Below the pieces are notes generated by a model. The model made no database searches, had not been told where the DNA came from, and worked only from the letters and a program-made list of their open reading frames with translations. Shown here in pieces: positions 1-64,000 of a stretch of DNA of 64,000 nt (positions are counted from its first letter, which is position 1; each line of letters starts with the position of its first letter). The position numbers and the translations under genes are program-made. This DNA is from an uncultured Bacilli bacterium (lineage in GTDB: Bacteria; Bacillota_I; Bacilli_A; RF39; UBA660): contig CANQQV010000002.1 of assembly GCA_947626095.1 (NCBI GenBank), positions 62,001 to 126,000 on the forward strand, written 5' to 3'.

Positions 1-1827
1 AACAGAATTATCAATAATAAACATTATTTGAGAATTATTATCAGTTAGAACAACATTATTATCACCGATAACATATTTAGAAAAATGTTTTAAAGTAACA
101 GTAATAGTTTTGTTTTCTTTATCAACAGTTGTTGGCATAGCTTCTAGTTTTTTAGTTTCTTCATTAAAATAATATAATGTTAAGTTATCTTCATTTAAAC
201 CCTTTTTGGTAATATCTTCGATATCGTATTTGATAGTTACTTTGGCATTATTGATTTTACCTGTAGAATAAAAGCTATATATGGTATCTAGTAAACCATC
301 CATGTTATTAAAGGTATTATTTTTAACTAAATCAATTGTTGAACTAGCAATATTGCCTTTACCATTAATTTCGATAGTAACACCTAAGTCTTTTTCTTCA
401 ATTGTATAAGTTAAATCTCTTTCACTATCTTTAAGTCCATCACCTTTAGAATCAGCTTTTAATGGATCTAAACCTAAATCAAGTTCATCGCCATCTCTTA
501 TCCCATCATTATCAGTATCAGCTTTTAATGGATCAGTTTGAGTTTTTTCGATTTCAAATTTATCAGGTAGACCATCAGAATCAGTATCAGCATCATCTTT
601 ATTAGTACCTAATTTTATTTCTTCAGCATTCATTAAACCATCGTTATCATTATCGGTTATTTCATCATCTACTTCATCTTCAATTATTCCAGCTAGTTGT
701 TGGTTATTTTCGATACTATCTAGTTTGATAACATTAATAGTTTTACTTATTTGTTTACCACTAGGAGCGGTTGCATATATGGTATATGTACCCTCTTTAT
801 TAGGCAAATGCCATTCAACTTCGTCATCGTCAGCTTCTAGAGTACCATCTTCAGTAGTAAATTCGATATCAAGAATACGATTTTTTTCTCGGTCATAAGC
901 AAGAACATTTAATTTTAAAGTTGTACCTTCAGTATAATCAAGTTTGGCATCACCACGATCCATATCCCATTTAATTTCAGTAAAATCGTATAATAGGAAG
1001 AATAGTAATAAAGCAACACATATTGTTAAACATAAGGAAGTACCAATAATTATTTTCTTTTTGTGAATGATAAAGAATTCTTTTAACTTAGTAATAAAAC
1101 CATTAGTTTTTTTAGGCTTAGGTTCTGGTGCTGTATTTACAACAGCCGTTGTCGGACTAGTTTGCGCTACTGGGGTTGATGGGTCTGTTACCGGTTCAGT
1201 AGTAGTTGGGGTTTGATTTTCAACAGGTACTGAAGATTCAGCTACTACTTCGTTTGGATTAACAGGTTTTACCTCAGGTAATGAAGGATTGACTACCTCT
1301 TTTGGAAGATTAAGTTCTTTAGGAGAAACAGCTGATTCTGTTACTACTTTCTCAAGATTAATTTTTTCTTCAGTTGGAGTAGATACTACTATTTCACTTG
1401 GAGAATGAGTAGTTTGAACTTCAGAATTTACAGGTTCGACTGACTCCTTTGGAAAACTTGTTTTTTCTTCAGAAACTGTAGGCTCAACTACACTTTTAGG
1501 TAGGACGATTGAAGTCTCAAGTGTTGGAGATTTTGGTACAACCTCTTTTTTTAGATTAGGTTGAACTTTAGTAGTTGAGGTTTTGACAGCACCATTTGTA
1601 TGTGTTCTTGTTTGATTGCCATATTGGGTTGGTTTTATTCTCTTAGGGTTTGGTAATGTAGTTGATTCATGGGCAGAAACAGGTTTAACAGCTTTACTTT
1701 CAGATAAAGCTTTGGAACTTTGGGCAGGGTTTAGTTTGGCAGGGGCATTTTTTAATAAACTAGTGCCACACTTAGGACAAATGGTGTTATTATCAGGGAT
1801 TTCCTCTAAACAATTTGGACATTTCAT
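1..1827 (-). CDS. Partial surface protein: zinc ribbon, TM, TSP type 3 repeats, VWA-like start
   Basis: Reading frame is open from an ATG at 1827 to the left edge, so the 3' part is missing (609 codons visible). Ribosome site GGAGTAAG precedes the start. Order seen: N-terminal zinc ribbon with two CPxC pairs (MKCPNC, CPKCG, residues 1-25); a Pro/Thr/Val/Glu-rich linker to about residue 240; one membrane segment after HKKK (about 250-280); a beta-rich region; four DxDxDG-type thrombospondin type 3 calcium repeats (about 388-470, for example DTDSDGLPD and DTDNDGIRD); a spacer; and, at the very edge, IMFIIDNS, which fits strand 1 and the first part of the DxSxS MIDAS motif of a von Willebrand A domain. 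The linker is probably cytoplasmic and the repeats outside. Likely a calcium-dependent surface or adhesion protein; its ligand is unknown. The VWA call rests on eight residues and is tentative. Confidence 0.75.
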   Translation of the reverse strand, partial: MKCPNCLEEIPDNNTICPKCGTSLLKNAPAKLNPAQSSKALSESKAVKPVSAHESTTLPNPKRIKPTQYGNQTRTHTNGAVKTSTTKVQPNLKKEVVPKSPTLETSIVLPKSVVEPTVSEEKTSFPKESVEPVNSEVQTTHSPSEIVVSTPTEEKINLEKVVTESAVSPKELNLPKEVVNPSLPEVKPVNPNEVVAESSVPVENQTPTTTEPVTDPSTPVAQTSPTTAVVNTAPEPKPKKTNGFITKLKEFFIIHKKKIIIGTSLCLTICVALLLFFLLYDFTEIKWDMDRGDAKLDYTEGTTLKLNVLAYDREKNRILDIEFTTEDGTLEADDDEVEWHLPNKEGTYTIYATAPSGKQISKTINVIKLDSIENNQQLAGIIEDEVDDEITDNDNDGLMNAEEIKLGTNKDDADTDSDGLPDKFEIEKTQTDPLKADTDNDGIRDGDELDLGLDPLKADSKGDGLKDSERDLTYTIEEKDLGVTIEINGKGNIASSTIDLVKNNTFNNMDGLLDTIYSFYSTGKINNAKVTIKYDIEDITKKGLNEDNLTLYYFNEETKKLEAMPTTVDKENKTITVTLKHFSKYVIGDNNVVLTDNNSQIMFIIDNSV

Positions 1828-1903
1828 ATAAACTTACTCCTTTTTATAATAGTATTTTAGCCTTATTTTATTAGGCTTCTATCATGTCTAATATTATCAT
1901 TTT

Positions 1904-1938
1904 TTACAAAAAAAATAAAGATATATATGATATCTTTA
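1904..1938 (-). terminator. Intrinsic terminator of the PNPOx-like gene
   Basis: On the minus strand a 9-bp stem (TAAAGATAT / ATATCTTTA at 1916-1924 and 1930-1938, loop of 5) is followed by a run of eight T. The 3' end of the coding region lies inside the stem. Confidence 0.7.
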
Positions 1939-2328
1939 AATTTTTATAACTTTAGGTTTATCATCAAATGAGGAAATTGTAGCTTTAATATTAGTTAGAT
2001 ATAAGCTTTCGACATTTGAGTCAGCAGCATCATACATTTCAGCAAGTTTTGGAAAATCGTCTAAGATAGCTTGTTTAACTTCGATATCATCATCTACTAC
2101 GGCTTCAGCTGTTACCCTAATCCATTCGTCTCCGTTATAATTGCATAATTCGACTTTAGGATTCTTATGCATTTGCTTAGAAACGTTCTTATCTTTAGTT
2201 GTTAAAATGTATAATTTATCATTAACTATTTTAATGGACATAAATGGTCTTACTCGTGGCTGTTTACCATCTATGGTAGCTAAATAATAGCAATCACCTT
2301 GTTTTAAGAAGTTATATATATCATTCAT
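1936..2328 (-). CDS. Pyridoxamine 5'-phosphate oxidase-like flavin-binding protein
   Basis: 130 residues with the split-barrel FMN-binding layout of small PNPOx-like proteins: N-terminal helix (MNDIYNFLKQ), strand YYLATIDGKQPRVRPF, then LYILTTKDKNVSKQMHKNPKVEL and a GDEWIRVTAEA strand. This family binds FMN or related flavins and often acts as a general reductase; the true substrate cannot be read from sequence. Ribosome site GAGGAA lies before the ATG. It is flanked by an unrelated membrane gene upstream and has its own terminator, so it may be monocistronic. Confidence in the fold is high, in function low. Confidence 0.85.
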   Translation of the reverse strand: MNDIYNFLKQGDCYYLATIDGKQPRVRPFMSIKIVNDKLYILTTKDKNVSKQMHKNPKVELCNYNGDEWIRVTAEAVVDDDIEVKQAILDDFPKLAEMYDAADSNVESLYLTNIKATISSFDDKPKVIKI

Positions 2329-2388
2329 AATAATTCCTCTTTTCTATTATTAGGATACCCAATAAGAGAATTATTATTTAAGAAATTA

Positions 2389-2925
2389 TTATTTTATTAT
2401 AAATGTATAAATGGAATCTAGAAGAACAATAACTAGTAAGATACTGGTAATTATTGTTAAGGCTTTTTTTGGTAGTTTAGAAGTTAATTTTTCAAATAAT
2501 GGTTGTAATAGATATAGGAAGATTACACCACCTAAACCAAAACGTAATGATGGAGATAAAGCAATACGGGCTTGGAAATTTATTTTATAATCAGCATATG
2601 TTTGCCATGGCCATGACCCCATAAATGCTTCACAGATGTATGATGTTATTAGTTCTAAGATAGTAGCTGATAACATACAACCTAAAAAAACTAAAGGAAG
2701 ATAAAATAGCTTTTTAGGATATGGTTTATCTTTAATTAAGGGATAAATAAGAAAGATAAAGATTAAAGCCCCAAAGCCATATACAGGACAATATGGGCCG
2801 AATAAAACACCACGATTAGAGAATCCCCAATGATAGATAAAGACTTCTAAGAAGACTTCATAACACCAACCAATAATAGCGTATAACCAAAAGTACAAAA
2901 AGTATTTTTCAATTTTTTCTAACAT
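2389..2925 (-). CDS. CmpB-like membrane protein (putative ABC transporter type IV family)
   Basis: 178 residues with about five hydrophobic segments and the hallmarks of the PF06541 family: FLYFWLYAIIGWCYEVF near the N terminus, the NRGVLFGPYCPVYGFGA motif (about residues 37-54), and a WPWQTYADYKINFQARI stretch. The family is named after an ABC transporter but most members are uncharacterised integral membrane proteins. No ATPase gene lies beside it here, so a transport role is only a family label. Ribosome site AGGTG precedes the ATG at 2925. Confidence 0.8.
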   Translation of the reverse strand: MLEKIEKYFLYFWLYAIIGWCYEVFLEVFIYHWGFSNRGVLFGPYCPVYGFGALIFIFLIYPLIKDKPYPKKLFYLPLVFLGCMLSATILELITSYICEAFMGSWPWQTYADYKINFQARIALSPSLRFGLGGVIFLYLLQPLFEKLTSKLPKKALTIITSILLVIVLLDSIYTFIIK

Positions 2926-2955
2926 AATAACACCTACTCTAGTTTTATTATAGCA

Positions 2956-2984
2956 TAAGAAAAGATATAGAATTAACTATATCT
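2956..2984 (-). terminator. Weak terminator after the ttcA-like gene
   Basis: 8-bp perfect stem AGATATAG / CTATATCT (2963-2970 and 2977-2984), loop of 6, then a T-rich tail TTTTCTTA on the minus strand, directly after the stop codon of the ttcA-like gene. The stem is all A/T except two G-C pairs. Confidence 0.5.
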
Positions 2985-2985
2985 A

Positions 2986-3813
2986 TTATTCCTTATTATC
3001 ATAAGTGTCTAAGAAGGATTCATAAACACCATCTTTTTTAGTACCTAGAACACAACATAAATTAACATTATCTAAAGCTTTAAAGATATTATGATCAACA
3101 TCTTTATTTACTTCACGTAATTTATTAATTAGTTCTTTTATTTCTTTACGTTTACTATTATTTTCAAACATACTCTTGGCTGTAAAACGACAAGCACAAT
3201 TTAAGAAAGTTAAATTATTAAAGTGTTTCCAAGCAATAATAGATGATTCTTTAACTAAGTATAATGGCCTTATTAGTTCTAAGCCTTTGAAGTTATCACT
3301 ATGTAGTTTAGGCATCATGGTTTTGATTTCAGCACCGTATAGCATTGATAGTAAAGTTGTTTCAATAACATCATCAAAATGATGACCTAAAGCAATTTTA
3401 TTACAACCTAGTTCTTGAGCTTTATTGTATAGATGACCTCTTCGCATACGGGCACATAAGTAACATGGTTCTTCACTACTTATGGTATCTACAACAGCAA
3501 AGATATCACTTTCAAAGACTTCAATAGGTATATTTAAAGTTTTAGCATTTTCCATTATTAAATCAATATTTGCTTTATTATAACCAGGATTCATAACGAC
3601 ATAGTGAGTTTCAAAATGAATTTGACTATGTCTTTGGAGTTCCTGAACACACTTAGCTAGTAAGAATGAATCTTTACCACCACTAATACAAACCATGATT
3701 TTATCGTTTTCATTAATTAGTTGGTAGTCTTTAACAGCTTTAATAAATTTAGACCATATTTCTTTTCGATAGGTTTTAATAATACTACGTTCGATTTCAC
3801 GATATCTTTCCAT
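2986..3813 (-). CDS. ttcA: TtcA-like PP-loop tRNA thiolation enzyme
   Basis: 275 residues of the TtcA/TilS PP-loop superfamily. The ATP-pyrophosphatase loop SGGKDS is at residues 44-49; EPCYLCARMRRG (CxxC near 118-121) and ALGHHFDDVIETTLLSMLYG are typical of TtcA, which adds sulfur to C32 of tRNA using a [4Fe-4S] cluster. The second Cys site reads NCACRF instead of a CxxC, so cluster binding may differ. The gene starts 7 bases after the copA stop with an AGGTGAG ribosome site and shares the csoR-copA transcript, which is unusual. Could also be an unassigned TtcA-like sulfurtransferase rather than true TtcA. Confidence 0.8.
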   Translation of the reverse strand: MERYREIERSIIKTYRKEIWSKFIKAVKDYQLINENDKIMVCISGGKDSFLLAKCVQELQRHSQIHFETHYVVMNPGYNKANIDLIMENAKTLNIPIEVFESDIFAVVDTISSEEPCYLCARMRRGHLYNKAQELGCNKIALGHHFDDVIETTLLSMLYGAEIKTMMPKLHSDNFKGLELIRPLYLVKESSIIAWKHFNNLTFLNCACRFTAKSMFENNSKRKEIKELINKLREVNKDVDHNIFKALDNVNLCCVLGTKKDGVYESFLDTYDNKE

Positions 3814-3820
3814 AACTCAC

Positions 3821-6031
3821 CTATTTAGAATCTTTCCATCTTTTTAAACGTAAAGAGTTAAAGACGACAGTTAAGCTACTGAAGGTCATCGCTAAACCAG
3901 CAAACATGGGATTCATACTGATACCAAATCCTTTAAATAAACCAATAGCAATTGGAATCATACAAATATTATAGAAGAAAGCCCAGAATAAGTTTTGTTT
4001 GATATTACGTAGAGTTTTTTGGCTAATAGATAATAAAGCTGGGATTTTTTCTAAGTTATCATTGATTAAGATAATATCAGCAGAATCAGCAGCAATATCA
4101 GTACCACTATTAACACTAACACCAATATCAGCAGTAGCTAGAGATGGCGCATCATTAATACCATCACCAACCATCATAACTTTTTTATCATTACGCATTA
4201 ATTGTTTAATAACTTTAGTTTTTTCTTGTGGTAAGACATTGGCAATAACATTATCAATATTAAGTTCTTTGGCAATTTTTTGAGCAGTTATTTCATTATC
4301 ACCAGTAAGCATTATAACTTCCTTACCCATTTTCTTTAATTTAGTGATAGTGTATTTGGCATCATCTCTTAAAATATCATTAACGCCGATTAAACCAATA
4401 ACTTTTTTATCTTCAATAACATAAATGATACTACTACCAGTATTAGCTAGTTGCTCTTCTTCTTTTTCGTAATCATTTTTAATTTTTAATTTAGGAAATA
4501 ATTTATTATTACCTAGATAGATATCTTTATTATTTACTTTAGCACTAACACCGATACCTTCGATATTTTTAAATTTAGTTACTTCTTGTAAAGTAAGTTT
4601 ATTTTCTTTAGCATAGGAAGTAAAAGCAAGACTTATAGGATGTGTTACTTTGTCTTCAATACTATAAACAAGACTTAATAGTTCACGATCTTGGTAGTCA
4701 CTATAGTTATTAATCGCAGATATTTTTAAGTTACCATAAGTTAAAGTACCAGTTTTATCAAAGACGATTGTATCAATTTTATGAGCTTGTTCTAAGACTT
4801 CACTCGATTTAACTAAAAGGCCGTTTTTAGCACAGACACCCTCACTTACGACAATAGCTAAAGGGGTGGCTAGACCTAAAGCACAAGGGCAAGCAACGAC
4901 TAAGACAGTAACAAAAGATATAAGAGCTTCATTAAAGGGATGACCAAGTAATAAGTAACCAATAAAGGTAAGAACAGCAATAATTATAATAGTTGGAACA
5001 AAGACGCTACTCGCTTTATCAGCAACTTTTTGAATATGAGATTTGGTATTAGAAGCTTCAACTACTAAACGGACAATTTCGGAAATAGTTGAATCACGAC
5101 CAATCTTAACAGCTTTATATTCAATATAGCCATCAATATTAAGACTACCAGCTACTACTTTATCAGAAGTTTGTTTTTTGGTTGGAATTGATTCACCAGT
5201 AATAAAGGATTCATCAGTGTGTGTTTCACCTTTGGTAATTTCACCATCAACAGCAACTTTCATACCAGGTTTACAAATTAAGATATCATCTTTTTTAACT
5301 TCATCAATTGTAACTTCTTTTTCACCATCTTTGGTTTTTAATAAAGCCATACTTGGAGTTATTTGCACTAATTCTTTTAAAGCTTCTTTAGTTTTCTCTT
5401 TACTATGATAATCGATAAAACGACCTAGTTTAATAAAGAAGATAATAATAGCACATGATTCAAAGTATAAGTTATGCGCATACTCATGATGACCATTAAT
5501 AACCATATAAAAACTATATAAACTATATAAGAAACTAGCTGTTACTCCTAATGATACTAAGGTATCCATATTATAAGATTTATGAATAATATTTTTAATA
5601 CCACTTTTAAAGATATCTAAACCGTAAATAATAAAAACAATAGCTAAGATAAGTAAAGTAAGACCATAATTAAAGGGATATTTCATCATATCTAAGTAAG
5701 GTAATGATGGTAATTTTAACATACTAGACATAGAGACATATAATGTAAAGATGGCTATGATGCCATAAATAATTAAGAATACTTTATCACGGCTATGTTT
5801 ATTAGTTTCTTTTTTAAAATCAAATTCACCTAAAGATTCAAAGCCTGCTTCTTTGACAAAACGATTTAAATCGTCAATAGTTAAGGATTCATCATAACTG
5901 ATACTAGCTTGAGCTAAGACTAAGTTAACAGTAGCATCTAAAATACCTTCTTGTTTATTTAAATATTTTTCTAAACTAGCAGAACAAGCACTACAACTCA
6001 TTCCTTTAATACTTAAGATTATTTTTTTCAT
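3821..6031 (-). CDS. copA: Copper-exporting P1B-type ATPase CopA
   Basis: 736 residues, usual for a CopA with one metal-binding domain. Order: HMA domain with GMSCSAC (residues 9-15), membrane segments, actuator loop with FITGES, the CPC ion motif in VACPCALGLATP (about residue 380), DKTGTLT phosphorylation site (about 424), HPIS motif in the nucleotide domain, and GDGINDAPS hinge. It pumps Cu(I) out of the cytoplasm using ATP. It lies 9 bases after csoR with a GGGTGAT ribosome site, so it is expressed from the CsoR-controlled promoter. No copZ chaperone gene is seen nearby. Confidence 0.97.
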   Translation of the reverse strand: MKKIILSIKGMSCSACSASLEKYLNKQEGILDATVNLVLAQASISYDESLTIDDLNRFVKEAGFESLGEFDFKKETNKHSRDKVFLIIYGIIAIFTLYVSMSSMLKLPSLPYLDMMKYPFNYGLTLLILAIVFIIYGLDIFKSGIKNIIHKSYNMDTLVSLGVTASFLYSLYSFYMVINGHHEYAHNLYFESCAIIIFFIKLGRFIDYHSKEKTKEALKELVQITPSMALLKTKDGEKEVTIDEVKKDDILICKPGMKVAVDGEITKGETHTDESFITGESIPTKKQTSDKVVAGSLNIDGYIEYKAVKIGRDSTISEIVRLVVEASNTKSHIQKVADKASSVFVPTIIIIAVLTFIGYLLLGHPFNEALISFVTVLVVACPCALGLATPLAIVVSEGVCAKNGLLVKSSEVLEQAHKIDTIVFDKTGTLTYGNLKISAINNYSDYQDRELLSLVYSIEDKVTHPISLAFTSYAKENKLTLQEVTKFKNIEGIGVSAKVNNKDIYLGNNKLFPKLKIKNDYEKEEEQLANTGSSIIYVIEDKKVIGLIGVNDILRDDAKYTITKLKKMGKEVIMLTGDNEITAQKIAKELNIDNVIANVLPQEKTKVIKQLMRNDKKVMMVGDGINDAPSLATADIGVSVNSGTDIAADSADIILINDNLEKIPALLSISQKTLRNIKQNLFWAFFYNICMIPIAIGLFKGFGISMNPMFAGLAMTFSSLTVVFNSLRLKRWKDSK

Positions 6032-6040
6032 ATTATCACC

Positions 6041-6328
6041 CTATTTATAAAGTCTGCGATATAAGTCCATTATTTCATTTAATGAATCATAATTATCGTT
6101 TTTGATATCATTAACTAAGCAATTATTTAAATGATTTTTAATTATCTCTTCGCCTAAACTTTCTAAACCTTTAGAAACAGCTGATAGTTGAATTAAAATA
6201 TCAGCACAATAACGATTAGTACTTACCATATCTTTAATACCACGTATTTGACCTTCAATAATATTTAATCTTTTAGTTAAATATTTCTTTTCTTCATCAC
6301 TACGAATTGTTTTTCGATTATTCGGCAT
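6041..6328 (-). CDS. csoR: Copper-sensing repressor CsoR
   Basis: 95 residues of the all-helical CsoR/RcnR family. The Cu(I) ligands are all present: Cys41 (RYCADIL), His66 and Cys70 (NHLNNC). The start is set at the ATG at 6328 because it has an AAGGAAC ribosome site, while a longer in-frame reading to 6379 would run through the promoter itself. Copper binding releases CsoR from DNA, turning on its own operon. It heads csoR-copA-ttcA-like; the operator is in its promoter. Confidence 0.95.
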   Translation of the reverse strand: MPNNRKTIRSDEEKKYLTKRLNIIEGQIRGIKDMVSTNRYCADILIQLSAVSKGLESLGEEIIKNHLNNCLVNDIKNDNYDSLNEIMDLYRRLYK

Positions 6329-6350
6329 AATGTTCCTTCTTTCATACCTT

Positions 6351-6379
6351 ATTATAATACCCCATATGGGTATAGTCAA
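6351..6379 (-). promoter_or_regulatory. Promoter of the csoR-copA operon
   Basis: On the minus strand TTGACT (-35, 6374-6379) and a perfect TATAAT (-10, 6351-6356) are separated by exactly 17 bases. The transcript would start just upstream of the csoR ribosome site, giving a short leader. Confidence 0.85.
6357..6373. promoter_or_regulatory. CsoR operator
   Basis: Inverted repeat ATACCC-N5-GGGTAT, matching the TACCC...GGGTA core known for CsoR sites in Gram-positive bacteria. It fills the spacer between -35 and -10, so bound CsoR would block RNA polymerase directly. Confidence 0.85.
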
Positions 6380-6383
6380 ACAT

Positions 6384-6414
6384 AATAAAAAAGTATCTAA
6401 AAATAGATACTTTT
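6384..6414 (-). terminator. Terminator of the sortase gene
   Basis: 11-bp stem AAAAGTATCTA / TAGATACTTTT (6389-6399, 6404-6414) with a 4-base loop, 5 bases after the sortase stop codon, followed on the minus strand by TTATTATG. It separates the sortase gene from the csoR promoter. Confidence 0.75.
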
Positions 6415-6419
6415 ATAAA

Positions 6420-8270
6420 CTAATTACGAGTTTCTCTTTTAATTAATTTAGCGTGTAAGACAACTTTATCCGTTTGATTATAACAAGTTGATAAAGTAAG
6501 AATCTTATCAGTTGAAGCAATTGTTGTATTAAAGTTATGAGCACTACGACCAATAAGCATTTTAGCAAATTCATTAAATTCAGCGTCATCATCAAATTCG
6601 ACTTGAATATAGTCATTAGTTGTTTTAATACGATAAACACTAAATACTTGCCATAAAGTATTTTCATATTCTGTAGATAATCTTATAACGTAGTTATCAG
6701 TATTCTTTAACCAACCACTAGATAAAATATTTTTTAGAGAACCAAACATTGTCGTATCAAGACGACCATGAGCATAAATAATATTATTACGATCAAATTC
6801 TTGAACGTTATTACGATAATCCATAAATACCCAACCAGCACTATTAACTTTTTTACTAAAGTCATGGCTTAAATAGTAACTATTATCTTTGGTTTGAACA
6901 AATGGATAGTTAATATTAGTACCCATTACTTGAATCCAACCGACAGTCTCTTTATTAGTACTTTTAAGTTCATTAAAATCGACACTAATTAGTGGTACTT
7001 TGATATAGTCCCAATATGGATCACTCTTTTGAACATTCTTAGGAGGTTCAATTACTTCGACATTTTTATTATCAACAACTTCTTGAACATCAGTTGTATC
7101 ATTTATTTTTTCCGTTATATCTTTAATTTGGTTATTATCTTGTTGCCATTTAACAATATTAAAGGCTGAATAAGCAAAGACACCAAGAGAAATAATAAGA
7201 ACAAATATTAAAGGAATAACACTTTTCTTCTTTTGAGATTTACCATTAGAATCTTCTTGTTTTTTTACTTTATTTGGATGTTTTTTAGCTTTTTTTAATT
7301 CTTTTTTCTCAATCTTAGCTTTCTTTTCTAGATTATTTAAAGCTTCTTTAGTAGCACGATTAAGAGTAATAACATCAGTATTAAGTAATTTTTCTTGGTT
7401 GGTTTGTGGTTTTTTAATCTCATTTATCTCTTTTGTATCATCAATATCAGATAGAACTTCTTTAGTTAAACGATTAATACGATTAGTTAGTTCTAATTCA
7501 TTTATTTTACCAATACGTTCTAATAATTCTTTTTCTTCATTTTTACTAATTGAGTTATTTGCATCATCACGAGAAGTGGTAGTTATTTCTTTTTCAATAA
7601 CTTCAGTTAAACGAGGTGATGATTCTTTAGCTGTTTCTTGTAATTCTTTTTTAGCTGCTTTTTCTAAATTATCTAAACTAAGAATTTGAGTCGTTTGATA
7701 ATCGTCGATACTTACATTGCGACGAGGACGAGTTTGATTAGAAGAAGTTGATTTTGGACGAGCATTGAGAATTTCATCTAATTTTTGTTCTTGATTTAAA
7801 CGATTTGGACTTGTCGTTTTCTTCGCAGTTGTTGGCTCTGATTCACGAGTTTTAGAAGGAGTAAGGTGGCTATTTTCTTTGGCTAATCGCTCAGCTAAAT
7901 CTTTATTTTTTTGCACACGACTTTTTTGTTGTTCTAAAGCTTCTTCAATTCTTCTTTTTTGTTCTTCTTTAAATTGTTGTTCACGTTTTTTTATTCTTTC
8001 TTGACGAGCTTTGGCTAAAGCTTGTTCTTCTTCGCTGATAACTTTTGGTTCAACTTTAACTCTTTTAGGTTTTTCGACTTTTAAATCAATTTTAGTCGTT
8101 GATTCAGAATTGATGGAAGTAGAAGATTTATTCGTGGCATTAGAAAGAGACTCTTGTTTTGCAAGAGTTGTTCTTGACTGACGATAATTGCTTTGACGAG
8201 TTGGAGTTTTCATTCCTTGTCTGTAGGCTTGAGCTCGACTCGCACTTCTACTAGTTTTGTTGGAATCCAT
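6420..8270 (-). CDS. Class B sortase with a long cytoplasmic N-terminal extension
   Basis: 616 residues, more than twice the usual sortase. Residues 1-345 are charged, Lys/Glu/Ser-rich and probably coiled-coil, with no signal peptide; a membrane segment (VIPLIFVLIISLGVFAYSAF, about 350-372) follows a KKK run; the sortase domain occupies about 420-612. Catalytic His501 (YAHGR) and Cys596 (LSTCYN) are present, and the domain has the DPYWDYIKVPLISVDF and GWIQVMGTNINYPF features of SrtB-type enzymes. The position of the conserved catalytic Arg is Lys602 (TDKVVLHAKL). Sortases join surface proteins to the wall or to each other; no LPxTG-like substrate is seen in the window. The N-terminal part is a likely scaffold or regulatory tail. 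Confidence 0.88.
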   Translation of the reverse strand: MDSNKTSRSASRAQAYRQGMKTPTRQSNYRQSRTTLAKQESLSNATNKSSTSINSESTTKIDLKVEKPKRVKVEPKVISEEEQALAKARQERIKKREQQFKEEQKRRIEEALEQQKSRVQKNKDLAERLAKENSHLTPSKTRESEPTTAKKTTSPNRLNQEQKLDEILNARPKSTSSNQTRPRRNVSIDDYQTTQILSLDNLEKAAKKELQETAKESSPRLTEVIEKEITTTSRDDANNSISKNEEKELLERIGKINELELTNRINRLTKEVLSDIDDTKEINEIKKPQTNQEKLLNTDVITLNRATKEALNNLEKKAKIEKKELKKAKKHPNKVKKQEDSNGKSQKKKSVIPLIFVLIISLGVFAYSAFNIVKWQQDNNQIKDITEKINDTTDVQEVVDNKNVEVIEPPKNVQKSDPYWDYIKVPLISVDFNELKSTNKETVGWIQVMGTNINYPFVQTKDNSYYLSHDFSKKVNSAGWVFMDYRNNVQEFDRNNIIYAHGRLDTTMFGSLKNILSSGWLKNTDNYVIRLSTEYENTLWQVFSVYRIKTTNDYIQVEFDDDAEFNEFAKMLIGRSAHNFNTTIASTDKILTLSTCYNQTDKVVLHAKLIKRETRN

Positions 8271-8400
8271 GAAATCAATCCCCTTTTATTTAAATCTATT
8301 TCAATTAATCATTAAAATTTCTTATACATATTATATTTTAACATAAAGCGACATTAATTAATAGTTTACAATTTTAAAATATAGTAAATTGGACAATCAA

Positions 8401-9510
8401 TTATAAATACCATAGTTTTTGTTCATTTTTACGAACTTCTTTAATAATACCGCCACCTAGACATTCATCATCTTTATAGAAAACACACGCTTGACCAGGT
8501 GTTACTCTTTTGACACCTTGGGGATATCTTACTATTACTTTATCTTCTAACCATTCTAATGTAACAGGGATATCTTCTTGACGATATCTAAATTTGGCAT
8601 TACATTCAGTTACTTTTTCATCACCTAAGTAATTGATAGTGTCAACAACACATGAATCACTTACTAAGTAATCGTTATCTTCGCCGATACAAATATATAA
8701 AATATTTTTAGATAAGTCTTTACCGACAACAAACATACGGTCTTCAGTACCACCAATATTTAAGCCACGGCGTTGACCAATGGTATAGTTCATTAAACCA
8801 ATATGGCGCCCTATTACTTCGTTAGTATCGATATTTACAACATCACCAGCTTGATTAGGAAGATAGTTTTTTAAGAAGTCAGAAAAGTTTCGTTCACCAA
8901 TAAAGCAGATACCAGTGGAATCTTTTTTATCAGCAGTTACTAAGTCATATTCTTCAGCTATTTTACGAACATCTGGTTTTAACATATCACCAATAGGAAA
9001 TAAAACATTTTGTAATTGTTCTTTACTTACTTGAGATAAGAAGTAAGTTTGATCTTTATTTAAGTCAACTGCTTTTAATAGTTTACCATCTTTAAGACGG
9101 GCATAATGACCAGTAGCAATGTAATCAGCTCCTAATTTACGAGCTTCTTTAGCAAACATATCAAATTTAATATATTTATTACACATAATATCAGGATTAG
9201 GAGTACGACCTTTTTTTAGTTCATCTAAGAAGTATGTAAAGACATAATCCCAATATTCTTTAATAAAATCTTTACGATATAGAGGAATACCTAGTTTATC
9301 ACAAACTTTTTTAGCATCATTATAATCAACTTCTTGAGGACAGATACCCTCTTTAGTAGTTGGAGCACCTTCTAATTCACCATCAGCAAATGAATCCCAG
9401 TTACGCATAAATAAACCTATTACTTCGTAACCTTGACGTTGTAATTCAATGGCAGCAACGGATGAATCAACGCCACCACTCATGCCGATAACAACTGTTT
9501 TCTTTTCCAT
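8401..9510 (-). CDS. mnmA: tRNA-specific 2-thiouridylase MnmA
   Basis: 369 residues. PP-loop GMSGGVDSS at the N terminus, catalytic Cys in NPDIMCNKYIKF and the persulfide Cys in STGICFIGERNF, then GDVVNIDTNEVIGRHIGLMNYTIGQRRGL and a C-terminal beta-barrel ending VTPGQACVFY. MnmA makes s2U34 in tRNA Lys, Glu and Gln. The ATG at 9510 is chosen because AGAGG lies 6 bases before it; an in-frame TTG at 9516 has no proper spacing. It lies 35 bases after the HIT gene and probably ends an ASCH-HIT-mnmA unit. Confidence 0.97.
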   Translation of the reverse strand: MEKKTVVIGMSGGVDSSVAAIELQRQGYEVIGLFMRNWDSFADGELEGAPTTKEGICPQEVDYNDAKKVCDKLGIPLYRKDFIKEYWDYVFTYFLDELKKGRTPNPDIMCNKYIKFDMFAKEARKLGADYIATGHYARLKDGKLLKAVDLNKDQTYFLSQVSKEQLQNVLFPIGDMLKPDVRKIAEEYDLVTADKKDSTGICFIGERNFSDFLKNYLPNQAGDVVNIDTNEVIGRHIGLMNYTIGQRRGLNIGGTEDRMFVVGKDLSKNILYICIGEDNDYLVSDSCVVDTINYLGDEKVTECNAKFRYRQEDIPVTLEWLEDKVIVRYPQGVKRVTPGQACVFYKDDECLGGGIIKEVRKNEQKLWYL

Positions 9511-9545
9511 AGGCAACCTCTTTTCTTTTTGTCGTATGTATTATA

Positions 9546-9977
9546 CTACATTTTTAATTCTTTTTGCATTTTATTATATATTTCTAATTTTTCTTCTTTA
9601 GTAAAGATATCTTTTTGGGCTTTAAATTTAGATAAAGACCATTTCCACATATTATACCCGAAATGACGATCTTGGTAAGTTTTATTTAGAATTTCTTGTT
9701 TATTTTCATAACGGGGAAGGAAATGAAAATGAACATGAGGTGTCTCGTGATCACGATAAGCATTATTCATTAAACAAGCAAAATTAAACATGGTAGCATT
9801 AAATAGTTTTTGGCAAATGCGTTCTAGTTCTTTTTCAATTAAACCTAGTTCAGTCCACTCTTCACTAGTTAAATCACTTAAACTTTCTTTTTTATTAGAT
9901 ATAATACACTGGCCAGGAAATTCTTGGCACCATTCTTCAAAAACAACTTCCCAATATTTACCTTTATATAATGTCAT
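9546..9977 (-). CDS. HIT-family nucleotide hydrolase
   Basis: 143 residues with the histidine triad HVHFHF (about residues 92-97) followed by LPRY. The region before it, with PGQCIISNKK and a helix LTSEEWTELGLIEKEL, fits the HIT fold. HIT proteins hydrolyse or transfer nucleotides from AMP-lysine, ADP-sugars or Ap4A; the substrate cannot be told here. Ribosome site AAAGGAG lies before the ATG at 9977. It differs from the second HIT protein in the window (20470-20838), which is of HinT type with a CxxC. Confidence 0.85.
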   Translation of the reverse strand: MTLYKGKYWEVVFEEWCQEFPGQCIISNKKESLSDLTSEEWTELGLIEKELERICQKLFNATMFNFACLMNNAYRDHETPHVHFHFLPRYENKQEILNKTYQDRHFGYNMWKWSLSKFKAQKDIFTKEEKLEIYNKMQKELKM

Positions 9978-10013
9978 ATTAGTAACTCCTTTATTTTATT
10001 TATTATAGCATAA

Positions 10014-10412
10014 TTATTTTTTAGGATAATTCCAAATACCTAGTTGGCCTTTAGCTTTAATTGGTTTTATTATTTCAACATTATCTAAAACCCAAGCATA
10101 ACGTCCTATTTCATAATGACCAGCAATGAAATTATCTAAATTTTCTTCTTTGGTCCTTTTTATAAATTCTTCAGTCATATATATACAATCAACTAAGTTA
10201 CATTTACAAATTATATAGCCATAATTAAGATCCGATTCATTATAGAGTTTTGATAAACCAGGTCGTTCTTTAACTTCTTTACTTATTTTAGAAATTCCCG
10301 CATGAATATATATTTCACCACGATAGTTAGTTTTCCAACTACGTGTTTCAATATATTTAACTTTATTTTTTATTAAAGTTGCAAATGGTTCTTTGAGGGT
10401 TAAGACTTTCAT
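10014..10412 (-). CDS. ASCH domain protein
   Basis: 132 residues. The start MKVLTLKEPFATLIKNKVKYIETRSWKTNYRGEIYIHA is typical of the ASCH (PUA-like) fold: LxxxEPFAxLI, ETRSW and RGxIYIHA. These domains bind RNA or modified nucleosides; some deaminate or hydrolyse N4-acetylcytidine. Ribosome site GGTGATC matches the anti-Shine-Dalgarno well. Likely the first gene before HIT and mnmA, a grouping consistent with RNA metabolism, but that is inference. Confidence 0.85.
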   Translation of the reverse strand: MKVLTLKEPFATLIKNKVKYIETRSWKTNYRGEIYIHAGISKISKEVKERPGLSKLYNESDLNYGYIICKCNLVDCIYMTEEFIKRTKEENLDNFIAGHYEIGRYAWVLDNVEIIKPIKAKGQLGIWNYPKK

Positions 10413-10481
10413 TTAGATCACCAATTTTATTTTATCATGAATTTAAGGAAGTTAGATTAAATAAAAAATTGCAAAAAAGTA

Positions 10482-10510
10482 TTGTCAAATCTTTTCTCTT
10501 ATGATATATT
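10482..10510 (+). promoter_or_regulatory. Promoter of tRNA-Met
   Basis: TTGTCA (10482-10487), 17-base spacer, TATATT (10505-10510). The predicted start is about 8-10 bases ahead of the tRNA 5' end. Confidence 0.75.
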
Positions 10511-10528
10511 TAATTTGCTTACTTTTAT

Positions 10529-10605
10529 GGCGCTGTAGCTCAGTTGGCTAGAGCATCCGGTTCATACCCGGCAGGTCGTGTGTTCGAATCACACCGGCGC
10601 TACCA
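10529..10605 (+). tRNA. tRNA-Met (CAT), elongator type, CCA encoded
   Basis: 77 nucleotides folding as a cloverleaf: acceptor GGCGCTG / CGGCGCT, D arm GCTC...GAGC, anticodon loop TTCATAC, T arm GTGTG-TTCGAAT-CACAC, then A73 and an encoded CCA. The first acceptor pair is G-U, as I recall for Bacillus elongator tRNA-Met, and the anticodon stem lacks the three G-C pairs of initiators. A tRNA-Ile2 (lysidine) reading of CAT is less likely. Confidence 0.93.
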
Positions 10606-10615
10606 TTTAAATAAT

Positions 10616-10645
10616 AAAGCAAATCTAAAAAAGATTTGCTTTTTT
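10616..10645. terminator. Shared terminator for tRNA-Met and the M3-like peptidase gene
   Basis: 11-bp stem AAAGCAAATCT / AGATTTGCTTT (10616-10626, 10632-10642), loop of 5. A long T run follows on the plus strand, and the mirror strand also has a U-rich tail, so it can work for both convergent units. Confidence 0.75.
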
Positions 10646-10647
10646 TA

Positions 10648-11565
10648 TTACTTAGTTAAACTTTTAACTAATTCTTGATATGGTTGAATAGTTTCTTCTT
10701 TAATTAATGATAAATTATAATATTTAATTAAATCGGCAATACTTTTTTCACCAGCAATTATATTTCTAATAAAGGATAGTAAGTTTTTTTCGTCATCAAA
10801 GTAAGATTCTAGTAAACGAACAGCAAAGATATTACAAATAATATAGCCATAGGTTTTATGTTCATCATATAATACATAGTTTTTATATAAAGCAATATCT
10901 GGACGAGATGATGGGAAAGATCTAAGAATGATAGCTAGTTTTTTAGTTTCAATGCTTTCTAAAGTCATTAAATGTTCAGCATGTACCCTATTTATACGCT
11001 GTTTATATTCTAAATTATCATCCGGGATTAACTTACTTAGCAGATAACAAGTTATATATTCAACTAAGATACTTAAAAATTCTTTATAATGAATATTAGA
11101 TATGACTTCATTATAACCATTAACTGTATATTTAGATAGTAAGCCATGTATATATTCGTGAGCAGTACTAACTACTTCAATACTTGATAATTGATTACTG
11201 ATATGAAAAGTTAAAGGAACCCAATTACCATTTTGATATGTTGTTTCCATAGTTGCATCAAAGGAATTAGGACGGTTTTCTAATTTTAATAAAGAGTTAT
11301 ATTCTTTAATCTTGTCTTGGTAAGTTGGACCTAATATCTGAGTTAAAATATCTAAAAGATATTGTTGTAGTTCTGGTAATGTAAGTTTAGAATATTTAAA
11401 TTTTTCTGGATTTGGTAAATTAATTGCTTGTAAGTTATTTATAAGGCGTTCATAGTTTCTTTTAGCACGACTAAAGGATAATTCAGTAAAAGCATGGTTA
11501 TAACCATATTTTTGCATATCATTGATATAGTCATTGGCTTCCATTAAAGCTTGTAGTTCTTGCAT
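10648..11565 (-). CDS. Putative short M3-like zinc metallopeptidase
   Basis: 305 residues without signal peptide. HEYIH at 136-140 is a zincin motif, and 22 residues later E162-FLS165-ILV-E169 matches the ExxSxxxE pattern that supplies the third zinc ligand in M3 oligoendopeptidases. The family norm is about 560-600 residues, so this is a half-size version that keeps only the catalytic region. Strong AGAGGAGAT ribosome site before the ATG. No close named family recognised; the peptidase call rests on motif and spacing only. Confidence 0.6.
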   Translation of the reverse strand: MQELQALMEANDYINDMQKYGYNHAFTELSFSRAKRNYERLINNLQAINLPNPEKFKYSKLTLPELQQYLLDILTQILGPTYQDKIKEYNSLLKLENRPNSFDATMETTYQNGNWVPLTFHISNQLSSIEVVSTAHEYIHGLLSKYTVNGYNEVISNIHYKEFLSILVEYITCYLLSKLIPDDNLEYKQRINRVHAEHLMTLESIETKKLAIILRSFPSSRPDIALYKNYVLYDEHKTYGYIICNIFAVRLLESYFDDEKNLLSFIRNIIAGEKSIADLIKYYNLSLIKEETIQPYQELVKSLTK

Positions 11566-11605
11566 AGTAATCTCCTCTTGGTGCTATATAATAACATAAG
11601 AAATT

Positions 11606-11632
11606 AAAAAAAGCATTTTTAAAATGCTTTTT
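11606..11632 (-). terminator. Terminator of the rseP operon
   Basis: A-rich hairpin with arms AAAAGCATTTT and AAAATGCTTTT at 11608-11632, followed by a T tract on the minus strand; it overlaps the rseP stop codon. Confidence 0.7.
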
Positions 11633-12692
11633 AAAGAATAAATCTAATTACATCTTGAATTGTAATATATAACATTAAAAGTAATAGTAAAGCAAAGAAG
11701 ATGGTTGTAGTTATCGCTTCGACTTTTTCATTAACTTTCTTACGAGTAATTAATTCAATAATTAAGAATAAAACATGGCCACCATCTAAGGCTGGGATTG
11801 GTAAGATATTCATGATACCTAAGTTAATACTTAAATAAGCAACTAAGAAAATAATGTTTTCAACTCCAGCTTTACGTGTTTCACCAACGACGGTATAAAT
11901 ACCAACAGGTCCTGATAAAGCATTTAATGATATTTTACCAGTGAATAAATTAGCAATTGTTAACCACATTTGTTCTACTGTACTACCAAATTTTAAGAAA
12001 CTATATTTTAAAGCAGGAACAAAGCCTTTTTTGATTTCACTTTTTAGTTCAATACCAAAGACGAATGATTCATTACCTTTTTCGTCTTTAACAGTTTCCG
12101 GTTTAACATTATATGTTGCTTCTTCCCCATTTTTATGTTTAACAGATATTTCATAAGTATTATCTTTATCTTTTAATAGTAATAGTAATTGTGCTTTATC
12201 CCAAGTTTTAACTTTACTACCATTAACTTTAGTAATAACATCACCAGCTTGGATACCAGCTTTTTCGGCAGGTTTTCCTTCAGTTACCCCAGTTATAACT
12301 GGTTTTAAAGAAGGTGCTCCCCAAATTAAAGCAATAACAAATAATAAGATTATGGCTAGTAAGAAGTTATTAAAAACACCAGCGACTAATATGATTAATC
12401 TTTGATACCATGGACGATTACACATAAATTTGTCTTTAGGTATTTTTTTAGTATCATCATCTTCATATATTTCACCAGCCATTTGGACATAACCACCAAT
12501 TGGTAAAGCTCTTATTGAATAATTAATACCATCTTTACCTTTGATAGTTTTAATTAATGGTCCCATACCAATGGAGAATTCATGAATAAAGACACCACTT
12601 TTTTTAGCAGTTAAGAAATGACCTAGTTCATGAACAAAAACTAAAATACCTAAAATAAATATAAATAATAAGATATTGATAATTGTATTCAT
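11631..12692 (-). CDS. rseP: RIP zinc metalloprotease RseP/RasP
   Basis: 353 residues, a site-2 protease. HELGH sits in the first membrane segment (FVHELGHFLTAKK), a single PDZ domain covers about residues 135-200 (GKPAEKAGIQAGDVITKVNG), and the second active-site motif NILPIPALDGGHVLF supplies the Asp ligand. It cleaves membrane-bound anti-sigma factors and signal-peptide remnants within the membrane. Starts with a GGGTGAT ribosome site 9 bases after cdsA. In Bacillus dxr lies between cdsA and this gene; it is absent here. Confidence 0.95.
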   Translation of the reverse strand: MNTIINILLFIFILGILVFVHELGHFLTAKKSGVFIHEFSIGMGPLIKTIKGKDGINYSIRALPIGGYVQMAGEIYEDDDTKKIPKDKFMCNRPWYQRLIILVAGVFNNFLLAIILLFVIALIWGAPSLKPVITGVTEGKPAEKAGIQAGDVITKVNGSKVKTWDKAQLLLLLKDKDNTYEISVKHKNGEEATYNVKPETVKDEKGNESFVFGIELKSEIKKGFVPALKYSFLKFGSTVEQMWLTIANLFTGKISLNALSGPVGIYTVVGETRKAGVENIIFLVAYLSINLGIMNILPIPALDGGHVLFLIIELITRKKVNEKVEAITTTIFFALLLLLMLYITIQDVIRFIL

Positions 12693-12701
12693 TTAATCAC
12701 C

Positions 12702-13508
12702 CTACTTTAAAAATTTTAAAACATTAATAATTATTATATAACCATATACTATAAAGCTTAAGCTATCAAGACGATCTAAGATACCACCATGACCTGGCAT
12801 AATATTAGAAAAATCTTTAATATCGTTTTCTCTTTTGATTTTACTGAAGAATAAATCTCCTAGTTGACCTAAGATTGTTAGGAATAAAGTCATAACAATT
12901 AAACCAAGTAAATTAACATTATTAGTAATAACATTATAATAGTATAATGTAGCAATAACAGTTCCTAGTAAAGAACCAGCTATACTACCTTCAACTGATT
13001 TCTTTGGTGATACTTTAGGAATAAGTTTATGTTTACCGATTAAGCAACCAATTAACATAGCAAAAGTATCAGTCATAACAGCAATTAAAATTAAGTATAG
13101 TAATAACCACTTGTCGGCATAACGAATTAAGATTAAGAAATTAAAGAAGAAACCAATAGTAATTATGCTACCTAATAAAGAGAAAGCTTTATGAGTATTA
13201 TAAGAATCGTCTTTACTAAAGATAGCTGGAATAAGAAGTAATAGAACTGATAAACAGATTATAGCAAATGATGCTCCATTATAAATATATGATGCTTGGA
13301 AACGATTATAAACAATTAATTCAAAACAAGCAAAAGCAATTAGTTTAATAAACATTGGAATATTTTTATGTTCTTTTAAATCACTTATTTCTTTAAATGC
13401 TAAAGCTGCGATAAGTCCTACCCCTAAGGCATATACTTTACCACCTATTAAATATAAGGGAATAACTATAATTAAAGCAATAATCGCACTAATTATTCTT
13501 TGTTTCAT
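12702..13508 (-). CDS. cdsA: Phosphatidate cytidylyltransferase CdsA
   Basis: 268 residues with about eight membrane segments. The signature near the C terminus is clear: [13 protein letters not shown], then [19 protein letters not shown] and [12 protein letters not shown]. It makes CDP-diacylglycerol for phospholipids. The start is placed at the ATG at 13508 (MKQRIISAI) because GGAGGT lies 7 bases upstream; an upstream in-frame extension to 13619 only reads through uppS. It overlaps the uppS end by 20 bases, so the two are translationally linked. Confidence 0.95.
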
Positions 13509-14211
13509 TACTATTACCTCCAAACCTTCTATTTCTTTTATTATATTCATCAATAGCTTTTTCAAATTCATCTTTATTAAAGTCTGGGAAATATACTTTT
13601 GGGAAATACATTTCAGCATAACTTAGTTCATAAATCATGAAATTGGAAATACGCTCTTCACCACTAGTTCTAATCATAAAATCGATTGGTGGTAATTCTT
13701 GATACATATATTTATATAAAATTTTTTCGTTAATATCTTCTTTATTTAGTTTACCAGCAAGTACATCTTCGCATACTTTTTTAGTCGCATCAGCTATTTC
13801 TTGTTGACCACCATAATTTAAACAGATATTAAAGACACCTTTCTTGTTGTTTTTAGTACGTTCAGTAATTACTTCCATAGCTTCTTTAACATCTTCTCTT
13901 AAGTTATCTTTACGGCCAGAAAATACGATTTTTATATCTTCATTATGAATTTTATTACATTCATTGTTAAACATATTAACAAATATATCCATTAAATAAG
14001 TTACTTCTTCATCACTACGTTTGAAATTCTCCGTAGAAAAAGCGAAAACACTTAAGTATTTAACACCTTTATTGATAATATAAGGAACTAAATCACGAAT
14101 GTTTTCAAAACCTTTTTGATGGCCTTTTAGAGAAGGTAAATTTCTTTCTTTCGCCCAACGACGATTACCATCTAAAATAATCGCTACATGAGTTGGATAG
14201 TTTTTTTCCAT
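13489..14211 (-). CDS. uppS: Undecaprenyl diphosphate synthase (isoprenyl transferase)
   Basis: 240 residues. Starts [19 protein letters not shown] with the catalytic Asp and phosphate-binding residues of cis-prenyltransferases, then [10 protein letters not shown] and the C-terminal [24 protein letters not shown]. The usual RxSN-F-LWQ loop reads [13 protein letters not shown], a modest variation. Product carries wall precursors. First gene of uppS-cdsA-rseP. An AAGAAGGAT ribosome site precedes the ATG. Confidence 0.96.
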
Positions 14212-14275
14212 TTCTAATCAAATCCTTCTTATATGATTATACTATTAAGATTAGGTAAAGGCAAGGAACAAAGCA

Positions 14276-14300
14276 GAAAAAAATATGCTATATAAGCATA
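14276..14300 (-). terminator. Terminator of rpsP-khpA
   Basis: Stem TATGCT / AGCATA (14284-14300, extendable by one weak pair) and a T7 tail on the minus strand, just after khpA. Confidence 0.65.
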
Positions 14301-14305
14301 CCTCT

Positions 14306-14551
14306 TTAAAATGAATCAATATTTATTTTAACTTTATTTAAACCTAGAATATAAGCATGAGCTTGAACTAAAGTACGAATAGCATTTGCCATCTTACCAT
14401 TACGACCGATAACTGCTCCCATGTCACTTTCGTGAACTATTATTTCTAAGATAGTTGAATCTTCTTCACCACCAAATTGTTGAACACTTACCATATCTGG
14501 TTCTTTAGCAATACTTTTAACTAGATATTCAGCAAATTCTTTTAATTCCAT
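14306..14551 (-). CDS. khpA: KH-domain RNA-binding protein KhpA
   Basis: 81 residues, a single KH domain with the GRNGKMANAIRTLV loop (the GxxG is GRNG). KhpA pairs with KhpB (Jag/EloR) and binds small RNAs; in Gram-positives it affects cell division and elongation. It follows rpsP by 2 bases, the order known in many Firmicutes, but rimM and trmD do not follow here because a terminator comes next. Confidence 0.94.
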   Translation of the reverse strand: MELKEFAEYLVKSIAKEPDMVSVQQFGGEEDSTILEIIVHESDMGAVIGRNGKMANAIRTLVQAHAYILGLNKVKINIDSF

Positions 14552-14553
14552 AA

Positions 14554-14829
14554 TTATTTACCTTCTTTTTTAGATTCAGTATATTTTTTAATTATGCCTT
14601 GTTTGCTTAGTAAATTTTTAACAGTATCTGTTGGTATTGCACCATTATTTAACCAATATAAAGCTCTTTCTTCATCAATTTTAACTTCATATTCAGATGG
14701 GATTGGGTTGTATGTACCAATACTTTCAATAAATCTTCCATCTCTTGGAAAACGTGAGTCTGCTGCAACAATTCTATAGAATGGTCTTTGTTTAGCTCCG
14801 CCTCTTTTTAGTCTAATTTTAACTGCCAT
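14554..14829 (-). CDS. rpsP: 30S ribosomal protein S16
   Basis: 91 residues beginning [26 protein letters not shown], then [13 protein letters not shown] and the [20 protein letters not shown] helix, all diagnostic of bS16. AGGAGGGAAAG ribosome site. It has its own strong promoter and leads a two-gene unit with khpA. Confidence 0.98.
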
Positions 14830-14857
14830 GTCTTTCCCTCCTTTGTTTAGCTACATT

Positions 14858-14886
14858 AATATATCAAATAATAAAAATGATGTCAA
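14858..14886 (-). promoter_or_regulatory. Promoter of rpsP-khpA
   Basis: Minus strand: perfect TTGACA (14881-14886), 17-base spacer, TATATT (14858-14863). The -35 box lies inside the 3' arm of the upstream gene's terminator hairpin. Confidence 0.85.
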
Positions 14887-14904
14887 CCTTTATTAGTTGA
14901 CATC
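14868..14904 (-). terminator. Terminator of the cotE-like gene
   Basis: 9-bp perfect stem GATGTCAAC / GTTGACATC (14879-14887, 14896-14904), loop of 8, then TTTTTATTATTT on the minus strand. Confidence 0.8.
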
Positions 14905-14920
14905 TATATAAAAATGTAGA

Positions 14921-15442
14921 TTATTTTTCTTCGGTTATATAATCTTCTTTGATATCAGAAACATTTTCTTCTTCATAAAGATCATCCCAAGGTAATTCAT
15001 CTTCTTCAATGGCAATTTTAACTTTACCTTCACCAACGATTTCAACACCTAGTTCTTTTTCAATACTTAAGGTAACATCATTACCTTTAATTTTAACGTC
15101 TTGAACAGTTGGTTGTTTTAAACTTCTAACGATAATTTCGTTATCATTAGATAAAGAATCTAAGTCTTTAACTCTTAACTTCATATGATCAGTATAAGTA
15201 AAGTTTCGCGTAGTAACAGCAGTTTTAGAATCATTGTCATAGGAATACCAAACATTAATATCAAAGGAACCATTTATATTAACATCATTTTGGTTATTAG
15301 TACCAGAAAACTTATGGTTAATTACCCAACAACCTAGAACTGTATTAGGAGTATTTTCGGGAGTAAGGGTATAATTATCACGTGATGTTTTACGACCTTT
15401 ACCAACGATTGTTTTAGTAACAATTTCTTTAAAATTAGACAT
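14921..15442 (-). CDS. cotE: CotE-family outer spore coat morphogenetic protein
   Basis: 173 residues. The N-terminal two thirds match Bacillus CotE: SNFKEIVTKTIVGKGRK, then TVLGCWVINHKFSG, GSFDINVWYSYDNDSKTAV and a final VEIVGEGKVKI. The C-terminal tail is acidic (DELPWDDLYEEENVSD), as in CotE. In Bacillus CotE organises the outer coat in the mother cell. Ribosome site AGAGGTGA before ATG. It is flanked by terminators on both sides, so it is monocistronic. Its presence, with spoVS elsewhere in the window, suggests the organism makes endospores or descends from spore-formers. Confidence 0.9.
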   Translation of the reverse strand: MSNFKEIVTKTIVGKGRKTSRDNYTLTPENTPNTVLGCWVINHKFSGTNNQNDVNINGSFDINVWYSYDNDSKTAVTTRNFTYTDHMKLRVKDLDSLSNDNEIIVRSLKQPTVQDVKIKGNDVTLSIEKELGVEIVGEGKVKIAIEEDELPWDDLYEEENVSDIKEDYITEEK

Positions 15443-15490
15443 TTATTTCACCTCTAATTTAGTTTATGCAGTAGTGTCCTAATAATTGAA

Positions 15491-15527
15491 TAAAAAAAAT
15501 AGATTATTATCTTGTAATAACCTATTT
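15491..15527 (-). terminator. Terminator of the vanY-like gene
   Basis: Arms AAATAGATTATTA and TAATAACCTATTT (15497-15509, 15515-15527; one mismatch), loop of 5, then an eight-T run on the minus strand. Nearly the same hairpin sequence recurs at 16976-17011. Confidence 0.75.
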
Positions 15528-16854
15528 AATCAGAATAAGTACTTGTTATACCAAAATAGTCTTCCATAGTAAGCCAATTACCATTGTTATATAGTTTGGT
15601 AGCTAATTCTTTACCGACATATCTAAAGTGCCAAGGTTCATATTTATAACCAGTTTCATTGGTTTTACCATTCGGGTATCTTAAGATAAAACCATATTTA
15701 TAGCAATTCTCATCTAACCAAAGAGCGGCAGGAGTACCAATAAAAGTATCATCTATAATATTAACGTCAAAAGCTAAACCAGATTGATGTTCGGAATGAC
15801 CGGCTCTTGCAGAATAAGTATCAGCTAAAGTTACACCATCTTCGGCAACATATTTTTTATATAAGTTATATTGAGTATTATATGAGCGGAAGCCACTTTG
15901 AATCCAAAGGTTAATATTATCTAATTTAGCAGCAGCTTGCATCACATAAAAAGCATCAGTAGTTTCTTTAGTTAAACTTTTACCATAAGAAGATGGTAAT
16001 GAATAAGTTTTATTAACAACTAAATAACCATCAATATAAGTAACACCATTTTTAGTTACGCCTGCAAATCCTTTAGAAGTCGTAAAATGAACTTCGGTAT
16101 CAGAATTGTCTTCTGTTTTATTATCTGAAGTTTGAGAAGAATTTGAATTGGTTGAATTATTTGGGATAGTTGTTGAACTATTTTGGTTAGATGACTGAGT
16201 ACTAGTATTTGTTTTAGTTGTATTTGAAGAATTATTAGATTTAGTTTGAGTGCTGGTATTAGCTTTGCTACTATTGTTTTCGTTAGTTGATTTTTTATCT
16301 TCCTTAACATTCAATATAAAACTTTCTTTAGTCGTGTTATTGCTTGAATCAGTAGCTACATAAAATAAATTATAGGTGCCTACCACTTTAAAATCATAAT
16401 TACCTTCAATCGTTGGTATGATTGTTTCATTAGAATTATCGGTGACAACGACATCAGCAAGTAAGTTTACTTCTTGACCAACTAAAGTATTTATTTCTGC
16501 AGGGAAAGTTATAGTTGGTTTTTCGTTATCAACAACATCTATATATATAGCTATTTTTTGAATTTGCTTGTTTAAATCTTCAACTTCGATATCAACTTTT
16601 TTTTGACCAATTGCTGTAGTATCTACTAGTTCTTTGGTGGTAAGAATATGACCATTTTCAAGTTTAGTTATATAGTCTAAATTATAAATTTTATCATTTA
16701 ATTCTACTTGAGCGTTTTTATATTTTAAAATTAATTCAGGAATTTCAACTGGTTTAGTTTCTTTCTTTAAATTAACTATCATAAAAGATATACCAACGAT
16801 TAAGAAAATTGGTATTATAAATAGAATTATTTTTTTAGCATTTATCTTTTTCAT
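15526..16854 (-). CDS. VanY-type D-Ala-D-Ala carboxypeptidase with Ig-like domain
   Basis: 442 residues. N-terminal membrane anchor (about 8-27); a bacterial Ig-like domain (about 85-185, DNEKPTITFPAEINTLVGQEV, DUF5011/HYR type); a Ser/Asn/Thr-rich linker (about 185-255); then the VanY domain with QSGFRSYNTQYNLY, the zinc motif SEHQSGLAFDVN (SxHxxGxAxD), and EPWHFRYVG carrying the last His ligand. It trims D-Ala from peptidoglycan stem peptides outside the cell. The architecture parallels the CAP-domain protein at 57905-59206, which has the same anchor, Ig-like domain and low-complexity linker. Confidence 0.93.
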   Translation of the reverse strand: MKKINAKKIILFIIPIFLIVGISFMIVNLKKETKPVEIPELILKYKNAQVELNDKIYNLDYITKLENGHILTTKELVDTTAIGQKKVDIEVEDLNKQIQKIAIYIDVVDNEKPTITFPAEINTLVGQEVNLLADVVVTDNSNETIIPTIEGNYDFKVVGTYNLFYVATDSSNNTTKESFILNVKEDKKSTNENNSSKANTSTQTKSNNSSNTTKTNTSTQSSNQNSSTTIPNNSTNSNSSQTSDNKTEDNSDTEVHFTTSKGFAGVTKNGVTYIDGYLVVNKTYSLPSSYGKSLTKETTDAFYVMQAAAKLDNINLWIQSGFRSYNTQYNLYKKYVAEDGVTLADTYSARAGHSEHQSGLAFDVNIIDDTFIGTPAALWLDENCYKYGFILRYPNGKTNETGYKYEPWHFRYVGKELATKLYNNGNWLTMEDYFGITSTYSD

Positions 16855-16975
16855 AAAATCATCTTCTTTACTACTTCAAAATTTTAAATGCTATTATAAT
16901 TTTAACAATCTCGAATAATGATGTCAATTAGCGTGAAAAGCGATGATAAGATTTTTGACAGTTATATGAATTTAA

Positions 16976-17011
16976 ATAAAAAAAATAGATTATTATAGAA
17001 ATAATCTATTT
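16976..17011 (-). terminator. Terminator of the rel gene
   Basis: 11-bp perfect stem AAATAGATTAT / ATAATCTATTT (16983-16993, 17001-17011), loop of 7, T-rich tail on the minus strand. The right arm overlaps the rel stop codon. Confidence 0.75.
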
Positions 17012-18436
17012 AAGATAATCTTTGATATTTCTTTTAGCTTTAGAAGTTATAACATGATCTAGCCAACTTTTATGGGGATGAGATTTGCTATTATGAAGGA
17101 GCATAATACGATCTTTATTATTTAATTTGTGAAATAGTTTAACTTCTTTGCCATTAATATAAGCTTTGCTTAAGTGGTTGCCTATATCACTATGAACTTT
17201 ATAAGCAAAATCGATTACGGTAGAACCTTTTGGTAATTCAATAATATCTCCACGAACAGTATATACATATATATTATTAGAAAATATTTCTTGCTTAACA
17301 CGAGCTATAAAATCAGAATCACTCTTAACAACAGCATTTAGGTCTCTTAAAGTATTAAAGAATTGATAATTTAGTTTTAATTCATATTGCATTTTAGTAC
17401 GTCCTTCTTCTCTAAACATTTTCCAATAAGCTGCTAATCCTAAAGAGTTAATATCATCCATAGTTTTAGTTTTGATTTGGAATTGTAATAAGTGATTATG
17501 GGGACCAAAAACAGTTGTATGTAGGGAACGATACATATTAGTTTTGGGACAAGCAATATAATCTTTAAATTTGTTATTCATTGGGGTATATAGTTTATGA
17601 ATAAGACCTAAGACACGATATGGATCTTCGTTATCACCTACGATTAATTTAAAATTAACTAAGTCATGAATATCATTTAGTTTGTAGCCTTTATTAAGTT
17701 TTTGGTATAAATGATAGATATTTAAAACTTTAATACGATATGTATATTTGATATTATTTTCTTTTAAGATATTTTCAACATCGATAACTGCTTGATTACA
17801 ACATTCTTCGTAATCTTGTTCAATTTCTAATTTTTTATCTTTTAACATATCGTAAGAAGCTTTATCTAAGTATGATAAGCATAAATCTTCTAATTCACAT
17901 TTTAAAGTAAAAGCACCAATAAAGTAAGCAATAGGAACAAAGATATATAATGTTTCTTCAGCACTTCTGATTTGCTTATATGGTTCTTTAAAAGATAAAG
18001 TACGCATGTTATGTAAGCGGTCACATAGTTTGATAATAATGATACGAACATCATCGTTTAAACTGTTGATAAGTCTTCTAATATTAGCATTGGTTTCTTC
18101 ATCTTTATTGTTAAAGTGCATATTACTTAATTTAGTTACACCATCAACTAAGAAAGCAACATCATCACCAAAATCACGACGAATATCTTTAATAGTAAGT
18201 TCAGTATCTTCAACGACATCATGTAATAAACCAGCACATAAGGAAGATCCATCAGCTTTGAAAGTAGTTAAATTTAAACAGACATTTAAGGGATGAATAA
18301 TATATGGTTCACCACTTTCTCTTTTTTGGTTACGATGAGCATAACTTGCTACTTCGTAAGCTTTTTTAACACGTTCGATTTCTTCTGGGTTATATTTTTT
18401 GATTTCCTCTATTACTTCTTCAATCGTAATACTCAT
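17006..18436 (-). CDS. rel: Short Rel/SpoT homologue: intact ppGpp hydrolase, degenerate synthetase
   Basis: 476 residues against about 730 for full Rel: HD hydrolase, synthetase and TGS domains only; the helical, zinc-finger and ACT parts are missing. Hydrolase residues are complete: RESGEPYIIHP, AGLLHDVVEDT, VDGVTKLS and CDRLHNMRTL. The synthetase keeps FKDYIACPKTNMYRSLHTTVFGP, but the EVQIRT motif reads QFQIKT (Gln318 for the catalytic Glu, Lys for Arg) and the following MHxxAE helix reads MDDINS. TGS (YVYTVRGDIIELPKGSTVIDFAYKVH) is intact. Start at 18436 has a GGAAGTG site; longer readings lack one. Likely mainly a ppGpp hydrolase; synthesis would have to come from another enzyme. Confidence 0.88.
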   Translation of the reverse strand: MSITIEEVIEEIKKYNPEEIERVKKAYEVASYAHRNQKRESGEPYIIHPLNVCLNLTTFKADGSSLCAGLLHDVVEDTELTIKDIRRDFGDDVAFLVDGVTKLSNMHFNNKDEETNANIRRLINSLNDDVRIIIIKLCDRLHNMRTLSFKEPYKQIRSAEETLYIFVPIAYFIGAFTLKCELEDLCLSYLDKASYDMLKDKKLEIEQDYEECCNQAVIDVENILKENNIKYTYRIKVLNIYHLYQKLNKGYKLNDIHDLVNFKLIVGDNEDPYRVLGLIHKLYTPMNNKFKDYIACPKTNMYRSLHTTVFGPHNHLLQFQIKTKTMDDINSLGLAAYWKMFREEGRTKMQYELKLNYQFFNTLRDLNAVVKSDSDFIARVKQEIFSNNIYVYTVRGDIIELPKGSTVIDFAYKVHSDIGNHLSKAYINGKEVKLFHKLNNKDRIMLLHNSKSHPHKSWLDHVITSKAKRNIKDYLK

Positions 18437-18484
18437 AAAACACACTTCCATTACTACTATGTACACATAATAACACAACTAAAA

Positions 18485-18509
18485 GAAAAAAACCATTAGT
18501 ATAATGGTT
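18485..18509 (-). terminator. Terminator of the cadherin-like protein gene
   Basis: 8-bp stem AACCATTA / TAATGGTT (18491-18498, 18502-18509) with a T run on the minus strand; stop codon inside the hairpin. Confidence 0.7.
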
Positions 18510-20358
18510 CATTTGCAGCTTTCTTTTTCTTTTGTTTATTAACAACAACTATTATGATAATAATAGCAACTAAAATAATAGCACCAAGTAGAAGATAATA
18601 TTTATATTTATTAAATATTTTAGTTAATGGTCCTTCTTCATTAATTAGTTCATTAGTTGTAATAACGTAATGAGGATCACCATTAGTAATAAAGGATATA
18701 TAACCATTATTAACTTTAATACCATCAGTGATTAGTTTATAGTTACCTTGTTGTTCATATGAATAAATTCGAACAATATCACCGTCTTTATATTTATCAT
18801 CTAAATACAATAATACTTCATTATCTTCTGGAATATGCGTAGTATATATTAAAGTACTACCCTCTTCTTTATTTAAAGAGATATCTAATTCTTCACTAGG
18901 TAGATTATTTTGAAGTTTTACTTGGTATAATAAGCCACCATAGGTATCCACGACATTATAATATAAAATGTAATTATTATTTTTTAAACTGTTTAATAAT
19001 TCACTTGAAATATTACTAATATTATTAGCTGATGTTTCATACAAGATATTACCAGTTATAGTTGTATTTAAGTCAGTAATTAAATTAGCATCACTAGGAT
19101 TTTTATATACAACTATCGTATAGTCTGTTTTATCATTATTTTTTTCAGTAACGGTTATAGTTACAACATTTAAGCCTGGTTTTAAGTCTTTGTTGCCATT
19201 TACTTCAGCTTTAGCTGTACTACTTTCGGTGATGTAATCTAAATCTAAAGATGAAGTATCTTTACTAACACTAAATAAATATTTGGTTTCTGTACCTAAA
19301 GGTAAAGCCAAATTATTAACTTTAAGACTTTTCAATTTACTACTTTCAGTTATAGGGTTAATTTCTTCATTAGAACGAGTAATATTGATAGTATAGTTAG
19401 ATTCATTACCTGAGGAAGACGTTACTTTTAAATTAAAGGTATTAAGTCCCATAGCTAAAGTTTTAGTTCCTGTTCCAACGATTGTAGCGCGGGAATCAGT
19501 AGCTGTTGCCGTAATTAAAATACTTTCAACGCTACGACTAACAACAGCATCGTAGGTTGTTTTATTTTCTTGGTAAGCAATATTTGTATTGGAAACACTA
19601 AGATTTTTTAAAGTCGTATCGCCACTACGGTCATCGGTTCGCGTAATATTTATTAAGTAAGTTCGCGATGAACCATCTTGAGAACTAACAATGACACGGA
19701 CTTTATTAGGACCATATTCTAGTTTTTTAAGACCAGTTCCAGTAATAGTTTGATTTTCTTCACCTTTACTAGCACTAATATTTACCTCCGTAATATTAGA
19801 GGGAACGGTTACATTATATTCATAAGTAGTTTTAGAAAAAGTAGGATTCATATTATATCCATCAACTTTTAAAGAACTAAGAAAAGTATTAGTACTAGGA
19901 TTAACAGCATTGATAGTAACACCAGCAAATGATTGGGCGATTATATCACCATTAGTGTAATAACTTTTCGTAACATTACCATTTTCATCAGCTGAATCTA
20001 TTTCTATTTTAGAAACACCGGTTTTTAAAACTTTAAACTTAAATTGCATTTGGTTTCCTGGAGTCCATATATGGCCATTATTAGGTTTTTTGATATATAA
20101 ATCACCATTTTTAGCGACGACATCACCAGTACCTTGAATCCAATAAGCTTGTTCATATTGAAAATAACTAGGATCGTATTTTATATGGACATATATTTCA
20201 CTAATATTTAAATCACCATAACGAGTAGTTAAAAGAATATATACTTCAGAACCAACGATTGGTCTTTGTGTAGAAGCTTCAAGGAAGGTAGCAGCCTTTA
20301 CCATATAAGGAAATAAAATAAATAAAATTAAGATTAAAACTAGTTTTATTCTTTTCAT
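18496..20358 (-). CDS. Secreted/membrane-anchored protein with cohesin-like and cadherin-like repeats
   Basis: 620 residues. Signal peptide (KRIKLVLILILFILFPYMVKA, cleaved near 22); a cohesin-like beta domain (about 24-150; VGSEVYILLTTRYGD, IYVHIKYDPSYFQY, FKFKVLKTGVSKIEI); three cadherin-like beta-sandwich repeats (PF12733 type, starting near 155, 245 and 340), each with the L..L.V....F...T..Y...V pattern and ending in TYxINITR; an extra C-terminal region; a membrane segment (YYLLLGAIILVAIIIIIVVV); and a basic tail KKKKAANEPLY. Anchored outside by its C terminus, no LPxTG motif. Probably a cell-surface binding protein; ligand unknown. Confidence 0.85.
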   Translation of the reverse strand: MKRIKLVLILILFILFPYMVKAATFLEASTQRPIVGSEVYILLTTRYGDLNISEIYVHIKYDPSYFQYEQAYWIQGTGDVVAKNGDLYIKKPNNGHIWTPGNQMQFKFKVLKTGVSKIEIDSADENGNVTKSYYTNGDIIAQSFAGVTINAVNPSTNTFLSSLKVDGYNMNPTFSKTTYEYNVTVPSNITEVNISASKGEENQTITGTGLKKLEYGPNKVRVIVSSQDGSSRTYLINITRTDDRSGDTTLKNLSVSNTNIAYQENKTTYDAVVSRSVESILITATATDSRATIVGTGTKTLAMGLNTFNLKVTSSSGNESNYTINITRSNEEINPITESSKLKSLKVNNLALPLGTETKYLFSVSKDTSSLDLDYITESSTAKAEVNGNKDLKPGLNVVTITVTEKNNDKTDYTIVVYKNPSDANLITDLNTTITGNILYETSANNISNISSELLNSLKNNNYILYYNVVDTYGGLLYQVKLQNNLPSEELDISLNKEEGSTLIYTTHIPEDNEVLLYLDDKYKDGDIVRIYSYEQQGNYKLITDGIKVNNGYISFITNGDPHYVITTNELINEEGPLTKIFNKYKYYLLLGAIILVAIIIIIVVVNKQKKKKAANEPLY

Positions 20359-20469
20359 ACTAACTCCCTATTCTTTCTATTTTTTATTATATTATATATT
20401 TTTAGATAATTCAATTAATAGCATTTACCTTTTATATTTTTTTTGATAACATAATGGTGGTGAAAAAAA

Positions 20470-20838
20470 ATGAAAGATTGTGTATTTTGTAAAATTATAA
20501 AGGGAGAAATTCCAGCGAAGAAAATATTTGAAGATGAAAAAGTTATGGTAATTATGGATGCTAATCCACAAACGGATGGCCATGTTTTAGTTATGCCAAA
20601 AGAACATGTTACAGACTATACAGAGTTAAGTGATGAATTACTACAACATATTAATAAGGTAGCTAAAGAAATAGCACCTAGTTTAATGAAAAAACTAGAT
20701 GCTAAAGCAATGACTTTTGTAGTTAACTATGGTGATAGTCAAGCTGTTAAACATTTTCATCTACATTTAATCCCTGACTATTTAGTTAAAACAAAGAGTG
20801 AAAAAACAATTGATGAAGTTTATGAAATAATAAAATAG
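20470..20838 (+). CDS. HinT-type HIT-family nucleotide phosphoramidase
   Basis: 122 residues, the full HinT pattern: CVFCKIIKGEIP with a CxxC, DANPQTDGHVLVMPKEH, and the histidine triad HFHLHLIP near residue 98. HinT hydrolyses AMP-lysine and other nucleoside phosphoramidates. Ribosome site GGTGGTG. It is on the plus strand, divergent from the cadherin-like gene and convergent with the helical-bundle gene, sharing a terminator. Confidence 0.95.
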   Translation: MKDCVFCKIIKGEIPAKKIFEDEKVMVIMDANPQTDGHVLVMPKEHVTDYTELSDELLQHINKVAKEIAPSLMKKLDAKAMTFVVNYGDSQAVKHFHLHLIPDYLVKTKSEKTIDEVYEIIK

Positions 20839-20862
20839 AAGATTTTTTAATCTTCTATTTTA
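20831..20862. terminator. Bidirectional terminator between hinT-like and helical-bundle genes
   Basis: Perfect 14-bp stem TAAAATAGAAGATT / AATCTTCTATTTTA with a 4-base T loop. Both convergent stop codons are inside it (20836-20838 plus, 20860-20862 minus). Confidence 0.85.
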
Positions 20863-21288
20863 TAAATATTTTTTTAAATTATTTAAGTTTTTCTTTTCGA
20901 TTCTAAGTAATTTCTTAGCTAAAGAGATTGCTTTTTTATTTTGGCCATCATAATTATTTATTTTTTCTTCGATTTCGATGATACCTTTGTTATTACCAGT
21001 CATCATCATTTTAGCAAGATTACTAGTACTATTATCTATTATAGTTTGCCTTTTAGCATCAATTATTGTCATTAAGGTAGCCATTTTAGTTACGGGTTCA
21101 ACACTTTCGTGGCATTCACAAAGAAGAGATTTAGCTTCTTCACAGATAGTTAGATAGTCATTTTCTTGCTCTTTAATTTCTTGCATAAACTTTTTGTTCT
21201 TGATAGCGTCTTTAATATTGGCAATACCGATAATACCCATTTCGGCATTTTGATAAATATAGTTTAATAATTTAGTTTCATTAATCAT
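20860..21288 (-). CDS. Conserved hypothetical helical protein
   Basis: 142 residues, almost wholly helical, no signal or membrane segment. Begins INETKLLNYIYQNAEMGIIGI and ends KKLLRIEKKNLNNLKKYL, like a four-helix-bundle family common in Clostridia whose role is unknown. Contains MATLMTIIDAKR and a short Met-rich stretch (LAKMMMTGNNKG). The fold looks ferritin-like in length, but no metal-binding EXXH pair is visible. GGTGATAAG ribosome site. Confidence 0.7.
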   Translation of the reverse strand: MINETKLLNYIYQNAEMGIIGIANIKDAIKNKKFMQEIKEQENDYLTICEEAKSLLCECHESVEPVTKMATLMTIIDAKRQTIIDNSTSNLAKMMMTGNNKGIIEIEEKINNYDGQNKKAISLAKKLLRIEKKNLNNLKKYL

Positions 21289-21348
21289 CTTATCACCAGT
21301 AATAGTATGATTTATTTAATTATTTTTATACAAAGAAAAAGAAGTTTA

Positions 21349-22986
21349 TTAAACTTCTTGGACAACGGCGATTATCATTGGTTTACATTCAGTTTCATGA
21401 TATAGGTATTTGCCGAGTTCTTCTCTTATTTCATTTTTTATCTTATTATAATCAACATAGTTATCAGTAATATTACGTTCAATAATATTAAGAGATATTT
21501 TTTTGATTTCACTAATCATTTCGCCAGAATCTTTAACATAGATAAAACCTCTAGTAGTTACTTCTGGACCAACTAATAAGACTTTTTCTTTTTTACTGAT
21601 TGTCGCACTAATTAAGACAATACCATTTTCACTTAACATTTCACGGTCTTTAATAACTAGTTCACCAACATCTTCCGTACTATTACCATCGATTAAGATA
21701 TCATTAACTTTAATATGGTCAAAGTTTTCGGTATTTAGTTTACCATCTACAATTTCAATAACATCGCCATTTTGTTTTAAAATAATATTTTCTTTAGGAA
21801 TATTAAGTTCAGAAGCGATATTAGCATTATTAACCATGTAACGATATTCACCTTTAACGGGAATATAGTATTTAGGTTTTAATAAGTCAATCATAATCAT
21901 TAAGTCTTCAGAAGAAGCGTGATGTAAAATACTCTTCTCTTTAGGAACAGATACGATATCGCAGCCATTAGTTGCTAAATCATTTTGAACTTTAACTAAA
22001 GTTTTTTCACTACTATCATATTTTGGTTCAGCAAATACAACGGTATCTGTTTTCTTTAATTTAATAAATTTATCATAACCATTAATGATTTTACTAATTG
22101 AAGCATAAGGATTTTCTTTGCTATCTTGAATTAATAAAATAGCATCTTTATCATCAATATTAGATAAGTCACCTAAAACAGAATCAGGAAATTTTAAATA
22201 TCCTTCTTTTTTAGAAAAAGAAATAATATTTTGTAAGTTTTTACCCATAATAACGACTTTACGATGCGTATTAGCCACAGCATCAAAGATTTCTTGGATC
22301 GTATAGATATGGGTTGGTAAAAGCGCAAATAACATACGATTTTCATGGTGTTTTATCGCATCTTTAAAGAAACTAGTTAAACGATGAGCTGGTGATGTAT
22401 GACCAATACGTTCAGAGAAAACTGATTCACACATTAAAGCTAATACACCTTGTTTACCAATATAAGCTATTTTACCTAAATCCATGGAATATTTATCCAT
22501 CATTTTAGGGTCAATAATAAAGTCACCAGTATATACTATAGCACCATCTTTAGTATTAATAACGTACATAACAGCATCAGGAGCTGAATGGTTAACGTTT
22601 ATAGGAAAGATACTAACGGCACCAAAATTAATCTTTTTATGAGGTTTAATTTCAATTATTTTCTTTTCATCAATACCATCATTAGTTAAGATAAATTTAG
22701 TAAACTTAGTAGCATATACTTTGATATTAGGTAAATCTTTTAATAAATCTTCAGTAGCTCCCATATTTTCATAATGACCATGAGTTAGAAATAAACCTTT
22801 AATACGATTTTGTTTTTTAATTAAATAATCAAAGTCAGGTATTATATAATCAATACCATAAAGATTTTCGTTAGCATACTTAAGGCCACAATCAAAAACA
22901 TATAAATCGTTATCGATATCAACGACATAACAGTTTTTGCCCATTTCATCTAGTCCACCTAGACTAAATATTTTTATATTACACAT
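21349..22986 (-). CDS. rnjB: RNase J family protein, J2-like with altered active site
   Basis: 545 residues with metallo-beta-lactamase, beta-CASP and C-terminal domains of RNase J (FSLGGLDEMGKN, NVNHSAPDAVMYVI, VYTGDF, LKPKYYIPVKGEYR). Metal ligands are partly lost: the HxHxDH motif reads H69-G-H71-Y-E73-N74, SGHA reads LHHA, and PVHGEYR reads PVKGEYR (Lys near 376). From memory Bacillus RNase J2 has the same kind of loss (HGHADA, PVQGEYR), so this is best called a J2-type subunit that partners an active RNase J1. No J1 gene is in the window. The ATG at 22986 is preferred over an upstream TTG on ribosome site spacing. Confidence 0.88.
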   Translation of the reverse strand: MCNIKIFSLGGLDEMGKNCYVVDIDNDLYVFDCGLKYANENLYGIDYIIPDFDYLIKKQNRIKGLFLTHGHYENMGATEDLLKDLPNIKVYATKFTKFILTNDGIDEKKIIEIKPHKKINFGAVSIFPINVNHSAPDAVMYVINTKDGAIVYTGDFIIDPKMMDKYSMDLGKIAYIGKQGVLALMCESVFSERIGHTSPAHRLTSFFKDAIKHHENRMLFALLPTHIYTIQEIFDAVANTHRKVVIMGKNLQNIISFSKKEGYLKFPDSVLGDLSNIDDKDAILLIQDSKENPYASISKIINGYDKFIKLKKTDTVVFAEPKYDSSEKTLVKVQNDLATNGCDIVSVPKEKSILHHASSEDLMIMIDLLKPKYYIPVKGEYRYMVNNANIASELNIPKENIILKQNGDVIEIVDGKLNTENFDHIKVNDILIDGNSTEDVGELVIKDREMLSENGIVLISATISKKEKVLLVGPEVTTRGFIYVKDSGEMISEIKKISLNIIERNITDNYVDYNKIKNEIREELGKYLYHETECKPMIIAVVQEV

Positions 22987-23110
22987 TAATAACAACTCTT
23001 TTCTATTATATTTTTATAAAAGGCTTGCGACTAAGTAATTATAACAAATATCTATTAAACTTGCAATGTTTACTAAATTATTTACAAAGGGATAAGTAAA
23101 GACTTATTAT

Positions 23111-23878
23111 TTATTCTTTGATTAATTCTGATAAATATACGATTTCTAGATCTTGATATTTAATTTGATTTAGTAATAGTTCTAATTCACTAAGAGATAA
23201 TGATTTTTGGACTAAGATTATTTCCCCACTACTTATTTTATTTTTGTTAAGACTAAGATTAGAATGATTAATTATTAAAGAGGCTTTAAACAAGTATTTA
23301 TTTTGACACAGTTTAGGAATAGTATTTTTAACATAGCATAGTTGATGGTTAGCTTTTTTCTTATTTAAGTATTTATCGATATTATGGTATGTAGTTGAAT
23401 CATTAGAATTATTAATTAATTCATAAGATAAATTATAGTTTTCTTGGTTAAGGAGAAGATCTATTTGATATTGTTTACTGATAAGATACTTAGTTAATTC
23501 GCTTTCTTCTTCAAAGATTAGAGAAACTCTGTTTTTCTTTTCGTTGCCGCGAATTATTATTTTATCTTTATGATCTTCTAAGCTAATAGTTGGTTTGATA
23601 GTTTCATAGACTAATAAATCTTCGTTGTAACTTTTATTTTTTTGCATGCTTAAAAAAGATTTATTAACATCTACTTCTCTGCCACTTAAACCAGGGATTA
23701 TATAATTATTATCAATAAAGATACTATCGATAGATGAGACATATTTAGATTCTTTTACTTCATTAATACTTTGAAGTAAGGGATTTTTATTTTTAACATA
23801 TAAAGCAATTTCATTAGTATAATAAAAACTTAAGATACATAAACCAATAAGACCTAGATATTTAAAATATTTTTTCAT
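23111..23878 (-). CDS. Membrane-anchored protein related to divergent polysaccharide deacetylases
   Basis: 255 residues. One N-terminal membrane segment (YLGLIGLCILSFYYT), rest extracytoplasmic. Stretches such as IPGLSGREVDVNKSFLSM and IIIRGNEKKNRVSLIFEE resemble the region before the NodB fold in some Bacilli polysaccharide deacetylase-like proteins, but no TxDDG or HxxxH metal site is present. Two Cys (HQLCYVKNTIPKLCQNKY) could form a disulfide outside. Function unknown; the family resemblance is from memory. GGTGATTAG ribosome site. Confidence 0.6.
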   Translation of the reverse strand: MKKYFKYLGLIGLCILSFYYTNEIALYVKNKNPLLQSINEVKESKYVSSIDSIFIDNNYIIPGLSGREVDVNKSFLSMQKNKSYNEDLLVYETIKPTISLEDHKDKIIIRGNEKKNRVSLIFEEESELTKYLISKQYQIDLLLNQENYNLSYELINNSNDSTTYHNIDKYLNKKKANHQLCYVKNTIPKLCQNKYLFKASLIINHSNLSLNKNKISSGEIILVQKSLSLSELELLLNQIKYQDLEIVYLSELIKE

Positions 23879-23961
23879 CTAATCACCTATTAAAATATAT
23901 GTTTTACTTTATTTTATAGATATTATTTTATATAATAAATTTTATGTTTAGGGGGATTATG

Positions 23962-24954
23962 ATGATCATAGAGCAATTTTTAATAGATATATTGTTTGAT
24001 ATGTATGAAGGCTTTATGGAATGCCAAGGAATGTCACAAACAGATTTTGATAATATGTTTTGGGACGAAAATGGTTATGAAGTAAGCGAAGATGATTATT
24101 TACAAAATCATTTTGATGAAGTATTAAGTGATGAAGTTATTGATGCTGTTTATTGTTCAGTAATTGAAGATGGTTTACCAGAAGGATACGACTTTAAAGT
24201 ATTTATGAACTTATTACTTAGTAAGTTTTATGTATATAGATATAGTAAGGATGATTCAGTTATTCGTTATATAAAAAATACTAGTTTGGATGATATTATT
24301 AGATTATTTAAAGAAAACTATGATTTTGGCGTTGATTTAATTAGAACTTATTATATGTCTTTAGTCAATAAAAAAAGAAGTGAAGAAAATAGAAAAGTAA
24401 TATATGATAATCATGATGAAGATAAATTAATAAGTTTAGAAAAAGATAGTATTACCTATCAAATTATTTTTATTAATGATTTACTAAGAAATGTCATTTG
24501 TAATTTATATAATCATTTTATTAGTAACGGTTGTGATGATGTGGCGGCTTTAAATTGTACCTGGGCTTATTTCACAGATAATTTTGATCCTTTGGGCGAA
24601 TTAGATCAAATGGGTATTGATCAAGATAGTAAAGATACTTATAAAATTTATATGTTAGGCCTTATAATATCTGATGTATATGAAGATGCTTGTAATAATT
24701 CGATAATAGATAGTGATAATTATTTAGATCGTTTTGCTGATGTTGCAACAATAGTTGGTCTTACTTTTGGTAATGGTGTAATACCAGTTGATGAAGATAT
24801 ACGTAATCGTTTATTAAAACATTTTATTCTTTTACAAGATGAAAAAGAAAAAAAGAAACAAAATAGACAAAAAAGTTATCAGGATGGAAGAATTAATATC
24901 TTAAAAAAAGTTAATCCAGCTTATAAATTAGATGAATTAACTTTTAATAATTAG
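23962..24954 (+). CDS. Hypothetical acidic helical protein
   Basis: 330 residues, soluble, mostly helical, rich in Asp, Tyr and Phe, ending in a basic tail (EKEKKKQNRQKSYQDG). I recognise no family. The second of two adjacent ATGs (23962) is taken as start because AGGGGG lies 6 bases ahead. It is alone on the plus strand between two minus-strand genes; its stop codon is one base from the ssb stop on the other strand, with no hairpin between. Composition matches its neighbours, so no sign of recent transfer. Confidence 0.7.
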   Translation: MIIEQFLIDILFDMYEGFMECQGMSQTDFDNMFWDENGYEVSEDDYLQNHFDEVLSDEVIDAVYCSVIEDGLPEGYDFKVFMNLLLSKFYVYRYSKDDSVIRYIKNTSLDDIIRLFKENYDFGVDLIRTYYMSLVNKKRSEENRKVIYDNHDEDKLISLEKDSITYQIIFINDLLRNVICNLYNHFISNGCDDVAALNCTWAYFTDNFDPLGELDQMGIDQDSKDTYKIYMLGLIISDVYEDACNNSIIDSDNYLDRFADVATIVGLTFGNGVIPVDEDIRNRLLKHFILLQDEKEKKKQNRQKSYQDGRINILKKVNPAYKLDELTFNN

Positions 24955-24955
24955 A

Positions 24956-25318
24956 CTATTCATCGTCTTCGTCTGATGAAGTATCTTGATCATCTTCTTT
25001 TTTACTAGATAGGAAGGTAACTTTTTCAGCTATAACTTCAGTGGAAGTTCTTTTATTACCATCTTTATCTTCATAAGAAGATACTTGAAGGCGACCTTTA
25101 ATACCAACTATATCGCCTTTATGACAGTATTCACTAGTACTTGAAGCGATAGCATTCCATAAAGTACAGCGGATAAAATCAGTTTCATAAATACCATCAA
25201 TATTTTTAAAGGTACGTTGAACTGCTAATGTTAAATGACTAACTTTACGATTGTCTTCCATTTTGACAACTTCGACATCATCAGTTAAGCGACCGACTAG
25301 AACAACTTGGTTTAACAA
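24956..25318 (-). CDS. ssb: Single-stranded DNA-binding protein
   Basis: 120 residues, OB fold: LNQVVLVGRLTDDVEV, FKNIDGIYETDFIRCTLWN, and GDIVGIKGRLQVSSYEDKDG. Starts at a TTG (25316-25318) with a perfect AAGGAGG 7 bases upstream; the apparent longer start reads through this site. The C terminus is acidic (DDQDTSSDEDDE) but lacks the usual final Pro-Phe tip that recruits partner proteins, and there is no long linker. May be a secondary SSB (SsbB-like) rather than the replication SSB. Confidence 0.92.
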   Translation of the reverse strand: MLNQVVLVGRLTDDVEVVKMEDNRKVSHLTLAVQRTFKNIDGIYETDFIRCTLWNAIASSTSEYCHKGDIVGIKGRLQVSSYEDKDGNKRTSTEVIAEKVTFLSSKKEDDQDTSSDEDDE

Positions 25319-25404
25319 TTTTATTCCTCCTTTCAAGGACGAATACTAACAAGTTTTAAGCTTTAGTTCAAATGAGTGTTTTAGTGATTTAGAAATTATT
25401 TATA

Positions 25405-25446
25405 ATTAAAAAAGATGTTTTGTTTAGAACAAACATCTTTTTTGAT
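25405..25446 (-). terminator. Terminator after sufB
   Basis: 10-bp stem AAAGATGTTT / AAACATCTTT (25411-25420, 25431-25440) with a T-rich tail on either strand. It lies about 60 bases after the sufB stop; the spacer (25447-25504) holds no gene I can support. Confidence 0.65.
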
Positions 25447-25504
25447 TGAGCTATATGTTTAATAATCATCGTTTAGATAGGTTTTCAACTTTTTTAAGTA
25501 TTTG

Positions 25505-26800
25505 TTATTCTTTTAATAAACGATTTAATTCGACAGCATATTCCATAGGTAGTTCTTTTTTAAAATCACTTATAAAGCCCATAATAAGTAATTCTTTAGC
25601 ACTATTTTCACTTAAGCCTTTACTAGTTAAATAAAACATTTTTTCTGCACTTACTTTAGAAATTGTAGCTTCATGTTCTAGAGAACTAGTGTTATTACCA
25701 ACGATATTAGTAGGAAAAGTATCACTTTTAGAAATATCATCTAAGATAATAGTGTCACATTTAATAGTGGCTTTACTATTAACAGCGTTTTTCGTTATTT
25801 TAGTAAGACCACGATAGTTACTTATTCCCCCATTAGAAGCAATGGATTTACTAACAATATTACTCTTAGTATTAGGAGCAAGATGAATCATTTTAGCACC
25901 AGCATCAAGGTTTTGACCTTCTTTAGCATAAGCAATAGATATGGAATTACCAGTAGCACCCTCACCTTTTAAAATACAAGAAGGATATTTCATTGTAACT
26001 TTACTACCGATATTACCATCAACCCATTCCATAGTACCATAGTCATCAACGATAGCACGTTTAGTAACTAAGTTATAAACATCAGTTGACCAGTTTTGAA
26101 TCGTTGAATAACGGCAATGAGCATTCTTTTTAATAAAGATTTCAACAACCCCAGCATGAAGTGAAGTGACACTATATTCTTTAGCAGTACATCCTTCGAT
26201 ATAACTTAGGTCAGCTCCTTCATCAACAATAATAATCGTTCTTTCAAATTGACCTAAACTTTCGGTTTCAATACGGAAATAACTTTGCAGTGGGCGATCA
26301 ACTTTAACGTCTTTAGGAATATAGATAAAAGAACCACCGGACCAAACAGCACCATTTAAGGCGGTATATTTATTTTCACTATAATTAACTAAATGATTAA
26401 AATATTCTTTAAATAATTCTGGATACTTCTGTAAAGCATCATCGGTTGATGTAAAGATAATACCTTGTTCTTTAAGGGATTGATTATGATAAACAACTTC
26501 ACTTTCAAATTGATTAGTAACGCCACCTAGATATTTTTTTTCAGCATCAATAACCCCTAGTTTATCAAAACTATTACGAATACTACAATTGACTCTTTGC
26601 CAGTCATTAGTTAATTTCTCAGCTGTTCCTTTATAGTAAGTTAGATTATCAAAGTCAATATCAATAGTTGGACCAAACTTAGGATTATCTAATTCTTTAA
26701 ATTTAGCGTATGATTTTAGACGAAATTCTAACATCCATGCGGGTTCATTCTTCTTTTTGGATAAATCTATAATAAATTGTTCGTTTAGTTCCCTTTTCAT
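25505..26800 (-). CDS. sufB: Fe-S cluster assembly scaffold SufB
   Basis: 431 residues. Clear SufB: NEPAWMLEFRLKSY near the start, NQFESEVVYHN, WSGGSFIYIPKDVKVDRPLQSYFRI, IEGCTA, SLHAGVVEIF and LEHEATISKVSAEKMFYL. With SufC and SufD it builds Fe-S clusters. Start at 26800 (MKREL) follows GTGAT; two earlier in-frame starts are less well placed. sufC, sufD, sufS and sufU are not adjacent, unlike the usual sufCDSUB operon, and the gene diverges from an unrelated plus-strand gene. Confidence 0.96.
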   Translation of the reverse strand: MKRELNEQFIIDLSKKKNEPAWMLEFRLKSYAKFKELDNPKFGPTIDIDFDNLTYYKGTAEKLTNDWQRVNCSIRNSFDKLGVIDAEKKYLGGVTNQFESEVVYHNQSLKEQGIIFTSTDDALQKYPELFKEYFNHLVNYSENKYTALNGAVWSGGSFIYIPKDVKVDRPLQSYFRIETESLGQFERTIIIVDEGADLSYIEGCTAKEYSVTSLHAGVVEIFIKKNAHCRYSTIQNWSTDVYNLVTKRAIVDDYGTMEWVDGNIGSKVTMKYPSCILKGEGATGNSISIAYAKEGQNLDAGAKMIHLAPNTKSNIVSKSIASNGGISNYRGLTKITKNAVNSKATIKCDTIILDDISKSDTFPTNIVGNNTSSLEHEATISKVSAEKMFYLTSKGLSENSAKELLIMGFISDFKKELPMEYAVELNRLLKE

Positions 26801-26883
26801 AATCATCACGTTAATTATTATACAACATTAATAATTATTTGAAAATAAACAAATATTTTGCTAATATTATAATAGGTGATAAT

Positions 26884-28203
26884 ATGGAAATACTTGAGGT
26901 TAATAGAAATACTTTAGCTAACTTATATGAACAATTCCCCGAAAACTTTAAAGACTTATCTATGAGTGGTAAGTATTTAGTATATAATGGTGAAGAAGTT
27001 GATATTAGTAACTTTAATATTAATGATTTGTTAAGTGGAGAATCAGAATTTGCGAGCTCTTTAAATAATTTAAATTCAGAAGATATTTTTAAAATAATTA
27101 GATTACATTCTACTTTTTTAAGTTCTACCAATAAAGATTTAACAAGTAAAGAAACTAAAACAGAAGATAAATTAGATGTCATTAAAAGAGATAATCCTTT
27201 AATGCGTAATATAAATGTTGTTGTTAAAACTGATGGTGTTGTTAAAACAGAATATTTCAATATTGTAGATAGTAATGGTGAAGATCATTTATTTGTTAAT
27301 GATCGTGATGTGGATATTTTTTCAATTTATGAGTCATTAAAAGTACGTAATAATGGTTTAGTTACTCCTAACGAATTAATAGAAGCAATTAATCGTAAAT
27401 TATATCGAATTAGTTTAGATAATGCACGATCTTTACAAGATTCTAGTGAAGTATCAGAAGATTTTGCTAATAAAATGAATAAAGTTGGTGAACCATATCG
27501 TGATGATAAATCCGTAAGAGTTTATGGTAATGAAAGTGAAGATATAGCAATAGTAGCTGATGATCGAGCTGCCGAAGAACATACAGTTGTGACATTTAAT
27601 AAAAATGAGAATGGTGATTTAGTAACTGAAAGACATCGTCAAAATGTTAATAGTGAAGAAACAGTAGATAGTGCTTCAGATGCTAGTGAAGATGAAATAA
27701 ATGTTACTGAAGATAGTGATGCCGAAGTTAAAAAAGATAATGAAGAAGAAGTTGTTGAAAGATTAATTAGTGAAGAAGAGTTCTATCGTTTATTAAATTC
27801 AGAAGTAGATTTATCAGAAGAAGAAAGAAATAGTGTTAACCTATTCTATGGTTATTTAGGTGATTTAGTTTTATATGAAGCTTATTTACTTCCAGAACTA
27901 ATGAATATATTAAATAGATTTAGAGCTTATGTATATGGTTTACAATATGAACGTGAAGATGAAACAGAATTAAATAATAAACAACAAGAAGCAATTGATA
28001 AAGCTAATGAATTTGAACAAAACAAAAATCAAGTAGAATTAGATAAAGATCCAACGAAAGTTAAAGAAGAAGTCCAAAAGTTAACATTAAAATATGATAA
28101 TATGAGTGCAGAAAATAAAGGTGTTATTTCGGTCCTACTTGTTTTATCAATTATAATTATTGTTTCAATAATAGTGATGATTATAACGTTTAAAGCACTA
28201 TAA
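26884..28203 (+). CDS. Hypothetical tail-anchored acidic protein
   Basis: 439 residues, no signal peptide, Asp/Glu/Asn-rich, with one C-terminal membrane segment (VISVLLVLSIIIIVSIIVMII) and a short KAL end, so the bulk should face the cytoplasm. A Glu/Asp-dense, probably coiled region spans about 200-300 (DSASDASEDEINVTEDSD, DNEEEVVERLISEEE). The start at 26884 has AGGTGAT just ahead; a longer reading from 26839 lacks one. No family recognised. Followed by a strong terminator. Confidence 0.7.
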   Translation: MEILEVNRNTLANLYEQFPENFKDLSMSGKYLVYNGEEVDISNFNINDLLSGESEFASSLNNLNSEDIFKIIRLHSTFLSSTNKDLTSKETKTEDKLDVIKRDNPLMRNINVVVKTDGVVKTEYFNIVDSNGEDHLFVNDRDVDIFSIYESLKVRNNGLVTPNELIEAINRKLYRISLDNARSLQDSSEVSEDFANKMNKVGEPYRDDKSVRVYGNESEDIAIVADDRAAEEHTVVTFNKNENGDLVTERHRQNVNSEETVDSASDASEDEINVTEDSDAEVKKDNEEEVVERLISEEEFYRLLNSEVDLSEEERNSVNLFYGYLGDLVLYEAYLLPELMNILNRFRAYVYGLQYEREDETELNNKQQEAIDKANEFEQNKNQVELDKDPTKVKEEVQKLTLKYDNMSAENKGVISVLLVLSIIIIVSIIVMIITFKAL

Positions 28204-28236
28204 AAGTATAGGTTTGAACCTATACTTTTTTATTTT
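28202..28236. terminator. Bidirectional terminator between the tail-anchored protein gene and pta
   Basis: 13-bp perfect inverted repeat AAAAGTATAGGTT / AACCTATACTTTT (28202-28214, 28217-28229) with T runs on both sides; the real loop is probably TTGA. Confidence 0.85.
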
Positions 28237-29228
28237 TGGGCTTGAACAGAAGTAATAGCAACGACACCAACGATATCATCAACGGAACAACCACGAGATA
28301 AATCATTGACCGGTTTTTTAATACCTTGAGTTATAGGACCATAGCTTTCAGCTTTAGCTAATCTTTGTACTAGTTTATAACCAATATTACCAGCATCTAA
28401 ATCAGGGAAGATTAAGACATTTGCCCTACCCTTAACCTCTGAATCAGGAGCTTTCATTTCGGCGACTTCAGGAACAATAGCAGCATCTAATTGTAGCTCA
28501 CCATCGATTAAATATTCAGGATATTTCTCATTAGCTATTTTAACGGCTTCTACTACTTTATCAACATCAGCGTGCTTAGCACTACCTTTAGTTGAATGAG
28601 ATAACATAGCTGTAATTGGTTCAGCACCAGTTAATAGTTTAAAGGATTTGGCTGAAGATGCAGCAATAGCAGCTAAACGGTCTGGAGTTGGATTTTGTTC
28701 AAGGCCAGCATCACTAAAGATAAAAGTACCATTATAACCATATTCACAGTTAGGAACAATCATCAAGAAGAAGGCTGATACTAATTCACAATTTGGTTCA
28801 GTTTTAATGATTTGTAAAGCGGGTCTTAAAGTGTTAGCAGTTGAATGACAAGCACCAGAAACAACGCCATCAGCCAAATCATTATGAACTAACATACAAG
28901 CATAGTACATATAGTCTTCTAATAATAACTTTTTAGCTTCGTCTAAAGTTAGACCTTTTTCTTTACGTAATTCATATAAATCATTAATTAACTTAGCCGT
29001 TAGATTATTAGTAAAAGGATTGATAATTTCAATATTAGATAAATCGATATTTTCTTTAGTCGAAAGAACGCTAATCTCCTCCTCACGACCAATTAAGATT
29101 ATTTTAGCAATTTGTTCTTTTTGACAAATAGAAGCGGCTTTTAAAACTCTTGGATCCATTGATTCAGGAAGAATAATGGTCTTTAGATTACTTTTAGCGC
29201 GGGTCTTTATTTTTTCAATAAAACTCAT
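28230..29228 (-). CDS. pta: Phosphate acetyltransferase
   Basis: 332 residues, the usual length of a short Pta. Contains ILPESMDPRVLKAA, LADGVVSGACHSTANTLRPALQIIKT, FSDAGLEQNPTPDRLAAIAASSAKSF, MLSHSTKGSAKH and the C-terminal PVNDLSRGCSVDDIVGV. It interconverts acetyl-CoA and acetyl phosphate. Acetyl phosphate is also the product of the phosphoketolase at 59313-61670; an acetate kinase gene is not in the window. The next gene upstream (29244-29930) is 15 bases away and may be cotranscribed. Confidence 0.97.
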   Translation of the reverse strand: MSFIEKIKTRAKSNLKTIILPESMDPRVLKAASICQKEQIAKIILIGREEEISVLSTKENIDLSNIEIINPFTNNLTAKLINDLYELRKEKGLTLDEAKKLLLEDYMYYACMLVHNDLADGVVSGACHSTANTLRPALQIIKTEPNCELVSAFFLMIVPNCEYGYNGTFIFSDAGLEQNPTPDRLAAIAASSAKSFKLLTGAEPITAMLSHSTKGSAKHADVDKVVEAVKIANEKYPEYLIDGELQLDAAIVPEVAEMKAPDSEVKGRANVLIFPDLDAGNIGYKLVQRLAKAESYGPITQGIKKPVNDLSRGCSVDDIVGVVAITSVQAQK

Positions 29229-29243
29229 AAATATTCTTCTTTC

Positions 29244-29930
29244 TTATTGATATTTTTGATAAAACTCTTTCATCGTATTAAAGATAAAAGTAATAATTTC
29301 TTTTTCTTTAACTAACTCTGGCAAATATTTTTGGTAAGTTTCTTTAATATAGGTATCTTTGTTTATAAAAAGATCTTTTTTTTCATCATAATAAACAGAT
29401 TTGATATTTTTATTAAAGAAAATTAAAGGGTTTGTTCGTTCATCTTCAGGTTTAATAGAATGAACAGTAGTTAAAACATTATCTTCGTTATTAATAATTT
29501 GAAAATCGGCAGGAATATTTAAATTATCCATAATATTAAGATTAGGATTATTAGATATAAATTCTAAAGAATAATGTTCTTCAGTTGTACCATTAATATT
29601 AACAACATTACCATCTAAAATATAATAAGGATTATCTAAGGAATAGCTTTCACTAGTTTCAGTAGATAGACAATAATATTTGGTTTCTAAAGGACGCATT
29701 GATTCATAATAAATGTCTTTTAAAGATAGTTCTACTTTAGTTAAATCGGTTTCATAAGAGGCTTTTAAAGCATCAGGATCAAAATTTAGAATATATGGTC
29801 CGACTTTTATTTCATAGTTATGTTCTAAAAGACTAAGACGCATTAGTTTAAAAAGAGTTTTTTCGATATTTACTTTATCGAAATTTTTTGGAGGCATAGG
29901 ATATATTAGTTTTTGTAATTCTTCAATCAT
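29244..29930 (-). CDS. Hypothetical protein upstream of pta
   Basis: 228 residues, soluble, no signal or membrane segment; mixed alpha/beta with EYIKETYQKYLPEL-like helices at the end. I recognise no family. A GGTGAAA ribosome site is before the ATG. It is 15 bases from pta and 49 bases after spoVS, whose terminator lies between, so it probably starts the pta unit. Confidence 0.65.
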   Translation of the reverse strand: MIEELQKLIYPMPPKNFDKVNIEKTLFKLMRLSLLEHNYEIKVGPYILNFDPDALKASYETDLTKVELSLKDIYYESMRPLETKYYCLSTETSESYSLDNPYYILDGNVVNINGTTEEHYSLEFISNNPNLNIMDNLNIPADFQIINNEDNVLTTVHSIKPEDERTNPLIFFNKNIKSVYYDEKKDLFINKDTYIKETYQKYLPELVKEKEIITFIFNTMKEFYQKYQ

Positions 29931-29969
29931 TTTATTTTCACCATAATTATTATAACATAGATTACCAAA

Positions 29970-29991
29970 GAAAAAGAAGCTATTTAGCTTC
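29970..29991 (-). terminator. Terminator of spoVS
   Basis: GAAGCT / AGCTTC hairpin (29976-29991) with a T-rich tail on the minus strand; it overlaps the end of spoVS. Confidence 0.6.
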
Positions 29992-30240
29992 GATAATTAG
30001 TTTAATAGCGGTTTTTTCTTTACCATCGATTTCAATATCAGTAAAGGCTGGTATACAAACTAAGTTAATCCCACTAGGAGATATATAACCACGAGCAATT
30101 GAAACAGCTTTAACAGCTTGATTTAGAGCACCAGCACCTACTGTTTGAAGTTCAACTCCCCCTTTTTCTCTAAAGATATTAGCAATAGCACCAGCTACTT
30201 TACTAGGATTTGATTTACTTGATACTTTTAGTATTTCCAT
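29980..30240 (-). CDS. spoVS: Stage V sporulation protein S (Alba-like)
   Basis: 86 residues, nearly the canonical SpoVS: MEILKVSSKSNPSKVAGAIAN, GAGALNQAVKAVSIARG, and NLVCIPAFTDIEIDGKE. SpoVS is an Alba-fold nucleic-acid-binding protein needed for late sporulation in Bacillus, but it also occurs in non-spore-formers such as Thermus, so it is not proof of sporulation. GAGAGGAAG ribosome site. Confidence 0.97.
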   Translation of the reverse strand: MEILKVSSKSNPSKVAGAIANIFREKGGVELQTVGAGALNQAVKAVSIARGYISPSGINLVCIPAFTDIEIDGKEKTAIKLIIEAK

Positions 30241-30290
30241 TTGCTTCCTCTCTTTCTATATTAAAATATATGAGGAAAGGAAAATAATAT

Positions 30291-30320
30291 GAAAAAAGAA
30301 GCTAATTATTTATTAGCTTC
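30291..30320 (-). terminator. Terminator of eno
   Basis: 9-bp stem GAAGCTAAT / ATTAGCTTC (30298-30306, 30312-30320), loop of 5, T6 tail on the minus strand; the stop codon of eno is inside. The stem shares GAAGCTA with the spoVS terminator. Confidence 0.8.
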
Positions 30321-31538
30321 TAATTCTTCTTCGATTCTAATTAATTGATTATATTTACAAATACGATCTGTACGAGACATTGAACCAGTCTTGATTTGAC
30401 CTAGATCTAATCCTACTGCTAAATCAGCAATAGTTGTATCTTCAGTTTCACCACTACGATGAGAAATAATTGTATTATAGCCATGACTCTTAGCTAGTTC
30501 AATAGTTTCTAGAGTTTCAGTTATGGTACCAATTTGGTTAACTTTTAAAAGAATAGCATTACCGGCATGTTTATCAATACCCATTTGTAAACATTTTTTA
30601 TTAGTAACAAATAAGTCATCACCAACTAGTTGAATTTTATCACCTAATCTTTCGGTAATCTTAGTAAAGCCTTCCCAATCATTTTCATCTACTGGATCTT
30701 CAATAGAAATAATAGGATACTTACTTACTAATTCTTCATAGAAGTCGATTAATTCATCAGTAGTAAGACTTCTTCCTTCACCTTCAAGATTATATTTTCC
30801 ATCTTTATAAAATTCACTAGCAGCAACATCGATACCTAAGCATACATCTTTACCTGGTTCATAACCAGCTCTTTTAATAGCTTCAACAATAAGTTCAAAA
30901 CCTTCTTGGTTACTATTTAAGTCAGGAGCAAATCCACCTTCATCACCAACACCAGTAGCTAAGCCTTTTTCATTTAAAACTTTTTTTAGATTATGGAATA
31001 CTTCAGCACCTACTCTTACTCTTTCTTTAATTGTATCTCTTTGGGGTATTATCATAAATTCTTGGAAATCTAGTTTATTATCAGCATGAGCGCCACCATT
31101 AATAATATTCATCATTGGACGTGGTAAAGTCTTACCATCACCAACATAAGCATATAAAGGTTTGCCGGCGGCGATTGCACTAGCTTTTAAAGCAGCCATT
31201 GAAATACCTAGGATAGCATTAGCACCAAATTTAGACTTAGTTTCAGTACCATCAAGTTCAATCATGGCATAATCTAAAGCTTTTTGATCAGCTGCATCCA
31301 TACCGATTACTAAGTCTCTTAATGGACCATTAACATTAGCAACAGCTTTTTGTGTTCCCTTTCCCATGTATCTTGTTCCGCCATCTCTTAATTCTAGAGC
31401 TTCTCTTTCTCCTGTTGAAGCACCAGATGGAACAGCAGCACGGCCTAAAACTCCGTTTTCTAGGATAACATCAACTTCAACAGTTGGATTACCACGAGAG
31501 TCAAGAATTTCACGACCAATTACGTTTTTAATTTTCAT
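30306..31538 (-). CDS. eno: Enolase
   Basis: 410 residues, slightly short of the usual 430. All key parts are visible: [88 protein letters not shown] and [18 protein letters not shown] with the catalytic Lys in LLKVNQIG. It converts 2-phosphoglycerate to phosphoenolpyruvate in glycolysis. The ATG at 31538 is preferred over 31544 by ribosome-site spacing (AAGGAG). A separate leader with a hairpin precedes it. Confidence 0.98.
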
Positions 31539-31560
31539 AACCATCTCTCCTTAATATATT

Positions 31561-31600
31561 GCTATAAATTATGTTCTTATAGCCCACACATATTATATCA
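31561..31600 (-). promoter_or_regulatory. eno promoter (-10) and leader hairpin
   Basis: Minus strand: extended -10 TGA-TATAAT (31592-31600), no good -35. The short leader then contains a 7-bp hairpin GCTATAA / TTATAGC (31561-31567, 31577-31583) upstream of the AAGGAG site. It may stabilise the mRNA 5' end. Confidence 0.6.
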
Positions 31601-31606
31601 AAAGGG

Positions 31607-31633
31607 ATGAAAAAAAGGAACAAAATGTTCCTT
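31607..31633 (-). terminator. Terminator of the DUF1292 gene
   Basis: 8-bp stem AAGGAACA / TGTTCCTT (31615-31622, 31626-31633) with a T-rich tail on the minus strand, overlapping the stop codon. Confidence 0.75.
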
Positions 31634-31901
31634 AATTATCAGTAATTTGGTAAGTAACTTTAGCTGCTTCAGATAAAGTTTTTATCATTTCTTCAACAAT
31701 GTTATTTTCAGCTTCAGTATCTATTGGCGATAGTTTACCATCTTCATAGATAGAGGCATAACATTTTATGATGTCATTTTCCTTGTTAAAATCAGTATAA
31801 ACAACATAGTTTTTATGAGTATTTTCAGATTCGAAAGAGAATAAAATATCAAATTCTTTTTCTTCACCTTTATCATTTTTTACTTTTAATTTATTATTCA
31901 T
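31632..31901 (-). CDS. DUF1292 family protein
   Basis: 89 residues with the DUF1292 pattern: DKGEEKEFDILFSFESENTHKNYVVYTD, then YASIYEDGKLSPI and a C-terminal helix starting ENNIVEEMIKTL. Small acidic cytoplasmic protein, function unknown, common in Firmicutes (YrzB type). Two bases after the PP2C stop codon, so cotranscribed with it. In other Firmicutes it usually sits near alaS-yrzL-yrrK; that context is absent. Confidence 0.88.
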   Translation of the reverse strand: MNNKLKVKNDKGEEKEFDILFSFESENTHKNYVVYTDFNKENDIIKCYASIYEDGKLSPIDTEAENNIVEEMIKTLSEAAKVTYQITDN

Positions 31902-31903
31902 AA

Positions 31904-33379
31904 TTACCTCCTATACATAGCTGCTGTAGCATTATCTTTACCAGCAGGAATAACACGATCGCCAGTGAAACGTGCTTGTTTAACTGCATTATTATTCAAA
32001 GCTTTATCAACTAAAGCTCTAGTTATTTCATCACGTGGAGTATTCTGAGCAATAACACGGATATCTTCATGAGATAATAAATCAGATACACCATCACTTA
32101 GTAATAACAAAGTATTATAGCAACTATTAGGAATGGTTGTCATTTGAATAGTACCTAAATTAGAGTTTCCTAAACATTTAGTTATAAAATTACTTTCAGG
32201 ATTAAATCTTAAGTCGTCTATTTCAGCGGCAGTAGGACGACGGCCACCATGTTCATACATAAACTCTGCCCAGACTTTGGATTCGTCTGTTGTTACTAGT
32301 GATACACCGTATGGTGATACGGTATAAGCTCTTGAATCACCAATGTTAGCAATAATTGTATCATTTTCAGTAACAATGGCTCCAACTAGGGTTGAACCTA
32401 CACTAACTCTACCATTACGTGGTGGAAATTTACTAGTTATATCACTATTTATTTTTCTGATAGCATTATCAAGAGATTCTTTAAGACCTGATGGTAAATA
32501 ATAAGCATCAGCTGGAACACTTTTAAACCATTCAGCTAAGCCTTTAACAACCATATTACTAGCTTTTTCACCACCATCTAAGCCACCTACTCCATCAGCT
32601 ACAGCGATGAATTTAAATTGATCATTATCAGGATGAGTTAAGATAATAACTGAATCTTCTTGATTTTTTCTTTTTCGACCAACATCTTGAGTCGCATATA
32701 AAGTACCATCTAAAGCATATTCACTACGATTATATTTAACTTGCGAACCAGCTACAACTTCTCTTAGGCAGCGATTCATTGCTTCATAGTTAACGTTTAC
32801 TTTAGCCATTGGTTTGATAATTTCAACATCATGATCTATTTTAGTTAACATTTCGCTTCCCGCAGAAAGACCAATACTATCTATTTGACGACGGAAGTCT
32901 TCACCTTTATTTAATGGATCTGGAGTATAAGAGTAACCATTATTGTACCAATTTGGATTAAATCTAGTTTTAGCAACAGCATTAGCTAAAGCAAATAAAG
33001 CATTGGGATTACTAGTATAATACAAAATAGAATTAATATTACGATTAGTTATAATAGTTTCAACTGCATTTTGGATTTCACCAATATCATAAAATGAAGA
33101 GGCATTAGCCCACTCATTGTTAATGTGGCGAGGTGAATTATAAATTAATTTATTGTAAGCAGAATAAATTATAACAGCATTTCTAACAATATATTCAATA
33201 AAGTCACGGCAATCAAGTCTTAGGACTCTAGTACGGGCCATATTGGTATTAGTAAAATTAGTAGGTTCGATTCTTGAAGTAGCATTTTTATATAATATTT
33301 GACTAATATTGGGAATGAAGTCTGGATGTTTTTTTAAAGTTTCAGCAAAAGCAATATCGATATCTTGGACTTTTGTCAT
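31904..33379 (-). CDS. PP2C-type Ser/Thr phosphatase with extra N-terminal domain
   Basis: 491 residues; typical bacterial PP2C (PrpC) is about 250. The catalytic domain occupies about 240-491: TQDVGRKRKNQEDS, VADGVGGLDGGE, GSTLVGAIV, IANIGDSRAY, LLLSDGVSDLLS and GKDNATA, with all Asp ligands. Residues 1-235 form a helical region I do not recognise (RVLRLDCRDFIEYIVRNAV, ILYYTSNPNALFALANAVAK). The start at 33379 is fixed by GGTGATAAT; a longer reading has no site. No Ser/Thr kinase (PrkC) gene is adjacent. Cotranscribed with DUF1292. Confidence 0.9.
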   Translation of the reverse strand: MTKVQDIDIAFAETLKKHPDFIPNISQILYKNATSRIEPTNFTNTNMARTRVLRLDCRDFIEYIVRNAVIIYSAYNKLIYNSPRHINNEWANASSFYDIGEIQNAVETIITNRNINSILYYTSNPNALFALANAVAKTRFNPNWYNNGYSYTPDPLNKGEDFRRQIDSIGLSAGSEMLTKIDHDVEIIKPMAKVNVNYEAMNRCLREVVAGSQVKYNRSEYALDGTLYATQDVGRKRKNQEDSVIILTHPDNDQFKFIAVADGVGGLDGGEKASNMVVKGLAEWFKSVPADAYYLPSGLKESLDNAIRKINSDITSKFPPRNGRVSVGSTLVGAIVTENDTIIANIGDSRAYTVSPYGVSLVTTDESKVWAEFMYEHGGRRPTAAEIDDLRFNPESNFITKCLGNSNLGTIQMTTIPNSCYNTLLLLSDGVSDLLSHEDIRVIAQNTPRDEITRALVDKALNNNAVKQARFTGDRVIPAGKDNATAAMYRR

Positions 33380-33440
33380 ATTATCACCTATTTTTATTTT
33401 ACCATATATTACGGAAGGATAAAAAAAGAAAAAAGATACT

Positions 33441-34310
33441 TTACATTTGATCTTTTTCCCAACGAGCATATATACCACAAGGTAAAATCAAATTACTATT
33501 TTTCATTGGTATACCAAGTTCATCACTACTTATATGGCCTTGGCACTTTTGATTAACAGTTAATGATAGGATATTTTCTAAGACAGTCATAGATAAACCG
33601 GTAGTATAAGAATTAATTAAGAAAAGAATGGGATTATCAGAAAGTAATTCGCTACATAGTTCGACTAAAGGATATAAATCCTTTTCGATGTCCCATACTT
33701 CACCATTAGAGCCACGACCAAATGATGGTGGATCCATTAAAATTATATCGTATTTATTGCCTCTTCGGATTTCTCTTTTAACAAATTTAACAACGTCATC
33801 AACTAAAAATCTAATCGGTTTGTCTGCTAAACCGCTAGCATTAACATTTTCTTTGGCCCAATCAACCATGCCACGAGATGAGTCAACATGAACAACTTCG
33901 GCACCAGCACTTAAAGCAGCAACTGAAGCAGCACCCGTATAAGCAAAAAGGTTTAGAACTTTAACGGGACGATGAGCATTTTTTATTTTTTCACGAATTA
34001 AATTCCAGTTGTAGGCTTGTTCAGGGAATAATCCAGTATGTTTAAAACCCATTAGTTTAATATTAAAGGTTAAATCTTGGTAGTGAACTTGCCATGATGA
34101 TGGAAGTTTATGGTTTTTAATATCCCATGAACCACCACCTTTATTACTACGATAATAGATAGCATCAGCTTTGGTCCAATCTTTTTCGTCACTAGACCAA
34201 ATAATTTGTGGATCAGGTCTTAGTAATTTATAACCATGCCAATCTTCTAATTTCATACCATTTGACATATCAAGGATTTGATATTCAGTAAAATCAGTTA
34301 CTAACTTCAT
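33441..34310 (-). CDS. SAM-dependent rRNA-type methyltransferase (RlmI/RlmL-like fold)
   Basis: 289 residues. Rossmann methyltransferase with VLNLFAYTGAASVAALSAGAEVVHVDSS (SAM loop and acidic residue), WAKENVNASGL, and the catalytic MDPPSFGRG motif (N/D-PPx-F) of the class that methylates C5 of cytosine or N2 of guanine in rRNA. The N terminus (YRSNKGGGSWDI) is a short barrel in place of a PUA domain. Substrate not determinable. AAGGTGATA ribosome site. It precedes the PP2C gene by about 60 bases. Confidence 0.88.
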   Translation of the reverse strand: MKLVTDFTEYQILDMSNGMKLEDWHGYKLLRPDPQIIWSSDEKDWTKADAIYYRSNKGGGSWDIKNHKLPSSWQVHYQDLTFNIKLMGFKHTGLFPEQAYNWNLIREKIKNAHRPVKVLNLFAYTGAASVAALSAGAEVVHVDSSRGMVDWAKENVNASGLADKPIRFLVDDVVKFVKREIRRGNKYDIILMDPPSFGRGSNGEVWDIEKDLYPLVELCSELLSDNPILFLINSYTTGLSMTVLENILSLTVNQKCQGHISSDELGIPMKNSNLILPCGIYARWEKDQM

Positions 34311-34342
34311 TTATATCACCTTTTTCATTATAACATTTATAC

Positions 34343-34373
34343 TTAAAAAAAACATTAATGAGTTATTAATGTT
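34343..34373 (-). terminator. Terminator of the small membrane protein gene
   Basis: 9-bp stem AACATTAAT / ATTAATGTT (34351-34359, 34365-34373), loop of 5, T8 tail on the minus strand; it overlaps the stop codon at 34355. Confidence 0.75.
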
Positions 34374-34876
34374 TTAACTAACGGATCAAATAGTTCTAAA
34401 ATGCCGTGAATTAACATAAAGAAACCAATAATGATGATTTGAACTTCACTACTATAAGCTAGATTAATACTAGTTAAGATGCCGGCAAGAATAAAGAATA
34501 AAAGGTTGAAAACTCTAACTTTCCACATCTCATCATGACGATCATGATAGTAATCTATTTTCTTTAATTTAGTTAGAGACATTAAGGCTATCCAGCACAT
34601 TAAAATTAAAGCTAAAGTTCGTGGTGAAGACATTTCAAAGATGATACTTAATATTAAAGTAAGAATAGAAATAAATGCAGTAAATAAACTTTCATAGTCT
34701 TTACTTTTATAAGTAAAAATAAATTGAATTAAATTGAAAATACTATATGATGAAAAAACAAAAATCATTAGGTGATTAATATTAGTTATGTGAAACATTG
34801 GCAAGATTAATAAGATAACACTAACAAGAATTAAACATAAAGCAATAATCATATCAATTTTTTGTTTATTATTCAT
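34355..34876 (-). CDS. Small polytopic membrane protein, HdeD/DUF308-like
   Basis: 173 residues with about six hydrophobic segments (IIALCLILVSVILLILPMF, LMIFVFSSYSIFNLIQFIF and others) and repeated short helices, resembling the DUF308/HdeD group. No functional residue evident; a His/Asp/Tyr cluster YYHDRHDEMWK lies in a cytoplasmic loop. Start at 34876 fits AGGAG 7 bases upstream, with another ATG 6 bases earlier too close to it. It begins 2 bases after the HAD gene stop, so the two form an operon. Confidence 0.75.
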   Translation of the reverse strand: MNNKQKIDMIIALCLILVSVILLILPMFHITNINHLMIFVFSSYSIFNLIQFIFTYKSKDYESLFTAFISILTLILSIIFEMSSPRTLALILMCWIALMSLTKLKKIDYYHDRHDEMWKVRVFNLLFFILAGILTSINLAYSSEVQIIIIGFFMLIHGILELFDPLVKTLITH

Positions 34877-34878
34877 AT

Positions 34879-35703
34879 TCATTCTCCTAAACATAATTTT
34901 TCTAATATTTTAGCAACTCCATCATTTTCAGCACTATCAGTAAGATACGTTGAATTTTCTTTTAATAGTTCATTAGCATTAGCAACAGCAACGGAGGTTT
35001 CAACAACATCAGTCATACAAATATCGTCATAGCCGTTACCAATAGCAATAGCTTTGGAACTATCGATATTTAAATAATCAAGCAATTCAACAATACCAGT
35101 ACTTTTAGCAGTGTTTTCTAAGACAAAATCGTGATAATATTCTTTATTTTTTTCTCTTTTTTCCTCAATTAAACCAAGTGATGAATGAACAACTTTTAAG
35201 GAAGGAAATTTTTCTTTAAATAAATTTGGTAAAACTAACATACGATCATAGTTAGAACTTAAGATAACCATTTGATGAATTGGATTATCTTTTAGTATTT
35301 GATTCAAATCAGTAAAATAGGTAGCAGGTTCATTGTTATAATGATATTCTTTTTGATTAATAAATCTTTTTTCTAAAGAATTTAAGATTAAAGTTAAGTT
35401 ATGGGTTTCACAATAATCATAAATTCCTTTAATTTCTTTTGGTGGAATTGGCTTGGAATAAATAGTTTCCTGAGTACGATAGTTGTATACTTCAGCGCCA
35501 TTAGAACTAATGATGTAATCACTTAGATTTGCTTCTTTACTTTTTAAAATACCATATTGAGCACTACGGCCTGTATTAACAACTACTTTGATTCCTTTGT
35601 CCTTTAACTTAGTCATTACTTCTTTAGTATAGTTAGATACTGGACTATTAGATTTATTTAATGTATCATCGATGTCAACAAAGACTATATCATATTTCTT
35701 CAT
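34879..35703 (-). CDS. Cof-type HAD-superfamily phosphatase
   Basis: 274 residues. Motif I DIVFVDIDDTLN, motif II VVVNTGRS with a Cof-type cap (IISSNGAEVYN), motif III Lys region and motif IV IAIGNGYDDICM, GNGxDD as in Cof/YidA sugar or nucleotide phosphatases. Substrate unknown. It ends in a TGA stop, evidence for the standard code. First of a two-gene unit with the HdeD-like membrane protein. Confidence 0.92.
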   Translation of the reverse strand: MKKYDIVFVDIDDTLNKSNSPVSNYTKEVMTKLKDKGIKVVVNTGRSAQYGILKSKEANLSDYIISSNGAEVYNYRTQETIYSKPIPPKEIKGIYDYCETHNLTLILNSLEKRFINQKEYHYNNEPATYFTDLNQILKDNPIHQMVILSSNYDRMLVLPNLFKEKFPSLKVVHSSLGLIEEKREKNKEYYHDFVLENTAKSTGIVELLDYLNIDSSKAIAIGNGYDDICMTDVVETSVAVANANELLKENSTYLTDSAENDGVAKILEKLCLGE

Positions 35704-35804
35704 AAATTAACCACCATGTCTTACATATATTATTATGCCATAATATGTAAATGTATGTATATATTATGTTAAATATTTGACGTAAAGAAAAAGATATAAT
35801 TTAG

Positions 35805-38324
35805 TTATATCTTTCTTTTGTTTTCAATAAAAGTAACAATTCCTAGAGAAATAAAGCCGATTATTGATAAGCCAAGAGCCAACTCTTTTAATGGAGCCTT
35901 ATATTCAATAGTAATATGGTGATGACCTTTATTGATTTTAAAGCCGGTAAAGGTTTCATTTACTTTTTCAATTTTTACTTTTTGATTATCGACTTTGATA
36001 TTAAAGCCAATATCGTATGGAACACTCATGGTAAAGTAACCATTTTCACTGACGTCAATATCACCATTAATATAGTCTCCTTTAGTGTTTTTTTTATCAA
36101 TAACTAAAGGATTAACTTTAGTAGATATTTTTTCAAGATTAGCATAATCTAAATAGAATAATTCAAAATCAGAAATATTATAAGTTCCTTCAGAAAAATA
36201 AATATTTAAATTTTCTTGATTATCAGAAGCTAAGATATAGTCAAAGGTTGTATTGCCATTATAGTATTTCCATTTTTTATTGGTTAATTTATTTTTTACA
36301 CGATTAATGGTAATGGCTAAATCTTTTTCCTCATCGCCCCTATTCATTTTAAAACGAATAAATAGGATCTTATTTTTATATTCTTCTGGTAATTCATATT
36401 TTAACTTTAAGTTATCATCCGATTTAATAGTATATGAACCATCTTTTTCTTTAGTAATTTTTTTATTAGTAAATATTTGATCTAAATCTAATTCCATAGG
36501 ATGAACGTTGGAAATATAGTCATTAGATGTTTTAGCATCAGCAACGATAACATTTAATAAAGCTTCTTGTTTTTCTTCATCACTTAGTTTATTAAAATCA
36601 TCGTAACTCATAATATTGGAAGTAGCATAAGCAAATGGTAAGACTTGTTCATTTTTATAAACATAAATACCATCTTTTTCATTAATTTTTTCGTAACCGA
36701 CTAAACCTGGACCATCAGATACATAGTATTTATTACCACTAAACATTAAATATAAAACATTTGGAGAAGTAACAGTTAAAGCACGATTACGTGAAGGAAT
36801 GTTATTCATAGCTACATCATAGTAAAAACTATTATATTGTTGATTAGAGATAGATGAATAAATCGTCGAATTATAGTAATTAATATTATCATAGATTTTA
36901 TTAGGTGTTTCAGTACGAATAATATTATTTGCGATACGATACATATCTTGGTCTTCGTTGGTTATGGTACCAATTAAGTTTTTAACAATTTTTTCATTAT
37001 GTCTTGTTGTATAACGTAGTTCTAAAGTATCATAATGGTTGTAAATATAACAAGTTGTAAATAGAAGTAGAAATAATGGTAAAGTAAGAATTATTTTTTT
37101 ATTGAATTTATGATAAAGAAGAACTAAAACTAATAAGATGATAATTTGAGAAAAATAAGCAACTAGATATGATTTCTTAATAAGAATGATTATAGAAATA
37201 ATAATTAAGACGGGAATAATGTGATGATATTTAACTTTCTTATTTATTATATCGTTAATAAAGTCAGCTAAGACTAAAATGTATAATGGTAAGAAAGGAA
37301 TTAAAGACTTAGCATCAGTATACATTGTACCATTTAAAAGATAATTAAAAAGATTAAAAAGAACTAATAAAGATAAAATTAAAGCCAGAATCTTTTTATT
37401 ACGATCTTTAGTAAATAAATTAATAAGCGCAGGAATAATTAGCGCAGTTAAACCTAGACCATATGAATTAAAGATAAGATTTTTTAAAGAAAGACTAGGT
37501 AAAAATAATTTACCAAGTGTAATATTAGTATTTGAAGCAGCACGATTATGAATAATTGTTGCCATAGTTGGAACAGTAATAATTGCTGACATGAAAATAG
37601 CGATAATAATTGGGCCTAAAACTTTAAAGAAAGTTTTAAGGAATGTTTTAAAGGTAACTTTTTTCATTTGTTTTAAATAACGATAAAAGCCATAAATTAG
37701 TAAACAGACAATACCACCAACACTAAAGTAATAGCTAGTCATTATCATTAAAAAGGTCGAAATAGTAAGTAACCAACTACGCTTTTTATCAAAGATTTGA
37801 TCAATACCAAATAAACCTAAGATAAGAAATGGCATATAGTTGATAAACATAATATGACGATGTGATTGGAAGGATATCGAAGATGAGAAAATAAAAGCTA
37901 AACTGGCGATAAAGCAGACTTCACTACTATAGTTTTTCTTTTTTAAAAATAAATAAATTAGATTAGCACTAATAATAACAATAATAATAGTAGATATCAT
38001 AATATATTTGATCATAGATAATTTAGGAAATAAATATGATACTAGGATGATAGGACTTAATAAACCATAATATGAGAAGTTATAGATATTTTGGCCACTA
38101 CCGATATTTAACGCTAAATCAGGGAATAGATCATGAGTATCATAGAATAAAGTTCTTATATATTCGGCAATTGAAACATGCTCAGAATACCAATCTAAAG
38201 TAGAACCATAGTAACATGTTTTACCACAAAGAGCTAAGACAAAAACAATAAAAGAGATAGATATAATAGCCATGTAAATAAAATCTTTGGTGGTTAGTTT
38301 TTTGGCTTTAGTTTTCTTTTTCAT
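35805..38324 (-). CDS. YfhO-family polytopic membrane protein (glycosyltransferase-like)
   Basis: 839 residues. About 12 membrane segments in the first 430 residues and one at the C terminus, with a large extracytoplasmic region between. The loop YGSTLDWYSEHVSIAEY, containing Asp and Glu, and NIGSGQNIYNFSYYGLLSP fit the PF09586 YfhO family, which in Bacillus and Listeria glycosylates lipoteichoic acid or adds lipid-linked sugars. The start overlaps the upstream PIG-L stop by one base (TAATG), so the two are translationally coupled, which suggests joint work on surface glycans. Confidence 0.85.
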   Translation of the reverse strand: MKKKTKAKKLTTKDFIYMAIISISFIVFVLALCGKTCYYGSTLDWYSEHVSIAEYIRTLFYDTHDLFPDLALNIGSGQNIYNFSYYGLLSPIILVSYLFPKLSMIKYIMISTIIIVIISANLIYLFLKKKNYSSEVCFIASLAFIFSSSISFQSHRHIMFINYMPFLILGLFGIDQIFDKKRSWLLTISTFLMIMTSYYFSVGGIVCLLIYGFYRYLKQMKKVTFKTFLKTFFKVLGPIIIAIFMSAIITVPTMATIIHNRAASNTNITLGKLFLPSLSLKNLIFNSYGLGLTALIIPALINLFTKDRNKKILALILSLLVLFNLFNYLLNGTMYTDAKSLIPFLPLYILVLADFINDIINKKVKYHHIIPVLIIISIIILIKKSYLVAYFSQIIILLVLVLLYHKFNKKIILTLPLFLLLFTTCYIYNHYDTLELRYTTRHNEKIVKNLIGTITNEDQDMYRIANNIIRTETPNKIYDNINYYNSTIYSSISNQQYNSFYYDVAMNNIPSRNRALTVTSPNVLYLMFSGNKYYVSDGPGLVGYEKINEKDGIYVYKNEQVLPFAYATSNIMSYDDFNKLSDEEKQEALLNVIVADAKTSNDYISNVHPMELDLDQIFTNKKITKEKDGSYTIKSDDNLKLKYELPEEYKNKILFIRFKMNRGDEEKDLAITINRVKNKLTNKKWKYYNGNTTFDYILASDNQENLNIYFSEGTYNISDFELFYLDYANLEKISTKVNPLVIDKKNTKGDYINGDIDVSENGYFTMSVPYDIGFNIKVDNQKVKIEKVNETFTGFKINKGHHHITIEYKAPLKELALGLSIIGFISLGIVTFIENKRKI

Positions 38325-39652
38325 TATGATTCACTCCATTCGCTATATTTTACCCAATTTTCATATGGTAACATGTGTCCCCAGACATCGTTTATCATAT
38401 ATTGACTAACATATATTTCATCAACTATTTTTTGCTTTTTCTTTAAATTTTTACTACTTACGCGTTTTAATTCTTTTTGATGTTTTTTGATGTCTTTTTT
38501 ATTTAGATAATAGTGACCAAAATAGTATAATTTGTCTTTATCTTCGACTAAGTTAGTCATCATTGTACTGGTCATTTTATGATGAATATGACCATATTCA
38601 CCATCAGGATTATGCGTAATAATAGTATCCCAATCTTTTAAAGAGATTATACTTTGTAAGTCGTTTTGAATATATTCACGCGAAGAATCCCAGTTATCTT
38701 TTTGACCATTAGTTAAATCAGGATAACCTAACATAATATATTGATCGTTAGTTTCTTTCATAGTACGTTCAAATTCTTTAACACGAACTGGATTAACACC
38801 ACAAGTTACACAAACAACTAAATAATTATCATTCATTAAATGAGAACCACCCCAAATAAGTTCATCATCGGGATGAGCAACGACCATTAATTTATTAGTT
38901 TTACTTAAGTCTAATTTGGAATAATCATCAGGGACATGAAAACTAGGTTTGCCCCAATCATAATATGAAACCCAATCTTCATAAGGAAACATTTGATCAA
39001 AGTAAGTTTGGATAAATGATTGACTTGGATAATAACTAATTAGTTTTTTCTTTTGACTTAGAAGACTATCATTTATAGGAGTCATTTCATTAAGATGATT
39101 AACAATATTGTTTTTACTATAATAATGACCAAAATAATATAATTTCTTTTTATCAGGAACAATACTAGTAGTAATTTGGCTAGTCATTTGATGGTGAATA
39201 TGACCATATTCGCCATCGGGATTATGCGTAACAATTGTCTGCCAATCTTTTAATTTAATAATAGCATCTAAATCTTTAGTTATATCATCTTTAACGGTAT
39301 CCCAATTATCACGTTCACCATTAGTTTTATCAGGATAACCTAACATAATATATTTATCGTTAGTCGAATGCATGATATGATTAAATTCGTTAACACGAGT
39401 TTTATTAGAACCACAAGTTATACAGACAACTAAATAATTATCTTTAATTAAGTGAGCTCCACCCCAAAGAGTCTCATCATCGGGATGAGCTACAATCATT
39501 AAATTATCAATGTCTTTTAAATCTATTTTCGTAAAGTCTTTATCTATTTTATATAAATTATGAAAATATAAATATATTCCCCCATTAATAATAATTAGAC
39601 AAATTAATAAGATTATTAATAAAATGTAATATTTTTTGATGAATTTTTTCAT
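38324..39652 (-). CDS. Tandem PIG-L deacetylase
   Basis: 442 residues with an N-terminal membrane anchor (YILLIILLICLIIINGGIYLY) and two copies of the PIG-L/LmbE fold, near 40-215 and 250-430. Each has VAHPDDE (zinc and base) and NPDGEYGHIHH (second His pair): copy 1 IVAHPDDETLWGGAHL, copy 2 VVAHPDDELIWGGSHL. Such enzymes remove acetyl from N-acetylglucosamine-type sugars. The two halves are closely alike, pointing to a recent internal duplication. The ATG at 39652 is chosen because the longer reading to 39688 runs into the leader. Promoter and YfhO coupling indicate a two-gene glycan operon outside the cell. Confidence 0.9.
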   Translation of the reverse strand: MKKFIKKYYILLIILLICLIIINGGIYLYFHNLYKIDKDFTKIDLKDIDNLMIVAHPDDETLWGGAHLIKDNYLVVCITCGSNKTRVNEFNHIMHSTNDKYIMLGYPDKTNGERDNWDTVKDDITKDLDAIIKLKDWQTIVTHNPDGEYGHIHHQMTSQITTSIVPDKKKLYYFGHYYSKNNIVNHLNEMTPINDSLLSQKKKLISYYPSQSFIQTYFDQMFPYEDWVSYYDWGKPSFHVPDDYSKLDLSKTNKLMVVAHPDDELIWGGSHLMNDNYLVVCVTCGVNPVRVKEFERTMKETNDQYIMLGYPDLTNGQKDNWDSSREYIQNDLQSIISLKDWDTIITHNPDGEYGHIHHKMTSTMMTNLVEDKDKLYYFGHYYLNKKDIKKHQKELKRVSSKNLKKKQKIVDEIYVSQYMINDVWGHMLPYENWVKYSEWSES

Positions 39653-39697
39653 ACTCTTGCCTTCTTGTATACATATAAATTCTTGCACTCAAGTCAA

Positions 39698-39726
39698 ATA
39701 ATACTCTTTATAAAATAAATTGTCAA
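39698..39726 (-). promoter_or_regulatory. Promoter of the PIG-L/YfhO operon
   Basis: Minus strand: perfect TTGACA (39721-39726), 17-base spacer, TATTAT (39698-39703), about 45 bases upstream of the start codon. Confidence 0.8.
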
Positions 39727-39749
39727 TTACTACTTCAAAACAGGGACTT

Positions 39750-39778
39750 TTGACATAAATATGTTAATATTTTATACC
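39750..39778 (+). promoter_or_regulatory. Candidate promoter of mgtE
   Basis: Plus strand TTGACA (39750-39755) with a weaker -10 TATACC (39773-39778), 17-base spacer. A good -10 (TATAAT, 39819-39824) nearer the gene has no fitting -35. The leader of about 65 bases holds no M-box magnesium riboswitch, which needs about 160 bases. Confidence 0.4.
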
Positions 39779-39850
39779 CTATTTTAATAAATTAATATTA
39801 ATATTGATAATTTTTGTGTATAATATGGTCAAAGAAAAGGAGTTGATATT

Positions 39851-41200
39851 ATGAAAGCAGAAAGTTTAGAAGAAACTTTAAGAAAATTATTAGAAGAAAA
39901 GGATTATGCGAAGATTAAAAATCTTTTAAGTGATGAAAATGAATATGATATCGCTTCTTTAATAGAAGATTTACCTAGTGATGAGTTAATTAGGGTTTTT
40001 AGATTATTAAATAAAGATTTAGCTGTTGATGTTTTTGTTAATTTGGATGATGAAGTACAAAAAGAATTAATTGCTTCTTTAACAAAGAAAGAGTCTAAAG
40101 AGATTATTGAGAATATGTTTACTGATGATGCGGCGGACTTATTTGATGAAATGCCAGCAATGCTAGTTACTTCTCTTTTAAGTAATGTCGATAAAGAAAC
40201 AAGAAATGATATTAATAAATTACTTAAATATCCAGATAATAGTGCTGGTTCTTTAATGGCTATTGAATATATTCATTTGAAGAAGGGATTAACAATTAAA
40301 GAATCAATTGCGCGAATTAGAAAACAAGCCGAAGATTTTGTATCATATGATTCTTGTTTTGTAACTGATGATAAACGTAAATTACTTGGTAAGGTATCAG
40401 TTAAAGATTTACTTGTTAATGATCCAGAAACTTTAATTGATGATGTTATGGAAGAATGTGAACATAAAATTAGTACTTTAATGGATCAAGAAGAAGTTGT
40501 TAGTATTTTCCAAGATTATGACTATAGTACTTTACCGGTTGTTGATTTAGAAGATCGATTAGTAGGAATTATTACCATTGATGATGTTGTTGATATTATG
40601 GAAGAAGAAGCAACAGAAGATATGGAGAAAATGGCAGCTATTGTACCAACAGAAAAATCTTATGATAAAACAAGTATATGGGAAACTTTTAAAGCGAGAA
40701 TACCTTGGTTATTACTTTTGATGATATCAGCCACATTTACAGGTAAAATAATTCAAAACTTTGAAGCCCAGTTAGCAACTTGTGCAATATTAACCGCTTT
40801 TATTCCAATGCTAATGGATACAGGTGGTAATGCTGGTGGTCAAGCAAGTGTTAGTATTATAAGAGCTTTATCATTAAATGATATTGAGTTTAAAGATATT
40901 TTAAAAGTTGTGCTTAAAGAATCAGGCGTGGCAATATTATGTGCAATAGTTTTAGGAATATGTAATTTTGTTAAAATATTATTAATTGATAAAGTAACAA
41001 TACCTATTGCGGCTTGTGTTTGTATTACCTTAGTTATTACGGTAATTATTGCGAAGATAATTGGTTGTACTCTACCAATGTTTGCCAAGAAAATTGGTTT
41101 TGATCCAGCAGTTATGGCTAGTCCATTTATTACAACTTTAGTTGATGCTTGTTCCCTACTCGTTTATTTTAAAGTAGCAACATTAATTTTAGGAATTTAA
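39851..41200 (+). CDS. mgtE: Magnesium transporter MgtE
   Basis: 449 residues. Cytoplasmic N domain of helices (SLIEDLPSDELIRVFRLL), two CBS domains (about 130-260, YDSCFVTDDKRKLLGKVSVKDLL and YSTLPVVDLEDRLVGIITIDDV), a plug helix and five membrane segments (about 280-449) with TGGNAGGQASVSIIRAL and PFITTLVDACSLLVYF. The conserved Asp of the pore is DAC. A homodimeric Mg2+ channel that closes when cytoplasmic Mg2+ binds the CBS region. AAAAGGAG ribosome site. Confidence 0.96.
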   Translation: MKAESLEETLRKLLEEKDYAKIKNLLSDENEYDIASLIEDLPSDELIRVFRLLNKDLAVDVFVNLDDEVQKELIASLTKKESKEIIENMFTDDAADLFDEMPAMLVTSLLSNVDKETRNDINKLLKYPDNSAGSLMAIEYIHLKKGLTIKESIARIRKQAEDFVSYDSCFVTDDKRKLLGKVSVKDLLVNDPETLIDDVMEECEHKISTLMDQEEVVSIFQDYDYSTLPVVDLEDRLVGIITIDDVVDIMEEEATEDMEKMAAIVPTEKSYDKTSIWETFKARIPWLLLLMISATFTGKIIQNFEAQLATCAILTAFIPMLMDTGGNAGGQASVSIIRALSLNDIEFKDILKVVLKESGVAILCAIVLGICNFVKILLIDKVTIPIAACVCITLVITVIIAKIIGCTLPMFAKKIGFDPAVMASPFITTLVDACSLLVYFKVATLILGI

Positions 41201-41226
41201 AAAAGGCATTTTATAAATGTCTTTTT
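41198..41226 (+). terminator. Terminator of mgtE
   Basis: AAAAAGGCATTT / AAATGTCTTTTT hairpin with one G-U pair and a T5 tail on the plus strand. Confidence 0.65.
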
Positions 41227-42189
41227 CTATGGATAAATAATTATCTTTTCATTACATAATGAGCTTTCATTTATATCTAAAGGATGATTAGCTAAAGGAC
41301 TAGTATTAACTAGGACTTGTTTAGATTTAATCTCTTTAATAAAAGTATGAGCATGATCTTTATCATCCGTAAAGATAGCTGTACTATATAAGGAACCATT
41401 ATTATTTATCATATAAATAGCTTCATCAAGATTATTAACAGGAATAGCATCGGCTAAATCAAGATTAAGATCTTCTTGATAATAGATAGTTATATGGGGA
41501 TTTAACTTAATAAATTCTTGGATAAAAGCAATGTTCTTTAAAGATTCAATATATAAATCAAAGTTGGCATAACCACTAGTTATTACTTTATTATGAGTTT
41601 GTTTTAACACATTGTTTTGTAATTCACGATTACCAATACCAATGACTAAATCATAGCTAGTATAATATTTTAATACTTGATAAATATCATCAGCAATATA
41701 ACTATTGATTTGATTAGCATCTAGTTTATTATGATTTAACACTTGTTTAATAAGTTCAATTAGATAGTTATTAGTACCATACATATAACCATTGTAACTA
41801 ATAATTAAGGAATTATTAACTAAAAGATTACGAATGATTAACTCTAATAAAGTATAAGGATTACCATCAAAGATAAGGCAGATGGTACCAAGACTTTCGA
41901 TTTCTTTACCATAGTAATATTTTTTTTCATCATTTTTTAAATTATCTATTACTTTACCATAGGTTAAATCTTCTTTTAAACAATTATCAATAATATTGTC
42001 AAAGACAGATAATTCAACTTTAAAGCCATTATTATTTTTAAGATCTATTTTGTTAGCTTCTTCTAAAACAGCAAATGTTTTATCGATTGTTTCTTTTATT
42101 TCATTTAAAATGTCTTTAATATTCAGATGATTGTCTTTAGTGGCATTTTGCGTTTGTAAGATAATACTTTCGATATTATTTTGCTCCAT
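41227..42189 (-). CDS. Degenerate aldehyde-dehydrogenase-superfamily protein (ProA-like)
   Basis: 320 residues, about 100 fewer than glutamate-5-semialdehyde dehydrogenase. The N-terminal helices (EANKIDLKNNN), the nucleotide-domain-like stretch (ESLGTICLIFDGNPYTLLELIIRNLL) and the C-terminal STAIFTDDKDHAHTFIKEIKSKQVLVN look like the ALDH fold. The segment that would carry the catalytic Cys is shortened and no Cys is in that position. No other ProA genes are nearby. Start overlaps the end of the giant repeat protein gene by 14 bases, so the two are made together. Probably a non-catalytic binding or scaffold protein, but the call rests on fold resemblance. Confidence 0.6.
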   Translation of the reverse strand: MEQNNIESIILQTQNATKDNHLNIKDILNEIKETIDKTFAVLEEANKIDLKNNNGFKVELSVFDNIIDNCLKEDLTYGKVIDNLKNDEKKYYYGKEIESLGTICLIFDGNPYTLLELIIRNLLVNNSLIISYNGYMYGTNNYLIELIKQVLNHNKLDANQINSYIADDIYQVLKYYTSYDLVIGIGNRELQNNVLKQTHNKVITSGYANFDLYIESLKNIAFIQEFIKLNPHITIYYQEDLNLDLADAIPVNNLDEAIYMINNNGSLYSTAIFTDDKDHAHTFIKEIKSKQVLVNTSPLANHPLDINESSLCNEKIIIYP

Positions 42190-45100
42190 GAGAAATACCC
42201 CTTTCTTTAGTAAAATCAGTATTTAGCGAATCTATATCATTATATAAAGAAGTAACGTCGGTTAACATTCTTGATGTATCTATTTTTTTGCCTTTATTTA
42301 GTAATTGTAAGAAAGCTAATTTCATTTGGAGATATACTTCTTTAGAAACATCTTTAACTTCATTACTTAAATTTACTTGAGTATTAGCTAATAAATCTAA
42401 GATATTAATATTGGTTGGAGTTTCTTCATAAATAATGGCAAAGTTCGGAGTGATAATTAATCTTAAGCCTTCTTCGCGAACTCCATAATTATAAGCTAGT
42501 TCGCTAAAGGCGTTTTCTTCATCTTCAATATTACAATTTAATTGATAATTTTCGCGTTTAGATGAAGCTATCTCAAGATGTTTTAAAGTTTTGATAGCAG
42601 TATAATCGATATTGTCTTTATTATATTCTTCATATTCATCATAGTGAATACTTAGAGTTTCAGAATCAGTTGGTTTTATATGACCTTCTTTTTCGGATAG
42701 AATATATTGCATACGAGAATCAGTTAAATATAGTTCTTTCTTTAATGGAACAGGTGCTTCATACTTAGGTGGTAATTTTGGTTGAGCTTGATCTTTGATA
42801 GCATTTTTATTAATAGCAGTTGCTATATCATTATGACCTAAACCAACGGTTATTTTGGAAAGTTTTAAACTATTATATTGTTCTTCCGTTATTTTACCCT
42901 CTTCTAGTAATTGGCGATAAACTTGTTCATCAGCGGCGATTAATTCTTCAGCAGCTTTAACATAGATATCAAAAATAATTTGCGCAAATTGTTCTTTTGT
43001 TAAATGTTTTTCTTGAATAGCACGTTCGAAAGCTTTGTCAGGAACTTCGATGTTATCAAAACATAATAAGTTTTGATTACGCCATACCCAGCTTTGAGCT
43101 GCGATTTTACCATGTTCATCTCTAATAACAAATAAACGGCCATGTTTACTTGTCATACTATGTTCCATATCTAGTTCAGCCCAGTTATCAATTTCTTGAC
43201 AGCAATCAGATAAAGTACCAGCAGCTATTGGGAAGGCATCCATTAAACGAGGTATTTCATAAGTATATTCATCTTTGCTTGATGATATTCTTGGAATACT
43301 TGAGAAAGTTCTTAATTTACCATAATTAAAGATTTGTTGAAGAATATCAAATTCTGCTTGAGAATAACCAGCAATTGCTGAGACACGAGATAAATCTTCA
43401 TTACCAGTTTCAACATTAGAATATTTATTACTTTGAACATAATCAACAGCTAGTTTTAAAGTTAGGACACGATTACTATTATCGATTTTAATACGATCAA
43501 ATTGTTTTTGAATAGCAGCAACATAAGTCATATATTCGGGATTATCAAGAATTTCATCTAAATTTTTAAGTAAGAATTCACGAAAATCACGGTCATATTT
43601 TAATGTAAAACTACCAAATAAACTATGAGCTATTTGCGGTGTTATCATTCCTCTGACGTTATTGGCTTCCATGAAATTCCTAACCCATTTCGCCGTTTCA
43701 GGATATTGCTGTTCATTTAGAATTAAATGATATTGGTTATTTTCATTAGCTCTAAATATAAAAGGTAGGACTGGTTGATTTTCGGCGTTACTAAAGCCTT
43801 CTTTTTGCATTACTTCACGAAGTTTTTTATACTCTGGTAAACCGATTAACATATTGTTTCTATTTTCTTCAGGATTAGTAAATGATTTGAGAATAGTTTC
43901 TTCCATTTGGAAAATAGTATTTTGGTCAGTTGAATTAAGATTACGAGGAAGATTACTAATTATTGATATTAATCTTTTTTCGGCTTGAGAATCACCTTCA
44001 AAAATACCAAATGAGTAAGCTAGTTTAATTAAAGCATCGACACCTTCAGGAGTATTTCGATAGTTACCACTACGCATTAGTAGGGACCAACTCTTACCAT
44101 GAGCTAAGAACTTATCAGCATCAGCAAATGGTAAAGTTTCCATAACTACATAATCTGGGATAAATTTCTTACCTGTTTTTAAATACCATTTTTCTAATAA
44201 ATCGAGTTTATTATGACTAATCATGTAATCAACATCTTTTGGCTTTTGTAAGCCTAATTTAAGGAATTGTTGTTCCCCACCAATATGATCAATAAATTCA
44301 ATAAGCTCTTTTTCGCGTATACGTGGAGTATTGTAATAGAATGGTAAAATACTTTTATTTTGTAAGAAAGGTAACCATTCAGGATGAGCTTTTAAAACAG
44401 TAAATGAAATTGAATAGTTAACATTTTTATAATAATATTTTTTTAAATCATCAGGGGCATTAGAAGCTAAGAACATATGAGGTATTTCTTGTTTAATAAA
44501 TTGAGGGACATCTTCGTCATATGTTATTTGACCATTTTTAATAAGGTTTATAAGTTGATCTTTAATATTAAGGATTGTAGCTTGATCTAAAGTTTTAAGA
44601 TCTTTAAGACTATCTAAAACTTTAGAATCTTCAGCAATATAGTTACCAAAGGTTGTAATCAATTGGTAAGCGATATCATCAGGAATAAAGTTTAAATAGT
44701 TATTAGTGATTCTTACACCTTTAAAAGCAAGAGAAAATTTAATATGCTGTAAATAAGTATAGTATTCAGGGTAATGATAAAAGTCACTGTAGTTTAAAGT
44801 TCTTGCATAGTATTTATCTTTTAATTCTTGAGGAGCATTAGATGAAAGGAAAATATCAGGATATTTTTGTTTAAATGATTCAGGGAAATCTTCCGCAAAT
44901 GAGAAGGCATTGTTAACAATTACATTATATAATCCTTGTTCAATACTAGATTCGATTCCCTCTTTACTAGTATCTTTTAAGTCAACATTTAGTTTTTTAA
45001 ATAAATTAATAACAGAAGAATATGGAAGTAAGAAATCTAAATAGGATTTTAAACCATAATTCTTAATATATATCTCTGTAAGATTGAAGTTGCTGTCAGG

Positions 45101-47335
45101 TAAGTTAGCAGAGGATTCACTATCGATAGCTGTAATGTTTTGGGGAATATCACGAATATTGAAAGCTGTTTTACCTTCAAGGTATGGAAGCCATTCTGGG
45201 TGGTTATTGATATTTTTTAGAGTTAAACTACCGGCATAAAAATAACTTTTTAAGTCACTTGGAGCATCAGAGCTTAAGAATAATTCAGGGTATAGTTGTT
45301 TAAAGCTGGCTGGTAGATTTTCATCGTAAATAGAATCGAAAACACTCCAACTTTGTTTTAATTTTTCTATTAATGTATCATGAATCTTTTCTGTTATAAG
45401 ATTATCTAATTCAGCAAGATTTAAATCATTAAAAGAATTAATATTTATTGAAAGGCCATTTAATAAATTTCCGTATGACAAAATATATTCAATCATTTTA
45501 TCTTTGGCACCGATAGAATATAAATAATCAGTTAAGTTCATATACTTGTCAGGTGTTGAAATTACTGGGCAGGCATTGGCAAATATATTGCGTAAATCAA
45601 CATTTTTTAAATAATTTTGCCATTCAGGATTCATTCTCATTTGTTGAAATGATAAATTATTGGCATAGTAAAGGTTTTTTAAATCTTCTGGAGCATCAGA
45701 ACTAAGGAATATTTCAGGATGTTCTTTTTTAAATAAATCAGGGACAGTTTCAATAGCTTTAACTTTATTATTATAATATTGAGTGCGAATAGATGTAATA
45801 AATAAGTTAGTTAAACGGTTAAGAAATTCTTCATATGTTGCTGGTGGTTCCTCAACATTATAAGTATAATAACGAGCAAAAACATTTAAGTTATCACCTA
45901 ATGGACCATATTCTTTTGCAAAACGGATAAGATTTTTAAGACCTAGAGCTTCTATTAGACGTTTATCACTAACGTTTAGAAAGGTTTCAGAAGTTATTAA
46001 AGGGATATATTCATCGCTAAGAATGTTAGTAGACTCTAAATATATGCCAAGTTTTTGAAGCCATTCAGGGTATGATGCACTATCAAAGACAGAGGGATCA
46101 TTAGTTTTAACAAAAGTTAAATTGTCGTTATTATAGTAACGTTGAACGATTGTTAAATAAAAAAGATCTTTTATGTTATAGATTTCGTTATTTTCACGAG
46201 CACTATTTATCTTTTTATTTAATGAGCTGTAAAAGTCGAAATCTTGGCCAATATCAAAAGGTAAAAAATTATTTGTAAAAAGAAATGGCGCTTCATTAAT
46301 GATGGCGAGAAAATTTTCAGCACCAATTAAATTTTTAATATCTTGTAATGAATGATTTAAATGATTAAGGAAGTTGCCTTTACCAAAAACATTATAGTGA
46401 TTGACATAGTCGGCCAACGTTAATTGGTTATGAGTAAATCTTTCATAAACATCTTCAGGTAATTCGTCTTTAGAAATAAACAAATTAGGATATTTATTTC
46501 TAAAACGATTACTAAAATTATAGATATCAAGATAAGATGTACTAGTTACTAATTGAGCAATATATTCATCTACCCTATCCATCATTAAAGGGATTGGCTC
46601 TATTTTTAGAATTTCCATTATTTGTTCTTTATTAATTTCTTGACCGAAATTACTATATTTTATATTATTAATAACAATTGATAGTTCGTTAATATACTCA
46701 GGATTAATTTTATATACTTTGACGGATTTAGTTAAACCTAGATAATCAGAAATGTTGGTTAAAAGACGATTGTCATTGCTTTGATAATTTAAGATACTAT
46801 TACGTTTTTTGGCAGATAATTCATTTAGTTGTTCATCACTTAAATTAAGTAAGTCACTGATTTCTAGGGTTGAAGTAACATATTTTTTTTCAAATTCGCG
46901 ATCAAATAAAGAAGATAAGAAAAGATCAGGATGTTCTTTAACAATTTGTTCATCAAAGTTATCGCGAAGTAAGTTGGAATAGGCATATTCAACATTACGA
47001 ATATTGCAACCTTTAAGGTTAACTCCGTAAGGAGACTCAATACTATCAATTACTCTAAAGTCAATATTAGCATGAGTAGCTGATAAATCTAAAGGACTAT
47101 CAAGAGAAACAAGGGAAACGTTTTCCCATTCTTCAAATGGAATATCACTTAAATCATAACTTATTAATTCTTGACAAATTTTTAAGACATCGGCACCATA
47201 TTCTCTGATAAATTGTTCGTTATCACTTTCATATAATTCTTTGTGTTCTTCAGAACTAATTTCAAATTGTTTAATAGCTGCAAAATACTGTTCTTTTAAC
47301 TCTCTAAATTTTGCTAAAGTTAGTTTTTCTCGCAT
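42176..47335 (-). CDS. Giant cytoplasmic repeat protein of unknown function
   Basis: 1719 residues, no signal peptide or membrane segment. The first two thirds consist of repeats of about 127-147 residues, each opening with a P-x-x-F/L-K-x-x-x-P-E/D-L/I-F-L-S-S-D/N-A-P-x-D/E-L-K pattern and ending HPEWLPYL; clear copies begin near residues 135, 285, 540, 685, 825 and 955. A separate C-terminal region (about 1300-1560) has a Cys-Cys pair in GTLSDCCQEIDNWAELDMEH followed by GRLFVIRDEHGKIAAQSWVWRN, vaguely like PcfJ or GNAT-type cores. Has its own promoter. Function unknown; it looks like a large scaffold with a catalytic-like end. Confidence 0.8.
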   Translation of the reverse strand: MREKLTLAKFRELKEQYFAAIKQFEISSEEHKELYESDNEQFIREYGADVLKICQELISYDLSDIPFEEWENVSLVSLDSPLDLSATHANIDFRVIDSIESPYGVNLKGCNIRNVEYAYSNLLRDNFDEQIVKEHPDLFLSSLFDREFEKKYVTSTLEISDLLNLSDEQLNELSAKKRNSILNYQSNDNRLLTNISDYLGLTKSVKVYKINPEYINELSIVINNIKYSNFGQEINKEQIMEILKIEPIPLMMDRVDEYIAQLVTSTSYLDIYNFSNRFRNKYPNLFISKDELPEDVYERFTHNQLTLADYVNHYNVFGKGNFLNHLNHSLQDIKNLIGAENFLAIINEAPFLFTNNFLPFDIGQDFDFYSSLNKKINSARENNEIYNIKDLFYLTIVQRYYNNDNLTFVKTNDPSVFDSASYPEWLQKLGIYLESTNILSDEYIPLITSETFLNVSDKRLIEALGLKNLIRFAKEYGPLGDNLNVFARYYTYNVEEPPATYEEFLNRLTNLFITSIRTQYYNNKVKAIETVPDLFKKEHPEIFLSSDAPEDLKNLYYANNLSFQQMRMNPEWQNYLKNVDLRNIFANACPVISTPDKYMNLTDYLYSIGAKDKMIEYILSYGNLLNGLSININSFNDLNLAELDNLITEKIHDTLIEKLKQSWSVFDSIYDENLPASFKQLYPELFLSSDAPSDLKSYFYAGSLTLKNINNHPEWLPYLEGKTAFNIRDIPQNITAIDSESSANLPDSNFNLTEIYIKNYGLKSYLDFLLPYSSVINLFKKLNVDLKDTSKEGIESSIEQGLYNVIVNNAFSFAEDFPESFKQKYPDIFLSSNAPQELKDKYYARTLNYSDFYHYPEYYTYLQHIKFSLAFKGVRITNNYLNFIPDDIAYQLITTFGNYIAEDSKVLDSLKDLKTLDQATILNIKDQLINLIKNGQITYDEDVPQFIKQEIPHMFLASNAPDDLKKYYYKNVNYSISFTVLKAHPEWLPFLQNKSILPFYYNTPRIREKELIEFIDHIGGEQQFLKLGLQKPKDVDYMISHNKLDLLEKWYLKTGKKFIPDYVVMETLPFADADKFLAHGKSWSLLMRSGNYRNTPEGVDALIKLAYSFGIFEGDSQAEKRLISIISNLPRNLNSTDQNTIFQMEETILKSFTNPEENRNNMLIGLPEYKKLREVMQKEGFSNAENQPVLPFIFRANENNQYHLILNEQQYPETAKWVRNFMEANNVRGMITPQIAHSLFGSFTLKYDRDFREFLLKNLDEILDNPEYMTYVAAIQKQFDRIKIDNSNRVLTLKLAVDYVQSNKYSNVETGNEDLSRVSAIAGYSQAEFDILQQIFNYGKLRTFSSIPRISSSKDEYTYEIPRLMDAFPIAAGTLSDCCQEIDNWAELDMEHSMTSKHGRLFVIRDEHGKIAAQSWVWRNQNLLCFDNIEVPDKAFERAIQEKHLTKEQFAQIIFDIYVKAAEELIAADEQVYRQLLEEGKITEEQYNSLKLSKITVGLGHNDIATAINKNAIKDQAQPKLPPKYEAPVPLKKELYLTDSRMQYILSEKEGHIKPTDSETLSIHYDEYEEYNKDNIDYTAIKTLKHLEIASSKRENYQLNCNIEDEENAFSELAYNYGVREEGLRLIITPNFAIIYEETPTNINILDLLANTQVNLSNEVKDVSKEVYLQMKLAFLQLLNKGKKIDTSRMLTDVTSLYNDIDSLNTDFTKERGISHGAK

Positions 47336-47363
47336 AATGAATACCTCTTCTACTCTATAATTA

Positions 47364-47392
47364 ATTATAACATAAATAAAATAATATCTAAA
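47364..47392 (-). promoter_or_regulatory. Promoter of the giant repeat protein operon
   Basis: Minus strand: TTTAGA (47387-47392), 17-base spacer, TATAAT (47364-47369) preceded by TATGT, an extended -10 of the Gram-positive TRTGn type. Confidence 0.75.
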
Positions 47393-47404
47393 AATTAAAT
47401 AAGA

Positions 47405-47435
47405 TATTAAAAAAACTAGTAATTAACTAGTTTTT
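47405..47435 (-). terminator. Terminator of the transglutaminase-like gene
   Basis: 10-bp perfect stem AAAAACTAGT / ACTAGTTTTT (47411-47420, 47426-47435), loop of 5, T-rich tail on the minus strand; it overlaps the stop codon. Confidence 0.8.
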
Positions 47436-49584
47436 AGTGACCAAGTTTTGGTGAATCCTGATTGGGAGTACCAAAGGCTAATTTACCAGCATATCCCATT
47501 GAATATAGAGGTTCTGGTAAAGATTTTTGTTTTGTAATACCTAAAGATTGTAAAAATAATTGATTAATAAATTGGACTTGATATGGAGTTCTAAATAAGG
47601 AAACAAGAATATCTTGATTATAGCTATAATGATGTAAATCATCAATATTTCTAAATAATCCAACGGTATCTATAACTCCCTTATCACGACATTCCTTAAT
47701 TAATTCTTGACAAATTATATTATATAAAGTTTCAGCTGATTTATTAAAAGCATAATTCATTCCAGGACGTTGATCAGAGTAATAATATTTAATTCCAGCT
47801 GATGAAAGCCATAAGTTAGCAAATAAAGCTTTGGCAAAAAGTTTTTTATCAGTTACTATGTGTCCAGTTTTGATATCAGCTATTTTGTATTTAGAAGTAT
47901 CAGTTTCTAGAGGGTCATCTGAATCAACATAAATCTCATATTTAGATGCTAAGTCTTTTAATTCAGCAAAAGTAGGGATATTAATTCTATTCTTTTTATT
48001 TTCTAGAACTTCAAGTTCAACTCGTTTATTTGTACTAAAGTAGTCAATTAAGTCAGGATCAACTACACGATAGCCATTTGCATCATAATAACCAATATAG
48101 CCCCCAGATTCACCTACTTTACGATCGAGTCTTTCACGACTTAAATATTCATCTACCATATCTTGACGATTGTCATTAAAGAAGTTTCTTTCAGTATAAA
48201 TAGTATTTCTTTTTAATACTTCATTGCTACCTTCTTTAACAAGTTCAAAAATGTCATAATGCATTACATCAACGCCACAAATTTTATATGGTTTATTTAA
48301 CATTCTTTGAGCAATAAAGACACTGCCATCACTTCTTTTATATCTTCTAGTTGGATAAATAAACATCTTTTGTTTTTCTTGAGGCTTATCAATTTCTTTG
48401 ACACTAGTAACTAAATCTAGATTTTCATTTAAATCTTCATTAATAGTGTTTTTACTTGCTTTACCAATATAATAAGTTCTTTGAGCAAGTGAGTCTGCAA
48501 TATTTTCTGGAGAAAATAAAATGTTAACAAGTGTATTTTCGAAATTTAAAGGAATATGTTCATTAAATCTTTGACGATTAATTAAATCAGTAACATTAGT
48601 TTCACTATATAGGATTAATGGTAATTCTCTCTTTCCATCTTTAGTTATATTTACGTAATAGTAACGATAATAATTTGTACCATCGAATGTATTATTGCCA
48701 ATTTGCGCTACAATAAATTTGGTACCATCTTTTCGTTTTCCATAATAGGTAGTATTTTTATAGTTTCTTGATCTATTGGCGCCAGTTTGACTAAGAAGCA
48801 TTTTAATTAGTTGAGGATCAAGTTGAGATAAGGTATGCTCATAATCTTGAGTTTTTTCGCCTGGAGCAGGATGATGGCAACGGCTAAATTTTTTAACGTC
48901 TTGACAAAGCCAGTCAAAACTATTATATTTTCCAGATCTAAAAGTTGTATTGTCCCATGTTAAATCAATTGGATATTTTTTACCGTCAATAGTTACAATA
49001 TTCCAAGCATGACCTGATGTTTCTTGACTTTTAACTCCTCCTCTAGCATATTCACATTCAATATTATGGCGATCCATAAATTCTTTAAAAATAACAGCAT
49101 AACCAGCACAAACAGTTTGTCTAGTAATTAACCCTCTTAAACTTCTAATTTCACTAGAAGCTTTTTGTTCATATTTAGGATCATACATGATTCCAGTCTT
49201 TAATCTATCATATATGTAGATTATTTTTTGAATGTCTGACCAATTTTTATTAATTCCTGACTCGATTTTTTCCATTTGCTCTAATATTTTTATAGTTTCA
49301 TTTCTGGTATAAATAACAGAATTATAATAATAATCTTCTAATGATTCGGTTTTAAAACTGCATCCTTTATATCTTTCAAGTCTATCCTTATCATAGCTAC
49401 CAGCAATTCTAATTGCGACATTTGGGTTTAACTGTCTTATCATAGAAGAAGTTATTCCTTTAGTATTTTGAATTTCAACTAAAATAGGCGAATTGGGGTA
49501 TTGACGACAAACATTATTAATACGGTTAATATCTAGGGGTTCATTTAAAGCAAATGTAATTTTATACAGATAATCATATTTCAT
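47434..49584 (-). CDS. Transglutaminase-like (papain-fold) protein
   Basis: 716 residues, no signal peptide. A transglutaminase-like domain (about 110-215) has all three catalytic residues: Cys in TVCAGYAVIFKEFM (near 156), His in SGHAWNIVTIDG (near 193) and Asp in YPIDLTWD (near 205). The remaining 500 residues are beta-rich with repeated short motifs (TYYGKRKDGTKFIVAQ, PTRRYKRSDGSVFIAQ), seemingly two related segments. Such domains act as peptidases or cross-linkers in the cytoplasm or as toxins. The start (49584) overlaps the LRR gene end by 11 bases; GGTGAG precedes it. Confidence 0.8.
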   Translation of the reverse strand: MKYDYLYKITFALNEPLDINRINNVCRQYPNSPILVEIQNTKGITSSMIRQLNPNVAIRIAGSYDKDRLERYKGCSFKTESLEDYYYNSVIYTRNETIKILEQMEKIESGINKNWSDIQKIIYIYDRLKTGIMYDPKYEQKASSEIRSLRGLITRQTVCAGYAVIFKEFMDRHNIECEYARGGVKSQETSGHAWNIVTIDGKKYPIDLTWDNTTFRSGKYNSFDWLCQDVKKFSRCHHPAPGEKTQDYEHTLSQLDPQLIKMLLSQTGANRSRNYKNTTYYGKRKDGTKFIVAQIGNNTFDGTNYYRYYYVNITKDGKRELPLILYSETNVTDLINRQRFNEHIPLNFENTLVNILFSPENIADSLAQRTYYIGKASKNTINEDLNENLDLVTSVKEIDKPQEKQKMFIYPTRRYKRSDGSVFIAQRMLNKPYKICGVDVMHYDIFELVKEGSNEVLKRNTIYTERNFFNDNRQDMVDEYLSRERLDRKVGESGGYIGYYDANGYRVVDPDLIDYFSTNKRVELEVLENKKNRINIPTFAELKDLASKYEIYVDSDDPLETDTSKYKIADIKTGHIVTDKKLFAKALFANLWLSSAGIKYYYSDQRPGMNYAFNKSAETLYNIICQELIKECRDKGVIDTVGLFRNIDDLHHYSYNQDILVSLFRTPYQVQFINQLFLQSLGITKQKSLPEPLYSMGYAGKLAFGTPNQDSPKLGH

Positions 49585-50275
49585 TATACTCACCAGCGAA
49601 TTCTACCATATTTTCGTTTAAAACTAAAATATCTTTTTTTAGCAAATTATTAAATAATTCTTTGTTATTGTTATATTGTTTTTCATCGATACTTAATCTT
49701 TTTAATTTTAATAAACTATTTAAGAAATTAAAATCATGAATATTAGTGTTATCGATATATAATTCTTCTAATGATTTAATATTTATATCATCGCAATTGG
49801 TAATGTTAGAATAAGATAATTGTAGATATTTTAAATTGGTTAAAGAGTTGATTATAGCAATAGGTATTTCACCATTAATAATCGTTAGTTTTTCAAGATT
49901 TTTAAAAAGTTTTAAAAAAGAATAATTATTGATGCGACAATTAACAAGGGATAATGAATTTAATTTCAAAGATGCAATTAAGTCAGCATTTTCAAAATCA
50001 CAGTTTTCAAAAGTAAAATCATTTAAAGAGTTTAATTTTAAAAAAATATTATAATTATCATTAAAAATATGACCATTTCTAATAGTGATAGTTGTTAAGT
50101 TAGGAAACTTTAATAATTCTTCTAAAAAATTAAGATCGCTTTCGTTATTATAATCAATTACTACTTCAGTTATTTTAGCTAGTTCTTCTTTGGTAAAACT
50201 ATTATCTAGTTTATCTAGTTTAAACATTGCATAATCTGCTAAGTTAGAATTTTCAATACTAATTAAATCTTCCAT
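49574..50275 (-). CDS. Leucine-rich-repeat protein
   Basis: 233 residues, soluble, with about seven irregular LRR units of 20-24 residues (LNSLSLVNCRINNYSFLKLFKNLEKLTIING, LTNLKYLQLSYSNITNCDDI, LEELYIDNTNIHDFNFL). Asn-rich, as expected in this genome. No signal peptide, so a cytoplasmic protein-binding module. Its end overlaps the transglutaminase-like gene by 11 bases; the two are coupled. Confidence 0.8.
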   Translation of the reverse strand: MEDLISIENSNLADYAMFKLDKLDNSFTKEELAKITEVVIDYNNESDLNFLEELLKFPNLTTITIRNGHIFNDNYNIFLKLNSLNDFTFENCDFENADLIASLKLNSLSLVNCRINNYSFLKLFKNLEKLTIINGEIPIAIINSLTNLKYLQLSYSNITNCDDINIKSLEELYIDNTNIHDFNFLNSLLKLKRLSIDEKQYNNNKELFNNLLKKDILVLNENMVEFAGEYNEI

Positions 50276-50348
50276 ATTATCACTTCTCTCAATATAAATA
50301 TACTATAGATTATGGTATTTGAGGGGTTTTATTTAATGAGCTTTACAT

Positions 50349-50375
50349 ATAAAAAGATGACTTAATAGTCACCTT
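50349..50375 (-). terminator. Terminator of gpmI
   Basis: Arms AAAGATGACT and AGTCACCTT (50353-50362, 50367-50375; one G-U pair) with T-rich flanks on the minus strand, directly at the gpmI stop codon. Confidence 0.65.
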
Positions 50376-51881
50376 CTATTTAATTAGTGAATTACCATTT
50401 ATTTCGACTGGTATAGGTAGTTCTAGTAAACTTAACATGGTTGGAGCAATATCAGATAGTTTACCATCACTTTTTAGTTCAAGACCTTTTTTGGTAACAA
50501 TAAACGGAACTTTATTAGTAGTATGAGTTGTATATGGTGAACCATCTTCATTAATCATAACATCACAGTTACCATGATCAGCAGTAATAATTAGAGTTCC
50601 TTCTTTTTCTTCTACTTTCGCATATAATCTTTTTAAACAAGTATCTAAGAATTCAACAGCTTTAACAGCAGCATCATAAACGCCAGTATGACCTACCATA
50701 TCACCATTAGCATAGTTTAAGATAACAACATCTAAATAGTCTTTATCTAGTTCAGCTAATAGTTTATCAGTTACTTCTTCCGCACTCATTTCTGGTTTTA
50801 AATCATAAGTAGCGACTTTTGGTGAATTAACTAAAATACGTTTTGAATTTTTAAGTTCAATTTCTTTACCACCATCAAAGAAGTAAGTAACATGGGCATA
50901 CTTTTCGGTTTCCGCAATACGTAATTGATTTAAACCTAAAGAGTCTATATAAGCACCAAATGGGTTATCTAAATTTTGATAAGCGAAAGCAGTTAAACCA
51001 TGAACTGATTCATTTATTGCCATCATTGATACTAGTTTAATATTATTAAATTTAGTAACAGGCATTTCATTAAAGTCAGGATTAGTTAAAGCTGTACACA
51101 TTTCACGTAGACGATCAGGGCGATAGTTAAAGACAATAATACCATCGTTTTCTTCAATCTTACCATCATTTAAAACAGTAGGAATTATAAATTCATCAGT
51201 TACATCTTTAGCATAAGAATTAGTAAATAATTCTTCAGGCGTATTAGCATGTTCGCCAATACCATAGACAATAGCATCATAAGCAATCTTTAAGCGATCA
51301 TAATTGTTATCACGATCCATACCATAATAACGACCACCAATTGTAATTATTTTACCAATGTTATCAGCTTTAATTTTATCTTCTAATTTTTTTACATAAT
51401 CTTTACCACTATGGATATCAGTATCTCTTCCATCAGTAAATAAATGGAAATATAGTTCTTTAATACCATTTTCTTTACACATATCAATTACAGCATTTAA
51501 GTGTCTAGTATGAGAGTGAATTCCCCCATCACTAATTAAACCCATAACGTGTAATTTAGAATTGTTTTCTTTGGTATGATTAATAACTTTTAAGATATTT
51601 TCATTAGAAAAGAATTCTTTAGTTTCAATAGCGTTATTAATTAGTTCTAATGGTTGGTAGACGATTCTTCCAGCACCAATATTCATGTGACCAACTTCAC
51701 TATTACCCATTTGGCCTTCTGGTAAACCAACTAATTTACCAGAAGCTTCTAAAATAGTATGAGGATAGTTATTCCATAAATAATCAAAGGTTTCTTTATG
51801 CGCATTTTTAAATGCATTACCTTTAGTTTCTTCTCTTAGACCACAACCATCTAAGATACATAAGACAAGAGGTTTTTTCAT
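50376..51881 (-). CDS. gpmI: Cofactor-independent phosphoglycerate mutase
   Basis: 501 residues, standard length. LCILDGCGLREETKGNAF, LVGLPEGQMGNSEVGHMNIGAGR with catalytic Ser in GNSEVGH, LFTDGRDTDIHSG, GRYYGMDRDNNYDR, and metal ligands in YANGDMVGHTG and ITADHGNCDVM and TTHTTNKVP. It needs two Mn2+ ions to convert 3- to 2-phosphoglycerate. It starts 14 bases after a CobW metallochaperone gene, hinting at metal supply to this enzyme. Confidence 0.98.
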   Translation of the reverse strand: MKKPLVLCILDGCGLREETKGNAFKNAHKETFDYLWNNYPHTILEASGKLVGLPEGQMGNSEVGHMNIGAGRIVYQPLELINNAIETKEFFSNENILKVINHTKENNSKLHVMGLISDGGIHSHTRHLNAVIDMCKENGIKELYFHLFTDGRDTDIHSGKDYVKKLEDKIKADNIGKIITIGGRYYGMDRDNNYDRLKIAYDAIVYGIGEHANTPEELFTNSYAKDVTDEFIIPTVLNDGKIEENDGIIVFNYRPDRLREMCTALTNPDFNEMPVTKFNNIKLVSMMAINESVHGLTAFAYQNLDNPFGAYIDSLGLNQLRIAETEKYAHVTYFFDGGKEIELKNSKRILVNSPKVATYDLKPEMSAEEVTDKLLAELDKDYLDVVILNYANGDMVGHTGVYDAAVKAVEFLDTCLKRLYAKVEEKEGTLIITADHGNCDVMINEDGSPYTTHTTNKVPFIVTKKGLELKSDGKLSDIAPTMLSLLELPIPVEINGNSLIK

Positions 51882-51895
51882 TTCAATTCTCCTTT

Positions 51896-53086
51896 TTATA
51901 TTTCATCTAATTCTTTAGATATTTCTTCTTTAGATATACCTTTACCAATAAAGACTAATTTAACCATACGGTCACCATAGAATGGATCCCAGTCTTTTTG
52001 TAAATCGGGATTAGCAGCTAAAACTTCTTTTTGGAGTTTTGGAGATTCAGCCGCTAACCACAAACCAGCTTCGCCAATATTTTTTAAAGTACCAGCTTGT
52101 TCAAACATATAGGACATATCTTTATCATCATCAAAGTATGTAATACCTTTAACTCTAATTATTTTTTTAGGCCAAGCTTTACCAGCATAGTCATAGAATT
52201 TTTTACGATTCATTGGTTCACGACGATAATAAACAAAGGTATTAATACCGTATTCTTCGACTTCACCATGGTCATGATCATGATGATGGTCGTGGTGATG
52301 TTCATGTTCTTCATGTTCATGGTGATGTTCATGTTCTTCGTGTTCTTCTTCATTATCATCTTTATCTAGTTCACTATACCATCCTGATGAAGTAGCCGCT
52401 TTTTCAAAATTAAATTTTTTGGTAGCTAAGATTTCTTTTAAATCAACTTTAGAATAATTAGTTTCGATAATATCAGCTTTAGGTTGTAAAGCTTTAATAA
52501 CATCTTTAAGACTTGCTAAATCTTTTTTAGATACTTCATCAACTTTATTTAAGATAATAGTGTCACAGAATTCAATTTGATGAATTACTAAGTTTTCGAT
52601 ATCTTCATCATCGATATGATCGTTTAGTAAGTCACCACCAGCATTAAATTCATCACTCATACGTTTAGCATCAACAACGGAGACAATAGAATCTAAGTAA
52701 CATAGTTTGGGCATTTTATATTCATCATAAGCATCTTCTAAAGCACAAATAGTTTGGGCGATAGGAATAGGTTCACAAATACCACTAGCTTCGATAATAA
52801 TATAGTCAAACTTTTTAGTTTCGATAATATCTTGAATTTGTTTTAATAAATCAGCATTTAAAGTACAACAGATACAGCCGTTTTGTAAAGCAACTAAAGA
52901 GTCATCTTTACCACTAACTACTCCACCCTTTTCAATTAGGTTGGCATCAATATTTACTTCTCCAATATCATTGACAATAACTGCTATTTTATATCCTTCT
53001 TGGTTATTTAGAATATGATTTAAAAGGGTTGTTTTACCACTACCTAAATAACCAGTTAATAATGTAATAGGAATACTTTTTTGCAT
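51896..53086 (-). CDS. CobW/G3E-family GTPase metallochaperone with His-rich loop
   Basis: 396 residues. P-loop TGYLGSGKTTLLN at the N terminus, NDIGEVNID, the CxCC metal motif NGCICC (Cys71-Cys74), EASGICEP and a CobW C-terminal domain (KFYDYAGKAWPKKIIRVKG). A stretch of about 30 residues rich in His, Glu and Asp (about 255-285) lies before the C-terminal domain and could store metal. These proteins hand Zn2+ or other metals to client enzymes under GTP control. The ATG at 53086 has GAGTGATTAAG ahead; a longer reading from 53107 lacks support. First gene of a unit with gpmI. Confidence 0.93.
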   Translation of the reverse strand: MQKSIPITLLTGYLGSGKTTLLNHILNNQEGYKIAVIVNDIGEVNIDANLIEKGGVVSGKDDSLVALQNGCICCTLNADLLKQIQDIIETKKFDYIIIEASGICEPIPIAQTICALEDAYDEYKMPKLCYLDSIVSVVDAKRMSDEFNAGGDLLNDHIDDEDIENLVIHQIEFCDTIILNKVDEVSKKDLASLKDVIKALQPKADIIETNYSKVDLKEILATKKFNFEKAATSSGWYSELDKDDNEEEHEEHEHHHEHEEHEHHHDHHHDHDHGEVEEYGINTFVYYRREPMNRKKFYDYAGKAWPKKIIRVKGITYFDDDKDMSYMFEQAGTLKNIGEAGLWLAAESPKLQKEVLAANPDLQKDWDPFYGDRMVKLVFIGKGISKEEISKELDEI

Positions 53087-53140
53087 CTTAATCACTCTTT
53101 TCTTCACTCACTTATTATATTATTTTTTACTTTTTTTGTA

Positions 53141-53174
53141 CATAGAAAAATTAGAAAGCAATGTTTCTAATTTT
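53141..53174 (-). terminator. Terminator of the acyltransferase gene
   Basis: 11-bp stem AAAATTAGAAA / TTTCTAATTTT (53147-53157, 53164-53174), loop of 6, with a T-rich tail on the minus strand at the stop codon. Confidence 0.75.
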
Positions 53175-53823
53175 AAGCATCTTGACAACGACTATTAAGT
53201 TCTTCTTCTAAAGTACGATTAGTAGCTTTTAAGTTTTCTTTAATAAGCTTTTCAAGTTCTTTAGTAAGTTTTTTATTATATTTTTCTAAGTCGTCGGTAT
53301 CAACAGTAAATGGTTTACCATATCTAATCATTAAGTTTTTACTACGGAATTTATAATCACCAGTTACGGCACAAGGTACAATTGTAGCTTTAGTTTTATG
53401 GGCCATAGAAACGGCACCGAATTTTAAATCTAATAATAAGACGTCGTTGGTTTTATTTCTTGTTCCTTCGGGGAATATACCAATCGCCCCACCATTATTT
53501 AAAACATCTAAAGCAGCAGATTTAGCAGCTTCATCATGAATAGCACGATTAACGGGGATACAACCAACCATTTTAAAGAACCAAGCTAGTTTACCATCAA
53601 AGTATTCTTTTTTAGCCATATAATGAATTACTCTTTTAGTGGCCATGATAGTTAGACATTGATCAAATAAGTGTTTATGATTACTTGTAATAAGAATAGC
53701 TCCTTCTTTAGGAATTAGTTCTTTATTAACGATTTGAGGATTATAGTATAAACGGAATAAAACACGCATGATTGGTGTTAATATTTTGTAACCCGTTTCA
53801 CCTTTAAACTTCTTTTTTGCCAT
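53173..53823 (-). CDS. plsC: 1-acyl-sn-glycerol-3-phosphate acyltransferase (copy B)
   Basis: 216 residues, PlsC/LPLAT fold: catalytic SNHKHLFD (Hx4D), IHYMAKKEYFDGKLAWFFK, GCIPVNR and FPEGTRNKT phosphate-binding loop. It adds the second acyl chain to lysophosphatidate. Its first 20 bases overlap the acyl-CoA synthetase gene end. The second PlsC-like gene two positions upstream differs in sequence, so they are not a recent duplicate. Confidence 0.94.
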   Translation of the reverse strand: MAKKKFKGETGYKILTPIMRVLFRLYYNPQIVNKELIPKEGAILITSNHKHLFDQCLTIMATKRVIHYMAKKEYFDGKLAWFFKMVGCIPVNRAIHDEAAKSAALDVLNNGGAIGIFPEGTRNKTNDVLLLDLKFGAVSMAHKTKATIVPCAVTGDYKFRSKNLMIRYGKPFTVDTDDLEKYNKKLTKELEKLIKENLKATNRTLEEELNSRCQDA

Positions 53824-55588
53824 TTTTTTCCTCCAGACGTTTTTCGATATTTTCTTGTTGTAGTTTTCTAAAGTCGACTTTACCTATCATGGTTTTAGGT
53901 AGACTTTTTCTAAATTCAAATTCTTTAGGTATTGAATAAGCTGCAAGATTCTTTTTACATAGTTCTAATAATTCTTCACGTAATTTAGGTGTATCTTTAT
54001 ATCCTTGTTTTAAGGCGATGTAAGCTTTAGCTACTTCAACTTTATAAGGATGTGGAATACCAATGACGGATGAGTCCATTACAGCTGGGTGTTGTTCTAG
54101 GACTTCTTCTATTTGGGATGGATAGACATTATAACCAGAGGTAACTATCATACGTTTAATACGTGATTTATAAGAGACGAAGCCATCTTTATCCATAGAA
54201 CCAATATCTCCACTATGCAACCAAACGTTGCCATCTTTATGAATATGAAGGGCATCGTTAGTTTCTTTTTCATTATTGTAGTAACCTAACATAACAGTTG
54301 GACCACAAATACAGATTTCGCCTTCTTCCCCAATAGGAACTTCTTCATCTGTACCTGGTTTAGTAATTGAAACATAAGTACCTGGCCATGGAATACCAAC
54401 AGTACCAGGACGTGAAGCAAATTTTAAGTCGAAAGTGATGGCCGCAACGGCCTCAGTCATACCATAACCTTGAGTTAAGTTAGTATTAGCACCATGTTCA
54501 TGTAAGAATTCATTTATCTTATTAACACGATCAGCGTTTAGGGTATCTCCACCAGCAATAACGTATTTTAAGTTAGATAAATCAACTTTATCCATACGCG
54601 CATTAGTAGTTAAAGCTTCAAATAAGGTTGGTACGCCAACTAAAACACTAGGTTTATATTTAGTTAGTAGCTTATCAAATTCACTAGCTTTAAAAGTTGG
54701 AATTAAGATTACTTTAGCACCAACAGCAAAAGCATCAGTAATACTTACGGATAGACCAAAGCCATGGAAGATGGGCATGATAGCTAAGATAATATCTTGT
54801 TTATCTAGATCAGGTAAAGCTCTTTCAGCTTGCATAGTAGCAGCATTAAAGTTACCGTTAGATAAGACGATACCCTTTGGCGTACCGGTACTTCCGCCAC
54901 TATGTAAAATAACTGCTGGAGTATCACGTTTAGTGTTTTCGGCGACTTTTTCAATTGTATAGTGTTCACCGTGTTTAATAAAGTCTTTCCAATAGAGGAA
55001 GTCTTCACTCTTTTTAGGTTTTTCTACTTTATAACCTTGAGTTACTTCATAACCGATTTTCATTAAAGTAGACATAGAGTCTTTAGCCGAAATAATAATT
55101 GTTTTGTATACTTCAGTTTCAGCTAATATATTTTTAATCTTACTATAAGTTATATCCATGGCAACTAACATAACGGTAGAATATCTTTTTAAAGCTTCTT
55201 TAATTTCATTTTCACTGGATAAAGGGTGAATCATGTTAGCGATGGCACCGATTTTATTAAGAGCATAGAAAGAGATAACAGCTTCAGGAATATTAGCTGA
55301 TAAAACAGTGACAACATCGCCACGACGAATACCTTGACTTAAAAATGAACGAGCAACTAAATCAATATTTTGATAGAATTCATGATAAGTCATTTTAGTA
55401 CCAAAGTATTCAATAGCAATATGGTTTTTATAATTATTTTCTAAAGACTTATCTTTGATATATTTGTATATAGAAATATTTGGAACATCAAAATTCATTT
55501 GTTGTTTAGAATAGTATTTGCCCCATTTGGCTTTTGGTTTCTTCTTTAAACCAATAAAACTAAAAAACTTCATATCTAAAATTCCCAT
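53804..55588 (-). CDS. Acyl-CoA synthetase (AMP-forming, ANL superfamily)
   Basis: 594 residues. ATP-binding loop HSGGSTGTPKGIV, GVPTLFEAL, YGMTEAVAAITFD, hinge YKSRIKRMIVTSGYNVYPSQIEEVL and catalytic Lys in PKTMIGKVDF. N-terminal part with YFGTKMTYHEFYQNIDLVARSF is typical of long-chain acyl-CoA synthetases. Activates fatty acids for transfer. It lies between two PlsC-like genes, overlapping copy B by 20 bases and following copy A by one base, so it probably supplies acyl-CoA to them. Confidence 0.93.
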   Translation of the reverse strand: MGILDMKFFSFIGLKKKPKAKWGKYYSKQQMNFDVPNISIYKYIKDKSLENNYKNHIAIEYFGTKMTYHEFYQNIDLVARSFLSQGIRRGDVVTVLSANIPEAVISFYALNKIGAIANMIHPLSSENEIKEALKRYSTVMLVAMDITYSKIKNILAETEVYKTIIISAKDSMSTLMKIGYEVTQGYKVEKPKKSEDFLYWKDFIKHGEHYTIEKVAENTKRDTPAVILHSGGSTGTPKGIVLSNGNFNAATMQAERALPDLDKQDIILAIMPIFHGFGLSVSITDAFAVGAKVILIPTFKASEFDKLLTKYKPSVLVGVPTLFEALTTNARMDKVDLSNLKYVIAGGDTLNADRVNKINEFLHEHGANTNLTQGYGMTEAVAAITFDLKFASRPGTVGIPWPGTYVSITKPGTDEEVPIGEEGEICICGPTVMLGYYNNEKETNDALHIHKDGNVWLHSGDIGSMDKDGFVSYKSRIKRMIVTSGYNVYPSQIEEVLEQHPAVMDSSVIGIPHPYKVEVAKAYIALKQGYKDTPKLREELLELCKKNLAAYSIPKEFEFRKSLPKTMIGKVDFRKLQQENIEKRLEEKNGKKEV

Positions 55589-55589
55589 A

Positions 55590-56171
55590 TTATTTCCTCT
55601 TTTCTTCTAACTTTTCGCTAATTAATTGCATAAGTTTTTCATTTTCTTTAGTTAAATCATCAGATTTTATTTTATGTGGCTTTAAAAATTCAATTGTTAA
55701 ATCATTTTTAAATAGTTTATATTTACCAGTAATAATAAATGGAATGATAGATGATTTAGTGTCATGAGCCATTTTGACAGCGCCGATTTTAAAAGGCATG
55801 ACGATGTCTTTAGTACGATTGATTGTTCCTTCAGGAAAGATGCCAATTACTTTATTTTCTTTTAAAGCGTTAATGGCATTATCTAAAGCACCTTTATCAT
55901 GGATGGAACGATTAACAGGAATTATAGCCATGTTCTTAAAGATGATTTTTTTCCATCCTTTCATTAAAGAATCTTTAGCTAAAAAATGAATAACATCTTT
56001 CGTACAATTAACTAAGAGTACACTATCAAAATTATTTGTGTGGTTGCCACATAAGACATATGGACCACCTTTTGGTATGTTTTCTAAACCAATATATTTC
56101 GGATGAAAGAAGACTTTCATAAATATCTTTAGTAAGGGTCTTACTATTTTGTAAAATAATGGATCTTTCAT
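55590..56171 (-). CDS. 1-acyl-sn-glycerol-3-phosphate acyltransferase (copy A)
   Basis: 193 residues, PlsC/LPLAT fold: GNHTNNFD (Hx4D), FLAKDSLMKGWKK, AIIPVNR and FPEGTINRTKD. Begins the three-gene lipid unit copy A - synthetase - copy B. Could alternatively be a PlsY-independent glycerol-3-phosphate or lysophospholipid acyltransferase; sequence alone cannot separate these. A MKDPLFYKIVRPLLKIFMKV leader helix is amphipathic rather than a signal peptide. Confidence 0.9.
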   Translation of the reverse strand: MKDPLFYKIVRPLLKIFMKVFFHPKYIGLENIPKGGPYVLCGNHTNNFDSVLLVNCTKDVIHFLAKDSLMKGWKKIIFKNMAIIPVNRSIHDKGALDNAINALKENKVIGIFPEGTINRTKDIVMPFKIGAVKMAHDTKSSIIPFIITGKYKLFKNDLTIEFLKPHKIKSDDLTKENEKLMQLISEKLEEKRK

Positions 56172-56238
56172 TGAATCGCATCCTTAATAATTAATGTATA
56201 CATTTATTTTATCATATATTCAAAAGATATTCTATGCA

Positions 56239-56266
56239 AGAAAAAAAACAGATTTAATTATCTGTT
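56239..56266 (-). terminator. Terminator of the zinc-ribbon membrane protein gene
   Basis: 7-bp stem AACAGAT / ATCTGTT (56247-56253, 56260-56266), loop of 6, T8 tail on the minus strand. Confidence 0.7.
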
Positions 56267-56956
56267 ATTATATTTAGTTAAGTCGTAACGCAAATCAAGG
56301 GTTTTATTATAAGCGATGGCAGAATCGTCATTTTTAATGATTAATAAATACCACCATGATTCATTTTCTTTGATTTTAGTCGAAGTTAAGTCTTTTTCAT
56401 TTTCAATAATAAGTGATGGGAAGATATTGATGGAATAAACATTTTCTAAAGCTATGTCATTACCAAAGGTTGTATAGAATTCTTCTTCCGTATAACCCAT
56501 TTCAGTTAAAGCATCTAAACCATTGGTATAGTTATAAGTACCATGATAATAGTTATCATTTAATTCGTTATAAGTATTATACCAGTAGAAGTTTTCGTCT
56601 TGAGAAAAGACAAATAATTCATTATTTTGCGAAGTCCACATACCTAACTTGCTTGGTTCAAATTGCTTTTCATTATCATGATCTAATTGGTCTTGAACTT
56701 TAGGAGTTGATAAAAAATTAGATAGTAAGACAAGGTTGACTAAGATTAAAGCAATTATTAAAAAGATGGAAATGGTATTAAAAGATAGATTAGAAGAAGG
56801 TTTCTTTTTAGCAGTACTGACTTTTTTGACTTTTAAAGGAACTTCTTTTAACTTAACGTCCTTAGGTAATTTATTTTTTAAGACTGTTTTTTGACAATTT
56901 GGACATTTAGATGCGCTCTTAGGAAGCTTTTTACCACATTTTGGACATTTAGCCAT
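56258..56956 (-). CDS. Zinc-ribbon, single-pass membrane protein
   Basis: 232 residues. Double zinc ribbon MAKCPKCGKKLPKSASKCPNC at 1-21, basic linker, one membrane segment (about 60-85; ISIFLIIALILVNLVLLSNF), then an extracytoplasmic domain of about 145 residues with aromatic-rich strands (ENFYWYNTYNELNDNYYHGTYNY, WWYLLIIKND). Start fixed by AAGGTGGTAAAA before ATG. Same cytoplasmic-ribbon and TM plan as the protein at 1-1827. Function unknown. Confidence 0.75.
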   Translation of the reverse strand: MAKCPKCGKKLPKSASKCPNCQKTVLKNKLPKDVKLKEVPLKVKKVSTAKKKPSSNLSFNTISIFLIIALILVNLVLLSNFLSTPKVQDQLDHDNEKQFEPSKLGMWTSQNNELFVFSQDENFYWYNTYNELNDNYYHGTYNYTNGLDALTEMGYTEEEFYTTFGNDIALENVYSINIFPSLIIENEKDLTSTKIKENESWWYLLIIKNDDSAIAYNKTLDLRYDLTKYNNR

Positions 56957-57006
56957 TTTTACCACCTTCTATTCTTTTTAATATTAACAAATAATTGAGG
57001 AAAAGA

Positions 57007-57876
57007 CTACCCTTTTTCTACTAATTTATGACTTAAATTAATATCGATAAATTTAATATGGTATTTTAACTTTTTAATTTTATTACGTATTTCTGATTCA
57101 ATAGTTAATAATTTGTAGACACGAATATTTTTTAAAATATCAATATATAGTTCTAAAGTATAATAATTACCATTTTTAACTAGTTCCATATCTTTATAAG
57201 ATACTTCTTCATATTTATTTAAAATTGATTTAATATGTGTTTCTATTTCATAGTTATCTTCGACTTCACCAATTAAAGATAAGATATTATCTTTGAAAAG
57301 ACCTAAAGAAGTTTTAACAATTAGTAAACCAAGAATAACACCTCCGACTGTATCAGCATACTGCAAGATTTCAATTTGAGATGAAAACTGAGAAAGAATA
57401 ATAATGATTACGACACCTAAAGAAGTTATCATATCATCTTCTGATTCTTTACTAGTAGTTATCAGAATTGGACTATTATGTTTTAGACCTTTCATCATTA
57501 AGAAACGCGAATTGATTAGTTTTAAAATAACAGTGAAGATAATAACTATTATCCATAAAACATTAATCGGATGAGAAGGATTAACAATACTATTATAGAT
57601 GGTATATATACCCATTAAAAGGATAACCGCCGCAATAAATAAGTCAACTAAATATTGGATACGGCCAAAGCCATCCGGATATTTTTTATTAGCTTTTTTA
57701 TAACTTAATTTAGTACCAAAATAAGCGATTATATCTGTTATAAAACCAGATATAGAGTGAAAGCCATCAGCTATCATTGATTTACTTTCACAATAAATAC
57801 CAACAACTAATTTAGTAGATGAGCAAATAAAATTGATTAACATACTAAATAATAAAGGTTTACTTTCTTCTTTCAT
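57007..57876 (-). CDS. Cation diffusion facilitator transporter
   Basis: 289 residues, six membrane segments plus a cytoplasmic C-terminal domain of the CDF (ZitB/FieF) family. ESKSMIADGFHSISGFITD covers the first metal site and SKESEDDMITSLGVV the second. At the positions usually Asp (after HSxS) and His (four before the second Asp) this protein has Gly and Glu. The metal specificity may therefore differ, perhaps manganese or iron instead of zinc; this is inference. Adjacent to a CAP-domain gene, from which it is 28 bases. Confidence 0.85.
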   Translation of the reverse strand: MKEESKPLLFSMLINFICSSTKLVVGIYCESKSMIADGFHSISGFITDIIAYFGTKLSYKKANKKYPDGFGRIQYLVDLFIAAVILLMGIYTIYNSIVNPSHPINVLWIIVIIFTVILKLINSRFLMMKGLKHNSPILITTSKESEDDMITSLGVVIIIILSQFSSQIEILQYADTVGGVILGLLIVKTSLGLFKDNILSLIGEVEDNYEIETHIKSILNKYEEVSYKDMELVKNGNYYTLELYIDILKNIRVYKLLTIESEIRNKIKKLKYHIKFIDINLSHKLVEKG

Positions 57877-57904
57877 TTATATCACTTCCTAATTTCTATT
57901 TAAT

Positions 57905-59206
57905 TTATGCACCAGCAAATTCTTGAACATAGTAGGTACGTCCATTTAAAGTATATTTGCCAATACCAATTTTGGTAAGGCGTGGATTAATCATAGTGGC
58001 ATAATGAGTACTAGAGTTATGCCATTGTTCACAAGCACGTAAGTCAGTACTTGAATTATAGGCAAGATTTTCAGCAAGAGCATTATATATATTACCTAAA
58101 GTTTTTTGACCAAAATATTCATCGTGTAAAGTAAAACAACCTTTATTACCTGGTCGAATATGATCAAAATTATTAGAATAAGCCAATTCGATAGCTTTAA
58201 TAGTAGCTATAATACTTAAATCATAATCTAAAGTTAAAGCTGGAACATCAACATCAGCACGGAAACGATTAGTTTCTTCAAGAATAGTATTTCTTGAACT
58301 GCTTTGACTACTATATAAGCTTTTGGCTTCATTACTCATTTGTGACACAGTACCATTAAAAGTAGTGAAATTAATATCTTGTTCAGGAGCTGTTCGACTA
58401 GATTCGACTTTACTTCCATCGCTATATAATTTATATGTTACAGTATAATAGGTTTCTTTTTTGACGCCATATTTTATAGCTTCCGAAGCAATAATGACTT
58501 TTTCTTGAACGTCTTTGACATATTTTTTAGTTGTAGTAGTTGTAGTAGGTTTTTTAGTGGTTACTATTGGCTTTTTATTAATAGTTAATTTGGTAATACC
58601 ATCAGTACAGTTACCAGATTTGTCACAAACTTTTAACTTTATTTCATAATGGCCTTCTTTAGTTAAAGATGCTTTGCTTTCGTCTAAGTAAGTGGCGTTA
58701 TATTCAGAATCATTACTATTATCATTATATTCTTGAATAAAGGAAGTAATATTATATTTATCGCCTTCAGTAATTGTTAGTTCTTGTAACTTAATTGTTG
58801 GTGGGGTTAAATCAATTACTTTTAATAGTGATTCATCTTGATCATTAATGACTACTTTATATTCATTTACCGCTTTTAAATAATATTTATTATCTTTAAT
58901 AGTAGTAATATCTTCTAATTTAACTTCTTGATCAGCTAAATAATATTTTATTTCTTCTTTATCTTGTTCTTCATAATTATCATAGTAATCACTTATTTTG
59001 GGCAATTCACTACCTACTTCAAGACTTAATTCTTTTTTGACATTCATGAATATTTTAATTTCATTTTTAATGGGATATGATGCTGGTTGGTTATTATGTT
59101 GATTAGCAAAGATTTTATTATTAAGCAAAAGAGACAAACTAATGATAACTAAAGCAATGGTTACTATACTTAATATTAATATGGTTTTATTATCATTTGT
59201 TTTCAT
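57905..59206 (-). CDS. Membrane-anchored CAP-domain protein with Ig-like domain
   Basis: 433 residues. N-terminal membrane segment, a region rich in Lys/Glu, a DUF5011-type Ig-like domain (about 130-210, CDKSGNCTDGITKLTINKK), a Thr-rich linker (KKPTTTTTTKKYVKD), then a CAP (SCP/PR1, YkwD-like) domain (about 300-433) with ETNRFRADVDVPALTL, FDHIRPGNKGC, LAENLAYNSS and STHYATMINPRLTKIGIG. These residues match the His-Glu-Glu-His cavity. CAP proteins of Gram-positives bind wall or lipid; substrate unknown. Start 59206 chosen by spacing from GGTGG. Confidence 0.88.
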   Translation of the reverse strand: MKTNDNKTILILSIVTIALVIISLSLLLNNKIFANQHNNQPASYPIKNEIKIFMNVKKELSLEVGSELPKISDYYDNYEEQDKEEIKYYLADQEVKLEDITTIKDNKYYLKAVNEYKVVINDQDESLLKVIDLTPPTIKLQELTITEGDKYNITSFIQEYNDNSNDSEYNATYLDESKASLTKEGHYEIKLKVCDKSGNCTDGITKLTINKKPIVTTKKPTTTTTTKKYVKDVQEKVIIASEAIKYGVKKETYYTVTYKLYSDGSKVESSRTAPEQDINFTTFNGTVSQMSNEAKSLYSSQSSSRNTILEETNRFRADVDVPALTLDYDLSIIATIKAIELAYSNNFDHIRPGNKGCFTLHDEYFGQKTLGNIYNALAENLAYNSSTDLRACEQWHNSSTHYATMINPRLTKIGIGKYTLNGRTYYVQEFAGA

Positions 59207-59255
59207 CATACCACCAACTATTTTATATTATATCAAATATTTGGGATTTAGTTAA

Positions 59256-59284
59256 TTTACTTCTTATTTATCTCATGATATAAT
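59256..59284 (+). promoter_or_regulatory. Promoter of the phosphoketolase gene
   Basis: Plus strand TTTACT (59256-59261), 17-base spacer, TATAAT (59279-59284) preceded by TGA, an extended -10. Confidence 0.75.
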
Positions 59285-59312
59285 TTATTAGAATAATAAA
59301 AGGAGAATGGTT

Positions 59313-61670
59313 ATGAACGAGTATGATACTAGAGAATATTTAGAAAAGTTAAATAAATACTGGAATGCCGCGAATTATTTATCAGCTTGTCAACTTTACT
59401 TATTGGATAATCCATTATTAAAAAGAAGTTTAAGACGAGAAGATGTGAAGAAAAAGATTGTTGGTCACTGGGGAACAGTACCTGGTCAATCTTTTGTTTA
59501 TACACATTTAAATCGTGTTATTAATAAATATGATTTAGATATGATATATGTTTCTGGTCCAGGTCATGGTGGAAATGCAGTGGTTAGTCATGTATATCTT
59601 GAAGGAAGTTATAGTGAAGTATACCCTTCAGTTTCACAAGATGAAAGAGGTTTACAAAAATTATTTAAACAATTCTCTTTCCCAGGGGGAATATCTTCCC
59701 ATGTAGCACCAGAAACACCTGGTTCAATTAATGAAGGTGGTGAGTTAGGTTATTCATTAGCTCATGCTTTTGGAGCCGTTTTTGATAATCCAGATTTAAT
59801 CGCCGCTGTAGTGGTTGGTGATGGTGAAGCAGAAACTGCCAGTTTAGCAACTTCATGGCAATCAAATAAGTTTTTAAATCCGAAAAATGATGGAGCTGTC
59901 TTACCTATTCTACATTTAAATGGTTATAAAATTAGTAATCCAACGATTTTATCACGTATTAGTGAAGATGAATTAGTAAGTTTCTTCCATGGTTGTGGTT
60001 GGGAACCAATTATTGTTGCTGGTGATGATCCAATGACAATGCATAAAGAAATGGCAACAGCTTTAGATAAATGTATTGAAAAAATTAAAAAGATTCAAGA
60101 AAAAGCTCGTAATAGCGCAACATATAAAAGACCTTTCTGGCCAATGATTATATTAAGAACACCTAAAGGATGGACGGGTCCTAAAGTAGTTAATGGTAAA
60201 CAAATTGAAGGATCATTTAGAGCTCACCAAGTACCTATTGATATGAGTGGTGAAAATGATTTAGATACATTAGAAAATTGGTTAAGAAGTTATCATCCAG
60301 AAGAATTATTTGATGAGAATGGTCGTTTAATACCAGAGTTACAAGCTTTAAGTCCTAAAGGTACTAGAAGAATGGGAAGTAATCCTCATGCTAATGGTGG
60401 TAAAATACTTAAAGATTTAATCTTACCTGATTTTAGAAAATATGCTTTAGACATTAAGAAACCAGGTGAAGTTGAAGCACAAGATATGATTGAACTTGGT
60501 AATTATGTTAGAGATGTCTTTAAATTAAATAAAGAAAATAAGAATTTCCGTATCTTTGGTCCAGATGAAACAATGTCTAATAGATTGAATCATAGTTTTG
60601 AAGCCGAAAATAGAAGCTGGATGGGTGAAATAAAAGATACAGATGAGTTCTTAGCTCAAGATGGTCGTATCATGGATGGAATGCTTTCAGAAAATATGTG
60701 TGAAGGATGGCTTGAAGGATATATCTTAACTGGTCGTCATGGATTCTTTGCTAGTTATGAAGCGTTTGTTAGAGTTATTGATTCAATGGCTAGTCAACAT
60801 GCTAAATGGTTAAAGATAACTAAACCTATTCCATGGCGTGAAGAAATAGCTTCTTTAAACTATATTTTAACTAGTAATGTATGGCAACAAGATCATAATG
60901 GTTATACACATCAAGACCCTGGATTCTTAGATCATATAGCGACAAAGAAAGCAGATATCGTTCGTATGTATTTGCCTCCAGATACTAACTGCTTATTATC
61001 TTGTTTTGAACACTGTTTAAAGAGTAAAGAATATATTAATGTTTTAGTTACATCTAAACATCCAAGACCTCAATGGTTAACAATGGAACAAGCTGTTAAA
61101 CATTGTACCCAAGGTTTAGGTATTTGGGATTTTGCTAGTAATGATCAAGAACAAGAACCGGATTTAATAATGGCTTGTTGTGGTGAAACCCCTACTCTAG
61201 AAAGTTTAGCGGCGGTTTCAATTTTACGTGAACATTTACCTAAATTAAAAATAAGATTTATAAATGTTGTTGACTTATTTAAATTACAAACGAAGAGTAA
61301 ACATCCACATGGTTTAAGTGATGAAGATTATGATGCTTTATTTACAAAGAAAAAACCAATTATCTTTAACTTCCATGGCTATCCTACGCTAATTCATGAA
61401 TTATTATATGAAAGATTTAATCATAATATCGTAGTTAAAGGTTATATTGAAGAAGGTTCAATTACAACACCATTTGATATGAGAGTTCAAAATGAAATCG
61501 ATCGTTATCATTTAGTAATTGAAGCTTGTAAGATGGTACCTAATTTAGGTAGTAAAGGTGTTTACTTACAAAAGTTAATGAAAGAAAAATTAGTTGAACA
61601 TAAAGAATTCATTCATGAGTTTGGTTATGATATGCCAGAAGTTAGTGAATGGAAATGGAAAAATGAATAA
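59313..61670 (+). CDS. xfp: Xylulose-5-phosphate/fructose-6-phosphate phosphoketolase
   Basis: 785 residues, the standard XFP length. [77 protein letters not shown] (ThDP-binding GDGE), [25 protein letters not shown], and [14 protein letters not shown]. It splits xylulose-5-P or fructose-6-P with phosphate to give acetyl phosphate. This is the key enzyme of heterofermentation or the bifid shunt and fits with pta at 28230-29228. The second ATG is used because AGGAG lies 7 bases before it. Confidence 0.98.
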
Positions 61671-61674
61671 TAAG

Positions 61675-61708
61675 AAAAACTCGTTAATAATTATAACGAG
61701 TTTTTTTG
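61675..61708. terminator. Bidirectional terminator between xfp and the membrane protein gene
   Basis: 12-bp stem AAAAACTCGTTA / TAACGAGTTTTT (61675-61686, 61694-61705), loop of 7, T runs on both sides. Confidence 0.85.
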
Positions 61709-62451
61709 TTTTTAATTAATTTAATAACTAAGTAAATAGCTAATAAGATAATGCCGATGATAAAGCTATAAATAGCGACATGATTTAAAATATTTTGTAA
61801 ATAGTTAACGACATTAGCGACTATTTCATACTCGGCTATTTCAGCTTTTAATTTATATTTTAGGACAATACCTAGAGCATACATACCGACTGTATCCATG
61901 ATAAAAATATAAGCTAAATCAGAAATGAGTTTTAAGATATTACGATTAATTAAGAAATAAATTATTAGAATGACAATAAAAGCTATAATAGCAATAATTG
62001 GGGTTGAATCAAGATTTAATAAGTAAAATATAACAGTCATATGATCTTTTTTTAATTGCATATTTTCTTTTAAGTTTTTATCTAAGGCTTCAATATTAGT
62101 GTTAATAAAGGAACGATCAATCTTAATATCTTTAGCTTGTTCGTAACTATCACAATATTTATTTAAAATGTTTGTTAATTCATCAAGCGAAGGTGTTTGT
62201 TTTAAAAGACCAATATTATATTGAAGATAATTACTTAGTAAATTACTATATACTTTATTTAATTCCTTTTGATCAATATAATCGTTAAAATCAGGAAGAC
62301 TATTTTCAATTATGACATTGTTATCGGTAAATAACATTTTTTCGATATTAGAACTAGATAAGAAGTTTTTTAAGATATAACTAGCTAAGATAGTGGTTAA
62401 AGATAATAAAAGTAAAAGACTTAAAATGTAGTTAATAACTTTTTTTAACAT
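61684..62451 (-). CDS. Hypothetical membrane protein
   Basis: 255 residues with one N-terminal membrane segment (LLLLLSLTTILASYILKNF), a helical extracytoplasmic part of about 110 residues, and two or three C-terminal segments (IAIIAFIVILIIYFLI, FIMDTVGMYALGIVL, AIYSFIIGIILLAIYLVI). Not recognised. ATG at 62451 lies 2 bases after the stop codon of the zinc-ribbon protein gene and is preferred over an earlier reading that has no ribosome site. Part of a 3-4 gene cluster at the right edge. Confidence 0.7.
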   Translation of the reverse strand: MLKKVINYILSLLLLLSLTTILASYILKNFLSSSNIEKMLFTDNNVIIENSLPDFNDYIDQKELNKVYSNLLSNYLQYNIGLLKQTPSLDELTNILNKYCDSYEQAKDIKIDRSFINTNIEALDKNLKENMQLKKDHMTVIFYLLNLDSTPIIAIIAFIVILIIYFLINRNILKLISDLAYIFIMDTVGMYALGIVLKYKLKAEIAEYEIVANVVNYLQNILNHVAIYSFIIGIILLAIYLVIKLIKNKKTRYNY

Positions 62452-62453
62452 AA

Positions 62454-63485
62454 CTACTCTCTTACTAAGTACCATTCTTGTAAGTAGTTATTAGGACTAC
62501 CACAGTATTCACAAGTGTTTTTAGTAATATCAATAGATGCACCACAACTACGACATTTAATAATATTAACTTCTTTATCTAATTTAAGAGGAGAAACGTT
62601 ATTTCTTTTAAAAGTAAAGTTTTCAATTTTTTCATCTTTAACTAGTTTATCATTAAGATAAGTTATGGTACGTAATTTGACTTTTACTTTAACATATAAG
62701 TTTTTATTTTGGACATAATCATTAAATTCTAAGTAATCAATAATGTCATAATCGATGAGATTCGTATTTACTTGATCATCGAAATAATAATTTTTTAATT
62801 CATAATTTAGATTGTTAAAGAAAGTATTTTTATTAACACCTTGTTCATTCATTCTGTTCCAAAAAGCTATTTGTTTTTGATTTTGTCTATCTTTATACAT
62901 TTCCAAAGGTAAAATAACGATAAAAGCATCGATGATATAAAAAACATAATAGAATGCAACACCTAGGCAACCACCAATGATAAAGATTTTAGCAATATCA
63001 TAAATATTGAAAGTACGACTACTAATTTTAACGTAAAAGTACATTAAGATAATACAGAAGATAATGTCAATAATGAAAGTAATAATAGAATATATATTAC
63101 TATTTACAACTTGATCATAATGATACTTAGTACCTAGACTTTTATTACTATAATCCATATTGTAATATGTATGACAGTATGGGCAGCCATCTTTGAATTT
63201 TTTTACTTTATCAGTATAACCACAGTTTGGACAAGTTATCTTTTTATCACTACTATCAAAGACAAAGGTATAAGTTAGACGAGGATCAAAGTTATATGTT
63301 TTTAATAAAAGCTTTTGATCTTTATAGTAATCTTTTTCTAAGATAATACCATTAATGACATTATCGTTATGGGAATTGTTAGAGTTTCTTTCTAATCTTT
63401 TATTATCAGCTTTATAAATTGTTTTGATATTGATATTATACTTATCTAATCTTTTAGTATGTAATCTTTCCGTAATAAGAGTCAT
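62454..63485 (-). CDS. Zinc-ribbon protein with TIM44-like domain
   Basis: 343 residues. Two Cys zinc ribbons, one near the middle of the N-terminal half (KITCPNCGYTDKVKKFKDGCPYCH, about 90-115) and one at the C terminus (IIKCRSCGASIDITKNTCEYCGSP). Between them two membrane segments (IYSIITFIIDIIFCIILMYFY and IFIIGGCLGVAFYYVFYIIDAFIVIL) and a TIM44-like fold (FFNNLNYELKNYYFDDQVNTNLI). TIM44-like domains hold small hydrophobic ligands or recruit partners at membranes. AGGAGGGAAC ribosome site. Zinc ribbons facing the cytoplasm recur in this window. Confidence 0.75.
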   Translation of the reverse strand: MTLITERLHTKRLDKYNINIKTIYKADNKRLERNSNNSHNDNVINGIILEKDYYKDQKLLLKTYNFDPRLTYTFVFDSSDKKITCPNCGYTDKVKKFKDGCPYCHTYYNMDYSNKSLGTKYHYDQVVNSNIYSIITFIIDIIFCIILMYFYVKISSRTFNIYDIAKIFIIGGCLGVAFYYVFYIIDAFIVILPLEMYKDRQNQKQIAFWNRMNEQGVNKNTFFNNLNYELKNYYFDDQVNTNLIDYDIIDYLEFNDYVQNKNLYVKVKVKLRTITYLNDKLVKDEKIENFTFKRNNVSPLKLDKEVNIIKCRSCGASIDITKNTCEYCGSPNNYLQEWYLVRE

Positions 63486-63497
63486 TTTAGTTCCCTC

Positions 63498-63860
63498 CTA
63501 ATTATTATTGTTGTTATTATTGTTGTTATTGTTATTATTGTTGTTATTATTTGATGAAGAGCCACCACTATATGAACTACTACTAGGAGTATAATGCGGA
63601 TATAAAGTAAAGCCACTATTAGTTAATTTAAGACCATCAATAGAACTATCTTTAAGGGTGGTAGGAATATTTTTTAGAAGACTACCATTCGCCGTAATAA
63701 GAGAAATAATATTAGCGGTAGCTGTTAAGTAGTTGGCAGGATCATTATTCATAAAATCGTATATTTCATCAAGATTATCTTCAGATATAGAATAACGTTT
63801 AGCTAAATCCATACATTGTTTGACTTTAACTAATTCATTATATGTTTCTGGTTCTTTCAT
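63498..63860 (-). CDS. Small protein with poly-Asn tail
   Basis: 120 residues. Helical N-terminal part (VKQCMDLAKRYSISEDNLDEIYDFMN), then TLYPHYTPSSSSYSGGSSS and 17 consecutive Asn to the stop. No signal peptide, no known family. A good ribosome site (AAGGAGAAG) lies before the ATG at 63860. Close spacing to both neighbours (2 bases upstream, 12 bases downstream) shows it is part of the TIM44-like operon. Confidence 0.7.
   Translation of the reverse strand: MKEPETYNELVKVKQCMDLAKRYSISEDNLDEIYDFMNNDPANYLTATANIISLITANGSLLKNIPTTLKDSSIDGLKLTNSGFTLYPHYTPSSSSYSGGSSSNNNNNNNNNNNNNNNNN
63501..63551 (-). repeat. AAT/AAC trinucleotide tract encoding 17 Asn
   Basis: Seventeen codons alternating irregularly between AAT and AAC at the end of the gene at 63498-63860. 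Mixed codons show it is not a pure slippage tract, so it is probably kept by selection. Confidence 0.95.
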
Positions 63861-63862
63861 AA

Positions 63863-64000
63863 CTAATCTTCTCCTTTTAAATAATAGAATTCAATATTTT
63901 GAAATGGTAAATTAATAGCAGCTATATGATAATAAGCATTATTCTTTTGTTTTAAGTAATGATAATCACGTAAGGCATTAGTCGTAAAGAATAAGTTATT
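63863..64000 (-). CDS. Partial CDS, C-terminal 45 residues
   Basis: The frame is open from the right edge to a TAG at 63863-63865 and ends FYYLKGED. It contains RDYHYLKQKNNAYYHIAAINLPFQN. Most of the gene lies beyond the window; nothing more can be said. It is 2 bases before the poly-Asn gene start, and its last codons carry that gene's ribosome site. Confidence 0.8.
   Translation of the reverse strand, partial: NNLFFTTNALRDYHYLKQKNNAYYHIAAINLPFQNIEFYYLKGED

Follow-up and report, generated by a model that had tools for sequence, protein, structure and literature searches.

According to the excerpts of PMC5512222 considered here, polyvalent proteins and related conflict systems are large and multidomain, their various domains include GNATs and nucleotidyltransferases, and both GNATs and Pol-beta nucleotidyltransferases are listed as domains by which conflict systems modify proteins. 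Small partner genes accompany exported T7SSb toxins in PMC9600955 and PMC10653861. NLR-like or STAND repeat sensors combine a repeat arm with a swappable effector. The locus described here lies in a stretch of 64,000 nucleotides from an uncultured Bacilli bacterium (the window) and encodes a protein, P0001, that is likewise large and multidomain and shares the plan of repeat arm plus exchangeable effector. It differs from the polyvalent proteins in that it lies outside any phage or conjugative element and forms a two-gene unit with a pseudoenzyme, and its type of repeat arm was not met in the same excerpts of PMC5512222. Unlike the STAND sensors, it has no STAND/NLR NTPase domain that Pfam would find, while one of its relatives (L052) has an AAA/STAND-like neighbour. 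The features of the locus are:

39851..41200, plus strand: flanking gene MgtE (Pfam MgtE, 3e-36)
41227..42189, minus strand: ALDH-like pseudoenzyme, ProA-related, 320 aa (NCBIfam ProA, PDB profile match, adjacency in relatives)
42176..47335, minus strand: P0001, repeat and effector-like protein, 1719 aa (open frame; orthologue; 13-row alignment A4)
42179..42790, minus strand: C-terminal tail of P0001, residues 1516-1719 (conserved among the long relatives of A4)
42791..43363, minus strand: effector-like C-terminal core, residues 1325-1515 (best conserved part)
43364..44473, minus strand: conserved linker, residues 955-1324 (begins within the last repeat core)
44327..44515, minus strand: clear repeat core, residues 941-1003 (leave-one-out HMM)
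44714..44893, minus strand: clear repeat core, residues 815-874 (leave-one-out HMM)
45143..45322, minus strand: clear repeat core with HPEWLPYL, residues 672-731 (leave-one-out HMM)
45572..45751, minus strand: clear repeat core, residues 529-588 (leave-one-out HMM)
46355..46519, minus strand: degenerate repeat core, about residues 273-327 (17.3 bits; equalled by 0 of 950 scored shuffles)
46790..46963, minus strand: degenerate repeat core, about residues 125-182 (20.7 bits; equalled by 0 of 878 scored shuffles)
47434..49593, minus strand: transglutaminase-like protein, 719 aa, further cargo of the insertion site (Pfam DUF553 match)
49574..50275, minus strand: LRR-like protein, 233 aa, further cargo of the insertion site (Pfam LRR_4 match)
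50376..51881, minus strand: flanking gene, presumably phosphoglycerate mutase (judged by its sequence; conserved in genus genomes)

The first-pass annotation had read P0001 as a 1719-residue open reading frame of a candidate undescribed family that overlaps a degenerate ALDH-like gene by 14 bases, and all three points held, the second by the libraries searched. In the ORF reading of the window the frame is single and unbroken, the two genes share positions 42176-42189, and we regard P0001 as a real gene because an end-to-end orthologue of near-equal length exists that is 62-63% identical over the whole protein. No model of Pfam, NCBIfam, PHROGs or PADLOC matched P0001 over its cut-off, PADLOC anti-phage models gave nothing at E <= 1, and PDB sequences gave no match, either with the protein itself or with the profile of its long relatives (A4); the profiles of the C-terminal region and of the core were not convincing there (best E 0.46 and 0.92). 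Weak lines to PG_binding_5, gutA and SHOCT were taken as chance.

About six repeats of 127-147 residues with HPEWLPYL endings had been proposed, and four clear and two degenerate copies were recovered. The clear cores do align with one another: an HMM built from any three scores the fourth at 55.5-69.7 bits, compared with 5.9-12.8 bits for the best shuffles (457-477 scored of 500 made each); 1000 shuffles were made for each degenerate copy. A suspected further copy near residue 415 is at chance level, with 21 of 955 shuffles as high. Anchor spacings along the array are 149, 255, 143, 143 and 126, so that the proposed length range describes only part of it, and the exact HPEWLPYL ending occurs once, the remaining clear units carrying variants. 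No known repeat family (TPR, LRR, ankyrin, HEAT etc.) matched P0001 over its cut-off in Pfam, and the repeat profile had no convincing match among PDB sequences (best E 0.12).

The separate C-terminal region that the first pass also noted, which contains DCCQEI and GKIAAQSWVWRN, is conserved in relatives, and its description as enzyme-like appears right for this domain. Its core bears the motif CC..HS..GRxFV..AQSWVWRN..CFDNIE, and P1348, G1373, C1379 and R1419 are invariant in 36/36 relatives. These 36 rows were drawn from the collected loci, excluding short duplicates of longer loci, matches of the C-terminal region without a fetched locus, and L032 and L034, where the ORF list showed no match. 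Compared with ten relatives of other genera, P0001 is best conserved in the core (47-62% identity), followed by the linker (33-43%; 76% to the orthologue) and the tail (25-37%), while the repeat arm is the most variable (13-26%). The only relatives of P0001 found beyond its own taxonomic family are phage proteins: the core has relatives in Microcystis phages (hhalign probability 98.7%; alignment A5 joins 25 of the 36 rows to 4 phage rows). Scans of viral contigs returned this Microcystis-phage type only and no long relative, and in plasmids neither the phage core nor the window's C-terminal region had a match.

Two models of the core, both of low confidence, predict the order helix-strand-strand-strand-helix-strand-helix, which resembles the GNAT fold. 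Foldseek matches with E <= 10 numbered 471 and 578 for the two models, and the 50 listed for each were either titled acetyltransferases or proteins of GNAT fold (LF-transferase, FemX, OrfE, Sba18, BH1408, acetoin utilization protein, GNA1). The core has its own invariant Cys and Arg and lacks the CoA loop and profile similarity of GNATs. The GNAT acetyl-CoA loop, Q/RxxGxG/A after strand 4, is absent in 35 of the 36 cores, its single occurrence being probably chance; no GNAT model is among the Pfam matches, and hhalign with seven GNATs of the same genome, a small and weak test, gave 0.1%.

Both halves of P0001 occur in other combinations. The core is found behind P0001-type repeats, behind BspA-type leucine-rich repeats (L103 and the 1173-aa L100 protein) or behind other N-termini, and the gene of one core protein, L052, starts 21 bp after that of an AAA/ankyrin protein that weakly matches IetA and mad8. 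Conversely, in ten proteins P0001-type repeats are joined to a tail of another kind that contains a full nucleotidyltransferase motif; this count, among repeat-only proteins above 900 aa, excludes L095 (contig end) and the short loci L076-L085. From this motif the alternative tail is read as a putative nucleotidyltransferase. Both NTase-tailed proteins scanned matched PADLOC Cyclase weakly (E 0.0015 for L088, 0.036 for L094), one of four scanned matched Pfam SMODS below the cut-off (0.027), and the alignment profile of the tail found nothing convincing among PDB sequences (best E 0.32).

The ALDH-like protein had been called a dead-enzyme partner, with the suggestion that its adjacency be checked in related genomes. 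Its gene directly follows 12 of 13 long P0001-type proteins, 12 of 13 ALDH-like matches adjoin a core protein, and the distance matrices of the 12 repeat/ALDH-like pairs correlate at r 0.87, as high as in 0 of 5000 permutations; a second L044 copy, which lacks a separate partner, was omitted here. Homology to the ALDH superfamily and ProA covers both halves of the protein (NCBIfam ProA 7.3e-17, 61.2 bits, below the cut-off of 289), and its profile (A14) matches PDB gamma-glutamyl phosphate reductase 8zok in two blocks (E 3.8e-19). Compared with ProA the C-terminus is shortened and the catalytic-Cys segment is missing: the two blocks skip a stretch of about 70 ProA residues, where the ALDH-like protein has about 14, and no Cys is conserved among 12 ALDH-like rows. 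Against D. melanogaster P5CS (7f5t), the best-matching block of the profile stops at residue 581, before C598, the residue named catalytic in PMC11061531. PADLOC gave nothing for the ALDH-like protein at E <= 0.1.

The pair occupies a variable insertion site. In a near relative the flanking genes lie 112 bp apart, an empty site, and of the ten genus genomes in which a single contig spans the two flanks, two are empty (G006 and G004), two hold the pair and six hold other cargo. At E <= 1e-50 the MgtE flank is present in 13 of 16 genus genomes and the phosphoglycerate mutase flank in all 16 (in 15 of these with at least 59% identity). A prophage origin was rejected because most genus genomes have both flanks and G003 shares the flanking run. 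The transglutaminase-like gene (DUF553 1.2e-4, 22 bits, cut-off 20.5) and the LRR-like gene (LRR_4 1.1e-5, 25.9 bits, below the cut-off of 27) are not at this site in G003 and G006. Because the locus is an accessory insertion and the pair occurs in a minority of relatives, the argument from the retention of the gene in a compact genome to an important job finds no support in the housekeeping sense.

A repeat protein with a degraded enzyme thus placed seems to fit a bacterial conflict or immunity toolkit better than housekeeping, and we tentatively favor a two-gene, mobile conflict cassette with a variable recognition arm, a conserved effector and a pseudoenzyme partner. This reading draws on the partner swapping of core and repeats, with the NTase tail as alternative; on the repeat arm varying most and the core least; on the patchy distribution among 193 sampled genomes of the family (C-terminal region in 45, repeats in 22, ALDH-like gene in 12); on the variable insertion site; on the linkage and matching distances of the pseudoenzyme; and on the AAA/ankyrin neighbour of L052 and the phage relatives of the core. 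The product of the first gene would be cytoplasmic, with a fast-evolving, probably helical repeat arm that may recognise a component of an invader or rival, or a damaged component of the cell, and that the linker would connect to an effector domain of probably GNAT-like fold. Once released, the effector would act on protein or RNA, and the ProA/ALDH pseudoenzyme would bind the first product and hold or license it, perhaps via a retained nucleotide pocket. A more specific version, possible though on the unlikely side, is an undescribed immune or conflict system of uncultured gut Bacilli in which the repeat scaffold carries either a nucleotidyltransferase or a new effector shared with cyanobacterial phages; the latter would be a GNAT-fold offshoot that lacks the typical CoA loop, perhaps a transferase that uses aminoacyl-tRNA or another acyl donor, and would be restrained by a pseudo-dehydrogenase related to a proline-biosynthesis enzyme.

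The main rival, unlikely in our estimate, is a type VII-exported antibacterial toxin that repeats or other N-termini would deliver, with the core as toxin and the downstream ALDH-like protein as immunity. One member, the 1874-aa relative in G164, resembles T7SSb LXG-type operons: a large protein with a downstream partner is preceded by three small ORFs (98, 101 and 89 aa), one of which weakly matches WXG100 (18.6 bits, E 0.0023, below the cut-off of 27.3). EssC is over its cut-off in 11 of 14 genomes examined, including the window's own, against 1 of 14 control genomes. However, three of 12 carriers (G114, G147 and G221, as MAGs perhaps incomplete) show no EssC over the cut-off, and both empty-site genomes have it. 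The LXG-type layout is not seen at the window, where the gene directly upstream of P0001 is the transglutaminase-like one and not a small WXG-like one, and no stretch of P0001 is strongly hydrophobic (hydropathy over 19 residues at most 1.16). Polymorphic toxins typically show the opposite of a conserved C-terminal core with a variable N-terminus, and the short core proteins examined have no ALDH-like gene alongside.

Less probable still is a role in ordinary metabolism, as cytoplasmic scaffold or regulator, in which the ALDH-like protein would sense NADP(H) or glutamyl-phosphate, close to the "scaffold or effector" of the first pass. Comparison of the window with G003 shows both genes intact and under constraint (NG86 dN/dS 0.35,.272/.775, for the repeat gene and 0.24,.152/.639, for the ALDH-like gene), and in the window's own genome the ALDH-like gene is the only ProA match, none being over the cut-off. 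The dN of the pair, however, far exceeds that of MgtE (.032/.543) and phosphoglycerate mutase (.009/.362), the ALDH-like gene is present in only 12 of the 193 family genomes, the insertion site is variable, and ten neighbourhoods from other genera hold no gene matching the window's flanks. The scaffold half of the earlier phrase keeps this small chance, whereas domain shuffling points to a conflict system instead. An effector directed at eukaryotes, either a host or a protist of the gut, is very improbable: LRR, ankyrin and transglutaminase-like proteins accompany the family, but P0001 shows no export feature and no Pfam domain, and its relatives outside the family are those of phages.

Profiles of the C-terminal core, the repeat and the pseudoenzyme can now be used to search very large genes of uncultured gut Bacilli, and the locus raises the testable question of whether a dead metabolic enzyme restrains an immune or toxin protein like a safety catch. 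To our knowledge, pseudoenzyme roles in bacterial conflict are little explored; a search of open-licence literature, in itself weak evidence, returned no paper on an aldehyde dehydrogenase pseudoenzyme in an anti-phage role. As for the promoter of its own once ascribed to the repeat gene, both strands of 47250-47650 hold five promoter-like sites against 3.0 (sd 1.7) in shuffles, which is not above chance. One of the sites is well positioned, at 47392-47364, with TG preceding TATAAT.

The first-pass annotation had put forward a 1719-residue repeat protein, P0001, as a candidate undescribed family whose gene overlaps a degenerate ALDH-like gene by 14 bases. The protein is encoded in one unbroken frame, the overlap is present, and profile and sequence searches of Pfam, NCBIfam, PHROGs, PADLOC and PDB sequences returned no family for P0001, for its repeats, for its effector-like C-terminal domain (the core, residues 1325-1515) or for the gene pair. 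The promoter proposed for the P0001 gene scored no better than shuffles. The locus comprises:

39851..41200 (+), MgtE
41227..42189 (-), ALDH-like protein of 320 aa, a ProA-related pseudoenzyme
42176-47335 (-), P0001
50376..51881 (-), phosphoglycerate mutase

The "about six repeats" first described are statistically solid, with four clear and two found only in degenerate form (consensus P-x-S-F-K-x-E-x-P-x-x-F-L-S-S-D-A-P-E-D-L-K-x-x-Y-Y-...-H-P-E-W-L-x-Y-L). Their cores lie at:

residues 529-588, clear
residues 672-731, clear
residues 815-874, clear
residues 941-1003, clear
residues about 125-182, degenerate
residues about 273-327, degenerate

A full-length orthologue with 62-63% identity is encoded on CANPXB010000020.1 (G003:C20) of the uncultured Bacilli MAG 'Lapin-004'. 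Both the window's genome and this named relative are MAGs or drafts, and contamination of the former is estimated at 7.9%, yet the same pair occupies the same site in G003 and the empty state is seen in genome G006.

That site, between the convergent MgtE and phosphoglycerate mutase genes, was compared in the 10 of 16 genus genomes with both flanks on one contig. It is empty in G006 (112 bp gap; its phosphoglycerate mutase shares 98% identity with the window's) and in G004 (25 bp gap), holds only the pair in G003 (6.2 kb gap) and in the window spans 9.2 kb with the pair and transglutaminase-like and LRR-like genes. Six of the 10 genomes carry other cargo, and five of these cargo proteins were covered by Pfam:

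G014, PD-(D/E)XK transposase-like ORF (24.5 bits, below the cut-off of 27.4)
G005 and G015, B-repeat proteins
G002, 454-aa protein whose start resembles that of the G005 protein
G010, two large proteins
G007, 1609-aa protein

Since empty, pair-bearing and other-cargo states occur between the same flanks, the locus is an accessory hotspot. Nearby, window positions 38324-39688 encode a protein with two tandem PIG-L-type stretches.

Within the taxonomic family, the core forms the C-terminal end of several protein builds: a long one with P0001-type repeats (13 rows in alignment A4, 1206-1874 aa), one with other N-termini (about 640-1180 aa) and one with BspA-type LRRs (locus L103, 1310 aa; LRR_5 E 5.8e-97, core 59.7 bits). 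Two overlapping genes at L100:3981-10597 (1173 and 1041 aa) each end in a core (71.0 and 68.1 bits), and BspA-type LRRs were tested for and detected in the 1173-aa protein. Conversely, 10 repeat proteins end without the core in a region with an invariant GST.R..N...DGDFD and a later Asp, which we take to be a nucleotidyltransferase signature; PADLOC and Pfam support this reading weakly. One of them, from L086, aligns with P0001 over 934 columns (25.8%, E 1.8e-51). The core behind different N-termini and the repeats before different tails thus indicate that recognition-type and effector-type parts have been exchanged.

Against ten other-genus long relatives (A4 minus the G003 orthologue and the second copy in cluster L044), identity is 13-26% in the repeat part (1-954), 33-43% in the linker (955-1324), 47-62% in the core and 25-37% in the tail (1516-1719). 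P1348, G1373, C1379 and R1419 never vary across 36 C-terminal regions; position 1430 holds E in 28 of them and D in 6, while H1392 is kept in 26 and replaced by Y in 9. Between the window and G003, dN/dS (NG86, which ignores AT bias) is.272/.775 for P0001,.152/.639 for the ALDH-like gene,.032/.543 for MgtE and.009/.362 for phosphoglycerate mutase; the paired genes are under constraint yet fast-evolving.

Profile A1 detected the C-terminal region in 45 of 193 genomes sampled from the same taxonomic family, spanning 41 of 148 genera, and the repeats occur in 22 of the 193. At phylum level, the core was found in 5 of 392 sampled genomes, all within that family (profile A5). The remaining core relatives found belong to cyanophages, namely Microcystis phage MaMV-DC ORF68L (697 aa), MaMV-DH01 and six IMG/VR contigs (profile-profile comparison, 98.7% probability, E 2e-16). 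The window's own genome encodes a second, divergent and short core protein (888 aa, G000:C4:40383-41156, L098:3844-6510) beside a thioredoxin-like gene, judged by its WCGPC motif. Elsewhere, five tandem ORFs of 388-424 aa (L096:2151-8237, G123:C6) carry the P0001-type repeat once each near the C-terminus, a local array of single-repeat proteins.

The ALDH-like partner is a ProA relative (PDB 8zok, E 3.8e-19). The match falls into two separate blocks (query 22-230 with 21-245, query 244-299 with 316-370), between which 14 residues stand in for about 70 of ProA. The best block of its profile match to Drosophila melanogaster P5CS (7f5t) stops at residue 581, before the catalytic C598 named in PMC11061531, so the catalytic Cys probably lies within the absent stretch. 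No Cys is conserved across 12 aligned rows. ProA exceeded the cut-off in 12 of 14 control genomes, and no ProA did so in the window's own genome.

As to whether the two genes are neighbours in relatives, an ALDH-like gene follows directly on the same strand in 12 of the 13 long A4 proteins (in L048 as a shortened frame of 195 aa), the sole exception being the upstream copy of two in the L044 cluster. There, a 615-aa protein with a HENGH (HExxH-type) motif and no Pfam match lies between two core proteins (L044:10854-12701). Searched alone, the ALDH-like profile matched 13 times, in 12 of 193 genomes. Of these matches, 12 adjoin a core protein; one of them belongs to a divergent pair in L151 (1358 and 295 aa, one-base overlap) in which repeats were not detected. 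The thirteenth (G084), whose start is 108 bases away from the end of a contig, is missing profile positions 1-60 and follows a stretch unlike a core protein; by eye, this frame (L152:3-935) continues from an RsmH-type methyltransferase-looking stretch, as a fusion or assembly error, with a serine recombinase-like gene nearby. Among the genes of the ten other-genus neighbourhoods, none matched the MgtE or the phosphoglycerate mutase that flank the pair in the window. The two proteins' pairwise distances are correlated (r 0.87, 12 pairs, 0/5000 permutations as high), which shows common inheritance, not contact.

The ALDH-like gene was not seen in any of the 20 loci whose core proteins are short or of LRR type, nor in the nine neighbourhoods L086-L094 of nucleotidyltransferase-tailed proteins, at least one of them ended by a contig end; the tenth such protein (L042) adjoins a core and ALDH-like pair. 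At those 20 loci, three short core proteins share another downstream partner of 220-246 aa (L099:5292-6032, L004:289-951, L038:4418-5107), two with VIDIS.KDR.EVLA.LYN, and the one tested had no Pfam or PADLOC match.

A conflict system tentatively fits this anatomy best, given the variable repeats, an effector that is conserved and can be swapped, the pseudoenzyme partner, insertion in a hotspot, relatives in phages and one gene neighbour in L052. That neighbour (L052:3465-5051) ends 21 bp before a core protein gene and encodes an AAA/STAND-like protein that includes an ankyrin-like stretch and matches IetA and mad8 weakly. Less probably, the pair would be an exported toxin and its immunity protein: three small ORFs, one weakly matching WXG100 below the cut-off, precede the 1874-aa relative of G164 in a type VII secretion-like layout (L050:7442-8359), and EssC exceeded the cut-off in 11 of 14 genomes examined. 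Both genomes with an empty site are among these 11, along with 9 of the 12 carriers, so EssC is not discriminating, and P0001 has no export feature among those tested. A housekeeping scaffold is improbable and a host-directed effector still more so.

Open-licence literature yielded no paper joining pseudoenzyme, ALDH and anti-phage and nothing relevant on RF39 with leucine-rich repeats, an absence that is weak evidence. The parts are of known kinds, namely a putative repeat sensor, a candidate GNAT- or NTase-type effector and an ALDH pseudoenzyme, and conflict systems with GNAT figure in PMC5512222.
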